The position numbers were made by a program, and so were the translations under genes. This document shows positions 1-64,000 of a stretch of DNA of 64,000 nucleotides, piece by piece. Source of the stretch: Photobacterium sp. DA100 (GTDB lineage: Bacteria; Pseudomonadota; Gammaproteobacteria; Enterobacterales; Vibrionaceae); NCBI RefSeq assembly GCF_029223585.1, contig NZ_CP119424.1, positions 124,001 through 188,000 of the forward strand, written 5' to 3'. Numbering within the stretch: position 1 is the first letter of the stretch; each line of letters begins with the position of its first letter. Below the pieces are notes generated by a model. It worked only from the letters and a program-made list of their open reading frames with translations. It made no database searches and was not told the origin of the DNA.

Positions 1-8
1 CTTAGAGC

Positions 9-743
9 ATGGAAGACAAGATCAGCGTAATAAAGCTAAACCTAACCAATGTGGAAAGAGAGGACATTGATTGTGCTCGCTTTAAAGCGCTGATATTTGA
101 CTTCGATGGTCTTTTAGTCGATACGGAAAGCTGTATGTTCAGAGCCTGGGAAGCTTTGATGAAGCCATACGGTGTAGACGTTTCGCCTCTCCAGGTTGCT
201 GGACTAGTTGGGAGCTCAGCGCCAGCAACCGCCCTTTACCATCTCTATCGTCACCATTCAGGCTTAAACCATAGCGACACTCAAATCCGTGACCGAGTAT
301 TAGATCTCGCCTATCAAATGATCGAAACCTTGTCTGAGCGCGAAGGTGTTCGAGATTATCTCAATTTTGCCAAACGAAAGCGGCTTAAGCTTGCGTTGGC
401 AACAAGTTCGGAGCGTGAACACTACCTGCCCATCTTACAGCGCTTGAATCTAGACCATTATTTTGACTGTTTTACCGGGGCGGAAGAGATTGAAGAAATA
501 CGCCGTAAACCTTGCCCTGATGTCTACCTAAGAAGCCTCGAAAAACTGGGAGTTTCTGCCCATCAAGCCATTGCCTTTGAAGATTCTCCACCCGGAATAA
601 CAGCGGCTCGAACGGCAGATATTTCTACGGTTGCGGTAACCAACCTATTAACCCGGCATCTGGATGTGTCTCACGCCAATGTGGTGTTGTCGTCTATGAG
701 CCAGTTATCGCTAGCAAATTTAATTGAACGTTTGTCGAGATGA
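9..743 (+). CDS. HAD-superfamily sugar-phosphate phosphatase / beta-phosphoglucomutase-like
   Basis: This is a 244-residue HAD subfamily IA hydrolase. Motif I is [10 protein letters not shown] (nucleophile D31, acid/base D33), followed by a helical cap, motif II ATSSE near 133, the motif III Lys in RRKPCPD near 165, and motif IV FEDSPPG near 191. An in-frame stop at 3-5 fixes the start at position 9, which leaves about 25 residues before the usual HAD N-terminus. The stop lies 4 bases before the transaldolase start, so it belongs to that operon. Family members dephosphorylate or mutate small sugar phosphates. In this operon it may dephosphorylate or rearrange the PTS product, but the exact substrate is unknown. 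Confidence 0.85.
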
Positions 744-747
744 AACC

Positions 748-1701
748 ATGAACAAATTAGAACAACTGAAAAAGTACACCACAGTTGTCGCCGATACCGG
801 TGACATTGATGCTATTGCTACTTTCCAACCTCAAGATGCAACCACAAACCCTTCTTTGGTACTCAAAGCAGCGGAAATGCCACAGTACGACCACCTCATT
901 GTTGATGCTATCGCATGGGCAAAACAGCAAAGTGATGACAAGACGCAGCAGTTAATTGATGCCAGCGACAAGCTTGCCGTCAACATTGGCGTAGAGATTT
1001 TAAAAACCGTTCCGGGCCGTATTTCTACAGAGGTAGACGCACGTCTATCGTTTGATAAAGAAGCTAGCCTAGTGAAAGCGCGCAAGCTGATTGCTATGTA
1101 TCAAGAGTCAGGGATTGAGAAAGAACGCATCTTGATCAAACTGGCGTCGACATGGGAAGGCATTCGGGCGGCTGAAGTGTTAGAGCAAGAAGGCATCAAC
1201 TGTAACCTGACTCTACTGTTTAACTTCGCGCAGGCAAAAGCGTGTGCAGAGGCGGGCGCTTACCTCATCTCACCTTTCGTCGGTCGTATCCTTGATTGGT
1301 ACAAAACCAATACGGATAAGAAAGAGTACTTACCGTTCGAAGACCCAGGTGTGGTCTCGGTATCCAACATCTACAACTACTACAAAGATCATGGCTACAA
1401 CACCGTGGTTATGGGCGCGAGTTTCCGTAACGCAGATGAAGTGCTAGCACTGGCAGGCTGTGACCGTTTAACCATTGGTCCTGCAATTCTTGATGAGCTA
1501 GCAGCGCAGCAAGGCGAGGTAGAGCCGACACTGTTTGCCGAGCGTGATGAAGTGAAAGCTGCGCCTCAAGCGATGACAGAAGCTGAGTTCCGCTGGAAAA
1601 TGAACCAAGACCCAATGGCGACTGAAAAGCTGTCTGAAGGTATCCGTAATTTTGCAGTCGATCAGGGCAAGCTTGAAGCCATGATTGAAGCGCGTCTGTA
1701 A
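748..1701 (+). CDS. tal: Transaldolase (TalB type)
   Basis: This 317-residue cytosolic enzyme, the same length as E. coli TalB, moves a dihydroxyacetone unit between sugar phosphates in the non-oxidative pentose-phosphate pathway. The Schiff-base Lys sits in [11 protein letters not shown] near residue 132, and the N-terminal DATTNPSL and C-terminal ASFRNADEV motifs are intact. The reading frame is open further upstream, but ATG 748 matches the family N-terminus [19 protein letters not shown]. It lies 4 bases after the HAD gene and 11 bases before transketolase. The tal-tkt pairing resembles one I recall on the second chromosome of Vibrio. It is probably an operon-dedicated copy, not the housekeeping one. 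Confidence 0.95.
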
Positions 1702-1712
1702 GGAGTTTGGCT

Positions 1713-3707
1713 ATGATTACTCGTTCTAAACTCGCAGATACAATTCGCGTTCTTAGCATGGACGCTGTGCAAAAAGCGGGTTCAGGCCACCCGGGAGCAC
1801 CGATGGGCATGGCTGACATAGCCGAAGTGCTTTGGCGTGATTTCCTAAAACATAACCCAACCGATCCAAGCTGGTCTGATCGCGACCGTTTTATTTTATC
1901 AAACGGCCATGGCTCTATGCTGATTTACAGCTTGCTGCATCTCACAGGTTACGACCTAACGATGGAAGATATCCAGTCATTCCGTCAGCTTCATTCAAAG
2001 ACAGCGGGTCACCCTGAGTATGGCTATGCGCCGGGTATCGAAACCACGACAGGGCCGCTAGGTCAGGGCATTACCAATGGTGTTGGTATGGCGCTGGCTG
2101 AAAAAGTGTTGGGTGAGCAATTTAACCGCCCGGGTCACGATATTGTTGACCACTTTACCTACGTGTTTATGGGTGATGGCTGCATGATGGAAGGCATTTC
2201 TCATGAGGCGTGTTCATTAGCTGGCACACTCGGCCTAGGTAAGCTGGTTGCGTTCTGGGATGACAACGGCATTTCAATTGATGGTGAAGTTGAAGGTTGG
2301 TTCTCTGACGACACGCCAAAACGATTTGAAGCGTACGGTTGGCACGTTATCGCCGATGTGGATGGCCATAATGCCGAAGCGATCCGCAAGGCGATTCTAG
2401 AAGCGAAAGCAGAGACAGATAGACCGACATTGATCTGTTGTAAAACCATTATCGGCTTTGGTTCGCCAAACAAATCGGCAAGCCATGATTGCCACGGTGC
2501 ACCGTTAGGCGAAGATGAAGTGGCATTAGTGCGCGAAAACTTAGGTTGGGATTACGCGCCGTTTGAGATTCCTGCGGATATCTACTCTGAGTGGGATGGT
2601 AAAGACGCGGGCAAAAATGCTCAAGCGCAATGGCAAAACCGCTTTGATGCCTATCAGCAAGCGTTCCCGGAACTCGCAGCAGAATATAAGCGCCGCGTAG
2701 AAGGTGAACTTCCTGAAAACTGGCAGCAAATCAGCGAAGATGTGATTGCTACGCTGCAAGCTAATCCTGCGACGATCGCAACGCGTAAAGCATCACAAAA
2801 CGCGATTGAAGCGTTCGGTGCTCACTTACCGGAATTCTTAGGTGGTTCGGCAGATTTAACGCCATCAAACCTGACTAACTGGTCTGGTTCTAAAGCTATC
2901 TCTGCGCAAGATGCTTCAGGTAACTATCTAAGCTACGGCGTACGTGAGTTTGCTATGTCGGCGATGATGAATGGCATTGCCCTGCACGGCGGTTTTATCC
3001 CTTACGGCGGCACCTTCCTGATGTTTATGGAATACGCACGTAATGCACTGCGTATGGCAGCATTGATGAAGCAACGCAGCATATTTGTTTACACCCATGA
3101 CTCCATCGGGTTAGGTGAAGATGGCCCAACGCACCAACCTGTCGAGCAAATTGCATCGCTACGTTTAACGCCAAACATGAGTATATGGCGTCCATGTGAC
3201 CAAGTGGAAACCGCAGTGGCTTGGAAGTCAGCGGTTGAGCGCAAAGGTGGCCCAACATCACTGATTTTCTCTCGCCAAAACCTTGTTCAATTCGAACGCG
3301 ATCAAGCAACGCTCAATGACGTCGCAAAAGGCGGCTATATTTTGTCGGACTGCGACGGTGAGCCAGAGCTAATCTTGATTGCCACAGGTTCTGAAGTGGC
3401 ACTGGCAATGCAAGCGAAAGAACAGCTTGCTAACGTTCGCTGCCGCGTAGTCTCTATGCCATCGACAGACCTGTTTGAAGCACAAACGGCTGAGTATCGT
3501 GAGCAAGTTCTACCAGCATCGGTTAGCAAGCGTATTGCGATTGAAGCGGGTATTGCTGACTACTGGTTCAAATACACTGGTCTTAACGGCGATATCATCG
3601 GTATGACGACATTTGGTGAGTCTGCACCAGCAGAGCAGCTATTTGAAATGTACGGCTTTACGGTAGATAACGTAGTCGCGAAAGCACACGCGTTACTGGA
3701 GAAGTAA
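1713..3707 (+). CDS. tkt: Transketolase
   Basis: This is a 664-residue, TPP- and Mg-dependent transketolase, matching E. coli TktA in length. It transfers two-carbon ketol units among C3-C7 sugar phosphates. Visible motifs are [12 protein letters not shown] at the N-terminus, the TPP-binding [13 protein letters not shown] region near 155 followed by WDDN, the pyrimidine-domain [17 protein letters not shown] near 470, and a C-terminal domain. An AGGAG ribosome site at 1701-1705 overlaps the transaldolase stop and points to ATG 1713, not to the in-frame TTG two codons earlier. RpiA begins 2 bases after the stop, so translation is tightly coupled. Confidence 0.96.
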
Positions 3708-3709
3708 TC

Positions 3710-4414
3710 ATGAGTATGGCAAAGCGATTTATCGAAATGGATAGCTCAGATTGCCTGCGTACTAAGGCTGCGAAAGCGGCCTTAGACCAAGTACTGAGTG
3801 TGCTAAAGCCGTCTTCTGTGATTGGTATCGGCACTGGGGCAACGGTTGAGATATTTATTCAATTGCTCAAACAAAGCGGTGCCGAATTTTCTCATTGTGT
3901 ATCGAGTTCCGAGCGCTCGAGTAAAGCGCTAGCTGCGGCAGGTCTCGCTGAGCAGCCTATCTCGAGTTGCGAACGAATAGATTTTTATGTCGATGGCATC
4001 GATGAAGGGCTAAGTAGCGGTGAAACCATCAAAGGTGGTGGTGCAGCTTTAGCACGTGAGAAGGTGCTAGCAACTCTGGCTATGAGCTTTATCACTATTG
4101 CCGATAGTGATCGCTTGAAACTTTCCTTAGGTGCTTTCCCTCTTCCTATCGAAGTTCTTCCTGCAGCAGAACTTGCCGTGACACGTGCCTTACAAAGCCT
4201 CGGGGGGATACCTGTGCGAAGAGAGGGATGCATTACCGACAATGGCAATATCATTCTCGATTGTGCTGGGCTGGATTTAAGCGAACCACAGTTACTAGAA
4301 ACAGCCTTAAACAGCATTCCAGGCGTGGTAGAAAATGGCATTTTTTCTTGTAGAAAAGCGGACTGTATGGCTTTTTCTGATGACGATGGTGTGCATTGGT
4401 TAGCGAGTAATTGA
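3710..4414 (+). CDS. rpiA: Ribose-5-phosphate isomerase A, divergent
   Basis: This 234-residue RpiA interconverts ribose-5-P and ribulose-5-P. The phosphate loop GIGTGATVEIFI lies near 43, the active-site DGIDE near 88, and the KGGGAALAREK segment with catalytic Lys and Glu near 103-113. It is somewhat longer and more diverged than E. coli RpiA (219 residues), which suggests a specialised operon copy. It starts 2 bases after tkt. With Tal and Tkt it completes the interconversions that carry a pentose phosphate into glycolysis. A second ATG at 3716 is a possible alternative start. Confidence 0.93.
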   Translation: MSMAKRFIEMDSSDCLRTKAAKAALDQVLSVLKPSSVIGIGTGATVEIFIQLLKQSGAEFSHCVSSSERSSKALAAAGLAEQPISSCERIDFYVDGIDEGLSSGETIKGGGAALAREKVLATLAMSFITIADSDRLKLSLGAFPLPIEVLPAAELAVTRALQSLGGIPVRREGCITDNGNIILDCAGLDLSEPQLLETALNSIPGVVENGIFSCRKADCMAFSDDDGVHWLASN

Positions 4415-4473
4415 GACCTAGCCAAGAACTCTAATTATCTCTTTATCAGTAACGAATAGATTAGGTTTAAAAG

Positions 4474-5880
4474 ATGACGGAACGCAATTTTTCCACACAA
4501 ATGCTAGGGTATTTTGATGGCTGTACTGATGAATTACTCAACGACTTATCTGGATTAATTGCCATTCCGTCAGTGCGTGATTTAAGCACTAAATCAGACA
4601 ACGCGCCGTTTGGTCAGAGTATCAGAAAAGCCTTTGATTACTTGATTGACTGGGCGAATCGTGAAGGATTCGAAGTACGTGATCACCAAGGCTATGCGTT
4701 GGATATTAGCTACGGTGAAGGTGAAGAAGACATTGGCATTCTGCACCATGTTGATGTCGTGCCAGCAGGCGATGAAGCGACTTGGGTTACCCATCCATTC
4801 CAGCTTCACCAACAAGGAGACCTAGTATTCGGTCGCGGCGTAACGGATAACAAAGGGCCTCTTATGGCCTCGCTATATATCCTCAAGATGTTTAAGCAGC
4901 TCAACATACCAATGACACACAAAATTCGCGTGATTATTGGTGGCGCTGAAGAGACAACTTGGGAATGTGTAGAGCATTACTTTCGCCATCAGCCACAACC
5001 GGCTTTTGGCTTTTCTCCGGATGGCGACTTCCCAATCGTCAATGGAGAAAAAGGTATCTTGTATGCCGAGTTGCAAAAAGACTTCCCAACTTTAAGTGAC
5101 TTAGGAGCTTGTCAGATATACCGAATCGAAAGTGAGCGAGATCGTACCTCAACGTGTCATCACCTTTCAGTTTGGTTTTCTGGGCAAGAGGCAGCAAGTG
5201 TGGCGCAACGTTTTAATAGCGTTGCTGAAGTAACTAAGCAGAAGGAACTGTATCGCGTTGTATTGACAACGCCGTGGGAGAAATCTCGCAACTCGCATCG
5301 CGTCCAAAATTGTATGGACAAATTTATGGCTGTGATGCGCCATGTTAAAGGGGTAGATGCGAACTCAAAAAGCTTAATCGACCTGTTGGAGTCATGCTTT
5401 GCAGGCTCAATCGATGGAGCGAAATTAGGGCTAGCACATATGGACGTTGAGATGGGAGGTACCAGTTGCTGCGTCTCTTCAATCAACCTTGATGAACATG
5501 GATATAACTTGGATTTTGATTTTCGGTTTCCTAAAGGACTGACCATCGAAGAGACTCGTACCCGACTCCAACACTTATCCCAAAAGTATGGAGTGAGTTT
5601 CACCGAGCAGCAGTACTTACCTCTATCTTACCTCTCACCCGAAAGTGACCTTATCCAAGCGATGGGAAAAGCGTATTCCGAAGTTACGGGAATGGAAGCT
5701 CAGTGCTTTAGCAAAGGTGCAGCATCGTATGCACGTGCGCTAAACAACGGTGTGGCATTCGGACCTACTTTTCCAGGTGATGTGACGAAAGTGCATGAGC
5801 CCAACGAACAGCTCAGCCTCGAGTCATTGAGAAAAGCAATAACAATATACGTGAAAGTTCTCATATCACTTCAGGAGTAA
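4474..5880 (+). CDS. M20 family metallopeptidase (Sapep/PepV-like)
   Basis: This is a 468-residue, two-zinc peptidase or amidohydrolase of the M20 PepV/Sapep type. Metal and catalytic residues follow the family pattern: HVD (H92, D94), D125 in GRGVTDNKGP, the E159-E160 pair in GGAEETTW, D183 in SPDGDFPI and a C-terminal His in KVHEPNEQ. There is no signal peptide, so it is cytosolic. The PTS gene starts 3 bases downstream, which is the tightest link in the operon. A peptidase inside a sugar operon suggests that the imported substrate may carry an amide- or amino-acid-linked group, but that is inference. It could also be a dipeptidase with no link to the sugar. Confidence 0.85.
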   Translation: MTERNFSTQMLGYFDGCTDELLNDLSGLIAIPSVRDLSTKSDNAPFGQSIRKAFDYLIDWANREGFEVRDHQGYALDISYGEGEEDIGILHHVDVVPAGDEATWVTHPFQLHQQGDLVFGRGVTDNKGPLMASLYILKMFKQLNIPMTHKIRVIIGGAEETTWECVEHYFRHQPQPAFGFSPDGDFPIVNGEKGILYAELQKDFPTLSDLGACQIYRIESERDRTSTCHHLSVWFSGQEAASVAQRFNSVAEVTKQKELYRVVLTTPWEKSRNSHRVQNCMDKFMAVMRHVKGVDANSKSLIDLLESCFAGSIDGAKLGLAHMDVEMGGTSCCVSSINLDEHGYNLDFDFRFPKGLTIEETRTRLQHLSQKYGVSFTEQQYLPLSYLSPESDLIQAMGKAYSEVTGMEAQCFSKGAASYARALNNGVAFGPTFPGDVTKVHEPNEQLSLESLRKAITIYVKVLISLQE

Positions 5881-5883
5881 ATT

Positions 5884-7470
5884 ATGAGAGATAAGGTTCA
5901 AGCACTTGCTGGCGGCATGATGGTGTCGATCATCGTGTTAGTCATTGCAGGTATTTACATTGGTATTGGTGCAGGCGTTGTAAACCAAATGTCGGCTCAA
6001 GACTCTGTTATCTATGCATTCTTCAAACTGATGTTGGATCTCGGTTTGATGGTAATGCGTAACCTACCACCATTCTTTGCCATTGGTTTGGCGTTCGCAC
6101 TTTCTAAATCTGAGAAAGGGTGGGCAGCCTTCACTGGTTTTACTATGTTTATGTGTTTCAACGTTGCGGTCGGTTCGATTGCCATGTTTAATGGCTGGAC
6201 AGCAGAAACCACTAGCGTGGATTACCTAGTCAACACTCTGGGTTACGATATCGTTGCTGCACAAAACTTCAACTCACTGTGGGGTGAAAACCTAGGTGTA
6301 TTTTCCTATAACATGGGAATCTTCAGTGGTATTGTTGTCGGCTGTCTGACTGCATGGCTACACAACCGCTTCTATAAATTTGAAATGCCCTCGATGCTCA
6401 GCTTCTTCTCAGGCCCACGAGCAGTTGTGATTTTTTCTTACATGGCGATCATGCCTATTGGTTTGATTACTTATTACGCATGGCCACCAATTGCTGGCGG
6501 TCTACAGTCTATTACGACGCTAATCACTAGCTCTGGCATTTTTGGTTCGTTCCTATACGGTGTATTTGATAAAGGCTTACTGCCATTCGGCCTTCACCAT
6601 CTTATTGCGTTCCCTATCGAGTACACGCGTGTCGGTGGCGTGATGGAAATTGATGGTGTGATTTACGAAGGTGTTCGTAACATCATGAACGGTCAAATGA
6701 GCTCACCTGATGCAACGGGTTACATCACCCATAACTTCACTAGTGGACGTATTCCAATACAGATCGGTGGTCTAACAGGCGCTGCGTATGCAATGTACGT
6801 GACTGCGAAAACAGAAAACCGTAAGAAAGTTGCAGCGCTAATGGTTCCTGCTGTGTTTACTGCAGCGGTGATCGGTATCACAGAGCCTCTAGAGTACACC
6901 TTCTTATTCGTTCAGCCATTCCTGTTCTTTGCAGTGCACGTGCCACTAAATGGTCTTGCGTATGTGATTACTGAAATGATGGGCGTGTCTATTCACGGTA
7001 ACCAGTTACTATTCATGGTGCCAAACCTGCTACAACCTGAGAAGGTACACGCATGGGCGTTGCTATGGATCATCCCACTTTACTTCGTGATTTACTTCTA
7101 CACCTTTAAGTTCTTCATCTTGAAGTTCGACTCGAAAACTCCGGGTCGTGAGGATGCTGAAGAAGGTGAAATTGCGCTGTACAGCAAACACGATTTCAAG
7201 AAGAAGCAGCAACAAAACACGGCTGGTCTACCTGTTGAGATCATCAAAGCTCTAGGTGGCGCGGATAACATTGATAACGTATCTAACTGTGCGACTCGTC
7301 TACGTGTATCTCTGCATGATGACACACTTACCGCCAGTGACGACTTCTGGAAGAAAGAGTTGAATGCTATCGGCGTGGTGCGTATGCCTAAGGGTATCCA
7401 AGTCATCTATGGTGCAAACGTGATCACTATTGCCTCGGGTATCAAAGAAGCCCTAGGCGTGGACTCGTAA
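5884..7470 (+). CDS. PTS sugar permease, EIICB (glucose/maltose/GlcNAc superfamily)
   Basis: This 528-residue inner-membrane protein has an EIIC domain (about 1-420) with multiple hydrophobic segments and the GLLPFGLHHLI and ITEPLEYTF signatures. It is joined to an EIIB domain (about 445-528) whose phosphorylated Cys is C469 in NCATRLRV. It imports a sugar and phosphorylates it on entry. No EIIA domain is fused or found nearby, so it must borrow one, for example EIIA-Glc, or use one upstream of the window. Part of the EIIC reads TSGRIPIQIGGLTGAAYAMY where family members usually have a proline-containing GLP segment, so specificity cannot be assigned by homology. Confidence 0.9.
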   Translation: MRDKVQALAGGMMVSIIVLVIAGIYIGIGAGVVNQMSAQDSVIYAFFKLMLDLGLMVMRNLPPFFAIGLAFALSKSEKGWAAFTGFTMFMCFNVAVGSIAMFNGWTAETTSVDYLVNTLGYDIVAAQNFNSLWGENLGVFSYNMGIFSGIVVGCLTAWLHNRFYKFEMPSMLSFFSGPRAVVIFSYMAIMPIGLITYYAWPPIAGGLQSITTLITSSGIFGSFLYGVFDKGLLPFGLHHLIAFPIEYTRVGGVMEIDGVIYEGVRNIMNGQMSSPDATGYITHNFTSGRIPIQIGGLTGAAYAMYVTAKTENRKKVAALMVPAVFTAAVIGITEPLEYTFLFVQPFLFFAVHVPLNGLAYVITEMMGVSIHGNQLLFMVPNLLQPEKVHAWALLWIIPLYFVIYFYTFKFFILKFDSKTPGREDAEEGEIALYSKHDFKKKQQQNTAGLPVEIIKALGGADNIDNVSNCATRLRVSLHDDTLTASDDFWKKELNAIGVVRMPKGIQVIYGANVITIASGIKEALGVDS

Positions 7471-7513
7471 CGCCTTCCCACAAATAAAAAATCACCAATA
7501 ACAACAAACTCCT

Positions 7514-7535
7514 CCTGTGGCCAAAAGGTCACAGG
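7514..7535 (+). other. Intergenic stem-loop between PTS and porin genes
   Basis: This is a nine-base-pair inverted repeat (CCTGTGGCC, loop AAAA, GGTCACAGG, with one G-U pair) in the 101-base gap between the permease and the outer-membrane channel. No T-tract follows, so it is unlikely to stop transcription fully. It may stabilise the upstream mRNA end or set relative expression of permease and channel. Confidence 0.55.
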
Positions 7536-7571
7536 CAGGATTCCTTGTGCCCAAAATATGGAAATAAAATA

Positions 7572-8990
7572 ATGAAAACCATAACTAAATGTACCTTAAG
7601 CTTGCTGGCGTTATCGATTTCTGGCGTGTTACACGCGAGTGACACGGCGACTTCAACTTGGCCTGAGCGCAACCCAATCGTGTTCTGGGGTGACCGCGCT
7701 AACGAAGATTGGAGCTATGTCGATAATCTTGATGAAAGCCAAAAGAGCTTCTCTGAAAAGCTAAAACGCCTTGATATTACCGATGATGGAGATTGGAAAG
7801 TCTCTTTCGCTGGTAACGTAAAAGTGGCTCTCGATAACCGCTGGAATCATATGTATGACCCAGATATTCGCAAGCATAATGAACTGCGCTCACGCCTACA
7901 GCTTTCTACTGATGTGACTTACCAAGATTGGATGCGAGTATTTGGTGAAATTCGTACTAATTACACCAACCTAGATGCGCCAGGTCCTATTGATGATGCT
8001 GGTACGGATTTCCACCAACTTTTCACCGAGTTCAAACTATTGGATGACGGCGAGCAATATTTAAGTACACGGCTTGGCCGCCAAGAGATCTATCTGAATG
8101 AGTGGCAGATGATGAACCGTGAACCAACCCCAGTGCAATCTAGCTGGAACGCGGTCAGCGCTAAATACAGTGTCAGCGGTATCAACTTTGATGCTTACTA
8201 CGGTGAAGAAGTCTTCCCGTTGTTTGACGATGGCAGCTTTAGTGGCAACTGGGATGACAAAACCAACGGCAATAAGTCGACAGGTCTATTTGCTAACTGG
8301 CGTACCGACTTTGGCGCGATGCAAGCTTACGTGATGAGTAATAAACTGACCAACTCAAGTTTTGTAAACGCGCCTGATGGTGATGTCGATATTCAAGTGC
8401 TTGGTCTTCATGCTCATGATTTTGTGAGTGAAGGCTTTGGTTACATGATCGATGGTGTTTACCAGTTTGGTGATCATGCAGGTAAAGATATTTCAGCGTA
8501 CATGGCTTATGCCGACCTGAACTATAACTGGAAAGCGGATTGGAACTACCGAGTGGGTATGAACCTGCACTACGCATCGGGCTCTGACGCTGACAGTGAC
8601 AAGGTCAATACTTTCAACCCATTATGGACAGGTGACCCACTGGGATTTGCGCATGATGGAGCTTACGGGAACGCCATGCAAGTTGGTGGCTACTCTGTGA
8701 TTGAGTATGCACCTAAGCAGATAATCATTACCGGTTTCATGTCAACCTGGCGTGCTAATACCGATGATGCGATCTACACTCTTAACCAGGATGTGTTATT
8801 TGGTGAAGATTCCGATGAGAAATACGCATACACCCAGTTCTACCTGCAGTTCCACAACTACATTACTGGCAACCTAAAAACAGAAGTGAATACATACTAT
8901 GCGCTGGCGAGTGACTACACAGATGATGTTGTTGGCCCGAATAGTAAAGATATTACGCGATTTGAATTGGCACTAATCTACAACTTCTAA
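7572..8990 (+). CDS. Outer-membrane channel, alginate-export/OprB-like beta-barrel
   Basis: This is a 472-residue exported protein. The signal peptide MKTITKCTLSLLALSISG ends near HASD. Repeated amphipathic strands and a terminal aromatic residue (ALIYNF) mark a beta-barrel. The segment with RLGRQEIYLNEWQMMNREP and AKYSVSGINFDAYYG resembles the alginate-export family of substrate-specific channels. The reading frame is open from 7545, but ATG 7572 gives a clean signal sequence. It is the last gene of the operon and would let the substrate cross the outer membrane, which suggests something larger or more charged than a simple hexose. The family call is by eye. Confidence 0.8.
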   Translation: MKTITKCTLSLLALSISGVLHASDTATSTWPERNPIVFWGDRANEDWSYVDNLDESQKSFSEKLKRLDITDDGDWKVSFAGNVKVALDNRWNHMYDPDIRKHNELRSRLQLSTDVTYQDWMRVFGEIRTNYTNLDAPGPIDDAGTDFHQLFTEFKLLDDGEQYLSTRLGRQEIYLNEWQMMNREPTPVQSSWNAVSAKYSVSGINFDAYYGEEVFPLFDDGSFSGNWDDKTNGNKSTGLFANWRTDFGAMQAYVMSNKLTNSSFVNAPDGDVDIQVLGLHAHDFVSEGFGYMIDGVYQFGDHAGKDISAYMAYADLNYNWKADWNYRVGMNLHYASGSDADSDKVNTFNPLWTGDPLGFAHDGAYGNAMQVGGYSVIEYAPKQIIITGFMSTWRANTDDAIYTLNQDVLFGEDSDEKYAYTQFYLQFHNYITGNLKTEVNTYYALASDYTDDVVGPNSKDITRFELALIYNF

Positions 8991-9559
8991 TATTATTTTT
9001 ACAATTTTTTATGAAGCCAGGCTAATTACTAATAAAGGTCTAATGATATTACAGAAATATGGCTAAATCTTTTTTAAATATACCAATTGATTTTCAGTCA
9101 CCATAAGGGCACGACATAGTCGATTGGTCTTTTTCCCTCTATATTCTTCGGTAAGGACAACTTAAAACTCAGTGCTGAGTATAGAGTAATGAGAGGGGGC
9201 GTCTTAAATACTTTGACGATGTATTTTTAAGTCAGTAACTTTTGTTGCTGACTTATTTTGTGCACAATATTTAGCGTTTTAGTTAAGGCTCAGTGTGGCT
9301 TCATATTATATATTATTGACTCATCCACGAGCTTTGTCAGCGTCCTAATATTTAATTCACTCGTTCTGCAGTCAGCTTAAGTTTACATTGCCTTGCTAGC
9401 TTCCCTTTGGTGAAGATATAAAGGTATTGTAAATTAATAATTTTATTTTGAAAGGTTGGTATTTTTAGGGTAAATGTGCTTTGCTTTTGATCTTAAAGAA
9501 CGGAGTAAAACAATAAATATTGTGTATTTATAGCTATATCTATGAAGTAAGGGTGTAAA
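8991..9559. other. 569-base gene-poor interval after the catabolic operon
   Basis: No credible coding sequence was found on either strand. It is AT-rich and holds a small perfect inverted repeat at 9167-9180 (ACTCAG, TG, CTGAGT) and a stronger hairpin at 9229-9254. It could contain a 3'-UTR-derived small RNA or the regulatory region of the next gene. Confidence 0.5.
9229..9260 (+). terminator. Probable intrinsic terminator
   Basis: Eleven-base arms AAGTCAGTAAC and GTTGCTGACTT (one mismatch) enclose a TTTT loop and are followed by ATTTTG. It sits about 240 bases after the porin stop, so it would end a long operon 3' UTR or a separate short transcript. Confidence 0.5.
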
Positions 9560-10093
9560 TTGGACTTAATTGTACAGCTGATTGAAAAGAATCAGCTTCA
9601 TCTTATGGCGCTGCAATGCGCTCGCCAGCTAAACCTGCCGCAATGCTACTTGGCAGCGGGGTTTGTCCGCAATCTGGTTTGGGATCACCTGCATGACTAT
9701 AGCGAGCCTACACCGCTCAATGATGTCGATGTGGTGTATTTCGACCCCGATGAAGACGATCCCAATCAATATCTGTTTTATGAGCGTCAACTGACGCAGA
9801 TGCTGCCGGATTGCCACTGGCAGGTGCGCAACCAAGCACGGATGCATCTGCGCAATGGCGACACCCCGTATTCCAGTACATTGGATGCGATGAGTTATTG
9901 GCCTGAAAAAGAGACGGCGGTAGGCGTTCGGCTTACCGGCGAGGGGGAGTATGAATGCATCGCGGCTTTTGGTTTTGAATCATTGTTTGAGTTGCAGCTT
10001 ACCCCCAACCCCAAACGTCCGTATTCGCTTTTTACCGAACGGCTGAACGGCAAGAACTGGCTTGAACATTGGCCTAAACTGCAGGTGATCTAG
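9560..10093 (+). CDS. Nucleotidyltransferase-like protein (DUF925 type)
   Basis: This is a 177-residue cytosolic protein. The N-terminal part has AAGFVRNLVWD followed by NDVDVVYFDPDE, the pattern of small predicted nucleotidyltransferases of the DUF925/NTP_transf_6 family, where paired Asp residues would bind metal. The C-terminal KRPYSLFTERLNGKNWLEHWPKL also fits. The start is a TTG with an AAGGGTG ribosome site 5 bases upstream. The next in-frame ATG would remove 15 residues. Its substrate is unknown. It stands alone between the catabolic operon and a convergent oxidoreductase gene. Confidence 0.75.
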   Translation: MDLIVQLIEKNQLHLMALQCARQLNLPQCYLAAGFVRNLVWDHLHDYSEPTPLNDVDVVYFDPDEDDPNQYLFYERQLTQMLPDCHWQVRNQARMHLRNGDTPYSSTLDAMSYWPEKETAVGVRLTGEGEYECIAAFGFESLFELQLTPNPKRPYSLFTERLNGKNWLEHWPKLQVI

Positions 10094-10124
10094 GGGCTTG
10101 ATCTAGCTCTTGTTCAAGGAACAG

Positions 10125-10161
10125 ACAAAAAATCCCCTCAGCTGGCAACAGCAGTGAGGGG
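10125..10161 (-). terminator. Terminator of the oxidoreductase gene
   Basis: Stem CCCCTCA/TGAGGGG, with an inner GCTG/CAGC, spans 10134-10161. On the minus strand it is followed by ATTTTTTG, a good T-tract. It separates two convergent genes. Confidence 0.8.
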
Positions 10162-10173
10162 TTCCGAATCTAG

Positions 10174-11151
10174 TTAGGCGGTTAGCACAACTTTGCCGAC
10201 AGCTTGCTTGGACTCCAAACGCTGGTGGCCCTGGGCAACGTCCCAAATACTGTACTGGCTGTCGTCAACCAGAGGTTTAATCTGTCCATCGTCGACCAGT
10301 TTGGCAATGTGGGCCAGGATTTCACCGTGCGCCTTGCGGTTGATGCCATAGACCAGAGGGATCGGCATCAACACACTGTGGAAGCTCAATCCTTTCAGGG
10401 CGACCTGCAGCGGATCGCTGATTGGCAGGATGGTCGCGACCTTGCCGTTGTAGCGGGCTGCCTTGAAACTGTTCTGGATGTGGTCGCCGGCAATGGTGTC
10501 GAAGACGGCATCGAAGCCCAATCCGCCTGTGAGCTGCTCGGTGTAGGCTTCGACCGATTGCTGTTCGGCATTGATCACATGGTCGGCCCCCAATGTGCTG
10601 GCTGTGTCGAGGTTTTTCGCCAGTGAGGTGGTGGCGACGGTTGCCCCCAGCACTTTAGCCAGCTGCACCGCAACATGGCCGACACCGCCGGTTGCGCCGT
10701 GGATCAGTACATTGTCACCGGGTTTGATCATCATCTTGCTGACGAGTGCTTCCCAGGCGGTGATTGACACCAGTGGTAGTGCGGCCGCCTCGCGCATCGA
10801 CAGCGTTTCGGGTTTGTGGGCCATCAAATCGGCATCGACCAGCATGTACTCGGCAAGTGCCCCGTTGGTGCCTGCGATACCGCCGGCGCAGCCATAGACT
10901 TCCTCGCCGACCTTGAACTGCTCAACGCCCTCGCCCACTTCGACGATGACCCCGGCGACATCACCGTGCAGGATCTCCGGTAGGTTGGCTGACCATGGCG
11001 TCTCCGTCGAGCGAAGCATGGTATCAAGCGGATTGACACTGGTTGCCTTTACCTCGACCACCAAATGGCCTGCTTTTGCCTTGGGCCTATCACGCTCGAC
11101 CTGTCGGAATACATTGGCATCGCCCAGTGAATCAATAATCATCGCTTTCAT
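10174..11151 (-). CDS. NADPH:quinone reductase-like MDR oxidoreductase
   Basis: This is a 325-residue member of the zinc-free medium-chain dehydrogenase/reductase family (zeta-crystallin-like). An N-terminal GroES-like domain includes GDVAGVIVEVGEGV. The Rossmann motif GATGGVGHVAVQLAK lies near 150, and the protein ends in QAVGKVVLTA. The Zn-ligand pattern of alcohol dehydrogenases is absent. It would reduce quinones or enones with NADPH in the cytosol. It is transcribed divergently from a LysR regulator across an intergenic palindrome, the usual layout for a regulator controlling its neighbour. Confidence 0.88.
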   Translation of the reverse strand: MKAMIIDSLGDANVFRQVERDRPKAKAGHLVVEVKATSVNPLDTMLRSTETPWSANLPEILHGDVAGVIVEVGEGVEQFKVGEEVYGCAGGIAGTNGALAEYMLVDADLMAHKPETLSMREAAALPLVSITAWEALVSKMMIKPGDNVLIHGATGGVGHVAVQLAKVLGATVATTSLAKNLDTASTLGADHVINAEQQSVEAYTEQLTGGLGFDAVFDTIAGDHIQNSFKAARYNGKVATILPISDPLQVALKGLSFHSVLMPIPLVYGINRKAHGEILAHIAKLVDDGQIKPLVDDSQYSIWDVAQGHQRLESKQAVGKVVLTA

Positions 11152-11215
11152 TGTTTAACCCTCGTTTGTTGAAGCGGGGCCAGTCTATTGATTGCGTTAA
11201 CTGCAATCCATGCAT

Positions 11216-11242
11216 TAAAAGACAAGTATATTTTGTCTTTTA
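11216..11242. promoter_or_regulatory. Palindromic operator between oxidoreductase and LysR genes
   Basis: Perfect ten-base arms TAAAAGACAA and TTGTCTTTTA enclose GTATATT. With one bulged base the symmetry extends to GCAT/ATGC. It lies about 65 bases upstream of the oxidoreductase start and about 48 bases upstream of the LysR start. The position and dyad symmetry fit a LysR-type binding site. Confidence 0.6.
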
Positions 11243-11289
11243 TGCAAAATATGCTTAGGTAGAATACTGCTCCGTGATTGGAGGTAAAG

Positions 11290-12189
11290 ATGATCAAACG
11301 ACTGCAATATTTTAATGCCGTGGTGGAAACCGGCAGTATTTCTGAAACCAGCCGGGTGTTTGATGTCCAGCCTTCTTCGGTTTCCCGCCAATTGGCGGCG
11401 CTGGAGGAGGAACTTGGGGTTCGGCTGATTAACCGCAATACCCGAACGGTATCGCTCACCGAAGCCGGGCAGACCTTTTACAGTTATTCTCAGCATATTG
11501 TTGCCAGTCTCGATGAAGCGCGCAGGACCATCAATGATCTGCAGGATATCCCGAAGGGCAAGCTGGTGGTCAGTGCCACGGTGGGGTATGGCGAAGTGGT
11601 CCTTCTGCCATTGATCAACGAGTTCCGTCGGCGCTATCCCGAGGTGGATATCCGCATCGAGTTGAGCGAGCGGGTGAAAGATCTCATTGAAGACAATATT
11701 GATGTGGCGATCCGAAGCGGGGAGCTGGCAGACTCTTCGCTGGTCGCCAGGAAGCTGCAGAACAATGATTTTATTCTCTGTGCCAGCCCCGAGTACCTCG
11801 AGCTGGCACCAGAACTGAACTGTCCGCAGGATTTAACGGAGCACCACTGTATTCGATACGGCTATGCCGGATGGCAGCATTGGTATTTGATCGGCGAAGA
11901 GCTGGAGAAGTTGTCTATTGGCGGTGGGCTAGAGGTCAATACGGTTAACGGTCAGAAACAACTGTTGCTCAGCCATTGCGGGATTGCGCTCATTCCCCTT
12001 TGGGCTGTTGCCAGCGAGCTGGCAGATGGCCGCTTGCAACAGGTGCTGGCGGAATATCGCTTCAGTCCGCAGGCGACGCCAACGGCGACCTATGCTATCT
12101 ATCTCAAGCGGGAGATGGTTTCACCCAAGGTGCGGGTGTTCATTGATTATCTGGTCGAAAAGATACACGGCAACAAACAGGAGCTTTGA
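11290..12189 (+). CDS. LysR-family transcriptional regulator
   Basis: This 299-residue regulator has an N-terminal winged helix-turn-helix (LQYFNAVVETGSISETSRVF, then PSSVSRQLAALEEELGV) and a periplasmic-binding-like effector domain from about residue 90. GGAGGT at 11280-11285 sets the ATG at 11290, and an in-frame TTG four codons upstream is rejected. It most resembles the CrgA/DsdC-like group that controls adjacent oxidoreductases. It is divergent from the quinone-reductase-like gene and probably controls it. Confidence 0.9.
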   Translation: MIKRLQYFNAVVETGSISETSRVFDVQPSSVSRQLAALEEELGVRLINRNTRTVSLTEAGQTFYSYSQHIVASLDEARRTINDLQDIPKGKLVVSATVGYGEVVLLPLINEFRRRYPEVDIRIELSERVKDLIEDNIDVAIRSGELADSSLVARKLQNNDFILCASPEYLELAPELNCPQDLTEHHCIRYGYAGWQHWYLIGEELEKLSIGGGLEVNTVNGQKQLLLSHCGIALIPLWAVASELADGRLQQVLAEYRFSPQATPTATYAIYLKREMVSPKVRVFIDYLVEKIHGNKQEL

Positions 12190-12222
12190 GCTCAGTGGCA
12201 TTGGCTATACTCAGAAGGCATC

Positions 12223-12474
12223 ATGAACACAACTGTTGAGGGTGATGAACCTATGGCTGCAGATTTTGACTCCATGCTCCCTGAGCTGAAAGAATTTACG
12301 ATTCCGGATACGCCGTTCAAAGTCGTTGATCCGACCGGGTTGCCAGATGACACCCGCAAAGCATTTGATGATTTTCTGGCGGGCTCGACCTTGCCTCAAG
12401 CATTTTGTGCCTATAGCCACGATTACTCGCAGTTTTGCAAAATGGTCAGAAATGGCGATATCAATATTGGCTAG
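12223..12474 (+). CDS. Small acidic hypothetical protein
   Basis: This 83-residue protein of unknown function starts 33 bases after the LysR gene and may be cotranscribed. It has no membrane segment or signal. It is rich in Asp and Pro and includes the phrase PDDTRKAFDDFLAGSTLPQA. AAGG precedes ATG 12223. An alternative ATG at 12253 has a GAGGG site upstream and would give 73 residues. A strong terminator follows. Confidence 0.55.
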   Translation: MNTTVEGDEPMAADFDSMLPELKEFTIPDTPFKVVDPTGLPDDTRKAFDDFLAGSTLPQAFCAYSHDYSQFCKMVRNGDINIG

Positions 12475-12499
12475 CAACTGTGCCACGGGACGGGGTAAG

Positions 12500-12525
12500 A
12501 AAAAGGCCGCGGGTGCGGCCTTTTT
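12500..12525. terminator. Bidirectional intrinsic terminator
   Basis: AAAAAGGCCGC, loop GGGT, GCGGCCTTTTT. The symmetric A and T tracts serve both the small gene on the left and the convergent lipoprotein gene on the right. Confidence 0.9.
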
Positions 12526-12551
12526 GTTTGGTGTTAATCTATGTCTATGGC

Positions 12552-13715
12552 TTATAGAGAAAATGTCACGCCGATGGTTCGGCCCGGTTCAACGATGATG
12601 TTGTTGATCGAGTCGTAGATTTCAAAGCCTGACCCATTCGCTTCTTCCGTGTCGTGCTGGGCGGTACAGGTATAGCCGACGGCATACTCTCCGGCATACA
12701 CATCACTGAAGCTGAATTGTGCCTGCATACCCGATGGGTCTTCAACCAGAGGAACTGCAACTGCAGCCAACTCTACTGGGCGGCGTTCGCCTTCATTACC
12801 GATTCTCGGATCGTGGAAGCCTAGCATCTGGCTTTGCTCGGTAGCGCCTCGATACAGGTAAACCGCGTCCACAGCATCTAAGTTGTTGTCGTGACATACG
12901 CTTTGGATGGTGTCGATGTCAATGGTACCGCGGATATGGCCTAGTCGCGGGGCGATATCATCGACATGGACGATTTCGAAATCTTTGTTGCCGAGGAAGC
13001 GCCAGTCATGGTTTTTATTGTACTGAAGGGTTTCTTCCAAGTTAAACCAGAATGCCAGGTTGTTGTAGCCTTTTTGTACCGTAAACGGCTGGCTGACCAG
13101 ACGGCCGGTTGGGCGGGCATTTTGCGGCGGCTTGGCACCGGCACACGAACCCTGGCTTGGTGTGGTTAGGTAAAGATAGCTACCGTCGATATCACGGACG
13201 TGTGAGTCATAGTCAACTTCTACCTGCGTACCACTTTCGTATTTACCATTGATATACAGGCACATCTCATAGTCGCCCGGCGATAGCTTCAAGTCTTGGA
13301 AAAGCGGGTAGGCATTGTCACCGTTGGCATTCATGACATCGATCATACGAAGCTCATTGGCTTCTTGCTCAAAGGTGATGTGGTACGCCTCGCACTCCCC
13401 GGTCTGATCGCAGGTTGCGTCGTCACCACCGCCGTTGCCGTTGACTTTTTTCAGGTAGACATAATTGAAGGCGATGACGGCTTCGTCAATGTCATCGAGA
13501 CATTTGCCGTGATTGCAGTTTGTACTGCTGTAATCACTTGTCTCAATAAGGCTTTTGCTGGCGCTTGCCGGGGAGCTGAGCTGATTGATCACGCCAAAGT
13601 TCAAGGTGGCGTCTGTTGGCCCCGGTACGTTTCCGCCATTGTCATTATTGTCGGAGCCACAGCCAACAAGGATGCTGCTCAGTACCAAAGGTAGGAGTAA
13701 CTTATTGCTTTTCAT
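12552..13715 (-). CDS. Exported lipoprotein of unknown function
   Basis: This is a 387-residue lipoprotein. The signal MKSNKLLLPLVLSSILVGC ends in a lipobox with the acylated Cys followed by an Asn/Asp-rich linker (GSDNNDNGG). The body has short beta-rich stretches, paired Cys residues and phrases such as LSPGDYEMCLYINGKY and VYAGEYAVGYTC. These recall DUF4382-type surface lipoproteins, but I do not assign it. AGGT six bases upstream supports ATG 13715. The residue after the Cys is Gly, so outer-membrane sorting is expected. No operon partner is seen. Confidence 0.75.
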   Translation of the reverse strand: MKSNKLLLPLVLSSILVGCGSDNNDNGGNVPGPTDATLNFGVINQLSSPASASKSLIETSDYSSTNCNHGKCLDDIDEAVIAFNYVYLKKVNGNGGGDDATCDQTGECEAYHITFEQEANELRMIDVMNANGDNAYPLFQDLKLSPGDYEMCLYINGKYESGTQVEVDYDSHVRDIDGSYLYLTTPSQGSCAGAKPPQNARPTGRLVSQPFTVQKGYNNLAFWFNLEETLQYNKNHDWRFLGNKDFEIVHVDDIAPRLGHIRGTIDIDTIQSVCHDNNLDAVDAVYLYRGATEQSQMLGFHDPRIGNEGERRPVELAAVAVPLVEDPSGMQAQFSFSDVYAGEYAVGYTCTAQHDTEEANGSGFEIYDSINNIIVEPGRTIGVTFSL

Positions 13716-13756
13716 GATAAAACCTGCCATCTGCGTTTTTGCGCAAGATACAAAAA

Positions 13757-13780
13757 TCTGGTGACAGTAATGTCATCAGA
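13757..13780. promoter_or_regulatory. Dyad-symmetric site in a divergent intergenic region
   Basis: TCTGGTGACA, spacer GTAA, TGTCATCAGA: ten-base arms with one mismatch. It lies 42 bases upstream of the lipoprotein start and upstream of the small gene at 13892. It could be an operator for either gene. No regulator family is assigned. Confidence 0.4.
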
Positions 13781-13891
13781 TTGTCAGGCGTAGTCGTTCT
13801 TGTGAGTGGAATAACACAGATAACGAAAAGCGGCATGATTCATGCTATATCCCTGCAGTGTGTCTCTCCATGCTCGGTAAAGGAAAACACC

Positions 13892-14131
13892 ATGAAACTT
13901 TCCAGTGTTGATATGCCTGCGGTGCACGAGCTCCAAGCCCTGGGCTATACCAAGTCGGAGTGTTTGGTCATCATTGAGCGAGAAATTTACCGCCTGACCG
14001 CGACGGACCGGATAATGATTGATTCCATGTGCGGCAGCCAGCACTTCAAAAAACAAGAGGCGGTTGATAAAGTCCGCAGCATTAAACGTACGAGGTTCTT
14101 CCAATATATCCAGCGCTTTGTTTTTCGCTGA
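13892..14131 (+). CDS. Small basic hypothetical protein
   Basis: This is a 79-residue protein of unknown function. AAGGAAA eight bases upstream fixes ATG 13892, although the frame is open to 13739. It is predicted mostly helical (MPAVHELQALGYTKSECL, then EREIYRLTATDRIMIDSMCG) with a basic, aromatic C-terminus (RFFQYIQRFVFR). It has no signal peptide or membrane span. Confidence 0.6.
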   Translation: MKLSSVDMPAVHELQALGYTKSECLVIIEREIYRLTATDRIMIDSMCGSQHFKKQEAVDKVRSIKRTRFFQYIQRFVFR

Positions 14132-14278
14132 AGGCTGAGCATTCGCTTTTCTCAGCCCTGCTTTGCCTCCCAAATTGCTTCTCATTGTGCGACAGCGATT
14201 TCCTCTATAAACCGAGAGGTAGTTGGCCAACAGTGACTATACTCTCAACACGTTTGATTCGAGAGGTAGAGGTATGTC

Positions 14279-14569
14279 ATGACTTTCCTGATTTCCTGGC
14301 AGCTTTATCAAGGGCGGTTGCATCCTGTGCTTGCGCACTTTTCCAAACTGACAGAAGAGCAAGACAAGGCACTGATGGGGCCGGATATCAAGTTGGTTGG
14401 CCGCTGGCATGACTTGGTCAGTGGCACGGGCGTGTGTATCGTAGAATCTGACAGTATCGAGGCCGTGACCGCCTATGCTTTGAAGTGGAACAGTGAAATG
14501 GAGATCACGGTGCAGCCTGTGGTTGATGACGCTATGGCCCGAGAAATGGGCGAAAGGCTTTCGTTGTAG
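14279..14569 (+). CDS. DUF3303-type small protein
   Basis: This 96-residue protein resembles DUF3303, a small ferredoxin-like alpha/beta fold. The signature GRWHDLVSGTGVCIVESDS followed by ALKWNSEMEITVQPVVDD is typical. The biochemical role is unknown. It stands alone, 147 bases after the previous small gene. Confidence 0.75.
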   Translation: MTFLISWQLYQGRLHPVLAHFSKLTEEQDKALMGPDIKLVGRWHDLVSGTGVCIVESDSIEAVTAYALKWNSEMEITVQPVVDDAMAREMGERLSL

Positions 14570-14857
14570 TCTTTAACTAAGAACAAAGCCTGATATAAAC
14601 CGCGCCTTCCTCATTCCGCTTTAGGTGATGTGATGACTTGGTGGAAAGAGGGAGGCTGAAGGATGGCCCGGAGTGCTGTTCTTTCTTGTATTGCAGAATC
14701 TTCTCCTGAAGCGCTTACCTTGCAGCATTCTCGAAATTTCCCCCTATACATCCTCACAATGACTTTAGAATCTAGAACCTAAAGTCATCCCTTGAGCAGA
14801 AAACCATGGTCGTTTAGATTACGTATTGTGGTAAAAGCGTTTTGTTGGAGGCTCCCC

Positions 14858-15073
14858 ATGAATCGGGTACACCCTAAATCCCTTTATGGAAGCAAATGGA
14901 CCAAAGTGGAAGTCGAAGGGCGAGAGAAGCATTTCATGGTGATCGATGTGGAATATGATGACAACCAAAAAGTCGTCTACTGTCTAATTCAAGCGGTGAT
15001 CAATCATCGAATGTTTGAGCTTGATTGGCGTGAGCTCAAAGATAGCAGCCGCTGGATAATGGGCTGGAAGTAA
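14858..15073 (+). CDS. TIGR02450-family Trp-rich small protein
   Basis: This 71-residue protein shows the family pattern MNRVHPKSLYGSKWTKVEVEG, then EKHFMVIDVEYDD, and a C-terminal WIMGWK. GGAG at 14847-14850 selects ATG 14858 and excludes the longer frame starting at 14792. The function is unknown. A perfect ten-base inverted repeat at 14759-14788 lies about 70 bases upstream. Confidence 0.75.
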   Translation: MNRVHPKSLYGSKWTKVEVEGREKHFMVIDVEYDDNQKVVYCLIQAVINHRMFELDWRELKDSSRWIMGWK

Positions 15074-15161
15074 TTCTCATCGTCAGGATTAAACATCTGA
15101 ATTGTCGCTCTGTGAGATTGGTTATATAACGCGCATTCTTTTCTAATTTTGTGAAAACGTG

Positions 15162-15764
15162 ATGCAGAAGTTAATCGATGCGCTGGCGACCCAGGGATAT
15201 TTTGTTTGGGATGACTTTCTCCCCCCTGAGCAAGTGAATGAGCTCAAATTGTGTTTGCCGGAGCAATGGACCCAAGCCCGAATTGGCCGTAACGATGAAG
15301 TGGCTCGTGAATCATCGATTCGTAGTGACAAAATTCATTGGCTAGCGGCAGATCAAGGTATCGCGGCACAAGATTACCTGGAGCGTATGGAAGTTATCCG
15401 CCGAGAGGTCAACCAGCACTTTTTTCTCGGCCTGTTTGAATATGAAGCCCATTTTGCCAAGTATGAAAAAGGTGACTTCTACCAGAAGCATTTAGACTGT
15501 TTTCGTGGCAATGAGAATCGCCGCTTAACGACAGTGTTCTATATGAATGACAGCTGGGATGAACAGGATGGTGGCGAGCTGGTGGTCTATGACTTGGATG
15601 ACAAGGAATTGATGAAGCTAGCACCTAAATCAGGCCGCCTGTTTGTGTTCCTGTCCGAGCAGTTTCCTCATGAGGTACTGCCGACCAATGTCGAGCGCTT
15701 CAGTATCGCGGGGTGGTTTCGCACCAACGGCGTGAAAAATAACATGCTCGATATCGCGCAGTAA
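15162..15764 (+). CDS. 2-oxoglutarate/Fe(II)-dependent oxygenase (prolyl-hydroxylase-like)
   Basis: This 200-residue cytosolic oxygenase has the double-stranded beta-helix facial triad: H and D in FYQKHLDCF near 112-114 and the distal His in QFPHEVLP near 172. The 2OG-binding Arg is in VERFSIAGWF about ten residues later. ERRLTTVFYMN-type strands and GGELVVYD fit the PKHD/SM-20 hydroxylase group. The substrate is unknown and may be a protein side chain or a small molecule. It converges on trpS2 across a shared terminator. Confidence 0.87.
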   Translation: MQKLIDALATQGYFVWDDFLPPEQVNELKLCLPEQWTQARIGRNDEVARESSIRSDKIHWLAADQGIAAQDYLERMEVIRREVNQHFFLGLFEYEAHFAKYEKGDFYQKHLDCFRGNENRRLTTVFYMNDSWDEQDGGELVVYDLDDKELMKLAPKSGRLFVFLSEQFPHEVLPTNVERFSIAGWFRTNGVKNNMLDIAQ

Positions 15765-15771
15765 TGTCTTT

Positions 15772-15807
15772 AGCCATACCCTGAGATAACAGGGTATGGC
15801 TATTTAT
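15772..15807. terminator. Terminator between convergent oxygenase and trpS2 genes
   Basis: Twelve-base arms AGCCATACCCTG and CAGGGTATGGCT enclose AGATAA, followed by ATTTATTT on the plus strand. It overlaps the space just before the trpS2 stop. Confidence 0.8.
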
Positions 15808-15808
15808 T

Positions 15809-16861
15809 TCATAGCAAATTCAGCCCAAACGCCGTTTTTACTTTATCGAGTGTTTGTTGCGATTCTTCCTTCGCTTGCTCGGTTCCTTTCTTTAACACCT
15901 CTGTCAGATATCCTTTATCTGCTATCAGCCTTTGTCGGCGGGCACGTATCGGGGCAATCAGCGCCTGCAGGCAATCGGTGAGAATTTGTTTGGTTTTGCC
16001 ATCGCCTAAACCGCCACGTTGATAGTGTTTTTTTAGCTCAGCAATAAATATCGTATCTGGGTGAAATGCATCTAGGTAGGTGAAAACCACATTGCCTTCA
16101 ATTTGCCCCGGTTGGTCGATGGTTAGGTGGCTCGGGTCGGTATACATGGCTTTCACTGCTTGGCCGATGGCTTGATCCGATGCATCGAGCGTAATCACAT
16201 TACCCAGCGACTTGGACATCTTGCTTTTGCCGTCGGCACTGGGCAACCGGCTGACATTGCTCAATAAGGGGTGGCATTCCACTAGGATTTCGCTGTTTGC
16301 CAATGCGTTTACCTTCCTCACAATCTCGTTGGTTTGCTCCAGCATAGGGAGCTGATCATCGCCGACTGGCACCAGCTGAGCTTGGAATGCGGTGATATCG
16401 GCGGCTTGGCTGATAGGGTAGGTGAGAAAACCGGCAGGAATGGAACGGCCAAAGTTCTTTCCTTGGATTTCGTTCTTTACGGTAGGGTTCCGCTCCAGGC
16501 GGGCAATAGAGACCAAGTTAGCGTAATACATTGTCAGCTCGGCAAGGGCCGGGACGCCAGACTGCAAGCAGATGGTGGTTTGGGCTGGGTTTATACCGAC
16601 TGCGAGGTAATCCGCCACCACATTGAGGATGTTGCTGGCGACTTTGCTGGGGGTATTGCCATTGTCGGTAAGCCCCTGCATGTCCGCGACCAGAATCGTT
16701 TGCTGGTTGCCCTGTTGCAGTTCAACCCGTTGTTTCAATGAACCGACATAATGGCCGAGATGGAGCTGCCCTGTTGCCCGATCTCCGGTGAGGATCTTTT
16801 TGCCGGTTGCTATGGTTTTGCTATTAATTGCTGGAGTAAGGGTGTTTGGGGTATCTAGCAT
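15809..16861 (-). CDS. trpS2: Tryptophanyl-tRNA synthetase, second type
   Basis: This is a 350-residue class I synthetase that charges tRNA-Trp. The HIGH-like motif is HLGHYVGSLK and the KMSKS motif is SKMSKSLGN. GDRATGQLHLGHY, VADMQGLT and PVGDDQLPMLE fit TrpS, in particular the group of auxiliary TrpS proteins rather than the usual housekeeping form. GGAGA seven bases upstream fixes the start. The leader on the minus strand encodes a short peptide with tandem Trp codons and a terminator-like hairpin, so expression is probably controlled by attenuation in response to charged tRNA-Trp. A housekeeping trpS elsewhere is expected but cannot be seen here. Confidence 0.92.
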   Translation of the reverse strand: MLDTPNTLTPAINSKTIATGKKILTGDRATGQLHLGHYVGSLKQRVELQQGNQQTILVADMQGLTDNGNTPSKVASNILNVVADYLAVGINPAQTTICLQSGVPALAELTMYYANLVSIARLERNPTVKNEIQGKNFGRSIPAGFLTYPISQAADITAFQAQLVPVGDDQLPMLEQTNEIVRKVNALANSEILVECHPLLSNVSRLPSADGKSKMSKSLGNVITLDASDQAIGQAVKAMYTDPSHLTIDQPGQIEGNVVFTYLDAFHPDTIFIAELKKHYQRGGLGDGKTKQILTDCLQALIAPIRARRQRLIADKGYLTEVLKKGTEQAKEESQQTLDKVKTAFGLNLL

Positions 16862-16885
16862 TGTGTGTCTCCGAAATAGCTAGCA

Positions 16886-16989
16886 GAAAAATAAATGCCG
16901 GAGACAAGGGAAAGAGTTGTTCATAGCCTGCCATCCGGCGGCTTTGAACAAATATGACTATTCAGCACCGCTCTTAAAGAAGAGAGTGC
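16886..16989 (-). promoter_or_regulatory. Putative tryptophan attenuator in the trpS2 leader
   Basis: Three hairpins can be drawn on the minus strand. The pause-type hairpin (16965-16989) pairs GCAC/GTGC plus CTCTT/AAGAG and begins at the second Trp codon of the leader peptide. A possible antiterminator (16917-16951) pairs TTGTTC/GAACAA plus inner AGCCGCC with GGC-A-GGCT. A terminator (16897-16939) pairs GCCGGA/TCCGGC, then ATTTATTTTT at 16886-16896. The second and third share bases and exclude each other. This layout is what transcription attenuation requires. No energies were computed. Confidence 0.65.
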
Positions 16990-17033
16990 CACCAAGAAAG
17001 GTTGATAAGAGGCTTGGAGATAATCATTTGCAT
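16974..17033 (-). CDS. trpS2 leader peptide with tandem Trp codons
   Basis: A 19-codon frame reads MQMIISKPLINLSWWHSLL then TAA. AGGT lies about eight bases before its ATG. Residues 14 and 15 are consecutive TGG codons (16989-16994), placed at the upstream edge of the first hairpin, as in classical amino-acid-biosynthesis leader peptides. A ribosome stalled for lack of charged tRNA-Trp would block that hairpin. The peptide itself probably has no function. Confidence 0.68.
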   Translation of the reverse strand: MQMIISKPLINLSWWHSLL

Positions 17034-17144
17034 GCCATTAACCTACCACTGTTTTTTATCCCGTCAATATAATTTCTGCGGCTGCGTTATCTCTATGAGT
17101 TACTGATGAGGAATCGCCGTCACTTTACAATGTAAATTTCCTTT

Positions 17145-17164
17145 GTCCCCCGCTTGCGGGGGAC
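17145..17164. other. GC-rich hairpin downstream of the exported-protein gene
   Basis: GTCCCCCG, loop CTTG, CGGGGGAC. The stem is strong, but there is no T-tract on either strand, so it may stabilise the 3' end of the minus-strand mRNA more than end it. It also lies upstream of the trpS2 leader. Confidence 0.5.
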
Positions 17165-17178
17165 TAGAAACAAGCGAG

Positions 17179-17922
17179 TTATTTTTCCTGGTTAGCCTGT
17201 TCGATGAGCCGTGTGCGCTCGTTGGTGCCCCGGTTGCGGATCTCATGCATGACAAAGATCAGCGGGTCTCGGGTCCAAGGCTGGCCTGACTCCTTGTCGT
17301 AGTCGTTCGGCAGCTCGATCCCCTCGGGGGCATAGGCATCGATACCGGCATCCTTTGAGGTGTTGATAGTGCGTAGGCTGTGCTCATAGAAACCGACCAC
17401 AACGGCTTTACCGAGTTTATCAGTTCCTCCGGCCAGTTTAACTATCTCTTCGGCAACGCCAATCGTACTGAGGTAGATGATGGTGCCGTCAGCGCCCACT
17501 TTGGGATAGATGGCAGTGAGATCCTTTTCATCAATACGATCGCCAATTTCCTGGGCAATTTCCCACTGGGCATATACCGGCTTGCCGGTTTGCTTGTAAA
17601 TCTCCACAACTGTATCTGCCAGCGCTTTGTTCATCGGACCGGGCGACTGGTTGCCATTTTCGGCAATTCGGTTACCAAAGGCATAGGCAATAATACTGTC
17701 TGCTTGATCAAGCGGTAGGGGTTCCCCTTGCCAGGTCAGTAGGTTTTTCATAATAAAGTCAGCTGTGTGGGCTGCTACTTTCTCATCTTTTAATTGTTCG
17801 GTTAATTTTGCTTCTATCGCTGCCTGTAAATCGGCGTCCGATAATTGTTGTGCGATGACCGCGGGGGAAATGAAAGCAATGGTTGAAATTGCAAGCACGG
17901 CTGATTTAGCAATTATGTTCAT
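17179..17922 (-). CDS. Exported protein of unknown function
   Basis: This 247-residue protein has a signal peptide (MNIIAKSAVLAISTIAFIS, cleavage near VIAQQ). The mature part contains a helical N-terminal region, a phrase ADSIIAYAFGNRIAENG, and a C-terminal section with PLIFVMHEIRNRGTNERTRL. AGGA six bases upstream favours ATG 17922 over the nearer ATG at 17928. The layout loosely recalls periplasmic proteins of the YdcF/SanA (DUF218) type, but I cannot confirm this. It is 146 bases upstream of the trpS2 leader peptide on the same strand, separated by a hairpin. Confidence 0.65.
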   Translation of the reverse strand: MNIIAKSAVLAISTIAFISPAVIAQQLSDADLQAAIEAKLTEQLKDEKVAAHTADFIMKNLLTWQGEPLPLDQADSIIAYAFGNRIAENGNQSPGPMNKALADTVVEIYKQTGKPVYAQWEIAQEIGDRIDEKDLTAIYPKVGADGTIIYLSTIGVAEEIVKLAGGTDKLGKAVVVGFYEHSLRTINTSKDAGIDAYAPEGIELPNDYDKESGQPWTRDPLIFVMHEIRNRGTNERTRLIEQANQEK

Positions 17923-18221
17923 GTTCATTCCTACCATTTGTCTGGGGATAGATTTTAACTGCAAACTAAAGGCTAGCATTAATTGGGTTTTCGGCGACTT
18001 TGTTGGCTATTTGGCAAAGTAGGTGTCGGTGCTGTTCTTCTGCCATGCCCCTGATTCTGTGCGACAGATCTGAGAACTGATAATCGGTTGTAAGCATTTT
18101 TTCTCTTTGGATTTTGTTAACTATACTCAAAGGTACGGTTTTTAAGTGTCTGAAATTAATAGCCAATATAAAAGTGTTCTTTTGGTACTTGAACCGAGCG
18201 TCGTTTTGAAAGGAGATTGAA

Positions 18222-19634
18222 ATGCGGTTAGCAATGGCAGTGGGAATAGCATTGGCCTCATCAGTGGCTGTGGCAGAAGGGGACAATGGTGAGGTTGGGC
18301 AGGCCCCAACAGAGCAGCAGCCTCTTTTTCTTTCAAACGGCTCGCAAGAGCAACCCTCTTACACCTCCCATTATTCGAGTGCTCCCTATACCAATACGAC
18401 TTGGGAGCAGGTGCCACGTGATGCCTCAGTATATGACTCGCCGTATAACGTCGCTTTGTTTTCGGGAGAGAACGGCGAGGACAAGGCGCGTATGTGGTCG
18501 CAAACCAAATCAATTTTTTGGTATGGCGTGGGGGTGGCTGGTTTTATTGCCCTGTTACCGGAAGATATCTCGAATTGGGATACTAGCGACGACCGCTTGC
18601 TGGAAAAATGGTGGAACAATGTCAAAGACGGTCCGGTATGGGATAGGGATGTGTGGTACATCAACTATATCGGTCACCCTTATTTTGGTGGGGTGTATTA
18701 CCAGATCGCGAGGAAGTCGGGATACCGGCAATGGGATGCTTTTGTCTATTCCTTCATGATGTCGACCTTCTATTGGGAATATGGTGTAGAGGCTTTTGCC
18801 GAGATCCCTGCTGTGCAGGATCTTGTTGTTACTCCGGTGCTGGGATGGGTATACGGTGAATGGGCTTTCCACAAAGAGCGCGAGATTATTCAGGGCGGGG
18901 GAAAAGTCTGGGATTCCGAATGGATGGGAAGTACTGCCCTGTTCTTGCTCGATCCGGTTGATAGCCTGGGTCGCGGCGTAAACCATCTGATGGGGCGTGA
19001 TGTGGTGAAGGCGGGAACGGGATATATTGGCTACCAGGATGTTGCGCTTCCTAATGGTCAGACTGATACCAAGTTCAGCGTGAATATGAATTTTCAGCTA
19101 GGAGAGGGGGAAACAAGCCCGGCGATGCGCCGTAATTATACCCGGGTGCAAATGATGACCACCAGCGATCCGGTGGACTATGGCATTGTCGGCATTTCCG
19201 TCGGCGGCCGCTACCTTGATTTGGATGATGAATGGGGGATTGAAAATAACTGGGCGCCGATGATTACCTTGGGGCTTTACTACACCCCGTATTTGTCTTC
19301 CCGCTTGCAATACACCCGTGTGGATACGGACAGCAAGCTGACGGGGGAAAGTGTGACCTATGAAAACTACAGCTTTGACTTTCAATATTACTTCCTCTCC
19401 GACCACGATCTTCGCCCCTACATCAATGCAGGGATCGGTGAAACCCTGCTAGAGAAAGATCGTGATACCACCACGTTCCAAGTCAATGGTGGCCTGGGTT
19501 TGCATTATCAGCTGGACAGCAACTGGGCACTCCAAATGGACTGGGTACACTTCTACAGTGGAAAACTATCGTCTAACGATGATCTCTTCTCCGGGCAGTT
19601 GGTCTACCGTTTTGGCCGAGGTGAGCGGTGGTGA
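18222..19634 (+). CDS. DUF3943 outer-membrane protein
   Basis: This 470-residue exported protein starts with a short signal (MRLAMAVGIALASSVAVAEG). The central DUF3943 region (about 100-260) carries WYINYIGHPYFGGVYYQIAR, SFMMSTFYWEYGVEAFAEI and LLDPVDSLGRGVNHLMGRD. It is followed by alternating strands typical of an OmpA-like beta-barrel ending in LVYRFGRGERW. It is probably in the outer membrane, role unknown. AAGGAG precedes the ATG. No partner gene is visible. Confidence 0.82.
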   Translation: MRLAMAVGIALASSVAVAEGDNGEVGQAPTEQQPLFLSNGSQEQPSYTSHYSSAPYTNTTWEQVPRDASVYDSPYNVALFSGENGEDKARMWSQTKSIFWYGVGVAGFIALLPEDISNWDTSDDRLLEKWWNNVKDGPVWDRDVWYINYIGHPYFGGVYYQIARKSGYRQWDAFVYSFMMSTFYWEYGVEAFAEIPAVQDLVVTPVLGWVYGEWAFHKEREIIQGGGKVWDSEWMGSTALFLLDPVDSLGRGVNHLMGRDVVKAGTGYIGYQDVALPNGQTDTKFSVNMNFQLGEGETSPAMRRNYTRVQMMTTSDPVDYGIVGISVGGRYLDLDDEWGIENNWAPMITLGLYYTPYLSSRLQYTRVDTDSKLTGESVTYENYSFDFQYYFLSDHDLRPYINAGIGETLLEKDRDTTTFQVNGGLGLHYQLDSNWALQMDWVHFYSGKLSSNDDLFSGQLVYRFGRGERW

Positions 19635-19813
19635 CAAGACGTAAAAATACGCACTTTTTCATTGTTTTTATGCCTAATTGATTGAGTTCTCAAAGTAATA
19701 TTTTTCTGCTCATAATTTATTCGTTCGCGATATTAATCACGGTTTTTATTCTGTCAGGCCAGATACTAATTTCGAATAACAACAATTAATTGAAATTAGA
19801 TAGTGGTGCGATC

Positions 19814-20929
19814 ATGAAAAAAGGAATTATCAGTTTACTTTCCCTTTCGGTCTTAATTGGACTCAGTGGCTGTAACAGCGACTCCGGATCCGAATCCATC
19901 GACTACGGCAAAAAGGCGACCGGCTATCTGGTCGATATCGCCGATGAAATCGAGGGTATTGGCGCGCGTGAAGCCAGCACGCCAGAGGAAGAGGCGATGG
20001 GCAACTGGCTGTACGACAAGTTAACCGGCTTTGGCTACGACGTTAAGGTTCAGCCTTTTACCTATCAAAAAGGCGATAAGCTACTTTCCTCGAAAAACTT
20101 TATTGTTGAGAAGCAAGGGGCGAGTGAGAAAACCATCGTTTTGGCCGCTCACTACGACTCTACCGGCTCTGATCACGGTTCACTGGGAGCGACCGATAAT
20201 GGCGCTGGAGTTGCTGCTGCGGTAGCGATTGCCGAAAGCCTGATGCAAGAATCTCTGCCTTATACTGTACGTATTCTGTTCCCCGGCGCGGAAGAAAACG
20301 GCCTCAACGGCTCGCTGCATTATGTTCGTCAGGCGTTGGACAACGACCAACTGGACAACGTCATTGCCATGATTAACTACGATACCGTCGGTGGTGGCGA
20401 CTATGTTTATGTGCATGCTGCGCACTCGGATTATGCTGAGTATCAATCCACCTGTGAGAAGTTGGGCTTGGGTGAAGCCGACTACAATGCCCAAACCCAT
20501 GTCCGGGATGCCATGCTACAGGCTTCAATCGCTGTCAAAGGCGAAGAGGGACAGTATACCGTTCACCCTGCTTTCCCGGGCTACCCAGAGGGGGAGACTG
20601 GGTCATGGTCTGATCATGCGGGCTTTGCCTGTGCCGGTATTCCGATTGCGTATGTTGAAGCGACTAATTTTGACATCAATGGTAAGTGGGGCTTTGACGG
20701 TTATTCGCAAACGGTTAATCCTGCGGCCTGGGACTGCTACGATGCCGAAAACAAAACCGCCTGTGATCGCGATAGCGAAACCCAATGGGGCAAAATTTGG
20801 CATACCGAGTTTGATCGCCTGGACAAGCTGGAAGAGCTATTCCCGGGACGGGTCGATCAGCAATTGAGCGATAACGTGAATATTGTTTTGGAGCTACTGA
20901 CATCAGCGGCTTATATCAACGAAAAATAA
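19814..20929 (+). CDS. M28-family metallopeptidase lipoprotein
   Basis: This 371-residue lipoprotein aminopeptidase has signal MKKGIISLLSLSVLIGLSG with the acylated Cys just after (SGCNS). Two-zinc residues of the M28 family are visible: H in LAAHYDSTG, D in GATDNGAGVA, the EE pair in PGAEENGLNG, D in MINYDTVGG and a C-terminal H in IWHTEFDRLDKL. It would trim peptides in the periplasm or at the outer membrane. The frame is open from 19790, but ATG 19814 gives the clean lipoprotein signal. Confidence 0.88.
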   Translation: MKKGIISLLSLSVLIGLSGCNSDSGSESIDYGKKATGYLVDIADEIEGIGAREASTPEEEAMGNWLYDKLTGFGYDVKVQPFTYQKGDKLLSSKNFIVEKQGASEKTIVLAAHYDSTGSDHGSLGATDNGAGVAAAVAIAESLMQESLPYTVRILFPGAEENGLNGSLHYVRQALDNDQLDNVIAMINYDTVGGGDYVYVHAAHSDYAEYQSTCEKLGLGEADYNAQTHVRDAMLQASIAVKGEEGQYTVHPAFPGYPEGETGSWSDHAGFACAGIPIAYVEATNFDINGKWGFDGYSQTVNPAAWDCYDAENKTACDRDSETQWGKIWHTEFDRLDKLEELFPGRVDQQLSDNVNIVLELLTSAAYINEK

Positions 20930-20954
20930 GAAATAAACGATAAAAAATGCTTGT

Positions 20955-21027
20955 TTTACCTAGCCGAGGTTTATGGGTATAAATCGCGATGTTCTTCTAA
21001 AGACAAACCCAAGGAACGCTAGGTAAA
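20955..21027 (+). other. Long-armed inverted repeat in an intergenic transcript
   Basis: Perfect ten-base arms TTTACCTAGC and GCTAGGTAAA lie 53 bases apart. A nested GGTTT/AAACC pair strengthens the fold. It sits between the M28 stop and a separate strong terminator, so it would be transcribed as part of the 3' UTR or as an independent RNA. Confidence 0.4.
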
Positions 21028-21056
21028 TTGGGTATATCGTATCTTTTTAGCATTTT

Positions 21057-21087
21057 GGCCACCGTACCTTCTGGTGGCCTTTTTTTA
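21057..21087 (+). terminator. Intrinsic terminator
   Basis: GGCCACC, nine-base loop, GGTGGCC, then a run of T residues. It ends the M28 peptidase transcript or an RNA covering the repeat just upstream. Confidence 0.9.
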
Positions 21088-21205
21088 TCGCCGCTCATAC
21101 CCTGTGCTTTGGGCTGGATCTCACAGTTTGCAGAATAATTATCGGTAGGGCTGTCTGGATTGTCGTATATTCGCTGGTGTTTACCGACCGGTGTACAGAG
21201 GACAG

Positions 21206-22162
21206 ATGGCCAAGCACATTGCCCACAATGAAAACCCGCAAGATACCTCGGATGCTGATGCTGTTGGCCCGCTGAGCTTATTCTCTTCTTATGAATCGAT
21301 TCATATCGAGTTACGTAAGCCGCACCACATGCCTTGCTATCACTGGCACGGCCAAATAGAAGTCAATATCCCCTTCGGTGATGACGTCGACTATGTCATT
21401 AATGACCATCCGTTTACTATCAGCAATGGTCATGTCGGGATTTTTTGGGCGACCACACCGCATCAGTTGATCGAGCCCGGAGAGTCGAGCAATATGGGGA
21501 TCCTCAATATCCCTATTCACTACTTTTTGTCCTGGCCGCTGGATGAAAGCTTGCTTAACCAAATTACCCATGGGGCTGTCGTTCAGTCTGCGTTGCCGAA
21601 TCTGGTAACCGAGCAGCAGATTGCGTTCTGGATGGAAGAGAGCAAGAGTAGCGACATCGGCTTTCGCCAATTGGCCGCCGATGAAATGTCGCTGATGCTC
21701 AAGCGGGTATGCCTGACGGGGTGGGAGAAGCTTACCCATACCATGGAAAGTAAGGGGAGTGTAAAGGGGCTCTCCAAGCACTCCCAGTTCCATGTCCAGA
21801 AGATCCTTGAGTATATTGCCTGCAACCATGATGCGCCTTTGACGGTGAAAAGTATCGCCGAGCATGTCGGCCTGCACACCAACTACGCCATGAACCTGTT
21901 TCAGAGCGTGATGAAGATGACCATCAAGGAGTATGTCACATCGATGCGGATCAACCACGCCCGCGCCCTGCTGACTGATACCAACCGCACCATCCTTGAT
22001 ATCGCGCTGACTGTCGGCTTCAATTCCAACAGCCGCTTTTATGAAACCTTTCAGCGTTACATGAAAATGACCCCCACCGAGTTTCGCAAGCTTAGCCGCA
22101 AGAGTAACCACCTGGCCCTGCACGGCACCAATTTGACCTTGCAGGATATACCTAAGTCGTAA
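21206..22162 (+). CDS. AraC-family regulator, MelR-like
   Basis: This 318-residue regulator has an N-terminal cupin sensor resembling MelR (HWHGQIEVNIPFGDDVDYVIND, then GHVGIFWATTPHQL). The C-terminal double helix-turn-helix (about 205-305) contains HVGLHTNYAMNLFQ and ILDIALTVGFNSNSRFYETF. AGAGGA before ATG 21206 rejects the in-frame GTG at 21191. In enterobacteria MelR controls melibiose genes. None are next to it here, so its targets are probably elsewhere or different. Confidence 0.88.
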   Translation: MAKHIAHNENPQDTSDADAVGPLSLFSSYESIHIELRKPHHMPCYHWHGQIEVNIPFGDDVDYVINDHPFTISNGHVGIFWATTPHQLIEPGESSNMGILNIPIHYFLSWPLDESLLNQITHGAVVQSALPNLVTEQQIAFWMEESKSSDIGFRQLAADEMSLMLKRVCLTGWEKLTHTMESKGSVKGLSKHSQFHVQKILEYIACNHDAPLTVKSIAEHVGLHTNYAMNLFQSVMKMTIKEYVTSMRINHARALLTDTNRTILDIALTVGFNSNSRFYETFQRYMKMTPTEFRKLSRKSNHLALHGTNLTLQDIPKS

Positions 22163-22211
22163 TAAGGGTTACTATTTCCGTCAGACCAGCTTTTATAAAT
22201 AACGCGCCAAC

Positions 22212-22703
22212 ATGAATTCCAGCCTGAAACCTCAGATCATAGATCTTATTCTCGACGACTTACAACAAGCCTATCAAGGTGCGATGCACGCGGCAGATCA
22301 GGCACATAGTGCCGCGACTGACGATCAGAGTGTGGCGGAAACCCAGTACGATACCTTAGCGATCGAGGCGGCGTACCTGGCCCATGGGCAGTCACAGCGA
22401 GTGGCAGAGTGCCTTTCTGATCTCAATGCTTACAAGCAGCTCAAAGCCGCGCTGCCGCCATCATTGCACGAGGTAGTGCTGGGGTGCTTGGTCCATATTA
22501 TTGACGAAGATGACAATGGCAAGTGGGTCTTTTTTGGGCCAACAGCCGGTGGGATCAAGGTGTCGCTTGAACAGTATGAGGTGGTGGTGGTTACGCCGAC
22601 ATCTCCCTTGGGGGAAGCCTTACTTGGCCTGGGCGTTGGCGAGGAAGCCGAAGTGCACCTTGGTGGTAAGGTTGTTTTCTATGAAGTGGATGTCATCTAC
22701 TGA
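22212..22703 (+). CDS. GreA/GreB-like transcription factor
   Basis: This is a 163-residue protein. The helical N-terminal half has EAAYLAHGQSQRVAECLSDL, similar to the Gre coiled coil. The C-terminal half has the FKBP-like Gre fold (PTAGGIKVSL, TPTSPLGEALLGLGVGEEAEV). It is longer in the linker and differs from canonical GreA/GreB. It probably binds RNA polymerase at the secondary channel, as GreAB/DksA-type proteins do. It follows the MelR-like gene by 49 bases and ends at a strong bidirectional terminator. Confidence 0.78.
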   Translation: MNSSLKPQIIDLILDDLQQAYQGAMHAADQAHSAATDDQSVAETQYDTLAIEAAYLAHGQSQRVAECLSDLNAYKQLKAALPPSLHEVVLGCLVHIIDEDDNGKWVFFGPTAGGIKVSLEQYEVVVVTPTSPLGEALLGLGVGEEAEVHLGGKVVFYEVDVIY

Positions 22704-22731
22704 TAGTGGGTACTGACTATTGTTTGCTTAA

Positions 22732-22765
22732 AAATAAAGGGGGAAGCATGCTTCCCCCTTTATTT
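22732..22765. terminator. Bidirectional terminator (perfect palindrome)
   Basis: Fifteen-base arms AAATAAAGGGGGAAG and CTTCCCCCTTTATTT with loop CATG. It serves the convergent GreAB-like and endopeptidase genes. Confidence 0.88.
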
Positions 22766-22782
22766 CTTTGTACCAGGCTGTT

Positions 22783-24096
22783 TTAAGCCTTAGGCTTTTG
22801 GTCGGTATCGGCCATACTGAGCAACGAGCGGTTTGGGTTGTCCATCATCTCGTCGTACAGTGCCACCGTCTCTTTGAACTGTCCTTTTTCTTTACTCGGT
22901 ACCGAAGACGCCATTGGAATATTGGCGGTCATTGGGTTAACGGCACGGTTACGGATCAGGAATTCATAATGGATGTGTGGTCCGGTAACCCGGCCCGTTG
23001 CACCGGCAAGGGCAATACGCTGGCCGCGGGAAACTTTCTGCCCCTTGCGCACCAGGATCTTGCTGTTGTGCAAATAGCGGGTACGGTAGTTGGTACCGTG
23101 CTGGATTACCACATATCTACCCGCGTAAGGATGGTTGACCACTTGGGTGACCACACCATCACCCGTAGCAATTACTGGCGTACCTGTTGGGGTGGCAAAA
23201 TCAACACCGTTGTGCGGCGACACGCGACCAGTTACAGGGTGACGGCGCTTAGGGTTGAAGTTTGAACTGATCCGGTAGGTGCGGCTGCGCTCATAAGGGT
23301 AGCGCAGGAACGCACGCTGCAGGCTCTCGCCTTTTGCATCGTAGAAGTTACCATCGCTGTGTAGGTAAGCCGTTGTTGCCCGGCCGCGGCTATGGATACG
23401 AATTGCACGTAACTCATGCTGACCGGTGACTTGGTCATCGACCGACTGGCGCGAGACAACCACTTCGAATTTGTCCCCAGCGCGGATATCGCGGGAGAAG
23501 TTAAGCTTCTCTTTTAGCAGGTTGGTGATTTCATAAATCTCTGTGGCGTTCAGGCCGGCCTTTTGGGCCGAGACCGAGAAGCTGCCGTGGATTTCGCCAC
23601 TAGCGATGACATCTTCCCAATCGCCCGGAATATTGATTTCTTCAAGCTCAAAACCATTATCTTCTACCCGCTGGTAGGCGACTTTTTGAGCAATGTTGAA
23701 TTCCAGTTCCAAGCGATTCAGCTGTCCTTCTGCCGAATTGACCCAAAAACGCAAAGTATTGCCCGGTTGCAGTGTATCAATCTTCAAATGGTTGAGATCG
23801 GCTTCCTGCAGTTCTTGGATCGTTCGTAGAGGAATATTTAGTCGGGAGAAAATTTGGCTAAGCGTATCACCTTTCTGGATGGTATAGGCATAGCGCGGTG
23901 GCTCATAGACTGGTAGATCAGTAAGATCGCTTGGTGACCACGGGGTGGAGTTGATCGCAAGGTTAAGCGGAACCGTGCGGTGGTTTGTGCTGGTTTGTGT
24001 TAGCAACGCTGCTATCGTCAGCAGCGAGAAGCCAGCGATCCCTAAAAATTTGGTCGACATCCACTTTCGAGAAAGCGTCGAGTTTTGCGTAGACAT
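22783..24096 (-). CDS. mepM: M23 peptidoglycan endopeptidase (MepM/ShyA-like)
   Basis: This protein of about 437 residues cleaves peptide cross-links to allow cell-wall growth. It has an N-terminal membrane anchor (FLGIAGFSLLTIAALL), a LysM-type region (YTIQKGDTLSQIFSRLNI), a middle domain, and the LytM zinc site: HNGVDFATPTGTPV and GPHIHYEFLI (HxH). It is cell-envelope located and anchored facing the periplasm. The frame is open to 24210. I prefer ATG 24096 because it matches family length, but 24060 is also possible. In many relatives the zinc-uptake gene znuA lies divergent next door. It is absent here. Confidence 0.88.
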   Translation of the reverse strand: MSTQNSTLSRKWMSTKFLGIAGFSLLTIAALLTQTSTNHRTVPLNLAINSTPWSPSDLTDLPVYEPPRYAYTIQKGDTLSQIFSRLNIPLRTIQELQEADLNHLKIDTLQPGNTLRFWVNSAEGQLNRLELEFNIAQKVAYQRVEDNGFELEEINIPGDWEDVIASGEIHGSFSVSAQKAGLNATEIYEITNLLKEKLNFSRDIRAGDKFEVVVSRQSVDDQVTGQHELRAIRIHSRGRATTAYLHSDGNFYDAKGESLQRAFLRYPYERSRTYRISSNFNPKRRHPVTGRVSPHNGVDFATPTGTPVIATGDGVVTQVVNHPYAGRYVVIQHGTNYRTRYLHNSKILVRKGQKVSRGQRIALAGATGRVTGPHIHYEFLIRNRAVNPMTANIPMASSVPSKEKGQFKETVALYDEMMDNPNRSLLSMADTDQKPKA

Positions 24097-24525
24097 GGTA
24101 AAAGAACTCGTCGTTTTTATTTCTGATAAAGGTTCTTTATCTCGGGTTATGGAGTGTTGGTATCGTTCTCCATAACGATGATTATTTTTTGAATGTTTAT
24201 AACTATGCATCCATTACAGGTGCGATAGTCTGCCATAAAGAGACCTCGCATGTGTTAAAAAGGTTCCTCGATCCCAAAAAAATCACTTATCTTGGGTAAA
24301 AGATGCACATTTTGTGAGGTATGTTTGATTTTTTGCAGCTTAGAATCGCTTTGCTTTCTCAAGGCAAGAAAAAGCTATCTCTGACATTGCCCTGACACAG
24401 CATGTGCTTGCTGTTTCTTATGAGTGGCTGAGAATTCATCATACTGTAATCGGCTGTGTGAATTTGATGCTCGAACGTAAAGTGATGAACATGGCAATAG
24501 ATTAAACAAGCGAAGAAAAGGGGAT
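24097..24525. other. Intergenic region upstream of the endopeptidase gene
   Basis: About 430 bases with no convincing gene. It should contain the minus-strand promoter of the endopeptidase. The first third stays open in the endopeptidase frame, so a longer N-terminus cannot be excluded. No zinc-regulator site was recognised. Confidence 0.45.
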
Positions 24526-24558
24526 AAAAAAACAGCGCTCATTAAGCGCTGTTTTTTT
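24526..24558. terminator. Intrinsic terminator downstream of the cold-shock-like gene
   Basis: A-rich tract plus ACAGCGCT, loop CATTA, AGCGCTGT and a seven-T tract, which works in both directions. It follows the minus-strand small gene at 24585. Confidence 0.87.
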
Positions 24559-24584
24559 CATACTATTTACTGTCGGCCGCTTTA

Positions 24585-24785
24585 TCAGATGAAGCGGATT
24601 TTGACAGCTTGTAGGCTGTTGCTCGAGTCGTCCATATCAAACTCGACCAGGCTGCCTGAAACAGGCTGGCCCTGGCTTGCAATATTGGCACCGTAGAAGC
24701 GAATGTCGCCGCCTAGATCACAGGTGATAAGGCCTGTACGGTTGGTTGGGTTGTAGCTGCGGATAATACCGGTATGTGAAATCAT
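24585..24785 (-). CDS. Small cold-shock-domain-like protein
   Basis: This 66-residue protein has the length and strand pattern of a CspA-type OB fold (TGIIRSYNPTNRTGLITCDL, then GGDIRFYGANIA, then VSGSLVEFDMDD). The usual RNP1 motif (KGFGFI) is replaced by RTGLITCDL, and only one aromatic is kept in the RNA-binding face. AAGGT precedes the ATG. It may bind RNA weakly or have another partner. Confidence 0.7.
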   Translation of the reverse strand: MISHTGIIRSYNPTNRTGLITCDLGGDIRFYGANIASQGQPVSGSLVEFDMDDSSNSLQAVKIRFI

Positions 24786-25302
24786 AATTTTACCTTCTTG
24801 CCCAAACTCTGCATTCTGTCCCGGCTAGCGTGTGCTTTGTCTGCCGGCTCTGGGGAACGTGCTCTGAGTTTGTGGCTATCAAATTGAGTACAAATGCTGA
24901 AAACAGCGCTTGTCTTGCCGGATTCAGCATTAGCTGTTCCGGTTTACTCATTGACCTTGTCTCTGGTATTCACGTCAGGAGATCACCTAGCTCGCTGACT
25001 CATCACTACAGGCGCTCGCAACTTAGCGCGGCAGTGGCATTAAATAGAGATAATCTTCTGGGGGAGCATCTAACTTTGGCGAGAAGTGAGGTGTAGCCTT
25101 TGAAAATCATATGTCGGTCTGAGTAGCAGACCCAGTCAAACTAACGCTAAACGGCGCGGTTGTAAATACATTGAATTGCAAAAAAGTGTGATATTGGTTG
25201 GCTGGTGTGTGCGTTTATAGTCTTACTTGTCATTATTTGCAGGGTTTTGACTCGGATACCGAGCCAAAACCCTGGTAGCGGCTGCTACTTCATGTGTTGG
25301 GC
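24786..25302. other. 517-base interval without a convincing gene
   Basis: The only frame of note (24830-25096, plus) has no ribosome site, an unusual Cys/Ser-rich composition and no family resemblance, so I do not call it. The right part should hold the downstream region of the GNAT gene. No repeats were noticed. Confidence 0.4.
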
Positions 25303-25839
25303 TTACCAAAGTTCCGGAGCGTTGAATGCCGCGACACAGGAGGAGCTGCCTGCAATCGTCCCCAATGGTTGCGCGGTCAGTGACTGTGCCTGCCAACCAT
25401 GCGGGTATGAGAGTGGCTGTGGGGCCGTGAACTGCTGCTCGGTAATGCATTCGAATCCAACCTTGCTGTAAAAGTTAGGATCACCGTAGGTAAAAACAAG
25501 ATCTACGCCATGCTGTTTAAGAGCTGCCAAACCCGTTTTGATCAGCGTCTGGCCAATACCTTTACCTTGGCTTTGCGTGCTAACGGCAACAGGTGCCAGT
25601 AAAAAGGCGGCTTTATCCGTTTCAAACGTCAGCCGGGTAAACAGAATGCTACCGACTAACCTGTTTTCTTCGGCGGCAATAAAGACGAAGAGATCGTTAC
25701 TGTCTGTGGTTTTGAGCAAATCTTTGATTAGCTTGCCGATAACTGCGCCTTCGTCCTTACCCTCTGAATCCGAGAAGGTTTGGGTAAATAGTTGGATAAT
25801 TGCTTCGGACTGGCTCTGTTCATAGCTGCCGTAATACAT
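25303..25839 (-). CDS. GNAT-family N-acetyltransferase (YhbS-like)
   Basis: This 178-residue cytosolic acyltransferase has the acetyl-CoA pyrophosphate loop in VSTQSQGKGIGQTLIKTGLAAL near 100. It is followed by VFTYGDPNFYSKVGFE, the hallmark of YhbS-like GNATs. The substrate is unknown. Its upstream region carries an eight-base-arm hairpin at 25927-25949 (CCCACTCA/TGAGTGGG). It has no operon partner. Confidence 0.85.
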   Translation of the reverse strand: MYYGSYEQSQSEAIIQLFTQTFSDSEGKDEGAVIGKLIKDLLKTTDSNDLFVFIAAEENRLVGSILFTRLTFETDKAAFLLAPVAVSTQSQGKGIGQTLIKTGLAALKQHGVDLVFTYGDPNFYSKVGFECITEQQFTAPQPLSYPHGWQAQSLTAQPLGTIAGSSSCVAAFNAPELW

Positions 25840-26073
25840 TTTTATTTCTCCTCAAAATTTATAACAGCAGCATAAACTGTGAAGTTGTAGACAGGTCAAC
25901 ACTGAACTCTGAGAATAAAACAAGATCCCACTCAAAAGTTCTGAGTGGGTGGCTTAAGATGGAGTGTCTAGCTTGTTGGGCAGCTAACGTTTTTGTTTGC
26001 AACACTGATTTTTAGTGTTAGTGTGAATTGACCGTAGGTGTCTCAACCTTCATTTGGATTCAAGGATGGATTT

Positions 26074-26208
26074 ATGGGTTTGAAAGAAGATAAAAACTGG
26101 CGCAAAACAGAGCGAGACGCGCAATGTGCCGAGTATGAACTTTACGTCGAGCAGATGAAGAGCCAAGGGTTATCTTGGGTCGACTTCCATGATTGGCTTG
26201 ATTACTAG
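26074..26208 (+). CDS. Small 44-residue hypothetical protein
   Basis: The short frame starts MGLKEDKNWRKTERDAQ, continues with YELYVEQMKSQGLSWVDF and ends HDWLDY. AAGGAT six bases upstream of ATG 26074 is a good ribosome site. The charged, aromatic composition (three Trp, several Asp/Glu/Lys) looks coding. It has no membrane span. Function unknown. Confidence 0.55.
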   Translation: MGLKEDKNWRKTERDAQCAEYELYVEQMKSQGLSWVDFHDWLDY

Positions 26209-26253
26209 CCCCTAACCACAGACTAATTTCCCGATAGCCTATCCAATTTTTCC

Positions 26254-26277
26254 TACCGCGGTTCTTGGACCGCGGTA
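26254..26277 (+). other. Perfect hairpin just upstream of the cupin gene
   Basis: Nine-base arms TACCGCGGT and ACCGCGGTA enclose TCTTGG and end 23 bases before the proposed cupin start. No T-tract follows. It could be the 3' end of the small-protein mRNA or affect cupin translation. Confidence 0.5.
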
Positions 26278-26300
26278 AACAACACCTTTATTCACCCCAT

Positions 26301-26720
26301 ATGATTAATGATTCTGTGCTTTCCGTCCCATGCGATACCTTACACACCAACAGCGAAGTGATGCCTAACGGGGAAACTCGCCATAGAATGAAAGCTAGCG
26401 ATGGCTCAGGATATATTCGAACCCGTTATCCTGATGCTGAAGGTGCTTGGCAGAACAGCCATTATCATATCTCGACTTACGAGACGTACATTGTTCAATC
26501 GGGCAGAATCCTCTTCGCTGAGCTCCAGGATGGAAAAGCTCTTATCAAAGAGTTGACAGAAAATGAGGTGATCACGGTAAAACCTGGTGTTCACCATAAT
26601 GTTTTTGTGACTCCCAATACCGATTTACACACCGTGAAGCACGGAGCAACTCAAGTTAATGACTGGCATACCAGTGTTGAGCTTGATCGTCTGTTGGTTG
26701 AGCAAGCTACCGGCAAGTAA
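26301..26720 (+). CDS. Cupin-domain protein
   Basis: This 139-residue single-domain cupin has the metal-binding pattern of motif 1 (NSHYHISTYETYIVQSGRI, with two His and a Glu) and motif 2 (VKPGVHHNVFVT). It may be a small isomerase, dioxygenase or storage-type binding protein. The start is uncertain because no good ribosome site precedes ATG 26301. The frame is open from 26265, and ATG 26361 would shorten it. Confidence 0.75.
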   Translation: MINDSVLSVPCDTLHTNSEVMPNGETRHRMKASDGSGYIRTRYPDAEGAWQNSHYHISTYETYIVQSGRILFAELQDGKALIKELTENEVITVKPGVHHNVFVTPNTDLHTVKHGATQVNDWHTSVELDRLLVEQATGK

Positions 26721-27004
26721 TCTTTTGTTTTACGTTCAGTCGCGTTTAACAACGATTTTTAACCTACCTTCCTACCTTGTTCCCATTTTCACAGTTTTAT
26801 TTCGTCTTTTTGTCTCCTCATTCGTCTTCCTTAAGCGTATCCGACGCTAATATTGCTTGGTTGATGAGAGTATTTCTAGATTATTGAATTTTAATGCTAT
26901 ATAAGCTTGGCGGATTGAATTAGCAACTTGCTATATTTTGCAGTTATATGGTTGGACAAATTCTACTGGCGATTGTTAAGGGCCGGATGTAAGAGTAGTT
27001 GAAA

Positions 27005-28465
27005 ATGACAAACGCAACGCAAAGTTTGCTCACGCAGCAAATCATTGAAGATGCTTGTGAGTGGGCCATTATGCATGGTGTGGCATTCAGGCAGGCTGAC
27101 AATACCGCAAGGCACTGCCCATTTAGTATTGCGCCGATGGCGATGGAACGTGATGTCTATGAGCACCTGCTGAAAGTCACTCCGTTGATCACCAAGCTGA
27201 TCAGCCAAGTTTCTGAAGATCATGACTTCTTGCAGTCATCTTTGGGTGATATGGCCAAAGCTGATCCTTTCTTTGGCCGTTTGATGTCGCTACATCAACA
27301 GGCACATGGCGGAATCAGTGACAGGCGTTTTCCTGCCCGCCAGCCGCTGTTGTTGATGCGTACCGATTTTATGGATGATCGCCAACATGGTGCGAAAGTG
27401 ATCGAGTTCAACGGTATCGCCGCTGGCATGGGCCCGTTTGGCCAGCGTGCCACAGAGTTCCATGCCTATATGCAAAGCCAGTGGCCGGAGGTATATAAGA
27501 ATTGGCAAGAGGGCAGCAATGCGGTGCCAGTGCCAAACCAGGGCCTTGAGCAGTTGGCCTTCGCAATTGCCACATCAGCAAAAAAGATCCGGACTGATTT
27601 CAACGAGGATGGCAAACCAACACTTTTGATGGTGGTGCAGAAAAACGAAGACAATGTTTATGATCAGCATCTACTTGAAGTCGCACTGCAGAAGCTGGGT
27701 TTGCGTACTATCCGTCGCACGTTCGAACAGTTGAGCACACAGCTTTCCACTGGCGATGGTCAGCGTTTGATGCTCGATGGTGTGGGCGCGATTGACGTGG
27801 TTTACCTGCGGGCGGGCTATCAGTATTCAGACTACTGGGCACCAGAGCTGAATGAACCTATTTGTTGTCATACCCTGAGCCAGACTCGGCTATTCATCGA
27901 GCAGCACCATGTTGCCGTCAATGCCACTATCAGCCAACAGTTAGCGACCAGTAAATCGATGCAGATGCTGCTGACCATGATGCCAGCAGAAGACTATGCG
28001 CGGTGGGGACTGAGCCTTGAAGAAGCATATTTGGTCAAGAGCGTGCTAGCTGAGATGAAGCCAGTAAATAGCGCTACGATTGACTGGTTCAATAATCAAG
28101 CTGTAAAGCATGAGTGGGTGCTGAAAAATCAAGGTGAAGGAGGTGGCCACTGCGTTTTTGGCGAGGACATCACGGATAAACTCAGTGAGTTAACCCAACA
28201 GGAATATGATGCCTGGGCCTTAATGCAGCGTTTGTATCCCCATGAGCGGGAAACACCCACTATTGCGGTACGGGATGGTACCCAGAAATTGGTGGATGAT
28301 TTGGTCAGCGAGATAGGCCTGTTTACGGCTTATTTCAATGGCGAGCCCGTCACTCAGCTAGAGGGGTATGCGGGGTATTTGATCCGCAGCAAACCTGCGA
28401 GTGAAAACGAAGGAGGGATCCACAGCGGCAAGGGGATCCTCGATTCGCTCACCCTTGTCGATTAA
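27005..28465 (+). CDS. Eukaryotic-type glutathione synthetase-like ATP-grasp ligase
   Basis: This 486-residue protein follows the eukaryotic glutathione synthetase family (GSH_synthase plus GSH_synth_ATP), not bacterial GshB. Evidence is the Mg/substrate segment VIEFNGIAAGMGPFGQR near 138, the ATP-binding glycine triad in NQGEGGGHCVFGEDI near 378, and the C-terminal lid loop with GYLIRSKPASENEGGIHSG. It would join gamma-glutamylcysteine, or a related dipeptide, to glycine or another acceptor. ATG 27005 is two codons after an in-frame TTG. No gshA-like gene is adjacent. Horizontal origin is likely. Confidence 0.85.
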   Translation: MTNATQSLLTQQIIEDACEWAIMHGVAFRQADNTARHCPFSIAPMAMERDVYEHLLKVTPLITKLISQVSEDHDFLQSSLGDMAKADPFFGRLMSLHQQAHGGISDRRFPARQPLLLMRTDFMDDRQHGAKVIEFNGIAAGMGPFGQRATEFHAYMQSQWPEVYKNWQEGSNAVPVPNQGLEQLAFAIATSAKKIRTDFNEDGKPTLLMVVQKNEDNVYDQHLLEVALQKLGLRTIRRTFEQLSTQLSTGDGQRLMLDGVGAIDVVYLRAGYQYSDYWAPELNEPICCHTLSQTRLFIEQHHVAVNATISQQLATSKSMQMLLTMMPAEDYARWGLSLEEAYLVKSVLAEMKPVNSATIDWFNNQAVKHEWVLKNQGEGGGHCVFGEDITDKLSELTQQEYDAWALMQRLYPHERETPTIAVRDGTQKLVDDLVSEIGLFTAYFNGEPVTQLEGYAGYLIRSKPASENEGGIHSGKGILDSLTLVD

Positions 28466-28489
28466 GTGGGGTAACGAATCCAGTGAAAC

Positions 28490-28515
28490 GGGGGAGGCGG
28501 CAATGCCTCCTTTTC
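28490..28515 (+). terminator. Intrinsic terminator of the glutathione-synthetase-like gene
   Basis: GGAGGC, loop GGCAAT, GCCTCC, followed by TTTT. It lies 25 bases after the stop codon and before the convergent unknown gene. Confidence 0.8.
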
Positions 28516-28548
28516 CCCTGCTGTAGGAAGCCGTCTTTCCTAGACCGG

Positions 28549-29136
28549 CTACAGCCTAAAGAGCTCAACCCGCAAGTGATTGTCGTCTTCGTAGGCAATG
28601 ACGGACTGGAAATTACCATCGAGTTCAATAGCCTCGGAAAAGATCTCTTTGTGTTCAGCACTGCCGATGAACAGGATCTGGGTAGACTTTATCATCAGCC
28701 CATCATCATCGAAGCTCGAGGTTAGATCCTCATCAACCACGCAGACCAGTACATTGCCGTAACGGGCGTTGAGGTCGATATTATGCGCTTTCGAGTACTG
28801 GACCTTGGTTTTGAGTTTGGATTCTATATCTCCCACCAGACCGACAAAGCGGTATAAGTCTGTGGAGCAAGTCTGGATCAGGTGCTCAACTTCATTATTC
28901 AGTAGGGCTTCTAAATCGCCATCCGGGTGCCGGCCATGGGCAATCCACTGTTTGGCTGATTTTTTGATGGTTCGGTATCTGTTTGATTTAGCTATACGTT
29001 TGAAGTACTTAACTAAAATATTGTTTCTTTCAGCTAAAGAAAGGTGCTTGTCCAGTTTCTGAAATTCAAGGTGCAATAAGGCGTTGGTACTAACATCGAG
29101 CAACTGCTGGGTTTGGTTCATTAACGTACTATCCAA
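28549..29136 (-). CDS. Hypothetical cytosolic protein
   Basis: This 195-residue protein is not recognised. The N-terminal half is helical and basic (ERNNILVKYFKRIAKSNRYR). The C-terminal half looks like alternating strands (NVLVCVVDEDLTSSFDDDG, TQILFIGSAEHKEIF). There is no signal or membrane span. A second ATG five codons in (29121) is an alternative start. It converges on the glutathione-synthetase-like gene. No function is proposed. Confidence 0.6.
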   Translation of the reverse strand: MDSTLMNQTQQLLDVSTNALLHLEFQKLDKHLSLAERNNILVKYFKRIAKSNRYRTIKKSAKQWIAHGRHPDGDLEALLNNEVEHLIQTCSTDLYRFVGLVGDIESKLKTKVQYSKAHNIDLNARYGNVLVCVVDEDLTSSFDDDGLMIKSTQILFIGSAEHKEIFSEAIELDGNFQSVIAYEDDNHLRVELFRL

Positions 29137-29354
29137 ATCTCTACAAGATTATCGGAGGTATTATATCGAAATTTGAACAAAATTTTTTACATTTTCTCAG
29201 ATAAAATACCTTTGATAAAAAAAGGGTCATACGACAGGTCGATTTTCTGGTCGAAAGGGAAACTTGGATGAGTGTTAGCTATCTGGAGTTGGTCGAACTT
29301 CAAGCGGCGTAGGCGCAGGTGTCGGCTGTTACGGTGTTGTTGTCTAATTAGGTT

Positions 29355-29404
29355 AGAAAAATTCAACACCAACCTCGCCTATGAATGCAGGTTGGTATTG
29401 AATT
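29355..29404 (-). terminator. Long-armed terminator of the downstream unknown gene
   Basis: Sixteen-base arms around CCAACCT/AGGTTGG, with one mismatch, form a long stem (29360-29404). On the minus strand a TTTTT tract follows. It ends the 29436-29822 transcript. Confidence 0.78.
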
Positions 29405-29435
29405 GGGGGGAGGTCTCGGGTGGGTATATAATTGA

Positions 29436-29822
29436 CTAATAATAATCAAACTCCAATTCATCTTTCATTCTTTTGCGGAAGATTGATTTTAATATTTGAC
29501 CCAGTTGAAGGTTATTACTCAAGTCCTTAATCTGGAGCCTATCTATCCAATAAATATCTGCGAGAAGGTGTATATCCTTTGCGAGCTCGAATAAACTATC
29601 AAGCGACATTTCATTGATTGTTTTTTCCCAAGCAGGGGTTATGTCAATAATAATAATTCTGTTGGGTGGCGTTTGGTTCTTTATATCCTGTATATAGGGG
29701 TGTAATTGATCAACGATAATGATCTCGCACTCTCCTTCACCTTTATCATGTATTTTATAAGGTCGGTCATTAATGTGGATTTTTATACTGTTATCTTTTT
29801 CAAGAGTACCGTAGAATGACAT
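29436..29822 (-). CDS. AT-rich hypothetical protein
   Basis: This 128-residue acidic protein of unknown function has an N-terminal strand-rich part (MSFYGTLEKDNSIKIHIND, then CEIIIVDQL) and a helical C-terminal part ending in RMKDELEFDYY. Its base composition is clearly more AT-rich than neighbouring genes, which suggests acquisition. It has no signal peptide and no recognised domain. Confidence 0.55.
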   Translation of the reverse strand: MSFYGTLEKDNSIKIHINDRPYKIHDKGEGECEIIIVDQLHPYIQDIKNQTPPNRIIIIDITPAWEKTINEMSLDSLFELAKDIHLLADIYWIDRLQIKDLSNNLQLGQILKSIFRKRMKDELEFDYY

Positions 29823-30043
29823 TATAACTTATCTCTGTAAATTTGTTCCGGTAGAGCAAAGCTACCACTTCCGGTGCATCCATTCTATGAATATGAGAAA
29901 TTCAATTTTGAAACTATCTAGAGCATAAATACTTTCAGAAATGAATATCTGTTATGCGTGGTAATTTTGTTATTACATTTTTATATTACACACACTTAAT
30001 TACTTCCCTGCTTTTGAACGGTCATATTCAATAAGAGATGATA

Positions 30044-31000
30044 ATGAAAAATTTATATCTATATACAGCTGTTGCACTTACAGGTTTTTCGGCCATGAGT
30101 TTTGCTAATGAGTCTTCTCGACTGAGCGGTGAAATCATAGTGACTACGGGCTATATGTCCACTAACTCGAATTTGAGCACCGATGGCAATGCCCGCCTGA
30201 ATGACTTGAATAGTAAGGGGTCCCATACCGATGATTTTATTGCCGCCCCGCTTGGTAGCCTGAGTTACCGACTGGATGACGATAACAAGCAGCGGGTTTA
30301 CCTTGGTACCTCAAGGGACGATCTTGCGGTGGGTGATCTGGCCTTTGAGATTGGATACCAGTACGACTTTGCCAATGGTACCCAGCTTGACGTTGCTTAC
30401 CTGCCGACAGTCTTATCTGGTGAGGTGTGGGCCAATCCCTACCAAACGGGCAGCGCCCGACAGAAAACCGATATTGAAGGCCATGCGTTTCGTATGAAGC
30501 TCAACAATATCAATAACACCGGTATGTCGCTGGATATGGCCTATGCTTCTGCCGAAGTGGATAACGAGCAAATTGCGGAGCGGGCGCTGCACCGTGACCA
30601 CGATACCTACTACATCAAGGGCTCGTACCAATCGATGCTGAGCGAACGTTCTGGTTTAGTTTCGTCCGTGTCCTATACCCACCGAGACGCGAAGGGTAAA
30701 GCCGAGACATTCGATCAATACAAAACGGAGGTAACGTACTTCACCTCAGTTGATGCACATAAGCTGGCATTGACGGGCGGGTATGCGCACCGAAGCTATG
30801 ATGGTACCAATCCTATCTTCAATAAAGATCGTTCGGACAACCGCTACAAACTTTTCTTAGCTTACGAATATGCCGATTTTGCCGGCTGGGATAACTGGAG
30901 CCTGGTGTCATTGGCTGGAGCTAATTTCAATACATCAAATATCGATTTCTACGAGAGTGAAGAATATCTGATGACTGTCGGCTTGAGCTATAAATTCTGA
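30044..31000 (+). CDS. DUF2860 outer-membrane protein
   Basis: This 318-residue exported protein has signal MKNLYLYTAVALTGFSAM ending near FANES. The rest is a run of amphipathic strands with a final FSYKF-like aromatic end (VGLSYKF). This matches the DUF2860 family I know mainly from vibrios and relatives. The role is unknown, probably an outer-membrane barrel. AAGAG before the ATG pair favours the second ATG (30044). A terminator follows immediately. Confidence 0.8.
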   Translation: MKNLYLYTAVALTGFSAMSFANESSRLSGEIIVTTGYMSTNSNLSTDGNARLNDLNSKGSHTDDFIAAPLGSLSYRLDDDNKQRVYLGTSRDDLAVGDLAFEIGYQYDFANGTQLDVAYLPTVLSGEVWANPYQTGSARQKTDIEGHAFRMKLNNINNTGMSLDMAYASAEVDNEQIAERALHRDHDTYYIKGSYQSMLSERSGLVSSVSYTHRDAKGKAETFDQYKTEVTYFTSVDAHKLALTGGYAHRSYDGTNPIFNKDRSDNRYKLFLAYEYADFAGWDNWSLVSLAGANFNTSNIDFYESEEYLMTVGLSYKF

Positions 31001-31017
31001 GGTCTGTCACCTAGGAA

Positions 31018-31052
31018 AACGGTAACCAGCGGCTCAAAAGCGGGTTACCGTT
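31018..31052. terminator. Hairpin between convergent DUF2860 and LysR genes
   Basis: AACGGTAACC/GGTTACCGTT arms with a 15-base loop, perfectly complementary. It lacks a clear T-tract but is positioned between two convergent stops, so termination or 3'-end protection is likely. Confidence 0.65.
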
Positions 31053-31070
31053 GGAGCATTTGAAATGCAT

Positions 31071-32006
31071 TCAAGTCATCGGCGGTTGAATGACCGAGTC
31101 GAAGAATGATTGCATGGTTTGGTGCAGGTGCTGGTTGAGCGGATAGCCTCGCTTGGATTGGAGGTAGCTACCAGATATGCTGAACTCTCTTAAATATGCC
31201 GGAATTTTGGGTAATGGGTAACAGGCTAATTTATCACTCAGGCTCATGATATAGCTGCTACTGAATTTGATGGCATCAGAGTGCTCAAGTTTATCGATAG
31301 CAATAGGAATGCTGTGTGTTCTGAGTGCAACTTTTGGGGTATACCCCTTTTCTAGATAAAGTTCGTCATAAGGATCGTGCTTAATGTTGACAGCATCGGA
31401 GACGAGTTTCACCAGTGGGAGGTGTGCGATGGAATCGAGTTCGCTGGTTTGATTCAGTACTGGGTGGTTTTTTCTCGCAACCAAACTGACTTTTATGGTG
31501 CTAAGATGATGCACATAGAGCTCTTGAGGTAGAGGGTAAGGTGAATAGTGAACCATATAATCTATTTTGCGATCTAGAATGTCTTGCAAAGATCCTTCTT
31601 GCCAATAGATAAGCTCAAGGCAGGCATTAGGTAATGATTTGCTGATGGCCCGATATATACCCTGGCCAAAAGTCTCGAGCAGGCTCAATTCAACGGCAAT
31701 AACTATCCTGCCACTATACTCAAGCGGGTCAAAGCTTTGATAGGAGTCAAGCACGTTCGCAAATGGGGTAAGCATGCTCTCCGCGGCTTCTGCCAGTTTT
31801 TCGGCGAGCTCAGAGGGTTCGACACCATGTGCCTTGCGGATGAACAGCTGGTCACCGAAGGTTTCCCTTAGCTTAGCCAATCCCCGGCTGACACTGGTCT
31901 GGGAGATCCCGAGCTTGTCGGCTGCAGTTGACGTATTACGGGTTTCCACCACCACCCGAAGCAGCTTCAGTAGGTTTAGGTCGAGATCCTCGAGATTTGT
32001 TTGCAT
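31071..32006 (-). CDS. LysR-family regulator (probable regulator of gltS)
   Basis: This 311-residue regulator has helix-turn-helix residues in NTSTAADKLGISQTSVSRGL and a substrate-binding domain from about residue 95. The N-terminal DLNLLKLLRVVVE is typical of the LeuO/NodD-like subgroup. It is divergent from the sodium/glutamate symporter across about 165 AT-rich bases, so it probably controls that gene. Confidence 0.88.
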   Translation of the reverse strand: MQTNLEDLDLNLLKLLRVVVETRNTSTAADKLGISQTSVSRGLAKLRETFGDQLFIRKAHGVEPSELAEKLAEAAESMLTPFANVLDSYQSFDPLEYSGRIVIAVELSLLETFGQGIYRAISKSLPNACLELIYWQEGSLQDILDRKIDYMVHYSPYPLPQELYVHHLSTIKVSLVARKNHPVLNQTSELDSIAHLPLVKLVSDAVNIKHDPYDELYLEKGYTPKVALRTHSIPIAIDKLEHSDAIKFSSSYIMSLSDKLACYPLPKIPAYLREFSISGSYLQSKRGYPLNQHLHQTMQSFFDSVIQPPMT

Positions 32007-32173
32007 GTGCTCTGTCTACTCCATGGCCACATTCCATCATTAATTAATTATTACCATAGCACATGTGTATTTAATTAAAAGTTATAGATGTGAATTATTA
32101 ACAAAAGAAAACGACTGGTTAATTTTCTATTCAACTTTATTATTTTATGAATTTATATTTTAGGTGGATGACA

Positions 32174-33370
32174 ATGCAGACTATTGCTATTGATGGCTTT
32201 GTTTCATTTACGCTGGCAATTTGCTTATTATTTATAGGCAAGTTTGCCACTATGCGCTTAGAAGTGTTGAGGAGATACAGTATTCCAGAGCCGGTTATTG
32301 GTGGTTTTATTTGTGCCATTTCGGTAGCGTTTTTTTATTATTTTTTTGAAACCAAAGTTGAATTTGATCTCGGGGCAAGAGATACCTTGTTACTGTACTT
32401 TTTTGCAGGTATTGGATTGAGTGCAAATATCAAAACGTTATTATCAGGTGGAAAGCCTCTTCTGATACTGACTTTGTTGGCGATTGTTTATATTGGGCTG
32501 CAGAATATTGTCGGCGTCAGTATTGCGTCTTTATTTGGCTTTGAACCGCTATTGGGTTTAATGGCAGGATCTATTTCCCTGATTGGCGGTGTGGGTACCA
32601 CCATGGCCTGGTCGCCAGCGTTTGCGGAAATGGGGATGGAGGGTGCCGCCGAAATTGGTATCGCCAGTAATACACTGGGGCTTATTTCTGCGTGCCTTGT
32701 CGGGGGACCGATAGCTAACTATTTGATTAAGAAGTACTGCTTAGAGGCCAATGCCGATCATCAGTTGGATATTGGTGTTTGCCACAATGAAACCGTTAAG
32801 CTGGATCACTTCGGTTATTTGTATGCATGGCTGATGCTCAACTTGAGCTTGATGCTGGGCTACTTTGTTGATATGGGACTTGCTTCTATGGGGCTTCAGT
32901 TGCCTATGTTTGTTGCATGCCTCTTGGCTGGCATCATTATTGGTAACTTCAAGTCGGTGGTATTAAAGCAAAAGGCCAGTAAGAATGCCCAGCTTGGACA
33001 AACTCTGATTTCAGATGTGTGCCTCGGTATGTTCCTGACAATGGCACTGATGGGGCTTCAGTTGTGGCAACTGCAGAGTTCGATATTGTTCTTGAGTGCT
33101 GTGATCGTCAGCCAGGTTGCTCTTTCTATTGGCTTTACTCTTTTGGTGGTGTTCCGGGCCATGGGGAAGAACTATGAGGCGGCAGTCATTAGCTCGGGTT
33201 TTGGGGGGATCACTCTAGGATCAACGGCCACCGCGATTGTCAACATGACGGCGGTGACCCAGCAGCATGGTGCTGCACATAAGGCTTTTATCATTGTTCC
33301 ACTGGTGTGTGGCTTCTTTATTGATATTGCCAATGCGTTGATTATCAATGGATTCCTGCAGTTATTTTAG
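32174..33370 (+). CDS. gltS: Sodium/glutamate symporter
   Basis: This is a 398-residue polytopic inner-membrane carrier, close to the E. coli GltS length. Family signatures are RYSIPEPVIGGFICA near 34, FFAGIGLSANIKTLLSGGK, the pore-loop SISLIGGVGTTMAWSPAF, and a second repeat GGITLGSTATAIVNMTAV. It takes up glutamate with sodium. Ribosome-site spacing to AGGTGG favours ATG 32174 over ATG 32168. The expected loop GGHGT appears as GGVGT, a small difference. Confidence 0.92.
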   Translation: MQTIAIDGFVSFTLAICLLFIGKFATMRLEVLRRYSIPEPVIGGFICAISVAFFYYFFETKVEFDLGARDTLLLYFFAGIGLSANIKTLLSGGKPLLILTLLAIVYIGLQNIVGVSIASLFGFEPLLGLMAGSISLIGGVGTTMAWSPAFAEMGMEGAAEIGIASNTLGLISACLVGGPIANYLIKKYCLEANADHQLDIGVCHNETVKLDHFGYLYAWLMLNLSLMLGYFVDMGLASMGLQLPMFVACLLAGIIIGNFKSVVLKQKASKNAQLGQTLISDVCLGMFLTMALMGLQLWQLQSSILFLSAVIVSQVALSIGFTLLVVFRAMGKNYEAAVISSGFGGITLGSTATAIVNMTAVTQQHGAAHKAFIIVPLVCGFFIDIANALIINGFLQLF

Positions 33371-33448
33371 AGGGGGAATGGTTTTTTAATCCATTCCTAC
33401 AGGCAAAGAAATTCAATTATTGGTGTTGATGAAAAAAACACTCAGTTA

Positions 33449-33476
33449 GGGGCGCTGTTTAATCAGCGCCCCTTTT
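33449..33476 (+). terminator. Intrinsic terminator of gltS
   Basis: GGGGCGCTG, loop TTTAAT, CAGCGCCCC, then TTTTG, about 80 bases after the stop. Confidence 0.88.
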
Positions 33477-33548
33477 GTTCAATCCTGCACTGCGATTGAC
33501 TCGATTTTTACTTGCCTGGAAGTGAGTAGTAATTGGGGGGACACAGCG

Positions 33549-33995
33549 TTAGCTTAGGTTGTTGAGTGTATCCATTGAGCTAAACTCCATATCTTGTAGG
33601 GCGAGCATATGCTTGAGTGCGGTATTGTAATCGTTGGTATTGTGATACACCTCGACAGCACTGCGCCAAATTTCAGCGCCTTTGGTGTTAGGTGCTGAGA
33701 GTTTGGACAGCATTTCATATGGGCAATCAAAATGACACGGCATAGCCCATTCAGGATAGAATTTTACCCACATTCCAAACTGGCCATCTACAATGTCAAC
33801 GTTGTAGGGGTGTACAGTGAGGCTAAGGCTACCGTCAGCTTCTAGCCATGTTCGATAGTATGCTTCCTCGGTAATGTGGTCTGTATCGCCAAGCTCCGGA
33901 TCGAAGTGTGTATCCTCTCGCAATGCCTGTCTGATGACTTGTCTATTGTCATTGCGAACCTTGCCATTGTTGAGAATTATGAAAAAAGCATCCAT
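33549..33995 (-). CDS. Hypothetical protein
   Basis: This 148-residue acidic cytosolic protein has no recognised domain. It has aromatic-rich stretches (FGMWVKFYPEWAMPCHFDCP) and a helical end (NTALKHMLALQDMEFS). GGAGG eight bases upstream selects ATG 33995 over the longer frame to 34016. It is transcribed toward gltS from the right. Confidence 0.6.
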   Translation of the reverse strand: MDAFFIILNNGKVRNDNRQVIRQALREDTHFDPELGDTDHITEEAYYRTWLEADGSLSLTVHPYNVDIVDGQFGMWVKFYPEWAMPCHFDCPYEMLSKLSAPNTKGAEIWRSAVEVYHNTNDYNTALKHMLALQDMEFSSMDTLNNLS

Positions 33996-34044
33996 ATCCA
34001 CCACCTCCGTAAGCAATTGAATAAATTGTGTAAAAATCTACAAA

Positions 34045-34263
34045 TTATTTATAGAGCGATCCACCTATTTTGTTGTTGAGCATCAGTATGTCTGACTCGT
34101 CAGAGATGGTCGCGATCTGCGCTGCAATCAAGTTGTGGAAGCTGTGACAAGTGATATTGCCATCGAGATCTAATTGGCTGTCTTGGCGCTCGTTCTGATA
34201 TCGCTTGGGGCTATCAAAAAAAACGAATCCTACCTTGAGCGGGCCCTTCTCAATGCCCAGCAA
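34045..34263 (-). other. Doubtful open frame, possibly a gene remnant
   Basis: A 72-codon frame without an ATG near its beginning; it opens only at a TTG. An in-frame stop lies eight codons further upstream. It includes an eight-base T run, where slippage could have occurred. It could be a decayed gene or chance. Nothing in it is recognised. Confidence 0.25.
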
Positions 34264-34354
34264 AGCCTTTTGTTGGGCAGTTTTTCAACTACGTTTCAAG
34301 CGTCAATATACGTCCCTGAAAAAGATCGACATCAACCTGCTTTGGCTGGTATTA

Positions 34355-34651
34355 CTATTTTTTGCGGTGCCTTGCTTTTCTCTGCAGGATTTTTTCCAAA
34401 TCCTGAATGGCTGTTGACAGTTTGATCCCGCTGGTGATTAAGCCATGCTCGTGGAACAGGATGGATGGGATCCGTTTCAAGTTAAACTTGTGACAATCGG
34501 TCGCGGTTGTTAAGACGATCTCTAAACCGGCAATCTCGGTGTCATGTAGCCAATTTAATTGATGCTCTGAACACACAACGGTGACACGTCCTACCTGCTC
34601 TCTTTGCCACTTGTTGTCATGCACCGAATAGTGAGGCTGTAAATTCGACAT
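34355..34651 (-). CDS. Small protein with weak thioredoxin-fold resemblance
   Basis: This 98-residue protein contains a pattern KFNLKRIPSILFHEHGLIT that looks like the cis-proline strand and following strand of a thioredoxin fold. The preceding TVVCSEHQLNWLHDTE has a single Cys and no CxxC. If real, it would lack redox activity. It stands alone upstream of the RND pump genes on the same strand. The assignment is tentative. Confidence 0.45.
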   Translation of the reverse strand: MSNLQPHYSVHDNKWQREQVGRVTVVCSEHQLNWLHDTEIAGLEIVLTTATDCHKFNLKRIPSILFHEHGLITSGIKLSTAIQDLEKILQRKARHRKK

Positions 34652-34794
34652 GCCATCTCTCAAAATAATAAGCCAGTCATCATTTTACGTTTTCTTTAAC
34701 TACTCAAAGTTAAAGTTATGTCATTTGATGCAGGGGGAGTAGAGATGCCCAATCGTGCAGTGAACGACTGCCGGGTATTTATTATTCCCCGAGC

Positions 34795-34831
34795 GGGGAA
34801 ATAAAACAGCCTGGGCAATGCCCAGGCTGTT
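34795..34831 (-). terminator. Terminator of the RND efflux operon
   Basis: Twelve-base arms AACAGCCTGGGC and GCCCAGGCTGTT with a three-base loop, followed on the minus strand by TTATTT. A second palindrome (34782-34804, with CCCC/GGGG) lies just beyond. Confidence 0.87.
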
Positions 34832-34869
34832 ACGTATGTGAAAGATTAGCCAATGGCTCTATTTAGCGT

Positions 34870-37800
34870 TCATTGCTCAGCGTTTAGTGGCTTGATCTTG
34901 AAGAACAGCGCATAGTTCAATGGGATGACTACCAAGGTCAGCACTGTGGCAAATAGCAGGCCAAACATAATGGTCACGGCCATGCTCTTGAAGAACGGGT
35001 CAATCAGCAAGGGCGCGACGCCAAGAATGGTCGTTGTTGCCCCCAAGATCACCGGCCGTGCCCGGCTCATCGCCGCATCGATGATCGCATGGTAAGGCTC
35101 CTTGCCGGCATGAATTTCATTATCAGCCTGATCAACCAGCACAATCGCATTTTTCACCATCATCCCGACTAAGCTCAGGAAGCCCAAAGTGGCCATGAAC
35201 TCAAATGGCGTCTGGAAAATAATCAAGCCAATAGCGACACCTACAACTGCGAGAGGAACCGTAAGCCAGATAACCAGTGCCTGGCGGATACCATTGAACA
35301 TGAATACCACCGCCAAGACCATCGCGGCAAAACCGTAAGGTGCGGATAGCATCAGGCCTTCATCCGCCTCTTTGGCATCTTTGTATTCACCGTGCCACTC
35401 CAGCTGGTAGCCCAGGGGCAACGGCATGTTTTCGATTTCGGCCCTGATTGACTCGAACGCTGTTGAGGTTAGTACGCCAGGCGCAGGGTCGGCCTGTGCC
35501 ATAATGGTCGGTATACGGTCGACGCGCCTTAGCATCGCATCCTGCCATACGACATCGTTTGACTCGATCAGCTGGCTCAACTGGATGAAGCTGCCTGCTG
35601 TTGAACTGAATACCTGGGTTTGTTCAATCGCATATTCATGATTACGCTCCTCTTTTGGCGCGCGAACAACAATAGGCACCAGATCATTGCCTTCGCGGTA
35701 CACACCCACTTGACGACCCGACAAGGACTGTGCAATTGCGCTGTTCAATTCTTGAGTCGTCAAACCGAACTGCTGGGTTTTTTCAGCGGAAAATACCGGG
35801 CTTAGCACCGGAACTTGCTGCCGCCAGTCATCTTGTACCGCAATCAGGTTCGGGTTGTTGTTCATTAATGCTTTCGCCTGCTCGGCCAGTTGGCGCAGCA
35901 CTTCACTGTCAGGGCCTTTGAACGCGGCTTCAATTTTCTTGCCGCCACCTGGGCCCAACATGAATTTCCATACATTGATAGAAGCATCCTGATAGCGCTC
36001 GCCTAATTCAACCTGTAGTTCGGCAACTAGCGACTCAATAATGTTGTAATCGTCGACATCAACCAAAAGTTGACCATAACTCGGGTTCTCTGGCTCGGCT
36101 GAGTAGGTCAGCATAAAGCGCAGACCGCCAGAGCCGATAAAGCTGATGGTATTGGTCACGCCGTCTTTGGCTCTCACGTCTTTTTCAATATCGAGCATGA
36201 TGCTTTCGGTACGCGAGATATCTGAGCCTTGCGGCAGGAAGACATCAATTGCAAACTGTGCCCGCTGTGATTCTGGCATAAAGCCCGGTGGCACATAGCC
36301 GAAGGCTTTGACTCCAATAATGAACACCGCAACCACCACCATGATGCTGGTTTTCTGGTTGTTGAGGACTTTGACCAATACCCCTTTGTACAGCTTACTG
36401 GCGCGTCCTGGCTGTGCGTTGCTCTTCTGTGCGTTGACCTTGATGAAGTCATGGCACAGCAGTGGGGTGACGGTAATAGCCAGTACCCAGCTCAGGAACA
36501 TGGAGTAGAGGATCACCCAGAACAGTGAGCCGGCGTATTCACCCATGTTCGATGGCGACAAGCCGATAGCGCTGAAGGCACAGATCCCGACGATGGTGCC
36601 ACCGAGTAGTGGCCACTTGGTTTCGTCAACGATTTCGGCAGAAATCTCTTCGCGATTGGCATTCGGATTCTTCTGCAGCCGGGTCAGAATACCGTCGGTG
36701 ACCACGATGGCGTTATCAACCAGCATCCCCAAGGCAATGATCAGGGCACCGAGCGAAATTCGTTGCATGGCGATGTCGTCAATCAGCATGACGATCAGTG
36801 TGCCGGCAACCGTCAACACCAGTACGAAGCCGATGATGATGCCAGTACGTACTCCCATAAATAGCAGTAAGACCACAAAGACAATGACAACGGCGGCAAT
36901 CAAGTTGTTGATGAAATCGGCGACAGACGCTTTTACCGATTCAGACTGAATCGAAATGTTGTGCAATTCAATGCCAACAGGTCGCTGGCTTTCCAGCTCG
37001 GCAATACGGGCGGTGACCGCATCACCCATCTCAACGACATTGCCGCCAGCAACATTCGAAATCCCTAGACCGACAGCACGCATGCCGTTGTAACGCATTA
37101 GTACGGATGTTGGCTCCTGGTAACCGCGGGTCACTGCTGCGATGTCACCAAGGCGCAAGATGGTGTTGTTTTCACCAATACCAATTTGTAAGTTCTTCAG
37201 GTCATCAAAAGTACGTACGCTTGAGGTTGGTACCACGGCAACACGCATCGATTCTGTTTCCAGCGTCCCCGCTACCGTAACCATATTCTGCTTCTGCAGA
37301 ACCTGATAGATTTGCTCGGCAGAGAGACCAAATTGTTCCAGGCGGGCACTGGCGATCTCGACAAAAATTGCTTCTTGTTTTTCTGCCATGGTAGTGGTTT
37401 TAGATACTCCAGGTACCAGTACCAGTTCTCGCCTTAGATCATCAACGTAGTCTTGCAGCTGTTTGTCGCTATACCCTTCACCGGTGACCGCATAAAACTG
37501 GGCGAAGACATCGGCAAAGTCGTCGTTGACGATGGATGGCCCGGCGCCCGGTGGCAGCATACGCTGTGCATCATTGATCTTCCTGCGTAGCTTGTCCCAT
37601 ACTTGCTGCAACTCGGCATCGGTTTGGGAGAAGTTGCGTTTGATCTCTACGGTCACCTCGGACATGCCTTGCTTGGAGACGGAGGTAACCTCTTTGACCT
37701 CCTGCAGTGACTGTACCGCGCCTTCTATAACATCGGTGATTTCATCAGACACTTCCTGGGCGGTAGCACCCGAGTAAGGCGTCACAATCACCGCCTGCCG

Positions 37801-37926
37801 GATCACAAATTCCGGGTCTTCAAAGCGTCCGAGCTTAAGGTAGCTGAGGTAACCGCCGATCAAGGTCAGGGCGATCAAGACCCAAACACTGGTGCGTTTG
37901 GCTAATGTATAGCGCGCAATATTCAT
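34870..37926 (-). CDS. RND-family multidrug efflux permease
   Basis: This is a 1018-residue inner-membrane proton antiporter of the AcrB/HAE-1 class. It begins MNIARYTLAKRTSVWVL. It has two large periplasmic loops, twelve expected membrane segments, and the TM4 acidic residue in LGMLVDNAIVVTDG. It forms a tripartite pump with the adaptor encoded just upstream, whose stop overlaps its start by one base (TAATG). No outer-membrane TolC-like gene is adjacent, so a shared TolC is likely. Exported compounds cannot be inferred. Confidence 0.93.
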   Translation of the reverse strand: MNIARYTLAKRTSVWVLIALTLIGGYLSYLKLGRFEDPEFVIRQAVIVTPYSGATAQEVSDEITDVIEGAVQSLQEVKEVTSVSKQGMSEVTVEIKRNFSQTDAELQQVWDKLRRKINDAQRMLPPGAGPSIVNDDFADVFAQFYAVTGEGYSDKQLQDYVDDLRRELVLVPGVSKTTTMAEKQEAIFVEIASARLEQFGLSAEQIYQVLQKQNMVTVAGTLETESMRVAVVPTSSVRTFDDLKNLQIGIGENNTILRLGDIAAVTRGYQEPTSVLMRYNGMRAVGLGISNVAGGNVVEMGDAVTARIAELESQRPVGIELHNISIQSESVKASVADFINNLIAAVVIVFVVLLLFMGVRTGIIIGFVLVLTVAGTLIVMLIDDIAMQRISLGALIIALGMLVDNAIVVTDGILTRLQKNPNANREEISAEIVDETKWPLLGGTIVGICAFSAIGLSPSNMGEYAGSLFWVILYSMFLSWVLAITVTPLLCHDFIKVNAQKSNAQPGRASKLYKGVLVKVLNNQKTSIMVVVAVFIIGVKAFGYVPPGFMPESQRAQFAIDVFLPQGSDISRTESIMLDIEKDVRAKDGVTNTISFIGSGGLRFMLTYSAEPENPSYGQLLVDVDDYNIIESLVAELQVELGERYQDASINVWKFMLGPGGGKKIEAAFKGPDSEVLRQLAEQAKALMNNNPNLIAVQDDWRQQVPVLSPVFSAEKTQQFGLTTQELNSAIAQSLSGRQVGVYREGNDLVPIVVRAPKEERNHEYAIEQTQVFSSTAGSFIQLSQLIESNDVVWQDAMLRRVDRIPTIMAQADPAPGVLTSTAFESIRAEIENMPLPLGYQLEWHGEYKDAKEADEGLMLSAPYGFAAMVLAVVFMFNGIRQALVIWLTVPLAVVGVAIGLIIFQTPFEFMATLGFLSLVGMMVKNAIVLVDQADNEIHAGKEPYHAIIDAAMSRARPVILGATTTILGVAPLLIDPFFKSMAVTIMFGLLFATVLTLVVIPLNYALFFKIKPLNAEQ

Positions 37927-39017
37927 TATTTAGCCTCCATCACAATGGGTCTTACCTTGATGTTTTCAGATAAACTTGCCGTGCCTGCTACCACGATTTG
38001 TTCGCCAACTTGCAAGTTGGAGGTAACTTCTACTCGGCTGCCTCTTAGTGCCCCTGTCGTGATAAAGCGTTTTTCCAATTGGTTCTCGCTGTTTACCAAC
38101 CATAGGTATTGTTGGCCTTGGTTATCGGGCAAAATGGCTGACAATGGGACTGTAATAGAGGTCGATACTGCTTGTTTGTCATCACCTGGAATAACCCTTA
38201 CCATCATGCCTGGCAGAACCACGGTGTCGTTGAGCGCAACAAAACCCAGTGTTACCGAGTAGGTCTGGGTAACCGGATCTGGCTTGGTTGAGTAGGTTTT
38301 CAAGGCCAGCTCAAATTGCTTGCCCTGCAAGGCAGGGATTTGCGCCATGATTTTTGGCGACTGCTGGTCTTCTTTTAGCATCAGTCTCTCTGGTACATCT
38401 ATCACCACTTCCATATCTGTTAAGTCATGAATAGACAGAATATTTTCGTTGGCCTGTACCAATACATGGGTATTGCGGTGCTTGCGGCTGATAATGCCGT
38501 CAAACGGTGCCAGCAGGTGGGTTTCCTCCAACCGGCGCTCAGCCTCGTCTAGGCGGTGTTGGGCGAGGCGGAAGCGGACTTCAATTTCTTCCAGCTGGCT
38601 TTTGGAAATTGCCTGGCTGGACTCAAAGATGGATTTGGCGCGCTGATATTCTGTTTGCATATTGCGCATCTCAATACGTGCAGAGTTTAAGTTTGTCTCG
38701 GCGTCTTTAGGATCCAGTTTAGCCAGCAGGTCCCCTTGCTTCACTTCATCACCCTCTTTTACCAGTACTTTAACCAAGCGGCCGGAAGCGCGAAATGAGA
38801 GATCGGCCTGCTGCGCGGCTTGAACGGTGCCGCTAAGGCTCATTTCCGATGTACTGGAAAAGCTAACAATTTCGGTCATGGCTGGACGGACTACCGGCTC
38901 CTTGGTTTCTGCCGGTGACTCCGAATTACAACCCGTTAAAATTACAACGGATAGCGCTAGGCCAATAGCGGCTTTCAGTAGTTTGTAATTGGCTGAGGTT
39001 GGAAGTGGTAACTTCAT
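37926..39017 (-). CDS. RND efflux periplasmic adaptor (membrane fusion lipoprotein)
   Basis: This 363-residue lipoprotein adaptor has a signal ending in LSVVILTGC with acylated Cys and N-terminal NSESP. The first lipoyl half is near residues 60-95 (SGRLVKVLVKEGDEVKQGD), then a helical hairpin (RIEMRNMQTEYQRAKSIF...), and the second lipoyl half APFDGIISRKHRNTHVLV. A beta-barrel domain follows. GGAGA eight bases upstream picks ATG 39017, although the frame is open to 39074. It links the inner-membrane permease to an outer-membrane channel. Confidence 0.92.
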   Translation of the reverse strand: MKLPLPTSANYKLLKAAIGLALSVVILTGCNSESPAETKEPVVRPAMTEIVSFSSTSEMSLSGTVQAAQQADLSFRASGRLVKVLVKEGDEVKQGDLLAKLDPKDAETNLNSARIEMRNMQTEYQRAKSIFESSQAISKSQLEEIEVRFRLAQHRLDEAERRLEETHLLAPFDGIISRKHRNTHVLVQANENILSIHDLTDMEVVIDVPERLMLKEDQQSPKIMAQIPALQGKQFELALKTYSTKPDPVTQTYSVTLGFVALNDTVVLPGMMVRVIPGDDKQAVSTSITVPLSAILPDNQGQQYLWLVNSENQLEKRFITTGALRGSRVEVTSNLQVGEQIVVAGTASLSENIKVRPIVMEAK

Positions 39018-39321
39018 TAATGCTGTCTCCGAAATGCTCGTTGTCAATGCGTGTTCTAAGTGTTGGTTTGTCATTTAATGTAGCTAATGGTAAAGAGCGT
39101 GCTGGGGGAACACTACGTATAAGAGATATTCATTTTTGGCAGAGCGCCATTACTGGCGGTGTTGAGATTGTGCGTTTGCCTAGAAAAGTGGGTGGAAGCT
39201 ATTTGCGGCAGGTGATTCTGTTGAGTGAGTGTTCGTTGGTTGGTTGCTGGATTACAGGTACAGGGCATCGGAGCCCGGTTGGCCACACCTGTAAAGTGGC
39301 GTAGGCTGGAGGGGGAAGTGA

Positions 39322-39432
39322 TTAGTGGATAATTAATAGCTTCAACAGGTAGGCGCTGAGATCAATGCGTAATATAGCGACAACAAATAGGGCCCAGAGA
39401 AGGGGCTCCAATAAAAGGTTAAGCCTTACCAT
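39322..39432 (-). CDS. Candidate 36-residue hydrophobic small protein
   Basis: The short frame starts MVRLNLLLEPLLWALFVVA, continues IL-RIDLSAYLLKLL and ends IIH. One membrane span is predicted. AGGG lies ten bases upstream of the ATG. It is on the same strand as the efflux adaptor and about 300 bases before it. Small membrane partners of RND pumps are known (AcrZ), but there is no sequence similarity. It could be a chance frame. Confidence 0.33.
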   Translation of the reverse strand: MVRLNLLLEPLLWALFVVAILRIDLSAYLLKLLIIH

Positions 39433-39711
39433 CGTGAAAAATCCCTAAATACACAATTACTGCAAGAGTGATACTTGCTGTTCGTGTTACAAAAATCAGT
39501 TATGGGTTGCTTGCAGCAAAGTCTATGGATTAACAGTGGCGATGGCTATGGATAAGAGAAATTCATATTTGAAGATTCAGTCTGTTGGCGAAAGCCGGTT
39601 GAACCATGGCCAAAATGGTATCAACGGCGCGTTACATCAATGATTGCGTGTCTGCGTTAGTTTAGAGTGGCCCTGCTAGATGTTTGTATATTTTTGAAAG
39701 TTGAGTAGTTG

Positions 39712-39987
39712 ATGAGTCAGAACGACATTCTGCAAAAAATAGCCAGCTTTACGTCAATCGAGCAGGCGTTGGAGTACTTTGAAATTGACTTCGATAGTAA
39801 GTTTATCAATGAGTACCGCACCCAACTGGTCAAGCGCTTCAATGGTTACTTATTGATTTCAAAACCTGACGACTGGTTCTCTGCCCGTCGTGCTCTGAAA
39901 AATGCCTACTGCAAGGTGCAACGAGGCCGGTTGGACCCGCATACCCGCTCGGCCTGCAGGGGATGTACTTCCTGCCAGCGGCGATAA
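39712..39987 (+). CDS. NifW-like small protein
   Basis: This 91-residue protein resembles the nitrogenase-protective protein NifW: IASFTSIEQALEYFEIDFD, then the EYRTQLVKRFNGYL phrase, then a helix with DDWFSARRALKNAYCKV. The C-terminus carries a CRGCTSCQRR cluster, unusual for the family. No nif genes are in the window, so a role outside nitrogen fixation is likely. ATG 39712 follows an in-frame TTG by one codon. Confidence 0.65.
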   Translation: MSQNDILQKIASFTSIEQALEYFEIDFDSKFINEYRTQLVKRFNGYLLISKPDDWFSARRALKNAYCKVQRGRLDPHTRSACRGCTSCQRR

Positions 39988-40020
39988 AAAGCCGAATCAG
40001 CAGGGGCAACTGATCCGGCT
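39982..40020 (-). terminator. Terminator of the universal stress protein gene
   Basis: AGCCGGATCAG/CTGATTCGGCT (one mismatch) with a nine-base loop. On the minus strand it is followed by TTTTTATC. It overlaps the stop of the NifW-like gene. Confidence 0.78.
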
Positions 40021-40048
40021 AGTAGTCATTGATATCCTGTTGTCCGCT

Positions 40049-40468
40049 TTAGATTGGCACAACGAGGATATCAACCGGTGATTTGTTGATGAGGTGCTTG
40101 GAGTAGGAAATAATATTGCTCCAGAAATCATGGTGATGACCACAAATGATCAGTTCGACCCCGTTATCTTGGATGATACCTTGTAGCTTGTTGCTCAAGT
40201 CACCGGTACCCACCAAGAAGTGTTTGATTGGATAGTCTGTATCGGTTTCGAAGGCTTTGAGCTGCGCCATTTTGGCTTCACCCAGAGGGTTTTCGTCCGG
40301 GGTCTTCTTGATATCAACCAGCTCTGGGTAGATTTCCCCGTGTGTGCCGTCAATGTGGACAAAAGAGACCTCTGCATTGAGTAGCTTTGCTAGAAAAACA
40401 GCTCTATCAATTAGCACATTGGTTTCTTCAGTTAGTTCAAGTGCAACTAGGATATGTTTGTATTTCAT
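40049..40468 (-). CDS. Universal stress protein A-like
   Basis: This 139-residue single-domain USP starts MKYKHILVALELTEETNVLI, a standard UspA beginning. The C-terminal part has ELIICGHHHDFWSNI and DILVVPI. The ATP-binding glycine pattern of MJ0577-type USPs is not obvious, so it is probably of the non-ATP-binding UspA class. GGAGAG nine bases upstream supports ATG 40468. It shares the GHHH segment with the USP at 60715-61104. Confidence 0.88.
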   Translation of the reverse strand: MKYKHILVALELTEETNVLIDRAVFLAKLLNAEVSFVHIDGTHGEIYPELVDIKKTPDENPLGEAKMAQLKAFETDTDYPIKHFLVGTGDLSNKLQGIIQDNGVELIICGHHHDFWSNIISYSKHLINKSPVDILVVPI

Positions 40469-40676
40469 AACTACGCTCTCCTGCTTAGTAATTTGCCGAA
40501 GTAACTCAAAGTTACTTGGATATAACTCCAGCATAGTTCGAGACAGAAAAAAATAGTGTCGAAGATGTCTCAGAATAGCTAAAAAGCATTTAATTTATTG
40601 AAATGTAATACAATAGTGCTGACAAGACGGTGTCTTATCATTGCGTGTATTTATGCCTACCCTGTTGTTGTCTAAT

Positions 40677-40736
40677 TTCTATACTGGTCACAGCATGGCT
40701 GGTGGCAAATTGGGTATGCTGAGTCTTGTCTATAAT
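40677..40736 (+). promoter_or_regulatory. Putative tna promoter with possible CRP half-site
   Basis: TATAAT at 40731-40736 is a consensus -10 box about 54 bases before tnaC. The -35 region is weak. At 40677-40692 TTCTA, six bases, TCACA resembles a CRP site with one good half, placed about 58 bases before the expected transcript start. tna operons are classically CRP-dependent, so this is plausible but not proven. Confidence 0.5.
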
Positions 40737-40789
40737 CAAGTGAAGTTATAGGCAATACTTACCCTGTTTATTTGTGAAGGAAAGCAAAT

Positions 40790-40888
40790 ATGACCTGCCA
40801 ATCTGCTGTGGTGACGCCCGACATCACCTTAATGATGTCGGCATGGTTCAATCAAGACTTCCGCCTTTCGAACGACTTCCCTGTTTAG
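40790..40888 (+). CDS. tnaC: Tryptophanase leader peptide
   Basis: The 32-codon leader has the diagnostic WFNQD core (W19, D23) and a Pro at 31, preserving the twelve-residue Trp-to-Pro spacing of E. coli TnaC and the Trp-to-Asp offset of four. It ends in DFPV then TAG; E. coli uses TGA after its Pro. AAGGAA precedes the ATG. Free tryptophan would stall the ribosome at the peptide end and prevent Rho termination before tnaA. After the stop, TCTCTTTGCTCGG may serve as a boxA-like element. Confidence 0.88.
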   Translation: MTCQSAVVTPDITLMMSAWFNQDFRLSNDFPV

Positions 40889-41018
40889 TCTCTTTGCTCG
40901 GGCTTACCGGCATTTAATCCATGTAAAAACGATGACATCAGTGTGGCTTTCACACCGTTGATTTAATTGTCTGTTGCCGCTGGCTGATAAGTACAGGCGG
41001 CTTTATTGGAGAAAAGAG

Positions 41019-42422
41019 ATGAAAAGGATCCCTGAACCATTTCGTATCAAGATGGTAGAGCGTATTCGGATGACCGATGAAGAAGATCGTCGCAAGGCGC
41101 TGATCGAAGCTGGCTATAATCCGTTTATGCTGCGCAGCGAAGATGTGTATATCGACCTGTTGACCGACTCGGGCACCGGGGCGATGAGTGATAACCAGTG
41201 GGCTGGCTTGATGATGGGGGACGAGGCGTATGCCGGAAGCCGTAACTATTACAATCTCTGCCAGGCGGTGAAACATTTCTTCGGCTACAAGCTGACGGTG
41301 CCAGCCCACCAGGGGCGCGGTGCCGAGCAAATCCTGTTCCCTTGCCTGATTGACCGGATGCGCCGGGTGAGGGGAGGGACGGAGGCGATCTTTCTTTCAA
41401 ACTTCCATTTCGACACCACTGCGGGCCATATTGAGATGAGTGGTGGCAAAGCCATTAACCTGCTCACTGAAACGGCTTTCCATACGTCCACCTATGATGA
41501 CTGGAAAGGTAATTTTGACCTCGAGAAGCTCGAAGCCGCGATAGAGCAATATGGCTCGATCAATATTGCGGCCATCATTACCACGGTGACTTGCAACAGT
41601 TCGGGTGGCCAGCCGGTCGCGATGGAAAACATGCGAGCGGTGTATGAGTTGGCGCAGAAGAACGATATCCCCGTGGTGATTGATTCGGCCCGGTATTGTG
41701 AGAATGCCTACTTTATCAAGCAGCGCGAAGCGGGCTATTCGGATAAATCCATCCTCGAGATCATCCGTGAAATGTACCAGTACGGTGATATCCTGACGAT
41801 GTCGGCGAAAAAAGATCCCATGGTGAATATCGGCGGCCTGTGCTGTATCAAAGATCATGAAGGCCTGTTCCAGGCGGTGCGAACCCGCTGTGTCCCGATG
41901 GAGGGCTTTGTCACCTATGGCGGTATGGCCGGGCGGGATATGGAAGCCCTGGCTAGGGGATTATACGAAGCGGCGGATGAAGACTTTCTCCATTACCGGA
42001 TCAGCCAGGTGAAATACCTCGGCGAGCGGCTACGCGAGGGCGGGGTGCCTATTCAGTATCCCACCGGCGGGCATGCGGTGTTTGTCGATGCCAGGAAAAT
42101 GCTGCCCCACATTCCTTCGCATCAGTTTCCGGCTCATGCTTTGTGCAATGAGCTTTATCTGGAATCCGGCGTGCGAGCGGTGGAAATCGGCTCGTTGCTG
42201 ATGGGGCGGGATCCGCAAACCGGGAAGCAGAAAGAGACGGCCTTGGAGTTGATGAGACTGACGATTCCTCGGCGGGTATATACCAATGATCATATGGACT
42301 ACGTTGCCGATGCGCTCATAGCGGTTAGCCAGCGGGCCAGTGAAATTCGCGGGCTGGAATTTGAGTATGAGCCTCCGGTGTTGCGCCACTTTACTGCGAG
42401 GCTGAAGCCGGTCGATGGTTAA
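41019..42422 (+). CDS. tnaA: Tryptophanase (tryptophan indole-lyase)
   Basis: This 467-residue PLP enzyme degrades tryptophan to indole, pyruvate and ammonia. The PLP lysine is in [14 protein letters not shown], and substrate-site sequences include [15 protein letters not shown] and [16 protein letters not shown]. Tyrosine phenol-lyase has an Arg in its RSMERG segment. Here the equivalent reads RAVEIGS, which is tryptophanase-like. A TnaC leader supports this. No tnaB permease follows, and a terminator lies 48 bases after the stop. GGAG before ATG 41019 fixes the start. Confidence 0.94.
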
Positions 42423-42469
42423 AGATCTTTTTACTATCAACCGGTAAATTACGAACACTTTGACGAAAG

Positions 42470-42503
42470 AACCACCGCGACCTGCTGGGTTGCGGTGGTT
42501 TTT
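42470..42503 (+). terminator. Intrinsic terminator of tnaA
   Basis: AACCACCGC... pairs with ...GCGGTGGTT, followed by TTTT. It shows that tnaA is the last gene of its transcript. Confidence 0.87.
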
Positions 42504-42597
42504 GACTGATTTCTAACGTAGCGATGACGCTGTGCCCACAATCCTAGCACTACAATAAATACCAAGTTATATGAGAATGCTCATTAAGGATATCAAA

Positions 42598-43140
42598 ATG
42601 AAAAAGACCTTACTTGCACTGGTTGTGGCTGGCTTCGTACTGACGGGATGTGATCAAAAAGCCACACCTGAGTCCCCATCTCAAACTGAGACTGATACTG
42701 CGGTGGTAGTTGAAAATCAAGTTCAAGCGGATGACGCTTCAACGGCAGAAGTGCCGGTGACTCTGCCTGAGATAGAGCAGCCAGAAGTGGCTCAACCGGT
42801 AGCCGATTCTGCCCACAGCGCCCGTAACGCGCTGGATTGGGATGGCACCTATACCGGTATCTTGCCTTGTGCTGATTGCGAAGGGATCAAGACTGAGCTG
42901 ATCGTAAAAAAGGATGGTACGTTTATCCTGACCGAGGTGTATCTAGGCAAGGAAGACAATATCTTTGAATACGAAGGTTCCTTTAACTGGAATAATGCAG
43001 GCAACACCATCGCTCTACCAGGGGCCGGAGATGATTCTGTGCAGTACTTTGTCGGCGAAAATCAGTTGTTCCGCTTAGACCAAGAAGGTAACCGGGTAAC
43101 CGGTGATTTGGCGGACCATTACGTGCTGCGCAAGCAGTAA
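42598..43140 (+). CDS. NlpE-like outer-membrane lipoprotein
   Basis: This 180-residue lipoprotein has signal MKKTLLALVVAGFVLTGCD with lipobox Cys. After an acidic Pro/Glu linker (about 25-85), the NlpE N-terminal domain begins WDGTYTGILPCADCEGIKTE, including its CxxC. The C-terminal OB domain of full NlpE is absent. NlpE proteins sense surface contact or lipoprotein-sorting stress through Cpx in other bacteria. That role here is inference. AGGAT precedes ATG 42598. Confidence 0.85.
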   Translation: MKKTLLALVVAGFVLTGCDQKATPESPSQTETDTAVVVENQVQADDASTAEVPVTLPEIEQPEVAQPVADSAHSARNALDWDGTYTGILPCADCEGIKTELIVKKDGTFILTEVYLGKEDNIFEYEGSFNWNNAGNTIALPGAGDDSVQYFVGENQLFRLDQEGNRVTGDLADHYVLRKQ

Positions 43141-43173
43141 TTGCTAACAGCCACCAGAAGGCGGCTGGTAACG

Positions 43174-43211
43174 AAAAAAAGGATCTCGCATGTCGCTAGA
43201 TCCTTTTTTTT
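43174..43211. terminator. Bidirectional terminator
   Basis: AAAAAAAGGATCT and AGATCCTTTTTTT arms with an 11-base loop, between convergent lipoprotein and Zn-finger genes. Confidence 0.9.
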
Positions 43212-43251
43212 GCAGGAGCAATGCAAGCCTCTCTCATCGGCGTGCCTTAGC

Positions 43252-43650
43252 TCATGACCCTAATGACTTAGCAGTTTCAAAGTAGAACCTGTACTCACGT
43301 ACACCATCTATCTGGACACCTTTTTCTCTCAACTCAAGGTACTGCTGAATCTTAACCGTTCTGAAATCCAGCGCTTTCAGTGCAAGGATTATCCGGAGTT
43401 CATCCATTGAACGCGACTTAGCAGCAGAACTGCAAGTACCGCAGATAACATGAGCCTTTGCCTTAAAACCGGTCTTATCCAGCCAGCTAAGCTCTTTGGC
43501 TTCCTTGCGCTGACCACAGAAATAACAGCGGTTGTCTTGCTTCAATGCTGCCTGTTCCCTTAAGGCTTTAGGGCTTAGGGAATTGTTGGGTTGGGCAGTG
43601 TTGGTCTTCTTACTACCACTGAACATAGAGAACTGGACGACATTAGACAT
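43252..43650 (-). CDS. Small Cys-rich (zinc-finger-like) protein
   Basis: This 132-residue protein has a CYFCGQ pair and an HVICGTCSS pair spaced for one four-Cys zinc site, resembling the metal ribbon of HNH-type proteins. No catalytic HNH residues are clear. The N-terminal half is Ser/Asn-rich and basic. The C-terminal end is helical and charged. Possibly DNA- or RNA-binding. Function unknown. Confidence 0.65.
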   Translation of the reverse strand: MSNVVQFSMFSGSKKTNTAQPNNSLSPKALREQAALKQDNRCYFCGQRKEAKELSWLDKTGFKAKAHVICGTCSSAAKSRSMDELRIILALKALDFRTVKIQQYLELREKGVQIDGVREYRFYFETAKSLGS

Positions 43651-43854
43651 TGGGATAACTCATACTGATCAAGGTGTATTCGTTCAGCTGACAGCGTATA
43701 ACTGAACATGATTGCCAGGTGCCTTGGTATCCTATTTCTTGTGCACTCAATTAGTCAAATCACGACTGTGCACAATGGGCGGTTTAAGTGGCGTATACCC
43801 AGAACCAAGCCAGCCTATTACAAGGCTAGTATGTGATTAACCCAGCCAAGTACA

Positions 43855-43886
43855 AATGAAAAAAGATCTGGCCTTGGCCAGATCTT
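43855..43886 (-). terminator. Terminator of the MOSC-FNR-ferredoxin gene
   Basis: AAGATCTGGCC/GGCCAGATCTT palindrome with a two-base centre, then TTTTTTC on the minus strand. Confidence 0.85.
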
Positions 43887-43941
43887 GTTGATGTTGCCAG
43901 TATGTCTACCGTTGGCTGTTTATTTGGCAGTGTAGTAATGC

Positions 43942-45780
43942 CTAGTTGACCAGTTCGAGATCGGATTTCGGCACGCAACAACATGCCAGTACCTTGCCCG
44001 ATTCTTTTTCTCCCGGTAGCAAGGCGGGCACGTCGGGCTGGTCCACCTCTCCCGATTCTAACGTCATTTTGCATGCACCGCAGAATCCGGCACGACAGCT
44101 GTTGGGCACACTGAGCCCTGCCGCTTCCGCCTGTTCCAGCAAGGTCTGTTGGTTATCGCCGCTGAACAGGTTGCCATTGATACTGATAGTCACCGCTTCG
44201 ACTTTGTTGCTCTCGCGGGTTATGGGGCCAAAAGCTTCCTGGTGATACTGCGCCGCATCGAGGCCGGCATTGAGCAGCAGTGCCTTGGCATCGTCCATGA
44301 AGAGGCCGGGACCGCAGACGAATGCTTGTCGTTCGGTTAATGAATCGATCATTTCCAAATGGGTAACTTCAAGGCGGCCAGACAACCCGCCCCAGTGCTT
44401 GTTCGGGCGGCTGAGGGAAATCATCACTTTCAGCCCGGGGAAATGCTTCTCCAGTTTTTTTAACTCCCCAAAGTAGGGAATATCGGCTTGGGAGCGGCAC
44501 TGGTGGTAGAAGATCACGTCGCGGACTTGGTCATGATCGGCTAGGTAGCGCAGCATCGAAATCATCGGTGTCACACCGCTGCCGGCAGAGAGCAATAACA
44601 GTTTGTCGGTGTGATGGCCTAGGTGAAAACTACCGTCAGGCTGCTGGGCCACCAAGGTGTCGCCAACCTGGAAGTGGTCGTGGAGCCAGTTTGAAATCCG
44701 GCCGTCATCGACTCGCTTAACGGAGATCCCATAGCGTCCCGGTCGGGAGGGGCTAGACGAAAGGGTATAGCGGCGGGCCACATATTCACCGTTAATTTCT
44801 ACCTGGACGGGGAGGTGCTGTCCCGGCAGATAAGGCGGCAGTGATTGTTGTTGGGCAGGCTTAAGCCAGAAGGTACAAAAGTCGCGGGCGATCTCCTCGC
44901 GTTCAACACACGTCAGGGTGAGGGCTTGGTTGCCGTTGTCGAGATAAATGTCTTTTGGCTTGGCCTCAAGTACTTCGATCTTATCACCTGCACGAATGAT
45001 CCCTTCATTGAGCGCGACCAAGTTTTGGCCGAAGAAAACTTCGCCACTGCCGTCTGAGCGGAAGGATGAAAGGGTATTAAGCGGCTCTTTGAGTGCATTG
45101 AACTCGCCAGTAGCGGGATCCACCGTGGTGAGGATACACCGGGCACACGGCTTCACCACTTCGAACTCGACGCCGCCGATGCGGATCCGTTTCCAGCCAT
45201 CCTCGGCAAAAGGCTCGGTGCCGGATACCACCAAGTTGGTGCGGAACTGATCCATCGTGTGTTGCTGGGGGCTGCGGGCATTGAGTGCCTCCAGTGAGGC
45301 TTCGCTGATAACCAGCAGAGGATAGCCATCTGCAAAGCTGACATGCCGATTGATCTTGGCTCTCAGGCGTTGGGATTGTTCACCGGTATACAGCAATTGG
45401 ACCGGTTCACCGATAATTCGGCTGAACCAGTCATTGGCTTCCTTGGTTGTGAGGTATGCGTTGAAGGTGTCCTTCCACACGGTTGCTTCAGACTCGACCA
45501 TTTCAAAGTCGGTATAACGGAGTGTCAGCGGGGGCTGGCCGGGAAAATCGAGTACCAATCCGTTAGACAACAATGCCGCGGACACTTTGACTAATTGAGG
45601 ATGCTTTCTTGCCGTGATCATACTGCCGTCAAGCCGCGAGACCATAAAGCGTCGATCGAAACTCAACCCCTGTTGCTCAACCCATGCGTGTGACAGGTTT
45701 ATTCCTGCTATCGACTTCACGGGAAATATGTTGATCTGGTTTAGCGTCGGAATATTGGCTAATTGACTCACTGTTAGCAT
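43942..45780 (-). CDS. Trimodular MOSC / ferredoxin-NAD(P)H reductase / 2Fe-2S protein
   Basis: This 612-residue protein has three parts. The MOSC N-terminal and MOSC domains (about 1-280) have the Moco-type Cys in VKPCARCILTTVDP. An FAD/NAD(P)H reductase module (about 290-510) has RRYTLSSSPSRPGRYG, LLLLSAGSGVTPMISML and AFVCGPGLFMDDA. A C-terminal plant-type 2Fe-2S ferredoxin (about 525-612) has CRAGFCGACKM and a final CCC. E. coli YcbX has MOSC plus ferredoxin only, with a separate reductase. Here all parts are fused, so electrons can pass internally to the molybdenum site. Likely a reductase of N-hydroxylated compounds. Confidence 0.85.
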   Translation of the reverse strand: MLTVSQLANIPTLNQINIFPVKSIAGINLSHAWVEQQGLSFDRRFMVSRLDGSMITARKHPQLVKVSAALLSNGLVLDFPGQPPLTLRYTDFEMVESEATVWKDTFNAYLTTKEANDWFSRIIGEPVQLLYTGEQSQRLRAKINRHVSFADGYPLLVISEASLEALNARSPQQHTMDQFRTNLVVSGTEPFAEDGWKRIRIGGVEFEVVKPCARCILTTVDPATGEFNALKEPLNTLSSFRSDGSGEVFFGQNLVALNEGIIRAGDKIEVLEAKPKDIYLDNGNQALTLTCVEREEIARDFCTFWLKPAQQQSLPPYLPGQHLPVQVEINGEYVARRYTLSSSPSRPGRYGISVKRVDDGRISNWLHDHFQVGDTLVAQQPDGSFHLGHHTDKLLLLSAGSGVTPMISMLRYLADHDQVRDVIFYHQCRSQADIPYFGELKKLEKHFPGLKVMISLSRPNKHWGGLSGRLEVTHLEMIDSLTERQAFVCGPGLFMDDAKALLLNAGLDAAQYHQEAFGPITRESNKVEAVTISINGNLFSGDNQQTLLEQAEAAGLSVPNSCRAGFCGACKMTLESGEVDQPDVPALLPGEKESGKVLACCCVPKSDLELVN

Positions 45781-46045
45781 CCTTGTGTCGTTATTCTTGG
45801 CTTGGATAACGCCATTTTATCAAATACGGTTTGGTTCCGGTGTCAATTTTATTGCTGGTGGAGTGTTGTTGCTTGATAAATTAGCGTGAAAAACTTTTAC
45901 GGTCGCAAAATTATGCTTGGTGAATTTATACTTATTTACAATATTTGCAGCTAGATGTATGAAATTTATGAATATTTGTAAGAATTAAGCCTGTTTGGTC
46001 GTTCATAATACCTACAAAATATAAATTGTTTTTAAAGAGGGAACT

Positions 46046-47662
46046 ATGAACCTATTAAGGCATTATGGGGTAAGAGCCAAATTATTGGCTTTGATCGCGA
46101 TTGCAGCTATTTTAATGCTTGTTAATACAGCATTTCAGGCCAATGAGAGTTACCAAAGTGATATTGCGGATCGCAAAATCTCAATGCAAGAGCAGGTGAA
46201 AGCTGCGATTTCTTTGGTGCAATACTATTCGGACAAGTATCCACTCGATCAGGGGACCGCTAGGCAGGAAGCAAAAGCTGCGTTGGCGGCAATGCGTTTT
46301 GATGGGGATAACTATTTTTGGGTGATTGCCACAGATAATACGCTGATTATGCACCCACTGCGTCAGCAGCAGGAAGGGCAATCGATGCAGTCCATAACCG
46401 ACGCCGCTGGTAAGCCGCACTGGCTGGAGATGACCACGATTGGCCGTTTATCCGGCAGTGGTTTTTTGGATTACGCCTGGATTGCACCTAGCGGTGAGGT
46501 TTCCGAGAAAATTTCCTATGTCGAGAACTTTGCCAAGTGGGGGTGGGTGGTCGGTACGGGGGTCCACCTTCTCGATATCGAAGCGCGTTTTTTTGATAGT
46601 GCTGTTTTCCAGCTTGGTGTCAGTCTGGTTGTTGTCTCTATCTTGGTGGTCTTCGGGGTGTGGATCAGCAATGACATTAGTCAGCCGCTTCAGCAATTGA
46701 CCGCGCGCGTCCGTAAGCTTGAGCAAGGCGACTTAACACAAAACTTTACCATGGAGCGCCGGGATGAAATCGGCCAAATTGCGGAAGCGATGCATCAAGC
46801 ATCATCTGCGATGCGTACCACATTGCTGGCTGCCAACCACAATGCCCAGCAGTCGGTGAGTATGGCCGGTACTATTGCCGCTGCCAGTGAGCAGTGTGCC
46901 CAGTCGATCACCGAGCAAAACCAGCAGTTGGCCCAGCTGGCTACCGCAATGGAAGAGATGAGCACCACTATCAATGATGTCGCCCAAAATGCCGAGACCG
47001 TTTCATCGGCAACTGCGGCAATCAACGCACAGGTTGATGCGAGTAATCAGCGTATGGTGCAGGCGATGGCGGCGATCCATAGCGTTTCTGAAGGGATAGA
47101 GCACTCCGATCAGCGAGTCGGCGAGCTAAAAGCCGGGGTAGAAGAGATTGGTAATGTTACCCAGGTGATCCAGGGGGTTTCGGAGCAAACCAACCTGCTT
47201 GCCCTCAATGCTGCAATCGAGGCTGCCCGTGCCGGTGAGCAGGGGCGCGGTTTTGCCGTGGTAGCCGATGAAGTGCGTAACCTTGCCAGCCGCACTCAGC
47301 AGTCGACGATCGAAATCCAGGAAACAATCGACAAGTTAACGGAAAGTACCCTCAACACCGTGAAGTCAATGGCGGAAAGTACCGAGCAGACACAAAACAG
47401 TGTTGAGCATAGTGAGCAGGTGCAAAGTGAGTTGAATCGCATTGCTAGCTTGGTGACAGAGGCCAACGATATGATCATGCAGGTGGCAACGGCCGCTGAA
47501 CAACAAGGCACGGTTACCGAGGAGGTGAACAATACGGTTAACCTTATTCATACCGCGACGGATGATATCAACAAAGCGGCTCAACATTTGGCGTCGGAAA
47601 GCCAATCTTTGAGTAAAGCGGCTGCCACCTTGGGTGATCAGCTCAAGCAATTTAAGGTGTAA
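46046..47662 (+). CDS. Methyl-accepting chemotaxis protein, single Cache sensor
   Basis: This is a 538-residue chemoreceptor. TM1 is near 10-28, then a periplasmic single-Cache domain (about 35-190, with [20 protein letters not shown]). TM2 is near 192-210. HAMP residues ([17 protein letters not shown]) follow, then a long signalling coiled coil with the hairpin tip [20 protein letters not shown]. There is no C-terminal CheR-docking pentapeptide. Ligands may be small organic acids or amino acids, typical of single-Cache proteins, but this is not determined. Confidence 0.92.
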
Positions 47663-47687
47663 GTACCTTTACTTTTCTTCCCGAGAC

Positions 47688-47719
47688 AAAAAACCACAAG
47701 TGCCAGCTTGTGGTTTTTT
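47688..47719. terminator. Bidirectional terminator between MCP and thioredoxin genes
   Basis: AAAAAACCACAAG, loop TGCCAG, CTTGTGGTTTTTT. Confidence 0.9.
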
Positions 47720-47737
47720 ACTGGTAGTCAAATAGGC

Positions 47738-48172
47738 TTATTTGGTCAGGGCTTGGTTTAGCCACTGGTCAAACTGGCCTTTAGGCAACGCGCCATTGAT
47801 CGTCTCTACCATTTGACCGTTCTTGAATACCATAATAGTGGGGATGCTGCGGATACGGTACTGTGCCGCCAGCGCTTGCTGGGCTTCGGTATCAATTTTG
47901 ACGAAGCGTACATCTCCGTTGCGCTCTTTGGCGACATCTTCGAAGATAGGGGCAAAGCCGACACATGGGTTGCACCAAGGGGCCCAGAAATCAACCACAA
48001 CAGGCTTGTCACTTTGGATCAGGGAAAGGAAATTGTCCTGCGTACCTTCAATAGGCATGCCGTCTAGCAGGCGATCCTTACAGGCACCGCAGTTGGCGAT
48101 GTCATTCACTCGCGCCGTTGGAATACGGTTCATGGCCTTGCAGTGAGGACAGCGGGTAGTCATTGTAGTCAT
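47738..48172 (-). CDS. trxC: Thioredoxin 2 with unusual WCNPC active site
   Basis: This 144-residue disulfide reductase has an N-terminal zinc ribbon (RCPHCKAMN and NCGACKDR) and a thioredoxin domain containing VDFWAPWCNPCVGF and the cis-Pro RSIPTIMVFK. This is the TrxC architecture. The active site is WCNPC, whereas E. coli TrxC has WCGPC. The middle residue affects redox potential, so the enzyme may be tuned differently. An ATG at 48163 is an alternative start. Confidence 0.9.
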   Translation of the reverse strand: MTTMTTRCPHCKAMNRIPTARVNDIANCGACKDRLLDGMPIEGTQDNFLSLIQSDKPVVVDFWAPWCNPCVGFAPIFEDVAKERNGDVRFVKIDTEAQQALAAQYRIRSIPTIMVFKNGQMVETINGALPKGQFDQWLNQALTK

Positions 48173-48337
48173 AATCGGGTTCCAGTAAGTCTTGTTTCTT
48201 ACTAATTTAACGACTACCCAAGTATAAGCAAAGCAGGATTAACAGATTATATTGATAGAAATAATCTATCGGTTAGGTATACCTCAATGTCTACGGTCGT
48301 TATATCGTTGTTCGTTATTCTTCAATAGTTAATTGGC

Positions 48338-48535
48338 TTAGTGTATCAAGCCCAGTTCTTTAGCTTCCTCAATGGTAAGGCCGCTGGCACGGATGTCGCG
48401 AAGCATTTCAATACGGCGACGCGCTTCAGCTTGCTGGCGTTTGTTCTGGGAGATGTGTGAAGCGGTTTCGTCTTTGAAATCCCACTTTGAGGACACATCT
48501 GACATTTCATTATGGTCGATAGAATTGATAGACAC
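48338..48535 (-). CDS. Small charged hypothetical protein, GTG start
   Basis: This 65-residue protein is Ser/Asp-rich at the N-terminus and then strongly helical and charged (NKRQQAEARRRIEMLRDIR, then GLTIEEAKELGLIH). GGAGG five bases upstream favours the GTG at 48535. It may be a small regulatory or RNA-associated protein. It is not recognised. Confidence 0.55.
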   Translation of the reverse strand: MSINSIDHNEMSDVSSKWDFKDETASHISQNKRQQAEARRRIEMLRDIRASGLTIEEAKELGLIH

Positions 48536-48882
48536 ATTAACCTCCTAAATAATCCCTGCGTCGAAATCAACTTATCTTTATCAGAGGAATTTGCTGACGT
48601 TAAGACGTTAAAATCTACTTTGTGACACATCCCAAAATTGTGCAATTTCTATGAAAACTTGCTTTTCTCCACCGACAAACGGGGGTAATGTTGACGGTTC
48701 CACACCAGTAAAAATTCACGTTGTCAGATCACTTTTTCGAGCAGCCTTCCCTCCCTTTTTGACTCAGCGTTTTTATGCCTATTGGTAGTTTGATAATTAA
48801 TCATGTAACTGATTGTATATTAATGCGTTTGTTGCAATTCTAAGTTGTTTGTTGATAACTTGGTCAATTGGTTTTTAAAGGG

Positions 48883-48911
48883 TTTACAGCGGTCGTAGGA
48901 TCCCATATCAT
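48883..48911 (+). promoter_or_regulatory. tRNA-Ser promoter
   Basis: TTTACA (48883-48888), a 17-base spacer and TATCAT (48906-48911) make a near-consensus sigma-70 promoter. The expected start is around 48918, just before the tRNA at 48925. Confidence 0.75.
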
Positions 48912-48924
48912 TCGTCGCACTTAC

Positions 48925-49015
48925 GGAGAGATGGCTGAGTGGTTGAAAGCACCGGTCTTGAAAACCGGCATACGTTAATAGCGTATCTAGGGTTCAAATC
49001 CCTATCTCTCCGCCA
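48925..49015 (+). tRNA. tRNA-Ser (anticodon TGA)
   Basis: The class II tRNA has acceptor arms GGAGAGA/TCTCTCC, discriminator G and an encoded CCA. The anticodon stem CCGGT/ACCGG holds loop CTTGAAA, giving anticodon TGA. A long variable arm (ACGTTAATAGCGT region) and T-loop TTCAAAT confirm tRNA-Ser. It reads UCA and other UCN codons. Its own promoter and terminator flank it. Confidence 0.96.
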
Positions 49016-49029
49016 CATCAAATCGTATT

Positions 49030-49057
49030 AAACCCGTTGTTTTTCAACGGGTTTTTT
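49030..49057 (+). terminator. Terminator of tRNA-Ser
   Basis: AACCCGTTG, loop TTTTT, CAACGGGTT, then further T residues. Confidence 0.88.
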
Positions 49058-49232
49058 CGTATCTGAGGCTTGTCAAATCACTTAACCGCAATTGGGTGAG
49101 ACAATGTACTTACTAAAAGCACCAAATTCTTCTTATTTCACAAGGGATTGTATCCCGAAAACACTATGTGATCGTGGTTATCCCTTCGATATCAAGATTT
49201 CACTGCTAGCCAAGACAACTTATGGTCATTGA

Positions 49233-50255
49233 TTATTCCTTTGTAGCTAAAATGGCTCTAATTGTGGCTAGCTCCTCTTCGCTGAACTGGGAATGTTGCA
49301 GTGATGCGACGTTTTCAGATAACTGTTGGACACTACTCGCACCAATAAGAACTGAAGTAACTCTTATGTCATTGAGTAGCCATGCCAACGACATTTGGGC
49401 AAGAGACTGACCGCGAGATGCGGCAATTTTTGCCAATGCTGTGATCTTGGGGAGCTGTTCCTTTAGTAATTGATGGTCAAAGTATGAATGCTCTCGGTTG
49501 GCACGACTATCAACCGGCTTTTCATTCAAGTATTTATTGGTTAACGCTCCTTGTGCTAATGGTGAAAACGCTATCATCCCTACCTTTTTATCACCCAACA
49601 GATCAAGGAGGCCTTTTTCTACCGTCTGATTCAACATCGAATATTCAGATTGTTGAATAGTACAAGGTGTACCCAGTTGCTTAAATACTTCTAATGCTTG
49701 ACGAGTTTGTTCAGTATTGTAATTAGATAAGCCAATGTATAATGCTTTGCCTTGCCTAACTAAGCTATCAAGCGCCATTGCCGTTTCTTCTATCGGAGTA
49801 TTTGGATCCGGTCGATGATGGTAATACACATCAACGTAATCCAAGTTCATTCTTTTCAGTGATTGATCCAAACTAGAGATGAGGTATTTTCGAGAACCCC
49901 CATTGCCATATGGGCCAGGCCACATATCGTAGCCAGCTTTTGTCGACACAAATAACTCATCGCGATAGCGTTTAAAATCAAGTTCTATTAAACGACCAAA
50001 TGTCTCTTCCGCTGATCCATAAGGGGGACCATAATTATTTGCCAAGTCGAAATGGGTAATGCCCAGATCAAATGCCGCCCTCATTACTGCGCGTGAATTT
50101 GCAAAACTATCAACTTGGCCAAAATTATGCCAAAGCCCAAGTGACAGCGCGGGCAATTGCACACCACTATTGCCACAACGACGATATTGCATCTCTTGGT
50201 AACGTTGCCCATCAGCAACATACGTTTCAAAGGGGGCTTTATCATTTATATTCAT
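49233..50255 (-). CDS. Aldo-keto reductase (YghZ-like)
   Basis: This 340-residue NADPH-dependent reductase has the AKR tetrad: D in THFDLANNYGPPYG, Tyr in the same segment, Lys in FVSTKAGYDMW and His in VDVYYHHRPDP. SVLIGASSVQQL near the C-terminus binds the cofactor. YghZ-type enzymes reduce methylglyoxal and similar aldehydes. GAGAG before ATG 50255 fixes the start. It is divergent from a LysR gene, and the pair is visibly AT-richer than flanking DNA. Confidence 0.88.
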   Translation of the reverse strand: MNINDKAPFETYVADGQRYQEMQYRRCGNSGVQLPALSLGLWHNFGQVDSFANSRAVMRAAFDLGITHFDLANNYGPPYGSAEETFGRLIELDFKRYRDELFVSTKAGYDMWPGPYGNGGSRKYLISSLDQSLKRMNLDYVDVYYHHRPDPNTPIEETAMALDSLVRQGKALYIGLSNYNTEQTRQALEVFKQLGTPCTIQQSEYSMLNQTVEKGLLDLLGDKKVGMIAFSPLAQGALTNKYLNEKPVDSRANREHSYFDHQLLKEQLPKITALAKIAASRGQSLAQMSLAWLLNDIRVTSVLIGASSVQQLSENVASLQHSQFSEEELATIRAILATKE

Positions 50256-50388
50256 TTGTCGCTCTCTAATTTCCGTTATTCTTACAAGGAAAATAGTACC
50301 CATCTATCTTTGTTAGGAAAATACGACAATACAGAATTCATTGTTCGATATATAATACAAACATAACGAGTATTTTTAAGTCAGCACT

Positions 50389-51264
50389 ATGAGAAACCAC
50401 AAAAAACTTGAGCGTATGATGCTATTTAATGCTGTAGCAAAGGAGCTCAGCTTTACCACCGCAGCTAAATCGTTGGACATCTCTCGTGGCCACCTATCAA
50501 ATCAAATTACTTTGCTAGAAAAAGAGATGGGTGTAGCACTTCTCATTCGGTCTACTCGCTCCGTACGCCTTACACAGGAAGGGCAAGCTGTGTTTGAAGG
50601 AATGAAGATAATTCAAAAAGCGCTGTGGGATATAGAGAGAAGCACAGAGCAAAGTGATGCCTCTATCGAAGGGCTAATAAAAATTACCGCACCAAGACTG
50701 TTCTGCAAGACGTTTCTATTGGATGCTATAGTCGAGTTTAAACAATCTTACCCTCACGTCACTTTTTCCATTGACTGTAGTTACAGCAAGTTTGATCTTA
50801 TCGAAAGTGATTTTGACCTCGCCATTAGGTCGACGACTAAACCACCAGAAAATATGGTAGCAAAGAAGATATTCGATTATCAGCACCAGTGTTATGTATC
50901 TCAAAGCTACCTAAAGACTCACGGCCCAGTGAAGAGTATTGATGACCTGAGCAATCACAACTGCTTAGTAGATAGCGAGACAACTACATGGGGTTTCGGC
51001 AATAGCACTATTCCCCTAAAACGCTGGCTAGATGTTAACGATCATGAGTTGCTAGTGAAATTAGCAGTGGAAGGATATGGAGTGATTCGAATCGCAGACT
51101 ATTCGGTGGCTAGTGAAGTGAACAGGAAACAACTGATCCCTTTGTTTGAAGGTGCTGAAACAGAACGGTATGAAATGTATCTACTCTATCCCCACATTGT
51201 TCATAGACCAAATAGAGTAGCCATGTTCATTCAGTTTTTGCAGCAGTACCTCATCACAAAATAA
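50389..51264 (+). CDS. LysR-family regulator
   Basis: This 291-residue regulator has the helix-turn-helix SFTTAAKSLDISRGHLSNQI and an effector domain with LIKITAPRLFCKTFLLDAIV. It is transcribed divergently from the aldo-keto reductase gene and probably regulates it. AT-rich codon use matches its partner, so the two probably arrived together. Confidence 0.87.
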   Translation: MRNHKKLERMMLFNAVAKELSFTTAAKSLDISRGHLSNQITLLEKEMGVALLIRSTRSVRLTQEGQAVFEGMKIIQKALWDIERSTEQSDASIEGLIKITAPRLFCKTFLLDAIVEFKQSYPHVTFSIDCSYSKFDLIESDFDLAIRSTTKPPENMVAKKIFDYQHQCYVSQSYLKTHGPVKSIDDLSNHNCLVDSETTTWGFGNSTIPLKRWLDVNDHELLVKLAVEGYGVIRIADYSVASEVNRKQLIPLFEGAETERYEMYLLYPHIVHRPNRVAMFIQFLQQYLITK

Positions 51265-51435
51265 ACCCTATCGTGCACGTGACAAACAACGAGAAAAACT
51301 ATGTCTCCACGCTCAAGTCCAGCTTTAACCGCATGAAATGAAACCCAAGCAATCCCTTTACCGGCAGCAGCCATTTTTCACCTAACTCCGGAATCCTTAC
51401 TTCTTCTCTTAGTAAAAAAGTAGGTGACGCTAAGG

Positions 51436-51459
51436 CGCTCGAGTCCGTCCGCTCCGCCA
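51436..51459 (+). other. Degenerate tRNA 3'-end-like sequence
   Basis: CGCTCGAGTCCGTCCGCT followed by CCGCCA looks like the T-arm and acceptor end of a class II tRNA, including CCA. It is one base short of a proper T-arm and has no body upstream. It aligns by eye with the end of tRNA-Ser(TGA) with several differences. A terminator follows, as after a tRNA gene. It may mark the far end of an inserted islet. Confidence 0.4.
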
Positions 51460-51467
51460 CTACAACG

Positions 51468-51496
51468 AAGCCTCAGCAGAAACGCTGAGGCTTTTT
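51468..51496 (+). terminator. Intrinsic terminator after tRNA-like tail
   Basis: AAGCCTCAGC, loop AGAAAC, GCTGAGGCTT and a T-tract. It may originally have belonged to a tRNA transcript. Confidence 0.87.
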
Positions 51497-51536
51497 GTAT
51501 CTAACGCTCCCGAAACCCCTGCGTATTTATCGTGAT

Positions 51537-51803
51537 TTAAATTTTGTAAGTATTTAAATCGATGTCATCCAGTTGCTTCCGGGCATCCTCAAGCGACTGA
51601 GGGATATATAGCTGTTTCACGCTAGTGGCTTTTGCAGGACTGTCGAATGCAGATTTATAGTCATGCGGCATAGGGTCGACTGCATGGTTTGTGGGCTCTG
51701 AAGCTAAGGTCCAAGAGCAGAATTCGGTTCGGCTGGTCTTCAAATCGGCAAGGGCCGTAGTTGAAAACGACAAAAGTACTGTTGATAAAATAAAACGGTT
51801 CAT
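51537..51803 (-). CDS. Small exported protein
   Basis: This 88-residue protein has a clear signal peptide (MNRFILSTVLLSFSTTALA, cleavage before DLK). The mature part of about 69 residues has a single Cys and ends DDIDLNTYKI. AAAGGT eight bases upstream favours ATG 51803 over the GTG before it. The function is unknown, probably periplasmic. Confidence 0.65.
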   Translation of the reverse strand: MNRFILSTVLLSFSTTALADLKTSRTEFCSWTLASEPTNHAVDPMPHDYKSAFDSPAKATSVKQLYIPQSLEDARKQLDDIDLNTYKI

Positions 51804-51973
51804 CACCCTCTACCTTTGTGAATTTAATAGTTAGCAGAAAATTGCTGTGTTTCGAGTGGGAGGGATTATGTATTGTTTTACTAATGATGATAATGCGATT
51901 ACTGAATAAATCACTTTTGCTAACAGGTAATAATCATGCCGAGCTATGCCGGCACGACACCTGAGGTGACACT

Positions 51974-52882
51974 CTATTTCGTAGGGTTACCGTGCGGGGA
52001 ATTGCTAATCTCTTCACTCACCCAATGCAATAGCTGCTTGATGGCGCGGGACAGCACTTGGTTTTGGCGCACGATATAGCCAAGGCTTGTGGTCGGGAAG
52101 TCCGGCAGTGGGGTAATGGTGCTTTTCAGGTTGAGCTTCGGATGCAGCGAAAATGCCGGCACGATGGCGATGCCAAAGCCCGCTTCGGCCCAGTCGATTT
52201 GGGCGTCGACACTGCCGACTTCCATTACCCGGTATTTGGGTAAGTGTAAGCTAGGCAAAGCAAGATCAATCAGATCCCGGGTGCGGGTGTCGTGGCCCAA
52301 TAAGATCAATGTGGGTTCTTCGCCTGATGGATTGCTCCTTCCTTCTTTGGCTTGCTGTTGCCAATCACTTAAGCCATTCCCCAGTGCGCACCAGCGAATC
52401 TGGCGCAGTTCGGTGAAGTGCAATGGCTGGCTCTCTTTCTGAGCAATAACAAAGCCTAGATCTGCCTTGGCGCTTTTGACCAGTTCGGCGGCTTGGGTAG
52501 AGGTGGTGTTGAACAGGGAAAGATCGATTCCGGGAAATTCACGTTTGAATGACTGAAAGGGTTTGATCAGCAACAGGCGAGAGATAATATCGCTGGCCGC
52601 TATTGAGAGCGTACCCTGAGATAAATCATTGATTGCATTGAGATCAGATTGACATACTTGCAGCTCTTGCAGCGTCGATTGAGCGCTTTGCAGTAGGCGT
52701 TCGCCTGCCTGGGTCAGGCGAAACGGGTTGCGCTCGACCAACTTCACCCGGGTGGCTTGTTCCAACTGCTTGATATGCAAGCTGACGTTAGGCTGGGTCA
52801 TGTGCAGCTCAGAGGCTGTTTTGCCGAAATGCTCTAATCGAGCCAGGGTAACAAAAGTATTAAGCCAATTGAGATCAAGCAT
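51974..52882 (-). CDS. LysR-family regulator divergent to the PurA paralogue
   Basis: This 302-residue regulator has the helix-turn-helix HFGKTASELHMTQPNVSLHI and an effector domain from about residue 90. It is transcribed away from the purA-like gene with 154 bases between starts, including a dyad site. A LysR regulator next to a purine-synthesis paralogue suggests that the paralogue responds to a specific metabolite rather than to PurR. Confidence 0.88.
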   Translation of the reverse strand: MLDLNWLNTFVTLARLEHFGKTASELHMTQPNVSLHIKQLEQATRVKLVERNPFRLTQAGERLLQSAQSTLQELQVCQSDLNAINDLSQGTLSIAASDIISRLLLIKPFQSFKREFPGIDLSLFNTTSTQAAELVKSAKADLGFVIAQKESQPLHFTELRQIRWCALGNGLSDWQQQAKEGRSNPSGEEPTLILLGHDTRTRDLIDLALPSLHLPKYRVMEVGSVDAQIDWAEAGFGIAIVPAFSLHPKLNLKSTITPLPDFPTTSLGYIVRQNQVLSRAIKQLLHWVSEEISNSPHGNPTK

Positions 52883-52896
52883 AAAGACTCGCCTAT

Positions 52897-52921
52897 AGAA
52901 TTGCTAATTGCTCTATTCTAC
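52897..52921. promoter_or_regulatory. Probable LysR binding site
   Basis: TAGAAT and ATTCTA arms 13 bases apart, with an AATT-GCT-AATT core. Immediately upstream of the LysR start and in the divergent intergenic region. Confidence 0.5.
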
Positions 52922-53036
52922 GCCGTTTGTCACAAATTCCCATATGGAATCCTTATTAGGGTTATAACAATTATTAATTTTTCTTATTGGCTGGGTCGCC
53001 TTAGCATAATCGCATCTTTGTTTGGGAGAGTTAATT

Positions 53037-54293
53037 ATGTCGTCTATCGTTGTTGTTGGTGCAAACTGGGGTGATGAAGGCAAGGGCCGAATCGTTGATT
53101 TCCTTGCCGAGCAAGCCTCTGCAAGTATTCGTTTCCAAGGTGGTAATAATGCTGGCCACACTGTGGTTAACGATCTGGGAACGTTCAAGCTGCACCAGTT
53201 GCCAAGCGGCGTATTTAACCCTGACTGTCTTGCGGTGCTAGGCCCTGGTATGGTTATCAGTCCTGAGCCTCTATCTACCGAGCTAGCCGAAGTGAAAGCT
53301 GCTGGGGTTAACGTAAACCTTTGCATTTCAGACCGTGCGACCTTGTGTCTTCCACTCCACGCTCTTGAAGATACTCTAGAAGAAGTGCGCTTGGGTGATG
53401 CAGCCTACGGTTCAACCCGTCAGGGCATAGCACCAGCTTATGGCGACCGCGTTATGAAAAAAGGTATTTTGGTCGGTTGGCTGAAGCAGCCAGAAGTACT
53501 GCGCGAGCGAATCCAGTTCTGGATGGACTGGAAACTACCACAGCTAAAAGCCCTTTACCCGAGCTTTGAGTTCAGCCAGACAGCCCAAGAAATGACCGAC
53601 TGGTTGCTGGAAGTGTCTGAACCTTGGCGTGATGCGATCTGCAATGTGACCTTGCCGCTAAAAGCGCTGCAGGCTGAAAACCAGAACCTGCTGTTTGAAG
53701 CCCAGCTTGGTGCTGGCCGTGACTTGACCTACGGTGAATACCCATGGACAACATCGTCTAACGTTGTCTCTATGTATGCCGGTATCGGTAGTGGCTTGCC
53801 AGCCCTTCGCCCAGAGCGTGTAATAGCTGTAGCCAAAGCATTTAGCTCGTCGGTCGGTACGGGCACGCTGATCACAGCAATGGAAGAGCAAGATGCTTTC
53901 CGTGAAGCCGCCGGTGAGTTCGGTGCCACAACGGGCCGTCCACGAGACATGGGCTACTTCGATGCCGTAGCAACCCAGAATGGTGTAGAGCTGCAGGCGG
54001 CAACTGAAATCGCCCTGACCAAGCTTGATTGCCTAAGCGGCCTGAGCGATCTGAAAATCTGTGTGGCATACGATGGTGACCACAGTGAGAACCCAATCTG
54101 GCCTCAAACTGCCGCGCTTGCGCCTGTTTATGAGCAGATGGAAGGCTGGAGCGAAGACATCACCGGTTGCCGCAAGTTTGAAGAGCTGCCAAAAGCTGCG
54201 CAGGATTACGTATTGCGCATTGAAGAGCTGATGGGAGTACCGGTGAAAATGGTTTCTGTTGGTCCTGGCCGTGAACAGATGATCATGCGCTAA
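53037..54293 (+). CDS. purA2: Adenylosuccinate synthetase paralogue with altered nucleotide pocket
   Basis: This 418-residue PurA-family ligase keeps the catalytic D13 and H41 (WGDEGKG, NNAGHT), the aspartate-loop R303 equivalent (GATTGRPR) and the GTP-binding TKLD and SVGPG motifs. Hand comparison with E. coli PurA shows changes around the IMP base and loops: H37N, G130R, R131Q, R143K, Q224L and R304P (E. coli numbering). Canonical PurA makes adenylosuccinate from IMP, aspartate and GTP. This copy may be a slower isozyme or use another nucleotide. GGGAG eight bases upstream fixes ATG 53037. It is monocistronic with its own terminator. Confidence 0.88.
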   Translation: MSSIVVVGANWGDEGKGRIVDFLAEQASASIRFQGGNNAGHTVVNDLGTFKLHQLPSGVFNPDCLAVLGPGMVISPEPLSTELAEVKAAGVNVNLCISDRATLCLPLHALEDTLEEVRLGDAAYGSTRQGIAPAYGDRVMKKGILVGWLKQPEVLRERIQFWMDWKLPQLKALYPSFEFSQTAQEMTDWLLEVSEPWRDAICNVTLPLKALQAENQNLLFEAQLGAGRDLTYGEYPWTTSSNVVSMYAGIGSGLPALRPERVIAVAKAFSSSVGTGTLITAMEEQDAFREAAGEFGATTGRPRDMGYFDAVATQNGVELQAATEIALTKLDCLSGLSDLKICVAYDGDHSENPIWPQTAALAPVYEQMEGWSEDITGCRKFEELPKAAQDYVLRIEELMGVPVKMVSVGPGREQMIMR

Positions 54294-54329
54294 TTTAGTT
54301 TTGGTTATAACTATCTGAATCGGATATAG

Positions 54330-54362
54330 AAAAGCCAGTACCACACTTGGTACTGGCTTTTT
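54330..54362. terminator. Bidirectional terminator
   Basis: AAAGCCAGTACCA, loop CACT, TGGTACTGGCTTTTT between the PurA-like and tandem USP genes. Confidence 0.9.
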
Positions 54363-54381
54363 ATTTGATGATGATTTGCTG

Positions 54382-55314
54382 CTATTCGACAGGTGATTCG
54401 AAGGAATCTGGCTTGAGCGTTAGTACTGAGCAGCTTAGTTGATTGATCATTGATTCTGCCGTATTGCCCATCAGGAAACCGGCGATACCGGTACGTGAGA
54501 GCGAGCCGAGGATCACTACATCGACACCTTTTGCTGATGCGTATAGCGGTAGCACTTCTCTGGCTTCCCCTTCGACAATCTCAATTTTCGTATTGACCGG
54601 ACTGTTTTGGTGTGGGACCAATAACGACTTTAGCCGTTCTATCCGCTCTTGTTTCATTTTCTGCGAGAGCTGTTCGATATCATTATCGTCATAGCCGCTC
54701 CACTTTCTCAGGTAGCCTTCGGAGTCGAGCCGCCAGGCGTGGCACAGTGTTAAATCGGCACCCGTTATTTCGCAATACTCAATCGCAAGGGCAACCAGTT
54801 TTTTATTAAACTCTTGATATTCGATATTGCTAAGATCGATGGCGGCTACAACTTGCTCGATAGGCTTGGAATAGGAGCTAATCGACCAGATTGGGACTTC
54901 GGATTTACGTATTACATTTAAGGTATTGCGGCCTCGCTGGCAGGCCGTTTTTTTATCTGCCCGAGTTGAATCGATAATGACCATACTGGCCATCGATGAT
55001 TTGGCTTCCTTGACGATTTCAATGTGCGGAATGCCGATACGAACGTGAGTGTCAAAAGTGATGTTGGGGTATTGGGTCTTGAGCACCTCAACGTGTTGAT
55101 TTAACTGTCGGTGGTAAAACTTTTGGGCCTCTTCGATAATATTGACCGCAGTATCTGAATAATTGGCCACCTCCTTTAACTCACAGAGCTCTTCTATAAC
55201 TGTCAGCAGGATGACCCGTGCAGAACATTGGTTGGCAAACCAAAATGCTTGGTGAAAGGAATCGTTGAGGGGTTGCTCAGGAGCAATGGTAACCAATAGT
55301 CGATTGAGTTTCAT
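54382..55314 (-). CDS. Tandem universal stress protein (UspE-like)
   Basis: This 310-residue protein has two USP domains (about 1-145 and 150-300). The second ends in ILGSLSRTGIAGFLMGNTAE, the GxxG-type ATP-binding pattern of UspE/MJ0577-like proteins. The first domain has a weaker version (IIDSTRADKK). It is a cytosolic stress protein. It ends at the shared terminator with purA2 and has its own promoter region to the right. Confidence 0.88.
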   Translation of the reverse strand: MKLNRLLVTIAPEQPLNDSFHQAFWFANQCSARVILLTVIEELCELKEVANYSDTAVNIIEEAQKFYHRQLNQHVEVLKTQYPNITFDTHVRIGIPHIEIVKEAKSSMASMVIIDSTRADKKTACQRGRNTLNVIRKSEVPIWSISSYSKPIEQVVAAIDLSNIEYQEFNKKLVALAIEYCEITGADLTLCHAWRLDSEGYLRKWSGYDDNDIEQLSQKMKQERIERLKSLLVPHQNSPVNTKIEIVEGEAREVLPLYASAKGVDVVILGSLSRTGIAGFLMGNTAESMINQLSCSVLTLKPDSFESPVE

Positions 55315-55476
55315 ACTGCCTCCTTAAACACGCAAAAAAATGTCGCTATTGAAGTTAGTTTATAACGGTTGTATTTCTCTTGCCTGTCGGGTTCATGTTT
55401 GGTAACAGAATTACGCGTTTGTGAGACGGAATTTGAGGGATGGATCAGAATTTTCCGTCAATAGGGTAAACAATCA

Positions 55477-55504
55477 GATAAGGCCATCAAACGATGGCCT
55501 TATC
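55477..55504 (-). terminator. Hairpin downstream of the YdcH-like gene
   Basis: Twelve-base arms GATAAGGCCATC/GATGGCCTTATC with an AAAC loop. The T-tract on the minus strand is interrupted (TGATTGTTT). Confidence 0.7.
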
Positions 55505-55515
55505 TACTTTTATCA

Positions 55516-55758
55516 TTAGTTGCCGCTTAGCAAACGTTGGTGAAGCGAGTCTTTTAATTCGGCTCTCTGGTGCTTGAGTTGGTGCATGGCAACATCATCG
55601 ATAGGGGAGCCGCTGAGCTCCAGTTCGCGAATTTCCTTATCCAGAGAATCGTACTTTATTGCATCTTTGGCAAACACATCGTTGTTTGCGGATAAGTTGA
55701 AAATAGTATCTTTGAACTGCGGAAACTCGCTGAGTAATGAGTGATCTTCTCCTAACAT
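55516..55758 (-). CDS. YdcH-like (DUF465) small coiled-coil protein
   Basis: This 80-residue helical protein resembles E. coli YdcH: FPQFKDTIFNLSANNDVFAK, then YDSLDKEIRELE, then HQLKHQRAELKDSLHQRLL. It has a strong AGGAGG ribosome site. The function is unknown. It is commonly found as a small cytosolic protein in proteobacteria. Confidence 0.8.
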   Translation of the reverse strand: MLGEDHSLLSEFPQFKDTIFNLSANNDVFAKDAIKYDSLDKEIRELELSGSPIDDVAMHQLKHQRAELKDSLHQRLLSGN

Positions 55759-56119
55759 ACAACCTCCTAAACTTTACTCTCGGGCTAATTGCACCTAATA
55801 GGATAGCAGCTCTGGCAGTATCGACCGGACTTCCCTACAAAAAGTAGGGGGAAATGTGATTAATCTTGTAGAACCAATAACATGATCACCTTTTAGCAAA
55901 GAGCGGGTTATTCAGAGAGGCCATTTAAATACTATTTATAGGAATCTTATGGGGGAGCTCTTTGATCGCAATGTTCGAGTCAATTGGCGGCAAGGATTTT
56001 TCAATAACGCCATGGTTGGCCCAGATAACGTCGCCTTTTGAAACCGTCGCAGGCGTTATATTATTTGGTTTCGCTGCCGCGATTGTCCTCAAATAGGCCT
56101 CAGGAGTGAGGCCATACAA

Positions 56120-56769
56120 TTATCCTGCCGTTACTATCAACCCCAGAGGCTCTAGCAGTTGCTCCTGCTGCCAATCACAGATCATGACGCCTTTCAGGCT
56201 GACGCGTCTTGGATCAAGACCGGTTAGATCAACGTGGCAGAGGTTGCACTCTTCGATATCAAATTGTCCCCAGCTATCGGCCGAGAACTCACCCCGGCTG
56301 AGATCTGAGCCTTTAAGAGAAGCACCGACTAAATTGGCACCTGTCCAGCGGTTTTCAAATAGTTCACATTGCTCCAATCGTTGGTTCTCTGGTTGGCATA
56401 GGCCAAATTACTTGCCGATATATAGGCTGAGCAGAAGTAGTTGTTTTGGGTTAGGTAGTTGGCGAAGCTGGCTTGGGAGAAGTTTGCCCCTTTCAAGTTG
56501 CAGGCACGGATCTCGATGCCGAAACACTGTGCACCGCGGAAGTTGGCCATGCTGAGGTCGCAATCTTTGAAGCTGGCTTCTTTGAGTTTGGTATATTCAA
56601 AACGGCACCCCTCGACATCGCCCCGCTCGATGAATTGGCAATTGGTGAACTCGGCTTCGGTAAAATTAGCCCTGCTGAAGTTACAGCGGATGAAGGTACA
56701 GTTCTCGAACTGGGCATATTCAAAGTCTTGCCCTGAAAAATCGTGCTCGATATAGGTTTGGTCTTTCAT
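56120..56769 (-). pseudogene. qnr: qnr-type pentapeptide-repeat gene with one frameshift
   Basis: The first frame (56769 down to about 56390) encodes MKDQTYIEHDFSGQDFEYAQ and a run of pentapeptide repeats including DVEGCRFEYTKLKEASFKDC and CFGIEIRACNLKGANFS. The second frame resumes with CELFENRWTGANLVGASLKG and ends WQQEQLLEPLGLIV. Together they match Qnr proteins of about 218 residues. One missing base near 56389-56391 (at CCAGAGAACC on the minus strand) separates the frames. Intact Qnr mimics DNA and protects gyrase from quinolones. Here it is either a recent pseudogene or an assembly error. Confidence 0.9.
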
Positions 56770-57256
56770 TAGAAATTGCCATTACTTGCGTCTTTATCCG
56801 GCAGATTACAGGTAAAAAAGGCTGAAAAGCCAGAGAAAGTTGAGCATGGCTAGCATTTTTTAACAGCTTAATCGTGAATCTGTGGCGTTAGTTTCTGTTA
56901 ACGTTGAGAGGTATGAAGTGCAAACGGCCTGAATGGGGCTGAATAATGGTAGGAACTGCAGTTCAGTTAAAGTCACTATACAGGAGAGTCTTTGTCATCA
57001 AGTCTTTAAAGTATTTGGTGGCTTCAAGTTCAGCCATTTTAGAAGAGATGCTAGCTTAAATCAGCTCAGATTATGGAGGCAGAATAGTTATTAGAGATCA
57101 GCCGTGAACGCAAAAATTGTCCTCTATACAACTTGTATGCAATAGGTATAATAATTCATCTTGATTTAAAGTATTGAAGAATAGGAGTAATTAATCGTTA
57201 TTTAAATAACGTTGTTGTAAGTGGCATAAACATAACAAAGATTTTTATTCTAGTAG
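56770..57256. other. AT-rich intergenic region upstream of the SAHH-like gene
   Basis: 487 bases without a convincing gene. It holds a TATAAT at 57147-57152 that could be the -10 box of the downstream gene, and a perfect 16-base palindrome CGTTATTTAAATAACG at 57196-57211 downstream of it. The left part should contain the qnr promoter; no LexA box was recognised. Confidence 0.45.
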
Positions 57257-57385
57257 ATGGATTTAATGATTTCGTCAAGGATTACATACAAGCTAGTGCT
57301 TGAGTTTAATATAGAGAATATATCTGATCGTAAACAGGCCTTAAAGCGATATCCCATATACTTTAGCTCTGACTCGGCTGTTTAA
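57257..57385 (+). other. 42-codon frame, possible displaced N-terminus of the SAHH-like gene
   Basis: The frame starts MDLMISSRITYKLVLEFN and ends RYPIYFSSDSAV then TAA. The next gene begins at a GTG five bases after this stop, and its frame is open upstream of that GTG without an ATG. Skipping one base near 57376-57380 would join the two frames as YFSSDSLFNEVLLIPKE. This suggests a one-base frameshift or an overlapping leader. Confidence 0.4.
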
Positions 57386-57389
57386 TGAG

Positions 57390-58400
57390 GTGCTTCTTAT
57401 TCCTAAAGAAGCAACGCGATCTTTTTCTTCATCAATAGAGAGTGTTTTTAAGGATAATCCTAAAGTTAAATTAATTTACCCCTTAAAATCTGATTTTTAT
57501 AACCAAGATAAACACCAGGTAATAATTGATAACCTTGATATAAATGGTCAGGATTTTGTTATTCTTGATCATGGTGGTTATTTTTGTGACTTGGCATCGA
57601 GTTTATATGAAAAGTATAAAGAACACTTTTTAGGGATTACTGAGATGACGGCAAATGGGCATTACCGTTATCAAAAAGTTCCGCTTAAAGTTCCGTTACA
57701 GTCTATCGCTGAGACGGAGCTGAAACGGAGTGGTGATTTTAGTGCTTCACAAAATATTGTTCACTATACGGAAAGAGCACTGCGTGATCGTTTCAGCCTG
57801 AGGCTATATGGTTCCCAACTACTTAATGCTGCAGTGATAGGCTTGGGGAATTTAGGTGAAGGCATTGTTGATGAGTTAAATCGTCTTAGCGGTAACGCGC
57901 CCTATGTATACGATATAGATCCGGTTAAGGTTGTTAGACTTGGTGCGAATAGTATTCGCTACTCCAGTAAAGAGCAGGTTTTACAACAATGCAATTTATT
58001 GTTTTTATGTAGTGGCAATATCAGTATTTCCGAAGAAGAGTTCGGTAACATCAGTAGCGAAAAGTATCTCTCAACGGTGACGTCTGCTGATGATGAGTTA
58101 GAGCTCGACGGTTTAGTTGCTCGTGGAGTATTAACCCTCGTCGAAAAATGCGAGCTAGTATCTACCTATAAAAATAGGCGTGGAGTAAAAATCCACTTAA
58201 TAGCCCATGGCTCAGCAGTCAATACTTTGTCTCCGATGTCAATGGCCGATGAAACTGTTCAGCTCTTTCTTGCCGCACATATACAAGCGGCTCATAATAT
58301 TGCTTCGTATCTGTACACACAGCGTGATTGTGGCATTGTTGAGTTATCGAAAGCTGATGAGAGTAGAATTGCGGCAACATGGCTACGTTGGTTCTCTTAG
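57390..58400 (+). CDS. S-adenosylhomocysteine hydrolase-like protein, orphan
   Basis: This protein has 336 residues from GTG 57390. It has an SAHH-like NAD-binding core: NAAVIGLGNLGEGIVDEL followed by VYDIDPVKVVRLG and LLFLCSGNISIS. N-terminal parts VILDHGGYFCDLA and GITEMTANGHYRY recall the SAHH substrate domain (EDGGD, GVTEET), but the usual length (about 430) and several substrate residues are missing. The start is doubtful because the real N-terminus may lie in the preceding 42-codon frame. It could act on a SAH-like or other nucleoside thioether. The AT-rich context suggests acquisition. Confidence 0.65.
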   Translation: MLLIPKEATRSFSSSIESVFKDNPKVKLIYPLKSDFYNQDKHQVIIDNLDINGQDFVILDHGGYFCDLASSLYEKYKEHFLGITEMTANGHYRYQKVPLKVPLQSIAETELKRSGDFSASQNIVHYTERALRDRFSLRLYGSQLLNAAVIGLGNLGEGIVDELNRLSGNAPYVYDIDPVKVVRLGANSIRYSSKEQVLQQCNLLFLCSGNISISEEEFGNISSEKYLSTVTSADDELELDGLVARGVLTLVEKCELVSTYKNRRGVKIHLIAHGSAVNTLSPMSMADETVQLFLAAHIQAAHNIASYLYTQRDCGIVELSKADESRIAATWLRWFS

Positions 58401-58601
58401 CACGTTTTGCGTCTAGTATAGAGATGATCGGCTGGGGGCGGTATTGTGATAAAGGAAAGGTGTGTTATGGGATTAAAGAACCGTTACCCCCATCACTCTT
58501 TATCAACTTGAAACAAAATTGTGACTAGCCCCAGCATCCCTCGGCATGTTTTAATTGCACAATATTCAAAAGAACAAAGACAAAATTTTTCAGGGACTAA
58601 C

Positions 58602-59741
58602 ATGGTGACAGTGAAAAGAGCGGCTGCAGGGATCGCAATGGTTTCTTTGTCGCTCCCAGCGGCGGCTTCAACCACACTTTCCGACACACGCAGTGTAGGG
58701 ATGGGCGGTGCCGGGGTTGCATCAGCCAATTACCTGACGGCGAGCTTTCATAATCCAGCGCTGGCCACACAGAATAAAAACTATGATCGTTTTGGCATGA
58801 TCCTCCCTGTGGTTGGAGGCCGTGTCTATGATGGCAATGATCTTCATGACCGGGTCGATGCATTTCAGGACTTGAATGATCAATTGGCAGGCAATCCTGA
58901 TCTACAGGATGAATGGATTGCTGCACTGAAAGGTCTTGATAACGAGCGCATTGATGGCGATGCCAATATTGGTATGGTCATCGCTATACCCAACCGTGTT
59001 GTCAGCACCAACTTTTTTGTATCCAGCCACGTTACGGCACTGGTGACAACAGATATCGATGAGAATGATCTCAATAACCAGGAGATCGTCAACTCTAGCG
59101 CCCAAGGTATTGCCGGTGGCACGGTCGATATAGGCTTTACTTTTGCCAAAGAGTTTATTTTTTTGGAACGCGATCTGAGTTTGGGATTTTCGCCGAAGTT
59201 CCAGCAAATATTGACTTATAACTACCAAGATACCATTGATACATTCGACAATGATGATTTTGATATCGGCTCAGATTATGTCGATAAGTCAGCGTTCAAT
59301 GCCGACTTGGGGGTCGCTTACGCGCTTAGCCGCAATGTAATGCTGGGCGCGAGCGCCAAGAACCTCTTTTCTCAGTCGCTTAAAACTAATATCAGTAACG
59401 GCAGCCAAGCAACCTTCGAAGTCAATACCCAGTACACTGCTGCGATTGCCTATAATCATCCGCGTTTTACTGTTGCTGCCGATGTCGATCTCAACAGCAA
59501 TAAACCTTTCAAAGAGCATACCTATAAAACCCAGTTTGCCCGTGTTGGTCTGGAAGCGGATGCTTGGCGTATGGCACAGCTACGCTTGGGATATATCCAC
59601 AGCATGACTGACTATGCCGATGATGTCCTAACCGCAGGGATCGGTTTGAAGCCATTTGGTAAATTCGGTTTAGATATCGCAGCCTTGTACGGCAAAGATG
59701 ACAGCTATGGCGCTTCCGCGCAACTGGTCTTCCACTTCTAA
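58602..59741 (+). CDS. TraF-like outer-membrane protein (TraF_2 family)
   Basis: This 379-residue exported protein starts MVTVKRAAAGIAMVSLSL and is cleaved near AAAST. It has the N-terminal DTRSVGMGGAGVASANYLTASFHNPA signature of the TraF_2/UPF0164 family and long-chain-fatty-acid-transporter-like barrels. It is rich in alternating strands and ends LVFHF. Despite the name conjugal transfer protein TraF in databases, no transfer genes are nearby. AGGGA upstream selects ATG 58602 in a frame open from 58521. Confidence 0.82.
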   Translation: MVTVKRAAAGIAMVSLSLPAAASTTLSDTRSVGMGGAGVASANYLTASFHNPALATQNKNYDRFGMILPVVGGRVYDGNDLHDRVDAFQDLNDQLAGNPDLQDEWIAALKGLDNERIDGDANIGMVIAIPNRVVSTNFFVSSHVTALVTTDIDENDLNNQEIVNSSAQGIAGGTVDIGFTFAKEFIFLERDLSLGFSPKFQQILTYNYQDTIDTFDNDDFDIGSDYVDKSAFNADLGVAYALSRNVMLGASAKNLFSQSLKTNISNGSQATFEVNTQYTAAIAYNHPRFTVAADVDLNSNKPFKEHTYKTQFARVGLEADAWRMAQLRLGYIHSMTDYADDVLTAGIGLKPFGKFGLDIAALYGKDDSYGASAQLVFHF

Positions 59742-59762
59742 ATTGGCCAGAAACGATAGGAG

Positions 59763-59798
59763 AAGACGATTGTTATAGTGTTAACAATCGTCTTTTTT
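59763..59798 (+). terminator. Intrinsic terminator of the TraF-like gene
   Basis: AAGACGATTGTTA/TAACAATCGTCTT and a T-tract, with a six-base loop. Confidence 0.9.
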
Positions 59799-59825
59799 CA
59801 TGCTTTTCTTAAATAAATGATCTAT

Positions 59826-60608
59826 TTATTTTGCATGGTTCATGAAACCTTGTTTTTCAAGATAGTGAAGTACGGTCTCAGAAAAGCCAACATGGGAGTC
59901 GCGGGTGTATTTCAGACTGGTGTATATCTGCGCTAGGTTTTGCACATCGGATTCTTCAATTTTGGCTTTTAGCTCGGGGTAAGACATATAGCGGTTCCAG
60001 CCATCGGTCTCGCGCTGGTGGTAGATTGCCTGGATTTCATCATCAGTATGATCATGGTAGGTTTCGTTGTGAACCAACCCGCTCAATGGAAGACGATCTC
60101 GGGTTTCTGGCGCTTCATCAGCGTAACCGAGTGAATAGCCGACCACTGGCACGACACCTGATGGGAGCTCTAAGATCTCACCGATTTTGTCGCAATTAGC
60201 CAACGTTGACCCCATATAGCAAAGTCCCAGCCCCTTGGCTTCGGCGGCAATCGCCACATTTTGCGATACCAATGTGGCGTCGATAGCGGCGATCATGAAG
60301 CTCATAAAATTATCGAAGTTTGGCTTGGCATTGTTGAGCGCCAGCCATTTTTTCATGCGCCTGAAGTCGGCACAGAAGGTTAGCAGCACTGGGGCATCAA
60401 CCACCATATTTTGCTGCATGTGCGGCTCAAACAGGGCTTCGCGGCGGCCCTTGTCCTTGGTCACGATAATTGAATATGACTGCATGTTGCCGGAAGATGA
60501 CGCCCTGATCCCTGCTTGGAGGATCTGTTGTAAAACATCGTCACTTACTGGTTGTTCGGAATATTGGCGAATAGAGCGGTGGGCATGAAGGTGAGAAAGA
60601 ATATCCAC
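59826..60608 (-). CDS. NfsA/FRP-type nitroreductase
   Basis: This 260-residue FMN- and NADPH-dependent oxidoreductase has N-terminal HLHAHRSIRQYSEQPVSDD and RASSSGNMQSYSIIV, the FMN-binding pattern of the NfsA/Frp group. GLGLCYMGSTLANCDKIGEI and VVPVVGYSLGYADE complete the fold. It reduces nitroaromatics, quinones or flavins, depending on the member. It is monocistronic. Confidence 0.9.
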   Translation of the reverse strand: MDILSHLHAHRSIRQYSEQPVSDDVLQQILQAGIRASSSGNMQSYSIIVTKDKGRREALFEPHMQQNMVVDAPVLLTFCADFRRMKKWLALNNAKPNFDNFMSFMIAAIDATLVSQNVAIAAEAKGLGLCYMGSTLANCDKIGEILELPSGVVPVVGYSLGYADEAPETRDRLPLSGLVHNETYHDHTDDEIQAIYHQRETDGWNRYMSYPELKAKIEESDVQNLAQIYTSLKYTRDSHVGFSETVLHYLEKQGFMNHAK

Positions 60609-60714
60609 AGTGTGTCCTTACAGCATGATGGAAAAACAAAAGTACCAAACTTTGGCTTAGGCCTGCTATTGATAATCTAAAAGAAAGCATCTCGTATTGT
60701 AAGGCGTTTTGTGG

Positions 60715-61104
60715 TTATTGGTTGAGGTATACGACCAATAAGTCAGCTTCAACGGCGTTTGCTAACTTGGGAATGGAAGAAAAAATGCGGCTGAATAATT
60801 TATGATGATGTCCGCATACGACTAAATCAATATCCATTTTTTTCACGATTCCAGAGAGCTTGATATGGAGGTCGCCAATGACCACTAAAGTGTCAGTGAT
60901 TGGATAGCCACACTGCTCTGCGAGGGTTTGCAATTCTTGCTCCAATGCCTGCTTTTCTTTTGGCGTCAAAGCAACTCTATCAACATTGACATGAGCAAAG
61001 GACAGTTTGCACTTCGCATCTTTAGCTAATGACACTGCTTTATCAATTACGTCCTTGCTGGATTGAGATAAATCAACCGCGACTAAGATATGCTGATAGC
61101 TCAT
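60715..61104 (-). CDS. Universal stress protein A-like (second single-domain copy)
   Basis: This 129-residue USP begins MSYQHILVAVDLSQSSKDVI and has LVVCGHHHKLFSRIFSS near the end. It shares the CGHHH stretch with the USP at 40049-40468, so the two are paralogues. GGAG seven bases upstream favours ATG 61104. The frame is open to 61182. Confidence 0.88.
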   Translation of the reverse strand: MSYQHILVAVDLSQSSKDVIDKAVSLAKDAKCKLSFAHVNVDRVALTPKEKQALEQELQTLAEQCGYPITDTLVVIGDLHIKLSGIVKKMDIDLVVCGHHHKLFSRIFSSIPKLANAVEADLLVVYLNQ

Positions 61105-61340
61105 CATGTGACTCCTGATTTGTGGCGACAGGTTTTCCTTAAGTCTAGCGCTGCACGTGTCTTTTGATGGCAGAAAAGGCACTGACTTGCGATACGTCCT
61201 AGTAATGCATCTAAAAGCACCAATAAGGCGTGTGGGCTAAACCGGTTGTCCATGTCTAAATAGGTATTAATCTTGATAACCTGCCTGCCAGCAGAGGCTT
61301 CTACACTTTAATATTGGCTTTGCAAACGGAGGCTGTGTGG

Positions 61341-64000
61341 GTGTGGTGCTTGGTTAGAAAGCTCATTTGTTGCCTTGGACTGTCGCTGTTACTGACATTG
61401 GGAGTAGGCGCGCAAACACTGCCGGATATCGATTTTGTTAATAGTGAAATTGAGCGCCTGAACAACGAGAATCCCAAAGATGAAAATCTACTCCGCCAGT
61501 ATCAAAGCTTGGCTCAAAGCCTGAGTGATCAGAACGGCTTGGAACAAGAGCAAGCTAAGCTACGCGCTGTCGTTACCCAGTTTCCGCAGCAGAGAAGGCT
61601 TCTTCGCCAGAAGATCAATGAGGCCGAACAACTTCCCGTCTTTCAAACGGAGCAACTGGAAACCTATGAAGATTTATCACAAGCGCTGGCAAGGTTGCGA
61701 GCTTCGCTCAGTGAATGGCAAACCGCGAGCAAGGACAATGCCGAACAACGGAAGAGACTCAATGACTCCAGGGTTTCGTTACCCAATGAAATCGTCAGCC
61801 TCAATACCCAGCTGGAACAGGCGTCGCTAACTGTCAGTGAAAGTACGGATAAGCTGCAATCATGGTTGGCTCTGGCCAATGTTGCGACTCTCCAGCAAGA
61901 AAAAGAGCAAAAACTGTTGGCGCAGCAGACGTTGGATGAACGCAGTGAATTGCTACAGCTAGAGCAGGACTTTCTGGCAAAGAAAATAGACTTGGCAACG
62001 CCCTTACAGGCCAAGCTGCAAAGACGTTTGACCGAGATAGAGCAGGGGTCGGCTAGGGCTCTGATAGCCAAAGCCGAGCAGCTCAATTCAGAGCTTCACA
62101 ATTCCACGGGGGGGCCAGAGAAAAGCATCAAAACACTGCAGGAGCAAGCAGCTAAACAGTTGGAATTTGCGAAAGAGCTAGAGCGGGTTCTGCTCAGTGT
62201 GGATGAAGCGCGCATTGAGATTCACCGTATTCAAGCCGAAAGGCAAAGCCTCAACGATGAACAAGTACTCATCAAGAATAATTTGGACTGGCTGAGAGAA
62301 AGTACCGCATTCGGCGCTTCTATCAGGGCACAATTACAGCGCTTGCCAAGTCGCGTCTCCGTCAGTGCCATTCCTGATCAAATTGCCAATGCCCATATCC
62401 GAAAATATGAGATCAGCCAACTTCGCACCGATACCGCTTTTGGCGACCAAGCGGGTAGCCGTACAATGATTCAGGAGGCTGACTCTGAGGTTGCATTAAA
62501 GCTCAAAAAGCTACACCAAGAGCTTCTGGCTCGGCTTAAACAAGAGTATGACAAGCTGATCAATGAGCTTAGCCGCCTGCAGGCTGCCACTCTTCAATAT
62601 AAAGACGAGGTGAATAATGCTCGGGTTTTTCTCCGCGAGCAGCAATTATGGATACGCAGCAACCTGCCGCTGTGGAAAAACCTGACACGGTTTGAAATGA
62701 ATGTGTGGTTTGGTGCCCATACCCCCCTCAAAGTGTTGTTCGAAAGGACAACCCAGCAGCAGCAACTGGCGCTGGCGTTTTCCATTGCAGCCTACACGCT
62801 GTTGTTTACCCTCTTGCGGTCAAGACTAACCCGGCTCAGCGATCAGTACAGGATGGACTACAAAAGCCTCTTCGGCCATCCGCTGAGAGATAAATTTCGC
62901 TATACCTTGATTTTGTTTTTCTTAGCCGTGTTCCGGGCCGTCATTTGGCCGTTGTGGTACGGCTTGACTGCCCTTGGCATTTATTGGCTGTGGCCATTAC
63001 CGACCTCGGGTGATCTCCCCTCACTGATCTCCGCCAGCGCATGTGGTTTATTTGTCTTGGAGCTGATCCACGGGTTGACTGCCAAGGACGGGGTATTGGA
63101 TCTGCATCTCAATTGGCCTTCGGAAATTTGCCGCTACTTATGTCGCGAAAGCCGGCGGTTGCGCTGGCCGCTGATTGTTATTCTGCTTGCCTTGTATTGC
63201 ACTGAGCTGGTATCTGGCGAGAAGGAAGCAGAGGCATCACGGGTACTGTTTTTGCTGCTGGTCGGTTGTATGGCCTATATCTATACTTTTTTATTCAAGC
63301 GCGAACGTTTACCTATGGTGTTGCCGTCCCCCCTGCATCAGGGGGTACCGCTGATGCTGATCCGCGGTTTAGTCATCGGCTCTTTTTTCGTCATAATATT
63401 GATGTCTGTTATGGGGCTCTACCTGGCTTCCTGGGTATTGCTCAACTACCAGCAGTTGACTCTGTTTTTGATGTTGGGGGGGTTGCTGGCCTATCAGATG
63501 GGAGAGCGATGGCTCAAGCTGGAACACCGCCAACTGCACTATCAGCGCTTGTTGGAAAGGCGAGAGGAGTTGCTGGCCCATCAGCAAGAGCAGGCAGGCG
63601 AGCCTCCGGAGCTGGCCGAGCTGCGGGAAGTGATGCCGGAAGTAGAAGAGAGTAGTTTGGATGCAGAGCAAGTTAGCGAGCAATCGCTCACCTTGCTAAG
63701 AGGGCTATCCCTGCTCGGCTTTGTTCTGGCTTTGCTGACCTTGTGGTCGAGTGCTCTCGAGATGACCAGTTGGCTCTCCCACAAGGTCGTCTGGCAGGTA
63801 AGTGAAGTGGGCGAGACCGGGGTGGTGATGGTGGATATCACGCTTCAGTCGCTGCTGTATGCGCTTATCTCGCTACTGGTTACGTTTATTGCGGTGAAGA
63901 ATCTTCCCGGTATTTTGGAGCTGCTGGTACTGCGCAGGTTGGATCTATCCCCAGGTATGGGTTACGCCACAACGACCGTGATACGCTACTTGCTGATGCT
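61341..64000 (+). CDS. Mechanosensitive channel of the MscK/MscM (KefA/YjeP) type, partial
   Basis: The 3' end is missing. The frame runs from a GTG at 61341, with GGAGG eight bases upstream, to the window edge (886 codons). A signal sequence (MWCLVRKLICCLGLSLLLTL, reading GTG as M) is followed by a long periplasmic coiled-coil region (about 25-460), as in MscK/MscM. Membrane segments follow from about residue 470 to the end, including AVKNLPGILELLVLRRLDLS and a VIRYLLML segment just before the cut. The MscS-like pore domain should lie beyond position 64000. It relieves pressure after osmotic down-shock. Confidence 0.88.
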   Translation, partial: MWCLVRKLICCLGLSLLLTLGVGAQTLPDIDFVNSEIERLNNENPKDENLLRQYQSLAQSLSDQNGLEQEQAKLRAVVTQFPQQRRLLRQKINEAEQLPVFQTEQLETYEDLSQALARLRASLSEWQTASKDNAEQRKRLNDSRVSLPNEIVSLNTQLEQASLTVSESTDKLQSWLALANVATLQQEKEQKLLAQQTLDERSELLQLEQDFLAKKIDLATPLQAKLQRRLTEIEQGSARALIAKAEQLNSELHNSTGGPEKSIKTLQEQAAKQLEFAKELERVLLSVDEARIEIHRIQAERQSLNDEQVLIKNNLDWLRESTAFGASIRAQLQRLPSRVSVSAIPDQIANAHIRKYEISQLRTDTAFGDQAGSRTMIQEADSEVALKLKKLHQELLARLKQEYDKLINELSRLQAATLQYKDEVNNARVFLREQQLWIRSNLPLWKNLTRFEMNVWFGAHTPLKVLFERTTQQQQLALAFSIAAYTLLFTLLRSRLTRLSDQYRMDYKSLFGHPLRDKFRYTLILFFLAVFRAVIWPLWYGLTALGIYWLWPLPTSGDLPSLISASACGLFVLELIHGLTAKDGVLDLHLNWPSEICRYLCRESRRLRWPLIVILLALYCTELVSGEKEAEASRVLFLLLVGCMAYIYTFLFKRERLPMVLPSPLHQGVPLMLIRGLVIGSFFVIILMSVMGLYLASWVLLNYQQLTLFLMLGGLLAYQMGERWLKLEHRQLHYQRLLERREELLAHQQEQAGEPPELAELREVMPEVEESSLDAEQVSEQSLTLLRGLSLLGFVLALLTLWSSALEMTSWLSHKVVWQVSEVGETGVVMVDITLQSLLYALISLLVTFIAVKNLPGILELLVLRRLDLSPGMGYATTTVIRYLLM

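Follow-up and report, generated by a model that had tools for sequence, protein, structure and literature searches.

The auxiliary tryptophanyl-tRNA synthetase gene trpS2 of Photobacterium sp. DA100 is preceded by a short leader with tandem tryptophan codons, which probably senses Trp-tRNA through a translating ribosome and controls translation of the synthetase, by way of a leaderless Trp-Trp (WW) peptide and a kinetic relay in which RNA segment 2 yields to segment 3a and 3a to segment 4. The gene lies in a window of 64,000 nucleotides, part of the smaller contig of a 6.0-Mb genome in two contigs, and all features of the window described below are on the minus strand. In its widest form, which we hold only tentatively, this reading is that one leaderless, translational tryptophan attenuator ranges very widely: it would occur in several orders of Gammaproteobacteria, in at least one further class of the phylum and in Desulfobacterota, and would also stand before the trpS2 genes of Salmonella and of enterobacterial plasmids. 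Shortage of Trp-tRNA would make it turn on a spare TrpRS-II, through the kinetic hand-over from 2 to 3a to 4 and not through termination. If true, it would explain how many Proteobacteria hold back a second TrpRS and bring it in once the first no longer suffices, as might happen with tryptophan-analogue inhibitors or tryptophan drain; it would also extend leaderless tryptophan leaders beyond the actinobacteria and alphaproteobacteria, where they are in print, and offer a small model system in which leaderless translation and co-transcriptional hand-over during RNA folding could be studied.

The leader ORF (17033–16974), predicted to be leaderless, encodes MQMIISKPLINLSWWHSLL and carries TGGTGG at 16994–16989; its stop lies 112 nt before the start of trpS2 (16861–15809; 350 aa). 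Folding of the 172-nt leader yields −49.3 kcal/mol (z −3.45), a stability that none of 200 shuffles equalled. GCCGGA (16939–16934) is complementary to TCCGGC (16902–16897), which is followed by the U-rich stretch ATTTATTTTTC (16896–16886). All this bears out what a sequence-only reading of the locus had described, and that reading named the sensing part of the leader rightly. The synthetase carries HLGH and KMSKS motifs, and its best solved relatives are structures of Deinococcus TrpRS II (1yi8/2a4m; E 6.3e-105 and 4.8e-104), with the next family at 9.8e-59. The best other trpS of the genome is on the other contig and is 31% identical to trpS2; the presence of this other trpS, and a sequence that among solved TrpRS comes nearest to TrpRS II, mark TrpS2 as an auxiliary TrpRS of the TrpRS-II type.

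A scan of named genomes gave 307 confirmed trpS2 relatives, and among the best 80 of these 307 a short ORF ending WW[RHC][SA]... lies just upstream of trpS2 in 77, an arrangement typical of ribosome-mediated amino-acid attenuators, in which a small ORF carrying cognate codons precedes a gene of the amino acid concerned. The three exceptions are Psychromonas sp. CD1 (L078), where a leader is not recognisable, Alcanivorax sp. 24 (L088), where none was seen, and a locus (L109) with no visible WW leader on a contig that starts 231 nt upstream. Together with the window the 77 loci make 78 leaders, or 58 (alignment A1) after near-identical ones were dropped; a wider look took in 110 loci, the minus-strand loci of some contigs having dropped out before the set of 78 was made. 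Every one of the 78 has WW in frame with an ATG 33–51 nt upstream and with a nearby stop, and encodes a peptide of 16–23 residues with two tryptophans that is poorly conserved outside WW; the codon after WW is CGC in 47, CGT in 15, CAC in 9 and TGC in 7. The TGGTGG motif is invariant in the 58 aligned leaders, which were themselves chosen by it.

Within a draw from the family, trpS2 is present in 130 of 296 genomes. In 295 genomes drawn from the order, it occurs (E up to 1e-60) in 49, of which 44 have a tandem-Trp leader, and a covariance model built from the 58 leaders found one match each in 25 genomes, all 25 adjoining trpS2. Of the 24 trpS2-bearing genomes without a model match, 19 still have a WW leader; the remaining five comprise one genome (G470) with a single-Trp leader recognised by eye, the contig of Psychromonas CD1 already mentioned, and a further three in which no leader precedes a distant trpS2 homologue of 41–53% identity. 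The leader of G470 (L169), MLSFINLNLSVLIGWRAYFKRR, is a natural single-codon variant. Across a phylum-wide draw, trpS2 was found in 27 of 398 genomes (two as gene fragments outside the upstream regions read), ten of them already known to have the leader; 15 further upstream regions contain WW in nine cases (L207 by eye), six of these nine from other classes, and a single tryptophan near the stop in one (L205), with five regions lacking a leader. A W-N-W motif in L197 sits in an unrelated longer ORF and was not counted.

The leader reaches far beyond Vibrionaceae, with WW leaders in Desulfoluna (L080, L102), Colwellia, Moritella, Shewanella, Pseudoalteromonas and Aeromonas caviae. The trpS2 leader of Salmonella Infantis reads MNTKRSNATQRHLRWWLPS, and the plasmid-borne trpS2 of one Escherichia coli and one Klebsiella have the leader MNRNVVISHLRRWWLPA; the one Acinetobacter trpS2 copy examined has no leader upstream. 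On the E. coli and Klebsiella plasmids (L212, L213) trpS2 and its WW leader are flanked by IS elements, and on the Klebsiella plasmid the two lie downstream of mtr, the tryptophan permease gene. Of 89 plasmid records in which TrpS2 has a relative at E up to 1e-60, 24 come from Staphylococcus. In Pseudoalteromonas luteoviolacea IPB1 (L099:4072–6933), trpS2 adjoins a VioE gene (Pfam) and two ORFs resembling FAD enzymes, probably a violacein cluster, a pathway that consumes tryptophan.

The leader is probably read from the first base of its message, a feature that had gone unnoticed before. A sigma-70-like promoter keeps a constant spacing to the leader AUG, in the window as TTGACG (17067–17062), a 16-nt spacer and TAGGTT (17045–17040, at −12 to −7 from the AUG). 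When the 78 leaders and the 19 distant ones, 97 in all, were reduced to 76, with the ATG chosen without regard to promoters, TTG was found at −35 of the ATG in 44 of 76 and TANNNT at −12 in 47 of 76, the next best offset giving 12 of 76; these are the positions usual for the −10 hexamer (−12 to −7) and the −35 element (near −35) relative to a start site. Shine-Dalgarno (SD)-like 4-mers before the leader ATG number zero in the 78 leaders against 5.4 expected from upstream windows, and two in the wider set of 76. Given the conserved promoter spacing and the near absence of SDs, we predict a leaderless mRNA for the peptide, its first base being the A of the AUG. The only minus-strand promoter-like site in a consensus scan of 15700–17300 is TAGAGA/TATATT at 17095–17066, which would imply a 5′ leader of ~25 nt; the conserved TTGACG/TAGGTT site is absent from that scan's list. 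The likely promoter (17067–17040) falls outside the span 16862–17033 named before.

The family keeps a chain of competing helices, 1:2, 2:3a, 3a:3b, 3a:4 and 4:5. In the window these involve segment 1 (16990–16982), which pairs with 2; segment 2 (16973–16961), which pairs with 1 or 3a; hairpin B (3a:3b; 16950–16918), in which 3a is GCCGCCGGA at 16942–16934; segment 4 (16907–16897), the partner of 3a, in which the anti-SD TGTCTCCG (16906–16899) overlaps TCCGGC; and segment 5 (16873–16866), the trpS2 SD within CGGAGACA, an 8-nt complement of TGTCTCCG that gives 8 pairs. Over the 58 rows of A1 the paired cells amount to 95.1% for 1:2, 100% for 2:3a, 83.0% for the apical stem of B, 93.7% for 3a:4 and 85.5% for 4:5. 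In the same order, doubly changed cells number 8, 10, 13, 64 and 31, against shuffled means of 0.7, 3.0, 4.1, 23.2 and 16.7, and 4, 163, 47, 0 and 20 of 500 shuffles, which ignore kinship, reached the observed doubly changed pairs. The best-covarying helix is 3a:4, with seven pairs changed on both sides; by these counts covariation appears to support 3a:4 and 1:2 well, 4:5 moderately, and B and 2:3a weakly.

Sliding the partner lowers the paired percentage for every helix. A shift of +3 gives 1:2 a higher covariation score than it has in register, and shifts of +2 or +3 leave 4:5 with equally many doubly changed pairs (five) in fewer cells. The 3a:4 helix extends into the start of 3b (85.8%), giving the left part of segment 4 two partners, so that the SD cannot be the only source of variation in that part. 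Changes on both sides of 4:5 are visible by eye, with TTGCCTC facing GAGGTAA in L040 and L055 and TATATTTC facing GAGATATA in L052, and a change in the residue after WW goes along with one in its RNA partner (CGC facing GCG, TGC facing GCA). When the 19 distant leaders—the extra WW leaders of the order draw that have no covariance-model match—were mapped on A1, paired cells came to 70/114 for 1:2, 81/95 for 2:3a, 109/114 for B, 101/117 for 3a:4 and 73/148 for 4:5; misplaced segments, we think, lowered the counts for 1:2 and 4:5. A pairing of the Trp codons with 3a was set aside: it is possible in sequence throughout and has a mean folding probability of 0.00, and it cannot show covariation because TGGTGG is the selection motif. 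In the Aeromonas-like leaders (L173–L185, L171–L172), segment 2, AGGCGGCA, is directly complementary to segment 4, TGTCGCCT, a pairing that may offer a shorter route to freeing the SD and is seen in the predicted pre-SD fold of L173.

Over the 58 leaders, the trpS2 SD is unpaired with a mean probability of 0.11 (median 0.00), compared with 0.26 when the upstream sequence is shuffled; 48 of 58 leaders expose it less than their own shuffles do on average, and 27 less than any of the 12 shuffles. An SD masked by an anti-SD that has an alternative partner (4:5, 3a:4) is the structural arrangement of a translational attenuator, and the output is more likely to be SD masking than termination.

On the ORF, its tandem tryptophans, the fixed promoter position, the pairing potential of five helices and the link to trpS2, all shown by comparing sequences, we would build the following course of events. 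The first transcribed base would be the A of the leader AUG, and ribosomes would begin the WW peptide at the very 5′ end, no SD being involved. With Trp-tRNA plentiful, the ribosome would reach the leader stop and cover segment 2 (or 1:2 would re-form), 3a would fold with 3b into hairpin B, and segment 4, left free, would pair with the emerging SD, keeping trpS2 off. With Trp-tRNA scarce, through tryptophan starvation or because the main TrpRS is inhibited or lost, the ribosome would stall at WW and cover segment 1; segment 2 would pair with 3a, B would be delayed, and 3a would capture segment 4 ahead of SD synthesis, so that the SD stays accessible.

The order of these events and the direction of the response were modelled by folding growing transcripts from which we removed the footprint of a ribosome, placed either at a stall with a Trp codon occupying its A site or on the leader stop codon. 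As 3a emerges, the mean for 2:3a is 1.00 in the stalled state versus 0.03 in the stop state; as 3b emerges, B reaches 1.00 at the stop and 0.85 in the stalled state, in which 2:3a falls to 0.21. Once segment 4 has emerged, 3a:4 is favoured in all states, with equilibrium values just before the SD of 0.75 stalled versus 0.94 at the stop (lower on stalling in 27 of 58 leaders and higher in two). After the SD has emerged, B and 4:5 are favoured in all ribosome states, and full-length equilibrium folding with ribosome footprints gave the same SD exposure in every state. Since final SD exposure is unchanged and stalling lowers 3a:4, equilibrium alone does not give the proposed switch. Direct-path barriers suggest how kinetics might: their means are 15.6 kcal/mol from B to 3a:4 in the stop state, and 3.9 from 2:3a to 3a:4 and 10.3 from 2:3a to B in the stalled state, and the barrier from B to 3a:4 exceeds that from 2:3a to 3a:4 in 58 of 58 leaders. 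The paths are direct and nested and are made to end in 3a:4; they take no account of loop invasion, which could lower the barrier for B. With B held formed in both states, the pre-SD occupancy of segment 4 is 0.54 stalled versus 0.14 at the stop (47 of 58 leaders scored), rising by more than 0.2 on stalling in 37 of the 47 (the other 11 of 58 being unscored); with the stalled state left free it is 0.84 in the 47 scored leaders. The barrier to reversion of 3a:4 has a mean of 16.3 and a median of 18.8, slow to revert on average, and a lowest value of 0.0. For the 19 distant leaders, with the lowest-energy pre-SD fold as target, the barrier order held in seven, so that it is not general there; stalling raised the occupancy of segment 4 in five and lowered it in none. 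We infer the direction of the response, then, from kinetic trapping, the nested-path heuristic and the assumed footprints. The modest strict covariation for 4:5, B and 2:3a and the opposing pre-SD equilibrium lowered our confidence in the mechanism slightly, to a level at which we still regard it as probable.

The strongest rival, which we consider rather unlikely, is classical transcription attenuation, in which 3a:4 or B would be an intrinsic terminator in replete cells, 2:3a the antiterminator on a WW stall, and 4:5 secondary. That stalling lowers pre-SD 3a:4 is what a terminator would require, no other helix covaries as well as 3a:4, and in the window a U-rich stretch does follow GCCGGA:UCCGGC. 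That stretch is not general in the family: at least five T in the 8 nt after segment 4 are found in 16 of 58 leaders and before it in 25 of 58, leaving 42 of 58 without a T stretch after segment 4, and the mean T per 8 nt (3.7 after segment 4, 4.1 before it, 3.2 after segment 2) is no higher than in other linkers. The 3a:4 loop is long, a terminator pattern scan of 15700–17300, limited to loops of 3–8 nt, gave no minus-strand site, and termination assigns no role to hairpin B, which keeps 3a from 4, or to the retained anti-SD:SD helix. The earlier claim of an attenuator thus stands as to its Trp-codon leader, its alternative hairpins, its place before a second trpS and its conservation in orthologues, and to the extent that sequence can tell it withstands the refutation named beforehand, the absence of conserved Trp codons or hairpins in orthologous leaders; a terminator and antiterminator as the conserved mechanism are less supported, the anti-SD:SD helix being kept instead, although a terminator may operate in this species. 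Nor, in the window, do antiterminator and terminator fully exclude each other in the way that had been proposed: parts of both 2:3a and GCCGGA:UCCGGC coexist in one pre-SD stalled-state fold as computed.

A response of the opposite sign, or to another signal, is improbable. Here stalling would close the SD, for example through an arrest peptide sensing free tryptophan, as tnaC does. Simple partner logic, by which 2:3a leaves segment 4 free for the SD, points that way, and equilibrium folding is compatible with it; against this, silencing a synthetase when its own product is short would be perverse, and a peptide poorly conserved outside WW, in which the residue after WW tracks its RNA partner, argues for RNA pairing and not peptide sequence as what is kept. 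Least probable of all is a conserved RNA structure at the trpS2 start with a leader peptide of no regulatory role, a reading that the near absence of SDs before the leader AUG would suit, and which is at odds with the in-frame ATG, WW and close stop of all 78 leaders and with a promoter at a fixed distance from the leader ATG.

The translational attenuator that we favour has parallels among known systems. In the E. coli trp leader, tandem Trp codons lie at the edge of a 1:2 hairpin that has a 2:3 competitor, and the trpS2 leader resembles that of the trp operon (RF00513) in all three respects; Rfam gave no relevant match at the trpS2 leader, RF00513 included, either at gathering thresholds over the whole window or at E up to 5 over 16700–17300. 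The genome has its own trp-type leader elsewhere (C1:2760346), MVQQIHRQLCAFSSWWWHFPTRVV, with three tryptophans in a row, an RF00513 match and a U-tract, and it is unlike the trpS2 leader in having an SD-like AAAGGA before its ATG. This trp-type leader (L118:1465–1600, G000) precedes a gene other than trpE, which by its look we take to encode DAHP synthase. In ermC-type translational attenuation, stalling on a leader peptide decides whether an anti-SD masks the SD; the trpS2 leader shares that logic and differs in that the signal would be Trp-tRNA, not a drug, and in the extra local hairpin and 3a hand-over that we propose. The Streptomyces trpRS1 attenuator has reportedly been studied experimentally by Vecchione and Sello.

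In PMC1262725, attenuators are predicted before Streptomyces trpS and leuS genes, including trpS2 of S. avermitilis, and pheST attenuation is mentioned for gammaproteobacteria. PMC8079986 describes a leaderless trpL2, MMTRTCTQLWRAA, before trpS in S. lividans, terminating through two hairpins without a uridine-rich stretch after them. These Streptomyces leaders share with ours a Trp-codon peptide before trpS, leaderless in S. lividans and predicted to be so here, and the S. lividans case also resembles our family in lacking a uridine-rich stretch as a general feature; trpL2 has one tryptophan versus WW here, and the likeness is drawn from its description and not from its sequence. The trpL of S. 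meliloti likewise starts at its ATG according to PMC7298713, and PMC9031893 cites mycobacterial leaderless polycysteine ORFs, which are similarly short ORFs with tandem codons of one amino acid that tune a downstream gene, and which differ in amino acid (cysteine) and phylum, a likeness that stops short of mechanism. A literature search covering few subscription journals found, in the text available, no description of a proteobacterial trpS leader, nothing on leader-peptide attenuators of Vibrio trpS, and nothing on translational attenuation by uncharged tRNA via a Trp leader peptide. The earlier remark that such a leader is poorly described in this group agrees with that search, although attenuation of trpS has already been put forward for Streptomyces (PMC1262725 and PMC8079986). 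A Trp leader before trpS is therefore of a known kind, as the Streptomyces case in PMC8079986 illustrates; on the literature so covered, the probably leaderless, SD-masking proteobacterial form would be new.

As an auxiliary enzyme TrpS2 is comparable, beyond Deinococcus TrpRS II, to the indolmycin-resistant TrpRS1 of Streptomyces; indolmycin-resistant second TrpRS are the subject of a review, PMC9437257. Nitric oxide synthase, sought as a possible partner, was not found in the Photobacterium sp. DA100 genome. Salmonella has been suggested to tolerate trpS insertions because of trpS2 (PMC3487940), and in PMC2805695 trpS2 is 2-fold up in biofilm, alongside trp genes.
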